A DNA stretch of 17,203 nucleotides from Paracoccaceae bacterium (GTDB lineage Bacteria; Pseudomonadota; Alphaproteobacteria; Rhodobacterales; Rhodobacteraceae): contig PWWF01000130.1 of assembly GCA_003561595.1 (NCBI GenBank), positions 1 to 17,203 of the forward strand, written 5' to 3'. Position numbers and translations under genes: made by a program. Positions 1 through 17,203 of this stretch are shown here, piece after piece. Position 1 is the first letter of the stretch. Each line of letters opens with the position of its first letter. The notes beneath the pieces are model-generated. The model did no database searches and was not told where the DNA came from. It worked only from the letters and a program-made list of their open reading frames with translations.

Positions 1-233
1 ACATCGCCAAGGACACCCTGTTCGAACCGGAGCGCAACCAAGCGCGTGCCATTGATTGGGACCAAAGCGACCGCGGACTTTCATCAGGGCGCGCAGTCAA
101 TGTGCTGCAACTCAGACGCCGTATACATGGCCGCAACCAACATCATGCCAGCATCACCCAAAAAGCCCTTGCCCCGCGGGAGCCATCCATACATGGTTCG
201 AGCGACAATGGCGACGCGGGGGGGCAGCGCCCC
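1..233. other. Unassigned left flank beyond murJ, no gene recognised
   Basis: This stretch lies downstream of murJ at the window edge. Frames on both strands give only short or featureless peptides. One minus-strand frame runs open to the edge over roughly positions 1-110 (ending in a peptide like ARAWLRSGSNRVSLAM), and plus frame 3 is open only because it continues as the antisense shadow of murJ. Neither resembles a family I know. The bases look less GC-rich than the coding DNA beside it, which would fit a non-coding spacer or the edge of acquired or decayed DNA. The gene normally expected next to murJ (trpS in many relatives) is not visible here. Confidence 0.4.
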
Positions 234-234
234 C
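220..234 (-). terminator. GC hairpin at the murJ stop codon, possible terminator
   Basis: A perfect 6-base inverted repeat, GGGGGC (220-225) and GCCCCC (229-234), with a 3-base loop sits at the end of murJ, whose TAG stop is at 236-234. There is no T tract after the stem on the minus strand, so it does not meet the usual rule for an intrinsic terminator. Short GC hairpins directly after a stop can still stabilise a 3' end or assist Rho-independent release. The plus strand carries a run of seven G here (218-224). Confidence 0.35.
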
Positions 235-1796
235 TACCCGGTCACGTCCTTGGCCCGCGACCGCCGCAGCGCCGCGCGCATCTCACCCAGCGAGAAAGCC
301 CCGATCGCCTGCGCCAGCCCCAGATAGACCACCGACCCGCCCAGAATGATCACCAGAAGCGCCAGATAACGCCGCCCGCCCGCATCAAGCCACCCCTCGA
401 ACAGCAGGGCCAGCCCGTAGAGCGCAGCACCCATCACCAATGCCGCCAGCACGATCCGCCCCAGCCGGTAGCGCAGTTGCGCATCGATCTGCGCCGCCTG
501 CCCCATGTCGCGCGAATTGCGCCAAAGCTGCCAGACCATCACCCAGGCCGCCAGAGAGGTCGCCAGCGCCGCCGCGATAAAGCCGATAAAGGGCATCAGC
601 CCCACGGCCACGACCGCATTCACCACCATCGACACGACCGCAAAGCGAAAGGGCCGCCGCGTGTCATGGCGCGCATAATAAAGCGGCTGCAACACCTTGT
701 GCAGCACGAAAGCCGGCAGCCCCAGCGCATAGATCGCAAGCGCCAGCGCCGTGGCCTCGGTATCCGCCCCGGTCCAGGCCCCGCGCCCGAACAGGACCGA
801 CACGATGGGCTGCGCGATCACCACCAGCGCCACGGCCGAGGGCAGCGTCAGAAACAGGGCGAATTCCATCCCGCGATTGAAGGAATGCTGCCCCGCGCCC
901 GCATCGCCCGCGCGCAGGCGGCGCGAGAGCTCCGGCAGCAACACCACGCCCACCGCAATCCCCACCACGCCCAGCGGCAATTGATACAGCCGGTCGGCAT
1001 AGGACAGCCAGGACACGGCATTTTCGGTAAAGCTCGCCACCTGCCGGCCCACCAGCAGGTTGATCTGCACCACCCCGCCCGCCAGAACCGCCGGGGCGGC
1101 GATGATCGCCAGCCGCTTCAACTCGGGCGTCAGGCGCGGGCGGCGAAAGCGCATGGCAAAGCCAGCGCGGCGCACGGCGATCCACAGCATCACCAGTTGC
1201 ACGACACCCGCCACCGGCACCGCCCAGGACAGGGTCAGACCGATGGGCCAGCCCGCGCGCTCAGCCAGCAGCATCGCCGCGACAAAGACCACATTCAGCA
1301 GAACCGGGGCAGCCGCCGCCGCGGTGAAGCGCCCCACCGCGTTCAGCATCCCCGACAATAGCGCGACCAGCGAGATGAAGAAAATATAGGGAAAGGCCAC
1401 GCGCCCGAACAGCACCGCCATGTCGAACCGGTCATCCTGCGCGAACCCCGCCGCCATCGCCCAGACCAGCAGCGGCATCGCGATCACGGCCAGCACCGAG
1501 AAGACCAGCAACAGCGCGGCCATGCCCCAGAACGCATCGCGCGCGAAATCCTCGGCTGCCTCGCCCGCTTCATGCTTCTTGGCAAACATCGGCACGAAAG
1601 CGAAGTTGAATGCCCCTTCGGCAAAGAAACGGCGGAACATGTTGGGCAGGGAGAACGCCACGAAAAACGCGTCCGTCACTGGCCCCGCGCCCAGATAGGC
1701 GGCCATCATCACATCGCGGACAAAGCCGAAGACCCGGCTGAGCAGCGTCCAGAGCCCCACGGTCACAAATCCCGCAACCAGCCGGATCCGCGCCAT
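234..1796 (-). CDS. murJ: MurJ, lipid II flippase
   Basis: Integral inner-membrane protein of the MurJ/MviN family (MOP exporter superfamily). It moves the undecaprenyl-linked peptidoglycan precursor lipid II from the cytoplasmic to the periplasmic face. The 520 residues match the family length and are largely hydrophobic, consistent with about 14 membrane segments. The N-terminal signature is clear: SRVFGFVRD (20-28), TDAFFVAF (41-48), and LPNMFRRFFAEGAFNFAFVP from residue 50. R21, R27, D42, R55/R56 and E60 line up with the charged cavity residues of E. coli MurJ known to be needed for function. The start ATG at 1796 leaves a normal N-terminus; the leader has only a weak GGCGGG-type ribosome site. 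The gene follows glnD after 112 bases that contain a large hairpin, so co-transcription with glnD is uncertain. Family call is firm. Confidence 0.95.
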   Translation of the reverse strand: MARIRLVAGFVTVGLWTLLSRVFGFVRDVMMAAYLGAGPVTDAFFVAFSLPNMFRRFFAEGAFNFAFVPMFAKKHEAGEAAEDFARDAFWGMAALLLVFSVLAVIAMPLLVWAMAAGFAQDDRFDMAVLFGRVAFPYIFFISLVALLSGMLNAVGRFTAAAAAPVLLNVVFVAAMLLAERAGWPIGLTLSWAVPVAGVVQLVMLWIAVRRAGFAMRFRRPRLTPELKRLAIIAAPAVLAGGVVQINLLVGRQVASFTENAVSWLSYADRLYQLPLGVVGIAVGVVLLPELSRRLRAGDAGAGQHSFNRGMEFALFLTLPSAVALVVIAQPIVSVLFGRGAWTGADTEATALALAIYALGLPAFVLHKVLQPLYYARHDTRRPFRFAVVSMVVNAVVAVGLMPFIGFIAAALATSLAAWVMVWQLWRNSRDMGQAAQIDAQLRYRLGRIVLAALVMGAALYGLALLFEGWLDAGGRRYLALLVIILGGSVVYLGLAQAIGAFSLGEMRAALRRSRAKDVTG

Positions 1797-1820
1797 CAGT
1801 GCCCGCCTGTCAGTCTGAGC

Positions 1821-1899
1821 GCCCGCCTGCGCGCGCCTTGGCAGCGGCGCGCGGGTGGGTGGGTGGGGCGTGCCGCTGCCAGGGCGCGCGCAGGCGGGC
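1821..1899. repeat. Long inverted repeat between glnD and murJ with G-quadruplex loop
   Basis: The left arm 1821-1848 and right arm 1872-1899 are reverse complements over 28 bases with a single difference (T1838 opposite G1882, a wobble on the plus strand and an A/C mismatch in the minus-strand transcript). Pairing can continue inward with G1849/T1871, C1850/G1870, G1851/C1869 and C1852/G1868, giving about 32 pairs and leaving a loop of exactly 15 bases, 1853-1867. The repeat fills most of the glnD-murJ spacer. In the glnD-murJ transcript the loop would be C-rich. No T tract follows on the minus strand, so a classical terminator is not indicated, although such a stem could block RNA polymerase, protect a 3' end or form a cruciform. 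A 9-base copy of the outer arm, GCCCGCCTG, also occurs at 1801-1809, 20 bases from the same string at 1821-1829. Confidence 0.9.
1853..1868 (+). other. G-quadruplex motif, four G runs with single-T loops
   Basis: The plus strand reads GGGTGGGTGGGTGGGG. Four runs of at least three G separated by single T residues are the pattern known to form very stable parallel three-layer quadruplexes in vitro. It occupies precisely the tip of the long hairpin at 1821-1899. The minus strand, which matches the glnD-murJ mRNA, is C-rich, so a quadruplex would form in the template-strand DNA or in any plus-strand RNA. Motif presence is certain; folding in the cell is inference. Confidence 0.85.
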
Positions 1900-1908
1900 C
1901 GCCCCGCA

Positions 1909-4677
1909 TCAGCGCCTGGCCCGTTCGGCAGCCGCGGTGATCGCGGCGCGCAGCTTGCGCTCCAGCGCGTCCTGCTTGGCTTTGGCGTGCAGTTTCAATC
2001 CGAACATGTCCTTGACATAGAATGTATCGACAGCCTGCACGCCATAGGTCGCAATCACGGCACTTGCAATCGAGATATGCGCATCCGCCAGCGTGCGCGC
2101 CAGATCATATAGCAGCCCCGGACGGTCGCGTGTATCAACCTCTATAATCGTATAGATTTCAGAACCTTCATTGTCGAAGCTGATATTCGTGGGGACACGG
2201 AAGGCGCGCTCGCGCTTACGCACCTTGTCGCGGTCGGCCAGCGCCTCTTCCGCGACCACCTCACCCGCCAGCGTGCGCGCGATCATCTTGCGCAGACGGT
2301 CCAGACGCGCGGTCTCATAGGGGTGGCCCTCGGCGTCCTGCACCCAGAACACCGCCGTCGCGATGCCGTCCTTGGTGGTATAGGTGCGCGCATCGACGAT
2401 ATTCGCCCCCACCAGCGCCAGCGCGCCCGCAAAGCGCGCGAACAGCCCCGGATGATCCGACAGCACGAAACACGCCCGCGTCGCGTCGCGGTCAGGGTCG
2501 GGATGCAGGTCGATGCGGATCTCATCCGCGCCCAGATGGCGCAACAGCCCGGCAAAGACCAGATGCGTGTCCAGTGGCAGCCCCTGCCAATAGGGGTCAT
2601 AATGGCGCGCAAGTTCGGCCCGGCGCTCGGCGGGCGTCCACGCTGTCAGCGCGCCGCGCAGGGCGCGCTTGGCCTCGGTCGCGCGGTTCTCGCGGTTCAG
2701 CGCCTCCAGCCCGTTTTCCAGCGCATGCGCCGTCTCGCGATACAGCGTGCGCAGTAGCTGTGCCTTCCAGTTGTTCCAGGTGCCTGGCCCCACCCCGCGA
2801 ATATCGCAGACCGTCAGCGCCGTCAGCAGGTCCAGCCGCTCGCGCGTTTTCACCAGCTTGGCGAAATCACGCAGCGTGCGCGGGTCCGAGATGTCGCGCT
2901 TCTGCGCCGTATCGGCCATCAGCAGGTGATAGCGCACCAGCCATTCGACCGTTTCGCATTCGCTGCGGTTCAGGCCCAGACGCGGGGCAACCTTGCGCGC
3001 GATCTGCGCGCCCAGGATCGAGTGATCCTCGGGCCGTCCCTTGCCGATATCATGCAGCAAGAGCGCCACATACAGCACCCTGCGGTTCACCCCCTCGCGC
3101 AGGATGCGCGAGGCGACGGGCAATTCCTCAACCAGTTCCTCGCGCTCGATCTGCGCCAATGTGCTGATGCACTGGATCGTATGCTCATCGACCGTATAAT
3201 GGTGATACACGTTGAATTGCATCATCGCCACGATCGGCTCGAATTCGGGGATGAACGCGCCCAGCACGCCCAGTTCGTTCATCCGCCGCAGCGCGCGCTC
3301 GGGGTTCGAATGCTTGAGCAGCAGGCGCAGGAACAGGCGCCGCGCCTCGGGCGTGTTGCGCAGCCGGTCATCGAACAGATGCAGATTGGCCGCGACCAGC
3401 CGCATCGCATTTGGGTGCAGCAGAAAGCCGGTGACCAGCCCTTCCTCGAACAGGCGCAACAGATTGATCGGCTCTTTCAGGAATTCCTCGGCGTCTTCGA
3501 TATCCAGACGGTTCTGCACCACTTTAAGACCGTAGCGCATCTTCTTGCGACGATTGAGGAAATGCCGCAGGATCGGCTCTCGCTTGACATGCCGCGCTTC
3601 CAGTTCCGTCAGGAAAATCCGCGTGAGATCGCCGACATGGGTGGCATGGCGGAAATACTCCTGCATGAAATGCTCGACGCCGCGCCGCCCGCCATGGTCG
3701 GTATAGCCCATCCGCTCGGCCACACCCACTTGCAGATCGAAACTCAGCTGCTCGACCGCGCGGCCTGACAAGTGGTGCATATGGCAGCGCACGGCCCAGA
3801 GGAAGGTCTCGGCATCGCGGAAAATCTCGTATTCCTCGGCCCGGAAGAACCCCAGCGCCACAAGCTCGGCGGCCTGATCGACCTCATGGATGTATTTCGC
3901 GATCCAGTAGAGGGTCTGCAGATCGCGCAAGCCCCCCTTGCCTTCCTTGACATTGGGTTCCAGCAGATAGCGCTGATTGCCGATCTTCGCGTGCCGTGCG
4001 GTGCGCTCGGACAGCTTCATCTCGACGAAATCGGCATGGGTTTTCGCGAACAGTTCCGCCCACAGGCGGCTGCGCAGGGTCTGGGCCAGCGGGGCATTGC
4101 CCCACAGGAACCGATGTTCCAGCAGCGCGGTGCGGATCGTGACATCCTCGCGCCCCAGTCGCAGGCATTCATCGACCGTGCGCGTGGCATGGCCGACCTT
4201 CAGCTTCATGTCCCAGAAGATATAGAGCGCCGATTCGATCACCTGTTCCACCCGGCCCGTCACTTTCCAGGGCAAGAGGAACAGCAGATCGATATCGGAA
4301 CAGGGCGCCATTTCGGCGCGGCCGTAACCGCCCACCGCCAGCGCGGCGATGCGCTCACCCTCGGACGGCATCGGGTTCGGGTGCAGGTCCGTCTGCACGA
4401 TATCCAGCACCAGACAGACGATCTGATCGGTCAGCCAGCTATTGGCACCGACAAAGGCGCGCGCATCGCGCGGATGGGCGACAAACAGCGCCTCCAGCCG
4501 GTCCGATGCCGCGCGCAGGGCGTCGCGCAGCGCGGCGGCCACGTCGCGCCTGCGCGATGCGCATTCGGCGCCCGCATTCGCGGCCAATATCTCGCGCAGG
4601 CGTGCGCGCAGGGCGCCGACATCCAGCACCTGATGGGGCGGAAAGAACGCCGCCGCCGCATCGGGCATGGGGACCAT
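1909..4677 (-). CDS. glnD: GlnD, bifunctional PII uridylyltransferase/uridylyl-removing enzyme
   Basis: Cytoplasmic nitrogen sensor that adds UMP to PII proteins (GlnB/GlnK) when glutamine is low and removes it when glutamine is high. All expected domains are present in 922 residues. The nucleotidyltransferase domain carries GGYGRAEMAPCSDIDLLF from residue 116, with D128 and D130 as metal ligands. A helical linker follows (PNVKEGKGGLRDLQ, 241-254). The HD hydrolase domain has YHHYTVDEH (491-499) and LLHDIGKGRPEDHS (540-553, H542/D543). Two C-terminal ACT domains begin near DHPGLFARFAGAL (741-753) and RDRPGLLYDLARTLADAHI (850-868) and would bind glutamine. The ATG at 4677 is used here; an in-frame ATG three codons later is also possible. 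It starts 32 bases after the upstream LpoA-like gene, consistent with one transcript. Confidence 0.97.
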   Translation of the reverse strand: MVPMPDAAAAFFPPHQVLDVGALRARLREILAANAGAECASRRRDVAAALRDALRAASDRLEALFVAHPRDARAFVGANSWLTDQIVCLVLDIVQTDLHPNPMPSEGERIAALAVGGYGRAEMAPCSDIDLLFLLPWKVTGRVEQVIESALYIFWDMKLKVGHATRTVDECLRLGREDVTIRTALLEHRFLWGNAPLAQTLRSRLWAELFAKTHADFVEMKLSERTARHAKIGNQRYLLEPNVKEGKGGLRDLQTLYWIAKYIHEVDQAAELVALGFFRAEEYEIFRDAETFLWAVRCHMHHLSGRAVEQLSFDLQVGVAERMGYTDHGGRRGVEHFMQEYFRHATHVGDLTRIFLTELEARHVKREPILRHFLNRRKKMRYGLKVVQNRLDIEDAEEFLKEPINLLRLFEEGLVTGFLLHPNAMRLVAANLHLFDDRLRNTPEARRLFLRLLLKHSNPERALRRMNELGVLGAFIPEFEPIVAMMQFNVYHHYTVDEHTIQCISTLAQIEREELVEELPVASRILREGVNRRVLYVALLLHDIGKGRPEDHSILGAQIARKVAPRLGLNRSECETVEWLVRYHLLMADTAQKRDISDPRTLRDFAKLVKTRERLDLLTALTVCDIRGVGPGTWNNWKAQLLRTLYRETAHALENGLEALNRENRATEAKRALRGALTAWTPAERRAELARHYDPYWQGLPLDTHLVFAGLLRHLGADEIRIDLHPDPDRDATRACFVLSDHPGLFARFAGALALVGANIVDARTYTTKDGIATAVFWVQDAEGHPYETARLDRLRKMIARTLAGEVVAEEALADRDKVRKRERAFRVPTNISFDNEGSEIYTIIEVDTRDRPGLLYDLARTLADAHISIASAVIATYGVQAVDTFYVKDMFGLKLHAKAKQDALERKLRAAITAAAERARR

Positions 4678-4709
4678 GCCCGCGACATCACGCTGACTGG
4701 CCGGGCTGC

Positions 4710-5897
4710 TCAGGACCCGGCTCCGACAAAGCTGCGCGGTGCCGGGCTGAGCACTTCGCGGCGTTCATCACGAATTTCGGCCACGGCCACCCCGCGTTCA
4801 TTGGTACCATCGCGGCGGAAGCGGAACACGCCCGAGACACCGGCAAAGCCCGATTGCTGCGTGATCGCCTGCACCGAGAAGGGCGCAGAGCCGCCCAGCC
4901 GCGCCAGCGCGCCGACCGCTGCCACCCCGTCATAGCCAAGCGCTGCCACCGGGTTGGGCCGCGAGCCATGGGCCGCCTCATAGCGCCGCTCGAACTGTTC
5001 GTTCAGGCGCGGATCAGGCAGCGCGAACCAGCCGCCCTGCAGGCCGCTGAGTTCCATCGTGGCAGGCGGGATATCCCAGCGGGTCAGCCCCATGAACTGA
5101 TAATCCTCGTTCGAGATGCTGTTCTGCGGCAACAGCTCTGCCAGTAGCGGCAGCGCGCCCTCGGACCCGGCGGTGAAGATGATGCTGTCGGCTCCCGAAT
5201 TCCGCGCGGTCGAGGATATCTGCGGCAGCGCATCCACGATCCCCTGCTGCGAGAAGGCGTAGGATTGCGTGCCGACAACCGTGGCGCCCGTGCGCGTGGC
5301 CGCGCGCTGGATCGCCTGTTCGGCGACGCGCCCGGCCTCATTCTGTTCCGACACGATCATCACGCGCCCGCGCCCCTGCCCGGCGGCATAGCCCAGCAGG
5401 CGGGTCGCGGTATTCTCGAACATCGCGCCCAGCAGAAAGACATTGCCGCCCGCGACATCGGGGTTGTTGGAAAAACTCAGGATATTGACCCCGGCCTCTG
5501 CCGCTACAGGTGCCACGGCGCGGGTGACATCGGCGAAAAGCGGGCCAAGGATGATCTGCGCGCCATCCGATATCGCGCGAGAGGCTTCAGAGGCGGCGCG
5601 CTGCGGCTCTCCGCCGGTCTGATAGACGCGCAGGTCCATCTCGACCCCTTGCAGATCCGCCCGCGCCATTCGCGCCGCGTTCTCCAGATTGCGCGCCAGT
5701 GTCTGGCGGTCGGAATTCCCCCCGCCGGGCACCAGCAGCGCGACGCGCGCGGGGCCGGAGATGTCCCGCTCGGGGCCGGTGCCGACGCCAGGCAACACGG
5801 CGGGCGCGTCACAGCCGGCGACAAACATTGTGGCCGCAGCCGAACTCAGCAACCCACGACGGGTCAGCACTGGGGAAACAAGGGGGGGTCGGCGCAT
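4710..5897 (-). CDS. LpoA/YraM-like penicillin-binding protein activator, one-domain lipoprotein
   Basis: A 395-residue protein with a periplasmic binding protein type 1 fold. Signs of this are RVALLVPGGG (51-60), AQIILGPLFADVTRAVAPVA (113-132) and the SFSNNPDVAGG segment (141-151), all typical of the LppC/LpoA family. The N-terminus carries a twin arginine (TRRGLL, 12-17), a hydrophobic stretch and a lipobox FVAGC ending at C29, so it is probably exported and lipid-anchored. E. coli LpoA is an outer-membrane lipoprotein that activates the peptidoglycan synthase PBP1A; its C-terminal half has this fold, while its N-terminal helical repeat domain is absent here. The ATG at 5897 is preferred because it places the signal peptide correctly and has AGGAG 10 bases upstream; the frame is open further upstream but without signal features. 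Being next to rsmI and yraN supports the assignment, but a plain amino-acid-binding receptor role cannot be excluded. Confidence 0.82.
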   Translation of the reverse strand: MRRPPLVSPVLTRRGLLSSAAATMFVAGCDAPAVLPGVGTGPERDISGPARVALLVPGGGNSDRQTLARNLENAARMARADLQGVEMDLRVYQTGGEPQRAASEASRAISDGAQIILGPLFADVTRAVAPVAAEAGVNILSFSNNPDVAGGNVFLLGAMFENTATRLLGYAAGQGRGRVMIVSEQNEAGRVAEQAIQRAATRTGATVVGTQSYAFSQQGIVDALPQISSTARNSGADSIIFTAGSEGALPLLAELLPQNSISNEDYQFMGLTRWDIPPATMELSGLQGGWFALPDPRLNEQFERRYEAAHGSRPNPVAALGYDGVAAVGALARLGGSAPFSVQAITQQSGFAGVSGVFRFRRDGTNERGVAVAEIRDERREVLSPAPRSFVGAGS

Positions 5898-6018
5898 GGG
5901 GGCTGGCACTCCTGGGTTGCGTCGGGGATCATCGGCGCGCAGACTAAGCAAGCCCGGCAGCGAAGTAAACGCTCGACTGGTGAACGGGCGCAAATCGGCC
6001 AGAGGACGCCCCGCAGAC
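5898..6018. promoter_or_regulatory. Divergent promoter region between the LpoA-like gene and rsmI
   Basis: 121 bases separate the two divergent start codons. For the minus-strand gene, TTTACT (5969-5964) and TAGTCT (5946-5941) are 17 bases apart and form a plausible sigma-70 type pair, followed by AGGAG at about 5913-5909. For rsmI, TTGCGT (5917-5922) and CAGACT (5940-5945) are also 17 apart but match less well, and the two -10 elements would overlap. An AGAGGA ribosome-site-like string precedes rsmI. These are pattern matches only. Confidence 0.35.
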
Positions 6019-6897
6019 ATGACGCAAAAGCCACCCGTTCCCCCCGCGCCAGTGGCCATTGAACCGGGCCTGCACCTGATCGCGACCCCCATCGGGGCCG
6101 CGCGCGACATCACGCTGCGTGCGCTGGATCTGCTGGCGGGATGCGATGTGCTGGCGGCAGAGGATACGCGCAGCCTGCGCCACCTGATGGAACTGCATGG
6201 CCTGCGCCCCGGCGGGCGACCACTGCTGGCCTATCACGACCATAACGGGGCGAAGATGCGCCCGCGCCTGCTGGCCGCGCTGACTGAGGGCAAGAGCGTG
6301 GTCTACGCCGCCGAGGCCGGGACCCCCATGGTGGCCGATCCCGGCTATCAACTGGCGCGCGAGGCAATCGCCGCAGGCCTGCCCGTGCATTCCGCGCCCG
6401 GCCCCTCGGCAATGCTGGCGGCACTCACGCTGTCGGGCCTGCCAAGCGACCGCTTCTGCTTTCTGGGCTTTGCACCTGCAAGCGCAGGCGCACGACGCCG
6501 GTTCCTGCAAGAGGCGGCGGCAATCCCGGCGACGCTGATCCTCTACGAATCGCCCAAGCGCGTTAGCCGATTGTTAGGGGAATTGTGCGAGATTGCCGGA
6601 GGGGACCGCCCGGCGGCGCTATGCCGCGAGCTGACGAAGAAACATGAAGAAGTGATCCGCATGCCGCTTGCCGAACTTGAACAGGATATCCGCGACCGCA
6701 GCCTGCGCGGCGAAATCGTCCTTGTGATCGGGCGGGGCATTCAAGCGGTTGCAGGGCCCGAAACGCTGGATCAGGCGCTGGATGTCGCGCTGCGCGATAT
6801 GCGCCTGAAAGAGGCCGTGGCCCATGTGGCCCAGATGCTGGGTCTGCCACGGCGGCAGGTCTATCAGGCCGCGCTGGAGAAGGAAAAACCGCAATGA
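6019..6897 (+). CDS. rsmI: RsmI, 16S rRNA cytidine-1402 2'-O-methyltransferase
   Basis: Cytoplasmic SAM-dependent enzyme that methylates the ribose of C1402 in the decoding centre of 16S rRNA, acting with RsmH. The 292 residues match the family length. Visible signatures: LHLIATPIGAARDITLRAL (18-36), AAEDTR (46-51), AEAGTPMVADPGYQLAREA (98-116), APGPSA (126-131), LILYESPKRV (173-182), and ALCRELTKKHEEV (200-212), followed by RGEIVLVI. This is the tetrapyrrole-methylase fold. The ATG at 6019 places the conserved LIATPIG at the usual distance from the N-terminus; the frame is open further upstream but that extension has no family similarity and overlaps the divergent promoter region. Its TGA overlaps the yraN ATG, suggesting coupled translation. 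Confidence 0.95.
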   Translation: MTQKPPVPPAPVAIEPGLHLIATPIGAARDITLRALDLLAGCDVLAAEDTRSLRHLMELHGLRPGGRPLLAYHDHNGAKMRPRLLAALTEGKSVVYAAEAGTPMVADPGYQLAREAIAAGLPVHSAPGPSAMLAALTLSGLPSDRFCFLGFAPASAGARRRFLQEAAAIPATLILYESPKRVSRLLGELCEIAGGDRPAALCRELTKKHEEVIRMPLAELEQDIRDRSLRGEIVLVIGRGIQAVAGPETLDQALDVALRDMRLKEAVAHVAQMLGLPRRQVYQAALEKEKPQ

Positions 6898-7247
6898 GAC
6901 AGGCGCGCAACAACATGGCGGGCCTTGCCGCCGAGGAAACAGTCCTGCGCCAGTATCTTGCCGCGGGCTATGCCCTGCTGGCGCGCCGCTACCGTGGCAC
7001 GCGCGGCGAGATTGATCTGGTGCTGGGGCGCAATGGTGATGTGGTGTTCATCGAGGTCAAGAAAAGCCGCAGTTTCGGCGCGGCAGTGGCGCGGCTGGGC
7101 GCGGCGCAGATCGGGCGGATATTCGCGACAGCGGCCGAATTTCTGGGCACGCAGCCCATGGGTCAGATGACCGAAACCCGCTTCGATGTAGCGCTGGTCA
7201 ATGCGCAGGGCGACGTGTCGGTGATTGAGAACGCGCTGTGGCAATAG
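6894..7247 (+). CDS. yraN: YraN (UPF0102) endonuclease-fold protein
   Basis: A 117-residue member of the YraN/UPF0102 family, whose fold resembles restriction-endonuclease-like nucleases; its physiological role is not settled. The family core is seen as GLAAEETVLRQYLAAGY (10-26), RRYRGTRGEIDLVL (31-44) and VVFIEVKKSRSFG (50-62). E39, D41, E54 and K56 form the D/E...ExK arrangement expected of a metal-binding nuclease site. It overlaps rsmI by 4 bases (ATGA), and the same pairing with rsmI and an LpoA gene occurs in E. coli (yraL-yraM-yraN). The coding region ends in a TAG at 7245-7247 with no clear terminator after it. Confidence 0.92.
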   Translation: MRQARNNMAGLAAEETVLRQYLAAGYALLARRYRGTRGEIDLVLGRNGDVVFIEVKKSRSFGAAVARLGAAQIGRIFATAAEFLGTQPMGQMTETRFDVALVNAQGDVSVIENALWQ

Positions 7248-7304
7248 CGGTGATCGCGCGCTGAGCTGTGTCCGCGATGATGAAGTTCCGCAGGGTGCGC
7301 AGCA

Positions 7305-7500
7305 TCAAGCAAACCGCCTCAAAGCCTCAGTGACAAACAGCCGGTCAGTGCCATCACGCGCAGAGACGCGGATGTATCCCTCCACCAGGCGCCCGGCCAA
7401 CCGGCATCCGCCCCATTGCATCGCTGCGCGGCTTCCGGCATCAAGAACCGCGCCATCATGCGCAGGGCCCCATGGTCCCGGATGCCAAGTTGAGGAAAAA
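7305..7500 (-). pseudogene. Possible remnant of a minus-strand gene between yraN and gshB
   Basis: In one minus-strand frame the gap reads as plausible protein ending at a TGA at 7307-7305: [20 protein letters not shown] is followed by [19 protein letters not shown] and VTEALRRFA. The composition and the ending look like the C-terminus of a real enzyme, and the pattern GYIRVSxRDGxDRL...ALR vaguely recalls the end of HisC/CobC-type aminotransferases. The only ATG inside gives 38 residues (7421), and upstream the frame runs into the antisense of gshB, so no intact gene fits. It may be a decayed fragment left by a rearrangement, or chance in GC-rich DNA. The rest of the 257-base gap (7248-7504) shows no clear promoter or terminator. 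Confidence 0.3.
7492..7495 (+). promoter_or_regulatory. Ribosome binding site deciding the gshB start
   Basis: GAGG at 7492-7495 lies 9 bases before the ATG at 7505. This supports that ATG over the GTG/ATG-like codons about 11 codons upstream in the same frame, whose product would begin with residues not seen in glutathione synthetases. Confidence 0.6.
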
Positions 7501-7504
7501 CCGA

Positions 7505-8449
7505 ATGAGCCTGCGTGTCGCCTTTCAGATGGACCCGATCGAGCATGTCGATATCAACGCCGACAGCACGTTCCGCATCGCGCTGGAGGCCGGGCGGCGC
7601 GGGCATGAGCTGTATGTCTACACCCCCGACAAGCTGATCTTTCGCGAAGGGCGCGTGATGGCGCGCGCGCGGCCTGTGACCCTGCAGGCCAAAGCGGGGG
7701 CGCATGTCAGTTTCGGCCCCGAAGAGACATTGGATCTGGCCGCCTGCGATGTCGTCTGGCTGCGGCAGGACCCGCCCTTTGACATGGGCTATATCACCAC
7801 CACCCATCTGTTGGAGATGATCCATCCGGACACACTGGTCGTGAATGACCCGTTCTGGGTGCGCAACCATCCCGAAAAACTGCTGGTGCTGCAATTTCCC
7901 GACCTGACCCCGCCCACGATGATCGCGCGCGATCTGGCCACGATCCGCGCCTTCAAGGCCGAACATGGCGATGTCATCCTGAAACCCCTTTACGGCAATG
8001 GCGGCGCGGGCGTGTTCCGGCTGGACCCGAATGACCGCAACCTCGCTTCGCTGCACGAGCTGTTTACCGGCATCAACCGCGAGCCGCTGATCGTGCAGAA
8101 ATACCTGCCCGCTGTCAGCGCAGGCGACAAGCGCATCATTCTGGTCGAGGGCGAGCCCATCGGCGCGATCAATCGTGTCCCTGCGGATGGTGAGACGCGG
8201 TCCAACATGCATGTCGGCGGACGCCCCGAAAAGATCGGGCTGAGCGCGCGCGACCACGAAATCTGCGCCGCCATCGGCCCGCTTTTGCGCGAAAAGGGGC
8301 AGATTTTCGTGGGCATCGACGTGATCGGCGAGTGGCTGACCGAGATCAACCTGACCTCGCCCACCGGCCTGCAGGAGCTGGAGCGATTTGACGGCACCAA
8401 TGGCGCGGCCCTGATATGGGACGCCATCGAGGCGCGCCGCGCTGCATGA
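7505..8449 (+). CDS. gshB: Glutathione synthetase
   Basis: ATP-grasp enzyme joining gamma-glutamylcysteine and glycine, the second step of glutathione synthesis in the cytoplasm. The 314 residues match bacterial GshB. The protein begins with the diagnostic [16 protein letters not shown] (8-23), then [14 protein letters not shown] (83-96), [17 protein letters not shown] (157-173, K160 and the glycine loop contacting ATP), [20 protein letters not shown] (197-216), RSNMHVGGR (232-240) and [20 protein letters not shown] (268-287, E280 and N282 as metal ligands). The next gene overlaps its stop by 4 bases. Glutathione supports thiol and oxidative stress protection, a theme shared with the RpoHII gene 2.5 kb away, though nothing here shows a regulatory link. 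Confidence 0.97.
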
Positions 8450-9375
8450 GCTGGCAACTCAAGGCGCTGCGCGTGATCCTGCGCCATGCGGTGCGCCCCT
8501 CGCTGGGGCGGCAGCGCGACAGTCTGTCGGCGCGCGCCTGGTTCGAGCGCGGCGCCTGGCTGAATGCGCGCGGACGGCCCTGGCGGCAGTTTCACCCCAT
8601 GGACCTGGAGGCCGGGGGCCGCAGTATCCCGGCGCTGGCCACACAACCGCTGCAACCGGGCGCGCCCCTGATCCTGTATTTCCACGGCGGCGGCTATGTC
8701 ATGGGCAATCCGCGCACCCATGCCGCGCTCGGGGGCTATCTGGCGCGCAAGGCGGGCATGTCCTGCCTGTTGCCCGATTACCGGCTGGCCCCGGAACACC
8801 CGTTCCCGGCAGCGTTCGACGATGCCGTGGCGGTATGGCAGGCGCTGATGGCGCAGGGCCATGCACCTGACCAGATCGCACTTGGGGGCGATTCGGCGGG
8901 CGGCGGGCTGGCGCTGGCGCTGCTGGGTCATCTGTGCGCGACGGGTGCGCCGCGCCCGGCCTGCGTCTTTGCGTTCTCGCCCTTTGCAGATCTGACTCTG
9001 TCGGGCAAATCCATCCGGGACAATGCCGACTCCGAGCTTCTGCTGCCCTTTCACCGGATCGACGATCTGCGCCGCCGCGTGCTGGCAGGCGCGGACCCGG
9101 CGGACCCGCGCATCTCGCCCCTGTTCGCGCGTTTCACGGGCGCGCCGCCCGTGCTGATCCAGATGGCGCGGACCGAGATTCTGCGCGATGATTCGCGGCG
9201 CATGGCGGACCATCTGCGCGCGCATGGGGCGCAGGTGACCGTGCAGGAATGGGGCAACCTGCCCCATGTCTGGCAGTTCTTTCACGGCTGGCTACCCGAG
9301 GGGCGCAAGGCGCTGTCGGATGCGGGCGCCTTTATCCGGGCGTCGTGTCCAGCGCCGCCATCAGCCGGTAGCTGA
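8446..9375 (+). CDS. Alpha/beta hydrolase, hormone-sensitive-lipase family esterase
   Basis: A 309-residue serine hydrolase of the HSL (family IV) esterases, probably cytoplasmic because no signal peptide is seen. The oxyanion-hole motif HGGGY is at 80-84, [17 protein letters not shown] at 111-127, and the nucleophile elbow GGDSAGGG at 147-154 with S150. The catalytic histidine is H274 in LPHVWQFF. At the acid position (usually the D of a DPLRD-like string) this protein has TEILRDD (243-249), so E244 probably replaces Asp. The start ATG overlaps the gshB stop (ATGA), implying coupled translation. Its last 44 bases overlap the 3' end of convergent comM, and a 6-pair hairpin (9360-9365 with 9371-9376) covers its stop. 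Substrate unknown; short acyl esters are typical for the family. Confidence 0.9.
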
Positions 9376-10855
9376 TCGCCTCGGCCATGTGGGGGGCGCG
9401 GACCTCGGGGCTGTCATCCAGATCGGCGATGGTGCGCGCCACGCGCAACAGCCGATGATAGCCGCGCGCGCTCAGCCCGAAACGCTCGGCCGCCTGGGTC
9501 AGCAGGGCGCGCCCATCCGTGTCGGGGCTGGCGATTTCTTCCAGCAGCGCGCCTTCGGCATCGGCATTGGCGCGCAGGCCGGGATGGGCTGAAAACCGCG
9601 TGGCTTGCAGCTTGCGCGCCGCCGCCACGCGCCCGGCCACGACCGAGGACGGATCGCCCGAGGCGGGCAAATCGAGGTCCGAAAAGGCTACAGGCGGCAC
9701 TTCGACCCGCAGATCGAACCGGTCCAGAAGCGGGCCGGAAATGCGGCCCAGATAATCGTCCCCGCAGGCGGGTGCACGGGCGCAGGCCCGGCCCGGATCG
9801 GACAGGTAGCCGCATTTGCAGGGGTTTGCGGCCGCCACCAGCATGAAGCGGCAGGGGTAGCGGATATGGGCATTGGCGCGCGCGACCACGACCTCGCCCG
9901 TCTCGATCGGCTGGCGCAGGGTTTCCAGCACCATGCGCGGGAATTCGGGCAATTCGTCCAGAAACAGCACGCCGTTATGCGCCAGCGATATCTCGCCCGG
10001 TTTGGCCCCCTTGCCGCCCCCGACCACTGCGGCGACCGAAGCCGTGTGATGGGGTTCGCGAAACGGGCGCGTGCGCGATATGCCACCCTGTTCCAACAAC
10101 CCCGCGATGGAATGGATCATCGAGGTTTCCAGCGCCTCGGACGGCGAGAGCGGCGGCAGGATGCCCGGCAGACGCGCGGCCAGCATGGATTTGCCTGATC
10201 CCGGTGTGCCCACCATCAGCACATGATGCCGCCCGGCGGCGGCGATTTCCAGCGCACGCTTGGCGCGTTCCTGGCCCTTGACGTCGAACAGGTCGCGCAA
10301 CCCGTCCTCGCGCCGCACCTCACCCGGCCGGGCGGGTGACAGGGGGGCCTGCCCACTGAAGTGGCGGATCACGTCGATCAGCGTCCTGGGGGCCAGCACG
10401 CGGGTCGCTTCGACCCAGGCGGCCTCTGGCCCGCAGGGGGCGGGGCAGAACAGCGCGTATTCACCCGCCGCCGCGGCCATGGCGGCGGGCAATGCGCCGG
10501 TCACGGGCACCAGCGCCCCGTCCAGCGACAATTCTCCCAGCGCGACAGTTTCGGCCACCTCCTCGGCGGGCAGAATCTCCAGCGCGGCCAGCAAGGCCAT
10601 CGCGATGGGCAGATCGAAATGCGACCCCTCTTTCGGCAGATCGGCGGGGGACAGGTTGATCGTGATGCGTTTGGACGGCAGCGCCACGGACAGCGCCGAC
10701 AGGGCAGCGCGCACGCGTTCGCGCGCCTCGGACACGGCCTTGTCGGGCAGGCCCACGATCTGAAAGGCGGGCATTCCGGGCGAGAGCGCGCATTGCACCT
10801 CGATCAGCCGCGCCTCAATCCCCTCGAATGCTACTGTCAGCGCGCGCGTCACCAT
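9332..10855 (-). CDS. comM: ComM/YifB family AAA+ ATPase (Mg-chelatase-like)
   Basis: A 507-residue protein matching the YifB/ComM family: a hexameric DNA-branch-migration motor that helps integrate incoming DNA during natural transformation in species where it has been studied. The N-terminal Lon-protease-like domain has IEVQCALSPGMPAFQIVGLP (18-37) and KRITINLSPADLPKEGSHFD (62-81). The AAA+ domain shows Walker A GTPGSGKS (216-223), Walker B VLFLDELPEF (296-305), and AAANPCKCGY (341-350) with the SGPLLDRFDL segment (373-382). C345, C348, C358 and C364 form the family's cysteine cluster, probably zinc-binding. The C-terminal YifB domain has LSARGYHRLLRVARTIADL (461-479). The ATG at 10855 follows a GGGGCAGGGG leader. 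It is convergent with the hydrolase and divergent from rpoH2. Confidence 0.95.
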   Translation of the reverse strand: MVTRALTVAFEGIEARLIEVQCALSPGMPAFQIVGLPDKAVSEARERVRAALSALSVALPSKRITINLSPADLPKEGSHFDLPIAMALLAALEILPAEEVAETVALGELSLDGALVPVTGALPAAMAAAAGEYALFCPAPCGPEAAWVEATRVLAPRTLIDVIRHFSGQAPLSPARPGEVRREDGLRDLFDVKGQERAKRALEIAAAGRHHVLMVGTPGSGKSMLAARLPGILPPLSPSEALETSMIHSIAGLLEQGGISRTRPFREPHHTASVAAVVGGGKGAKPGEISLAHNGVLFLDELPEFPRMVLETLRQPIETGEVVVARANAHIRYPCRFMLVAAANPCKCGYLSDPGRACARAPACGDDYLGRISGPLLDRFDLRVEVPPVAFSDLDLPASGDPSSVVAGRVAAARKLQATRFSAHPGLRANADAEGALLEEIASPDTDGRALLTQAAERFGLSARGYHRLLRVARTIADLDDSPEVRAPHMAEAISYRLMAALDTTPG

Positions 10856-11022
10856 GCCCCTGCCCCGCTCAGACCCATGAACTTGGTTAACGGATCAGAG
10901 ATTTCGAAATGGTTAACAGCAGCGCCAGTTGGCAGGTGCGATATAAAAATGCGCCTCCAGAGTGAACCAGATGCACTTATGACGCGTATCTTAACAAATT
11001 GCGAACTCGCAGGGGGAATTCA
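10856..11022. promoter_or_regulatory. Divergent comM/rpoH2 control region with repeated TGGTTAAC
   Basis: These 167 bases are clearly richer in A and T than the flanking genes. TGGTTAAC occurs at 10884-10891 and again at 10910-10917, 26 bases apart; the second copy reads GTTAACCAT on the other strand, like the half-site of the alphaproteobacterial cell-cycle regulator CtrA (TTAACCAT). A candidate promoter toward rpoH2 is TGAACC (10963-10968) 18 bases before TATCTT (10987-10992), loosely like an extracytoplasmic-function sigma site. I found no good match on the plus strand to TGATC-type RpoE sites, which drive rpoHII in Rhodobacter sphaeroides. AGGGGG (11011-11016) is a good ribosome site for rpoH2. 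Confidence 0.4.
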
Positions 11023-11898
11023 ATGGCACTGGATATCACTGAAGACCGTCAATTGTCACGCCGCGCCATGTCGGCTGAAATGCTGGATGCCGAAACCGAA
11101 TTGCAGCTTGCCCGCGCCTGGCGCGACCACCGCGATGAGGCCGCACTGCACCGTCTGATCACCGCCTATATGCGGCTGGCGATTTCGATGGCCAGCAAAT
11201 TCCGCCGTTACGGCGCCCCGATGAACGATCTGGTACAAGAGGCCGGTCTGGGCCTGATGAAGGCTGCCGACAAGTTCGACCCCGAGCGCGGGGTGCGGTT
11301 CTCGACCTATGCCGTGTGGTGGATCCGCGCGAGCATTCAGGATTATGTCATGCGCAACTGGTCAATGGTGCGCACGGGCTCGACCTCCAGCCAGAAATCG
11401 CTGTTTTTCAACCTGCGCCGGGTGCAGGCCAAGTTCGAACGCGAGGCCATGGCACGCGGCGAGGAACTGGACCGCCACCAGCTACGCGAGCATATCGCGC
11501 GCGAAGTGGGCGTGCCGTTGCACGATGTCGAACTGATGGAAGGGCGGCTATCCGGGTCCGATTTCTCGCTCAATGCGATGCAGTCGCAGGATGAGGACGG
11601 GCGCGAATGGATCGATGCGCTGGAGGACGAGAACGCACAGGAAGGCGCGCAGGTCGAGCAGGCGCATGACATGGCGCAACTGCGCGACTGGTTGATCGAG
11701 TCCATGCACGGGCTGAGCGAACGCGAGCGCTTCATTGTGCGCGAGCGCAAACTGCGCGAGGAACCGCGCACGCTGGAATCGCTGGGTGAGGAACTGGGGC
11801 TATCCAAGGAACGTATCCGTCAGGTCGAAGCCGCTGCATTCCAGAAGATGCGCAAGCGGCTGGAGTCGCAATCGCGCGAAGTCCTGCATTTTCTGTGA
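11023..11898 (+). CDS. rpoH2: RNA polymerase sigma-32 type factor, RpoHII class
   Basis: A 291-residue sigma-70 family group 3 factor. Region 2 is intact: MNDLVQEAGLGLMKAADKFD (67-86) and FSTYAVWWIRASIQDYVMR (93-111), with NWSMVR following. The RpoH box QKSLFFNLR (124-132) identifies a heat-shock sigma. Region 4.2 is LESLGEELGLSKERIRQVEA (251-270). The N-terminus (MALDITEDRQLSRRAMSAEM) and the body match the RpoHII type of Rhodobacterales, which responds to singlet oxygen and other oxidative stress, rather than the RpoHI type. The ATG at 11023 has AGGGGG 6 bases upstream; the frame is open further up but without support. It is first in the plus-strand cluster, and its TGA overlaps the GTG start of the next gene. 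Confidence 0.95.
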   Translation: MALDITEDRQLSRRAMSAEMLDAETELQLARAWRDHRDEAALHRLITAYMRLAISMASKFRRYGAPMNDLVQEAGLGLMKAADKFDPERGVRFSTYAVWWIRASIQDYVMRNWSMVRTGSTSSQKSLFFNLRRVQAKFEREAMARGEELDRHQLREHIAREVGVPLHDVELMEGRLSGSDFSLNAMQSQDEDGREWIDALEDENAQEGAQVEQAHDMAQLRDWLIESMHGLSERERFIVRERKLREEPRTLESLGEELGLSKERIRQVEAAAFQKMRKRLESQSREVLHFL

Positions 11899-12692
11899 GG
11901 CTGGGCCTGATCCCGGCACTTGCCCTGATGGCCACGGCTGTCGGGGCAGACCCCATTGAACCGCAGGCGCTGGACGATCTGCCGCAGGCGGATGTCGTGT
12001 TTCTGGGGGAAGTGCATGACAACCCGCTGCACCATATCCACCAGACCCGCGCGACCCACGCCATCGCCCCCGCCGCGTTGGTATTCGAGATGCTGACGCC
12101 GGAGCAGGCCGCGCGCATCCCGCCCGAATTGCCGCCTGAGGGCGAGTTGGCGGACCTGCTGGACTGGGATGCCTCTGGCTGGCCGGATTTCGCGATGTAT
12201 TCCCCCATCTTCGCGGCTGCCCCCGGCGCGCGCATTTTTGGCGCGGGCCTGCCGCGCGATCAGGCGCGCGCGGCCATGACGGACGGGACAGCGGCGCATT
12301 TCCCCGATGACCCGGCGCGTTTCGGGCTGGACCGGGCGCTTGATGCGGACGAACAAGCCCTGCGAGAGGGCTTGCAGGATGACGCCCATTGCAACGCCCT
12401 GCCGCCAGAGATGCTGCCCGCGATGGTCGAGATCCAGCGTCTGCGCGACGCCCTGCTGGCCGAGGCCGCGCTGCGCGCCCATACAGAGACGGGCGGCCCG
12501 GTCGTGGTGATCACCGGCACGGGCCACACGCGCACCGATTGGGGCGCGCCCGCCGCGTTTGCGCTTGCGTCTGATCTGCAGACCCTCTCCATCGGGCAGT
12601 ATGAGGGGGAGCCCGACAGCACACCGCCCAATGACCTGTGGCTGGTGACAGAGCCGCATCTGCGCACCGACCCCTGCGCGGCATTGGAATAG
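11895..12692 (+). CDS. ChaN family protein, possible heme-binding, exported
   Basis: A 265-residue ChaN-like protein (DUF399 family). Campylobacter ChaN is a lipoprotein that binds heme between two molecules, so an iron or heme role is possible. Family marks are DVVFLGEVHDNPLHHIHQ (33-50), ALVFEML (61-67), HCNALPPEMLPAMVEIQRLR (165-184) and VVITGTGHTRTDWGAPA (204-220). A short hydrophobic N-terminus ending in ATAVGAD looks like a normal signal peptide, but there is no cysteine after it, so the lipid anchor known from Campylobacter is missing. The start is a GTG at 11895 overlapping the rpoH2 TGA by 4 bases; no ATG is available near this position. Coupled translation with a stress sigma factor is the notable context. 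Confidence 0.85.
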   Translation: MRLGLIPALALMATAVGADPIEPQALDDLPQADVVFLGEVHDNPLHHIHQTRATHAIAPAALVFEMLTPEQAARIPPELPPEGELADLLDWDASGWPDFAMYSPIFAAAPGARIFGAGLPRDQARAAMTDGTAAHFPDDPARFGLDRALDADEQALREGLQDDAHCNALPPEMLPAMVEIQRLRDALLAEAALRAHTETGGPVVVITGTGHTRTDWGAPAAFALASDLQTLSIGQYEGEPDSTPPNDLWLVTEPHLRTDPCAALE

Positions 12693-12707
12693 GCCAGCCC
12701 CTTTCGC

Positions 12708-12735
12708 TTGACCCGCCAAGCGCGTACATCAGATA
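12708..12735 (+). promoter_or_regulatory. Weak candidate promoter upstream of coaBC
   Basis: TTGACC (12708-12713) and CAGATA (12730-12735) are separated by 16 bases in the 66-base gap between the ChaN-like gene and coaBC. The -35 match is good, the -10 match is poor. If used, coaBC-dut-moeB could be transcribed independently of rpoH2. Confidence 0.3.
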
Positions 12736-12758
12736 CAGGCGGGCAAGGGGGACCACGG

Positions 12759-13949
12759 ATGCTGAGCGGCAAGCGCATCACATTGATCATCGGCGGCGGC
12801 ATCGCGGCCTATAAAAGCCTGGACCTGATCCGGCAATTGCGCCGTGCGGGCGCGCAGGTGACCCCGGTTCTGACCCGCGCTGGCACGGAATTCGTCACGC
12901 CGCTATCCGTGGCAGCGCTGGCCGAGGAACAGGTATTTCAGGACCTGTTCGACCTGAAGGATGAGGCCGAAATGGGCCATATCCAACTGTCGCGCGTAGC
13001 CGATCTGATCGTGGTGGCCCCGGCCACAGCGAACCTGATGGCGCGCATGGCCACAGGGCTGGCCGATGATCTGGCCAGCACGCTGTTGCTGGCGACCGAT
13101 ACGCCTGTGCTGATCGCGCCTGCGATGAATGTCCGCATGTGGCAGCACCCGGCCACGCAGCGCAATCTGGCGCAGTTGCAGGCCGATGGGCTGCGCGTGG
13201 TGGGGCCTGAAGTGGGCGATATGGCCTGCGGCGAATACGGGCCGGGGCGGATGGCCGAACCGGCAGCGATTGTGGCGGCGATCAGCGATCATTTCGGGCC
13301 CCGCCCGCTGACGGGTCAGCGGGTGCTGGTCACCTCGGGGCCCACGCATGAACCGATTGATCCGGTGCGCTATATTGCCAACCGCTCCTCTGGCGCGCAG
13401 GGCACGGCGATTGCCGAGGCGCTGCGCGATCTGGGGGCCGAGGTGATCTTTGTCACCGGCCCCGCACAGACCCCGCCGCCCAGTGGCGTGACGGTCATGC
13501 GCGTGGAAACCGCGCGCGAGATGCTGGCGGCGGCCGAGGGCGCGCTGCCCGTCATGGCCGCGATCTGTGCCGCCGCCGTGGCCGATTGGCGGGTGACGAC
13601 CGAGATCACGCAAAAGATGAAGAAAACCGTGCAAGGCACGCCAACACTTGAGTTTTCCGAGAATCCGGACATTCTGGCGACACTCTCCACCCACGCGCAG
13701 CGCCCCGAACTGGTGGTGGGTTTTGCGGCAGAGACCGAGGATGTCATCGCCCATGCCACCCTCAAGCGCACGCGCAAAGGGTGTGACTGGATCGTGGCGA
13801 ATGATGTCTCGCCCGCCACAGGCATCATGGGCGGCGCGGAGAATGCCGTGCATCTGATTACCGAAGCCGGGGTCGAGGACTGGCCCCGCCTGCCCAAGCG
13901 CGAGGTGGCCGCGCGGCTGGCCGACCGGATCGCGCAGGTGCTGGGATGA
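12759..13949 (+). CDS. coaBC: CoaBC, phosphopantothenoylcysteine synthetase/decarboxylase
   Basis: Bifunctional cytoplasmic enzyme of coenzyme A synthesis: CoaB couples 4'-phosphopantothenate to cysteine using CTP, and CoaC decarboxylates the product with FMN. The 396 residues match the family. The CoaC half has [19 protein letters not shown] (10-28), the active-site H74 in [27 protein letters not shown] (87-104), [10 protein letters not shown] (119-128) and [15 protein letters not shown] (154-168) with catalytic C157. The CoaB half has [20 protein letters not shown] (189-208) with RSSG following, AAAVADWR (271-278) and QKMKK (285-289). N208 and K289 are the expected synthetase residues. The ATG at 12759 follows AAGGGGG by 7 bases; an upstream open stretch starting at a TTG lacks family similarity. 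The stop overlaps dut by 4 bases. Confidence 0.97.
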
Positions 13950-14413
13950 GCGTGACCCTTCAGTTCCAGCGCCTGCCGGGGTCTGACCCTGATGTGCCCT
14001 TGCCCGCCTATGCCACGCAGGGGGCCGCGGGGGCGGATATCCGCGCCAACCTGCCGCTGGATGACCGCGCGCGCGGCGTGACGCTTGCGCCGCTTCAGCG
14101 CGCGCTGGTGCCGACGGGGCTTGCCTGTGCCGTGCCGCCGGGGTTCGAGATGCAGTTCCGCGCGCGCTCGGGCCTGGCGCTGCGCCATGGGATCGCGCTG
14201 CCCAATGCGCCCGCGACCATCGACAGCGATTATCGCGGGCCGCTGGGGGTGATCCTGATCAACCTCGGGGCCGAGCCCTTCGTGATCGAACATGGCGCGC
14301 GCATCGCCCAGATCGTGATCGCGCCTGTTGTGCAGGCGCAGATGATCGAGGCCGCAACATTGCCAGAGACCACGCGCGGCGCGGGTGGCTTTGGATCGAC
14401 CGGGGTGGCGTGA
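13946..14413 (+). CDS. dut: dUTP diphosphatase
   Basis: Homotrimeric dUTPase that hydrolyses dUTP to dUMP, keeping uracil out of DNA and feeding thymidylate synthesis. All five family motifs are present in 155 residues: motif 1 GAAGADIRA (26-34), motif 2 [10 protein letters not shown] (73-82), motif 3 [19 protein letters not shown] (84-102) with catalytic D93, motif 4 [10 protein letters not shown] (116-125) and motif 5 [10 protein letters not shown] (144-153). The linkage coaBC-dut is also found in E. coli, where dut follows dfp (coaBC). Here the ATG overlaps the coaBC stop by 4 bases, indicating translation from one mRNA. Confidence 0.98.
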
Positions 14414-15468
14414 TGGGGTTCGTGCTGTTCCTGATGGCCGCGCTGTGGGTGTTGGGCTGGGCGATGAAAACGCCTGTGCGCATCCGGCTGGGCGTGATCG
14501 GGGCGATGTATGTCGTGGTCATCCTGATCAACCTGACGCTGCCGGAAACCACCGATCTGCGCCGTGCGACAGGGGGGGATGTGCGGCCCTGGCTGCTGCT
14601 GGGGGGGGCGGTTGCCCTGGGCTTTGCCTATGCGGCGCTGATCCGGCGGCTGCGGCAGCGCAATGCCCCGACCGCAGAGCCCGCCGCCCGCCCCGACCAG
14701 TTCCGCGAGGCCGAACTGAACCGCTATGCCCGCCATATCGTCCTGCGCGAGATCGGCGGCGCGGGGCAGAAGAAGCTGCGCAATGCCCGCGTGCTGGTCG
14801 TTGGCGCAGGCGGGCTGGGCGCGCCGGTGCTGATGTATCTGGCGGGCGCAGGCGTGGGCACGATTGGCGTCATCGATGATGACGCGGTCGACAGCTCCAA
14901 CCTGCAGCGGCAGGTCATTCACCGTGATGAGATGATCGGCACACCCAAGGTGTTTTCGGCGCAGGCGGCGATGGCGGCGCTGAACCCCTTTGTCACGATC
15001 CGCCCCTATCACCGGCGGCTGAGCGCGGATATCGCCGCGGATCTCTTCGCCGATTATGACCTGATCCTGGATGGCAGCGACAATTTCGACACGCGCTATC
15101 TGGTCAATCGCGCGGCGGTCGCGGCCGGAAAGCCCCTGATCTCGGGCGCGATTACCCAATGGGAAGGGCAGATCAGCCTGTTTGACCCCAAGAGTGACGC
15201 GCCCTGCTATGAGTGCATCTTTCCCGACCGCCCGGCCCCCGGTCTGGCCCCAAGCTGTGCCGAGGCCGGGGTCATCGCCCCCCTGCCCGGCGTGATCGGG
15301 TCCATGATGGCGGTTGAGGCGATCAAATCCATCACCGGCGCGGGGACAGGGCTGCGCGGGCGGCTGCTGATCCATGACGCGCTGCATGCAGAGACGCGCA
15401 GCATCCGCATCGCGCGGCGCGCGGAGTGTGCCTGTTGCGGGGCGGGCGCGATCAGATCGTCAGCATGA
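14413..15468 (+). CDS. moeB: MoeB/ThiF-type adenylyltransferase with N-terminal membrane segments
   Basis: An E1-like enzyme that adenylates the C-terminal glycine of a small sulfur carrier (MoaD or ThiS type) for molybdopterin or thiamine synthesis. The catalytic domain starts near residue 97 (QFREAELNRYARHIVLREIG), followed by VLVVGAGGLGAPVLMYLAG (127-145), IDDDAVDSSNLQRQVIHRDE (154-173) with R166, DGSDNFDTRY (220-229), PCYECIF (264-270), SCAEAGVIAPLPGVIGSMMA (281-300) and CACC (339-342). C265/C268 and C339/C342 form the usual zinc site. Unlike E. coli MoeB (about 250 residues), the first 80 residues hold two or three hydrophobic helices (1-18, 25-43, 59-78), so the enzyme is probably membrane-bound with a cytoplasmic catalytic domain. 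Start at ATG 14413 (one-base overlap with the dut stop) or GTG 14410. Which carrier it serves cannot be told. Confidence 0.9.
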   Translation: MGFVLFLMAALWVLGWAMKTPVRIRLGVIGAMYVVVILINLTLPETTDLRRATGGDVRPWLLLGGAVALGFAYAALIRRLRQRNAPTAEPAARPDQFREAELNRYARHIVLREIGGAGQKKLRNARVLVVGAGGLGAPVLMYLAGAGVGTIGVIDDDAVDSSNLQRQVIHRDEMIGTPKVFSAQAAMAALNPFVTIRPYHRRLSADIAADLFADYDLILDGSDNFDTRYLVNRAAVAAGKPLISGAITQWEGQISLFDPKSDAPCYECIFPDRPAPGLAPSCAEAGVIAPLPGVIGSMMAVEAIKSITGAGTGLRGRLLIHDALHAETRSIRIARRAECACCGAGAIRSSA

Positions 15469-17203
15469 CGCGCAGAAAGCCGCGCTTGTCCACGCCCAGC
15501 ACTTCGGGCGTGAAATCCTCGATCAGGTCCAGATGCTCATGCGCGGCAATGCTGGTGCGCAGGATGGTATTCGCGCCCTTGACATGTTGCAGGCGGAACG
15601 GGGCATCTGCCGCGACCGCAAGCGGCGTGTGCGCGGTAACGTAATCGCGCAGGATGTCGCGGGTGATGGCGGGATGTTCCAGCACCACGGTTTCCGGCCC
15701 GGCACCGGGAAAGCTGCCCGCACCCTGCGCGCGGAAAGAGTTGGTGCAGATGATGAATTCGGCATCCGGGTCCAGCGCTGCGCCCTGCCATGTCAGGTTG
15801 CGGATGCGCCCCTGACGGCCGGGAATTTCGCTGCCATCGCTTGCAAAGCGCGCAGGCACGGTCAGATCGACCTCATACTCCAGCCCGTAGATGATTTCGA
15901 AATTATAGCCCGCAAAGGCGGGGTCCATCAGGTGTTGCTCGGAAATCCCCGGATGGATCTGATGATAGGCCGAGACGGACCTTTCCAGCCACAGCCGCAC
16001 CTGCGCCCCCGTCAGCCGAGAGGCCGCGACACGGTTGGGATAGACATACAGATCAGCGAGCGACCGCAGCGTCAGCGGGCCGACAGGAATATTGGTGAAA
16101 TTGCGCGGCCCGCCCAGCCCCCCGGCCTTGGACGGCGAGACCGATGACAGCAGCGGCACCCGCGCCAGATCCGACCCTGCCAGATGGCGCGCCACGAAAT
16201 CGCGCTGCGCTTCGGCCACCAGCGCGGTCGCGGCGCTGCGGCCCAGATAGGCGAAAAACGAATTGACCGGCGTGTCGGTGCACCCGATGGGCGTGCGGAT
16301 ATTTTCCAGCACGGCCTCATGCGCGCGGGCAACGATCTTGCGCACCATGGGGCTGCGCAGCGGCGCGCGCCGATCCTCTGGCGCAGCGGGTGCGAAATCA
16401 TGCGCGGCATCGCGCAAGGCGCGTGTGCTCACACAGGCGTCCAGAAGATGCCAGGCGTCGCCTTCGCGCGCCAGCTTCAGGTCGATCACCCCCAGATGCG
16501 AGCCGAAAAACCCGCTCATGACCACGGGTTTGCCGTAGATCGTGCCGCGTTGGATATCAACGCCCGGAATGTCATCAAACAGGCGCGAGGGGAAAAGCTG
16601 GTGCGTATGCCCGCACAGGACCAGGTCAACCCCGTCGATTGCGGCCAGCGGGATCACGGCGTTTTCCATATTCTCGGTATGGCGGATCGGCCCGATCCCG
16701 CTATGGGCCAGCATCACCACCAGATCGGCCCCTGCGGCACGGATCGCGGGCACCCAGGCGCGTGCGGCCTCGACCATGTCGCGGGTCTGGATCCGGCCAT
16801 GCAGATGCTGGCGCTCCCATATCGTGATCTGCGGGGGCGCAACACCCAGCACCCCGATGGTGATATCCTGCATCCGCCCGGACCGGTCCGCGACCTGACG
16901 CGTGATCAGGTGGTAGGGCCGAACCAGATGCCGGTCCTCCAGTGCCGTGGCGCCCTTGCTGCGCAGGATATTGGTCGAGACGACGGGAAACGCGGCCTGC
17001 GCGATCGATTTCATCAGAAAATCAAGCCCGTAATTGAATTCGTGATTGCCCAGCGTGATGGCATCATAGCGCAGCGCATTCATGGCGGCGGTGACGGGAT
17101 GTGTCTCGCCCTCCTGCAGGCCCATGTCATAGGCGATGTAATCGCCAACCGGGGTGCCCTGCAGGAAATCGCCATTGTCGAACAGCAGGCAATTGGGCAC
17201 CTG
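15452..17203 (-). CDS. cpdB: 2',3'-cyclic-nucleotide 2'-phosphodiesterase/3'-nucleotidase (partial, 5' end outside window)
   Basis: Metallophosphoesterase of the CpdB/5'-nucleotidase family; CpdB cleaves 2',3'-cyclic nucleotides from RNA breakdown and then removes the 3'-phosphate, usually in the periplasm. The visible 583 residues begin in the first domain at FDNGDFLQGTPVGDY, then GNHEFNYGLDFL (52-63), VVMLAHSGIGPIRHTENM (162-179) and LCGHTHQLFPS (196-206), all metal-site motifs. The C-terminal nucleotide-binding domain is complete, with NIPVGPLTLRSLADLYVYP, YNFEIIYGLEYEVDL and NSFRAQGAGSFPGAG. About 40-60 N-terminal residues, including any signal peptide and the first DxH metal motif, lie beyond the right edge, so the reading frame is open to 17203. 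The last 17 bases overlap convergent moeB. Confidence 0.93.
   Translation of the reverse strand, partial: QVPNCLLFDNGDFLQGTPVGDYIAYDMGLQEGETHPVTAAMNALRYDAITLGNHEFNYGLDFLMKSIAQAAFPVVSTNILRSKGATALEDRHLVRPYHLITRQVADRSGRMQDITIGVLGVAPPQITIWERQHLHGRIQTRDMVEAARAWVPAIRAAGADLVVMLAHSGIGPIRHTENMENAVIPLAAIDGVDLVLCGHTHQLFPSRLFDDIPGVDIQRGTIYGKPVVMSGFFGSHLGVIDLKLAREGDAWHLLDACVSTRALRDAAHDFAPAAPEDRRAPLRSPMVRKIVARAHEAVLENIRTPIGCTDTPVNSFFAYLGRSAATALVAEAQRDFVARHLAGSDLARVPLLSSVSPSKAGGLGGPRNFTNIPVGPLTLRSLADLYVYPNRVAASRLTGAQVRLWLERSVSAYHQIHPGISEQHLMDPAFAGYNFEIIYGLEYEVDLTVPARFASDGSEIPGRQGRIRNLTWQGAALDPDAEFIICTNSFRAQGAGSFPGAGPETVVLEHPAITRDILRDYVTAHTPLAVAADAPFRLQHVKGANTILRTSIAAHEHLDLIEDFTPEVLGVDKRGFLRVMLTI

Follow-up and report, generated by a model that had tools for sequence, protein, structure and literature searches.

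The genes glnD and murJ follow each other on the minus strand of a 17,203-nucleotide stretch of DNA from a member of the Rhodobacteraceae (contig PWWF01000130.1), the whole of which we refer to as the window. Their spacer measures 112 bp, from the 3' end of glnD at 1909 to the start of murJ at 1796, and contains a long hairpin (Table 1). A repeat search of the window returned this hairpin as an inverted repeat at 1821-1899 with arms of 32 nt that are 94% complementary and lie 15 nt apart, which bears out the first-pass annotation of this DNA, in which a long hairpin with a 15-base loop of four GGG runs had been described. Only two pairs of the stem, 1838/1882 and 1849/1871, depart from Watson-Crick pairing, and both are G·T on the plus strand.

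Table 1. Features of the glnD-murJ region of the window
Feature	Position	Strand	Remarks
Hairpin 5' arm, read on the G-rich strand	1821..1852	+	30 of 32 pairs Watson-Crick with 1868-1899, two G·T
Hairpin loop GGGTGGGTGGGTGGG, quadruplex motif with four GGG runs	1853..1867	+	
Hairpin 3' arm, ending 9 nt short of the glnD stop codon	1868..1899	+	
glnD (PII uridylyltransferase), 3' end adjoins the hairpin	1909..4677	-	Pfam GlnD PF08335
murJ (lipid II flippase), next gene in the same direction	234..1796	-	Pfam MurJ PF03023

The GGG runs of the loop are separated by short spacers and make up a four-run, three-layer quadruplex motif. Since both genes lie on the minus strand, the G-rich strand is the template strand for each of them and the message would carry CCCACCCACCCACCC. 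The hairpin is GC-rich and stands just past the stop codon of glnD, a terminator-type position; a U-tract after the stem is absent from both strands at this copy, and Rfam gave no match up to E = 1 for positions 1500-2300 of the window.

The annotation had also judged the hairpin unlikely to be a product of chance and suspected a genuine structure, and both judgements are upheld. The exact loop never appeared in 200 dinucleotide shuffles of the window, and motifs of the GGGN type arose at 0.015 per shuffled window, equivalent to about 3 expected per genome against 72 found. Folded as DNA, the window hairpin has a z-score of -5.3, with an equally good fold in one of 200 shuffles.

A dispersed class of hairpins

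The search of the whole genome that the annotation had proposed was carried out on the 440 contigs (3.3 Mb) of the organism's assembly. The exact loop occurs 12 times, on every occasion as the loop of a hairpin with at least 13 matched pairs, and 72 motifs are found when any one-base spacers are allowed (the GGGN type), 70 of which fall outside genes as called by a simple, hexamer-scored ORF caller that uses no annotation. Once two duplicates at contig ends are dropped, the 72 motifs reduce to 70, which script rules of our own divide into type A (29), type B (28), type C (5) and others (8). In type A the stem adjoins the loop directly. Type B carries a conserved AGCGCCCGC...GCGGGCGCTT stem, mostly with a variable small hairpin ahead of it; the conserved AGCGCCCGC/GCGGGCGCT stem is seen at many loci of the genome (L088, L102 and L106 near 875, for example), and the G strand is T-rich downstream of it in a terminator-like manner, so that type B copies, unlike the window copy, do possess a U-tract. 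In type C (L112, L114, L116, L118 and L125) a variable outer stem encloses a small, variable inner hairpin, with the quadruplex on the 3' side; the relatives G020 and G021 seem to have this form more often than the others.

A wider collection of 230 distinct motifs, 15 of them poly-G, was assembled from the genome's own motifs, from GC-preceded motifs of 37 genomes of the genus and from finds in other searches, so that it includes some motifs of other genera and is not a census. An adjoining stem is present in 137 of these motifs, against 1.6% when the arms are swapped between copies. In an 800 kb sample from two relatives, nine hairpins scored 16 or more; the best of them, at 30.4, has a quadruplex loop, the runner-up scored 23.4 and the other seven scored below 18.

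Counting the window's own genome, 10 of 149 genomes of the family have the exact loop; outside the family it is missing from all 237 alphaproteobacterial genomes (of 241 searched, four proved to be family members). Carriers of the exact tip include one Natronohydrobacter MAG and three Rhodobacteraceae MAGs; the tip is missing from viral contigs, which were searched with one pattern. Elsewhere in the family the motif sits in a hairpin in G129 (7 of 7), in G111 (3 of 3, one slightly below the cut-off) and also in G122, G123 and G141; the hairpin around it is weak in G136 and was not found in G142 or G161. The genome G096, of another genus, has 72 exact loops against the 12 of the window's genome, and many of its inspected copies (loci L135-L157 and L307-L325) share a near-identical, type-B-like palindrome and occur in both orientations per contig; this set may be a relative that has spread separately.

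Hairpins of the class also turn up at the ends of contigs, for example at L026 1-40 and in G003, G005, G008, G010, G012, G029, G030, G032 and G034. By hand count, in which two of the nine places repeat others, the organism's assembly has nine of its 72 motifs no more than 75 bp from a contig end, against about 1.4 expected; among motif rows from other genomes the figure is 11 of 104. The excess fits with structures that hinder sequencing or assembly, and shared sequence alone could suffice.

Variable arms and the strand that folds

The arms of these hairpins differ from copy to copy while their pairing stays. Among the 29 type-A copies of the genome, the 3' arms past the tip share 37% identity from one copy to another, and pairing inside each copy is 93%. 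In 11 of the organism's copies, chosen for gapless stems (two further copies were omitted for gaps), 97% of the aligned cells are paired and 20 of 24 pairs are double-changed; sliding the arms lowers the pairing to 35-46%. The glnD-murJ locus itself gives the same picture in six species (the window's own, G015, G003, G030, G016 and G035), where 96% of the cells are paired, against 36-43% in the sliding control, and 15 of 21 pairs are double-changed. A count of double transversions to double transitions (15:6) was discarded, seven of the double changes having come from a single pair in which an indel had shifted the register. Of the loops at these six sites, two are exact, two have a C in place of one spacer T, and in G003 and G035 a G to A change breaks one run. 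A seventh glnD-murJ copy, in G032, has the exact loop and is severed by a contig end, and in G012 the contig starts with a G run at the loop; in the other members of the genus whose glnD-murJ spacers were inspected, which include only part of the loci fetched on the opposite strand, a different ORF or sequence is present and the hairpin is absent.

The comparison of glnD-murJ spacers for which the annotation had called thus finds arms that covary and a G-rich loop in six species, with a run broken in two of them. It had named absence from relatives combined with a lack of further copies in the genome as the outcome that would count against the structure; the opposite was found on both points.

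Orthologous copies at other loci, among those listed, are often alike in having a paired stem with changed arms. Between the window and G015, whose flanks are 85% identical, gaps of 2 nt and 1 nt lie at mirrored places in the two arms, and a mirrored indel is also present between the C111 copy and G012. Such mirrored indels suggest that one arm is copied to the other. Mirrored arm changes are clear in two of the 18 orthologue pairs listed and looser in a third, and in several close pairs the stems are unchanged or changed on one side. At phnI-phnJ (L002 1501-1515, contig C25 of the window's genome G000; orthologues L170, L186, L187, L242, L256 and L258) the hairpin stands immediately ahead of the ribosome-binding site of phnJ; its 16-bp stem recurs unchanged in several of the species that were compared, in contrast to other copies.

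The mismatches that remain in the stems bear on which strand folds. Read on the G-rich strand, and leaving aside the six pairs at the tip, they comprise 74 G·T and 12 A·C, against ratios of 1.2-1.7 to 1 for slid arms. Type-A copies taken once per locus give 37 G·T and 5 A·C (p = 3e-5 against 0.58), and type B, with 4 G·T and 1 A·C, is uninformative by itself. Forty-eight terminator hairpins gave 7 G·T and 8 A·C, a weak control in which convergent hairpins were counted from both sides and one hairpin is itself of the quadruplex kind. The fold that is maintained thus appears to be that of the G-rich strand, in the template DNA or in a counter-transcript. A dedicated counter-RNA is unlikely at the window locus, where murJ lies just 24 nt from the stem. 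The same bias could also be a residue of template switching by the nascent strand. The annotation's proposal that the hairpin protects the 3' end of the glnD message is disfavoured, in that the mismatch pattern favours the fold of the opposite, G-rich strand.

We consider it nearly certain that the Rhodobacteraceae have dispersed hairpins of this class, intergenic and tipped by a quadruplex motif, and that the hairpin is kept. Of the annotation's suggestion that the window hairpin is a copy of a dispersed palindromic repeat, the dispersal stands and the copying does not, the arms of type A being too dissimilar to be copies of each other.

Orientation relative to genes and replication

Placement was tallied with one copy per locus over 144 loci, both neighbours being called in 123. 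Where the flanking genes are co-directional, the C-rich strand is the sense strand at 49 loci and the G-rich strand at 14 (p = 1e-5). Convergent spacers hold 56 loci and divergent spacers 4, against a background of 64 convergent and 98 divergent in spacers sampled from two relatives. For the 63 stem-bearing C-sense copies the distance from the end of the 3' arm to the end of the gene has a median of 14 and ranges from -3 to 405, and in the pooled base composition of the 137-copy set neither flank of the stems is marked by a U-tract. A shared tip of four GGG runs, stems that differ between copies and yet remain paired, and the usual position just behind a gene end together suggest that the structure is kept and that its stem is rewritten by some form of copying.

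In four genomes the orientation also follows GC skew. The leading strand was assigned from this skew, taken in G020 and G021 from twenty 20-kb samples per genome, rather than from mapped origins, for 23 copies in four genomes of three genera, a set to which the 17-kb contig of the window does not belong. All 23 have their G-runs opposite the skew-defined leading strand (G021 7/7, G020 6/6, G129 7/7, G111 3/3), though one of the G111 copies adjoins a sample of mixed skew. Four motifs of G020 were omitted, two near the skew minimum, one stemless and one on another replicon; the two near the minimum would also follow the rule with an origin below 417 kb. Third-position skew around 112 type-A copies is in line with this, at +0.079 for genes opposite the G strand (leading reference 0.076) and -0.021 for genes along it (lagging reference -0.010), and is less clear for type B (+0.070 and +0.028).

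These four genomes have 25 copies in all, which by their neighbours are C-sense (16), G-sense (5), convergent (2) or divergent (1); for the remaining one only the upstream neighbour was called. The skew rule is obeyed by four of the five G-sense copies, which belong to the 23, so that replication and not transcription is the common factor; gene direction as the only cause of the orientation is thereby ruled out. The rule is not universal, both orientations being present inside single contigs of G096, and very probably holds in the window's genus. The constant part of these elements is their shape, in which four GGG runs cap a long paired stem, and, within the genus, the strand; the sequence of the stem is free.

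How the hairpins may arise and what they may do

We propose that the hairpins are replication-polar boundaries at the 3' ends of genes whose arms are rewritten by template switching on the leading strand, and put the probability of both layers together at roughly 0.36. The G-rich strand, which would be the leading-strand template and usually also the template of RNA polymerase for the abutting gene, would fold into the hairpin and its quadruplex. The structure would slow or stop RNA polymerase past the gene (here glnD, ahead of murJ); such a block, which the annotation had listed among its possible roles, would fit the placement at gene 3' ends, though there is no U-tract. A quadruplex on the leading template would also be a natural stall point for DNA synthesis, and at an occasional stall the nascent strand may switch template and copy one arm onto the other, whereby the pairing would stay and the sequence drift. 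Replication may then determine the orientation, through a preference of switching for the leading strand, through intolerance of quadruplexes on the opposite template, or through both.

The two layers would account for different observations. Template switching, to which we give an even chance, would explain the free arms, the mirrored changes and the orientation and not the kept loop; the boundary role, a tentative proposal in itself, would explain the kept loop and the placement. According to published work, template switching both gives rise to hairpins and corrects them, with a leading-strand preference in E. coli (PMC8794818, PMC7202029), and induced quadruplexes are reported to cause local termination of transcription (PMC3737545). 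Other results from E. coli speak partly against both layers: the instability of (G3T) repeats rose up to 350-fold when the non-template strand was the G-rich one (R-loops), no large leading/lagging bias in mutation was seen, and the work does not lend support to quadruplex folding on the template strand (PMC7023247). Nor can blocking the polymerase of the adjacent gene be the role of the five co-directional G-sense copies, or of the copy with only its upstream neighbour called, as their G strand is not that gene's template; two of the six glnD-murJ loops have a broken run, so that this locus can do without a fully intact quadruplex, and a full terminator would be odd inside the gene pair phnI-phnJ.

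The mutational part of this proposal might be sufficient without any host function, with G-runs on the leading template stalling the polymerase, template switching building and maintaining the palindrome, and copies surviving only where they are harmless. The free arms, the mirrored indels, the orientation against GC skew and the broken run in two orthologous loops are all expected on this account, as is survival at gene 3' ends and not at promoters, with 4 divergent loci against 56 convergent. The loop, however, has come through with little or no damage at orthologous sites where neither arms nor spacers can still be aligned, which implies selection on the loop, and the phnI-phnJ locus retains its stem as well; we regard a purely mutational by-product as somewhat unlikely. 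About as doubtful is a bolder form of the proposed mechanism, in which a self-building quadruplex seed on the leading template endlessly rewrites its own palindrome, has been adopted by the Rhodobacteraceae as a replication-polar boundary of gene ends and is inherited as shape and strand, with no fixed stem sequence.

The hairpin might instead act in the message, a C-loop hairpin in the 3' untranslated RNA terminating transcription or shielding the transcript from exonucleases as intercistronic hairpins do. The nearness of stop codons, the many copies between convergent genes and the copy between phnI and phnJ would suit such an element. The missing U-tract on both sides would not, and a G·T pair on the G-rich strand becomes A·C in the message, a bias that C-sense copies display as well (38 G·T to 8 A·C); on these grounds we have demoted this reading and hold it to be unlikely.

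A mark of polarity for replication, segregation or recombination, orienting a motor or a nuclease, would sit well with the 23 of 23 copies aligned with replication, but the copies are few (15 stem-bearing ones on the main chromosomes of the complete relatives G020 and G021), they are tightly linked to gene ends and the strand rule fails in G096. KOPS and Chi, moreover, are unlike these hairpins, being G-rich on the leading strand and requiring no hairpin, and we think such a mark very unlikely. Spread of a REP-like mobile palindrome by a Y1 transposase is the least probable of these readings, since, for all that the elements are dispersed, that the genome has an IS200-like Y1 transposase ORF (L158 1077-1436, contig C167 of G000) and that stems are conserved in type B and in many of the inspected G096 copies, the type-A arms are unrelated, so that copying could have involved no more than the 15-nt loop and a short tip, and the transposase contig carries none of the 72 motifs. 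For type A, the arm identities led us to reject a mobile repeat comprising the whole hairpin.

The hairpins share features with several known systems. Like REP elements, associated with RAYT transposases, they are dispersed and extragenic; REP stems are conserved copies, unlike the type-A 3' arms past the tip. The quadruplex at pilE of Neisseria gonorrhoeae, with three layers and one-base loops, is a single locus tied to antigenic variation; the motif is of the same type and the copies described here are dispersed over many unrelated loci. Intrinsic terminators whose loops are conserved while their stems vary are likewise close to stop codons and enriched between convergent genes; they differ in that our hairpins have a 15-nt G-rich loop in place of a tetraloop, stems of 16-41 positions (median 27) and no U-tract, and in that the fold which appears to be kept is that of the antisense strand. 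With quasipalindromes corrected by template switching the class has in common the mirrored, multi-base homogenisation of arms and the reported leading-strand bias, and the portions of those reports used here make no mention of a constant loop quadruplex in a genome-wide class, such as is present in our hairpins (PMC8794818, PMC7202029). The GGGNATC repeats of Xanthomonas and Nostoc are reported to be dispersed, mostly non-coding, preferentially placed in the spacers of aligned genes and rare in divergent ones, and so resemble our hairpins in their dispersed four-run motifs, spacer preference and strand preference relative to genes; they are direct repeats of a 7-nt unit, for which the available part of the account mentions no stem, and near stop codons their motif is on the sense strand, whereas ours is mostly antisense (PMC4692102). 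The heptameric unit is not matched by the window loop, in which the repeat unit is GGGT. Among the titles and abstract openings that our searches of the open-licence literature listed, none describes quadruplex-looped hairpins with variable stems.

As hairpin sites coincide with breaks in draft assemblies, contig ends at such places call for caution. Template switching can be tested directly through the mirrored arm changes and the strand rules, and the proposed reading, if true, would connect the origin and upkeep of long perfect hairpins, the strand preferences of bacterial quadruplexes and the marking of gene ends in GC-rich genomes.
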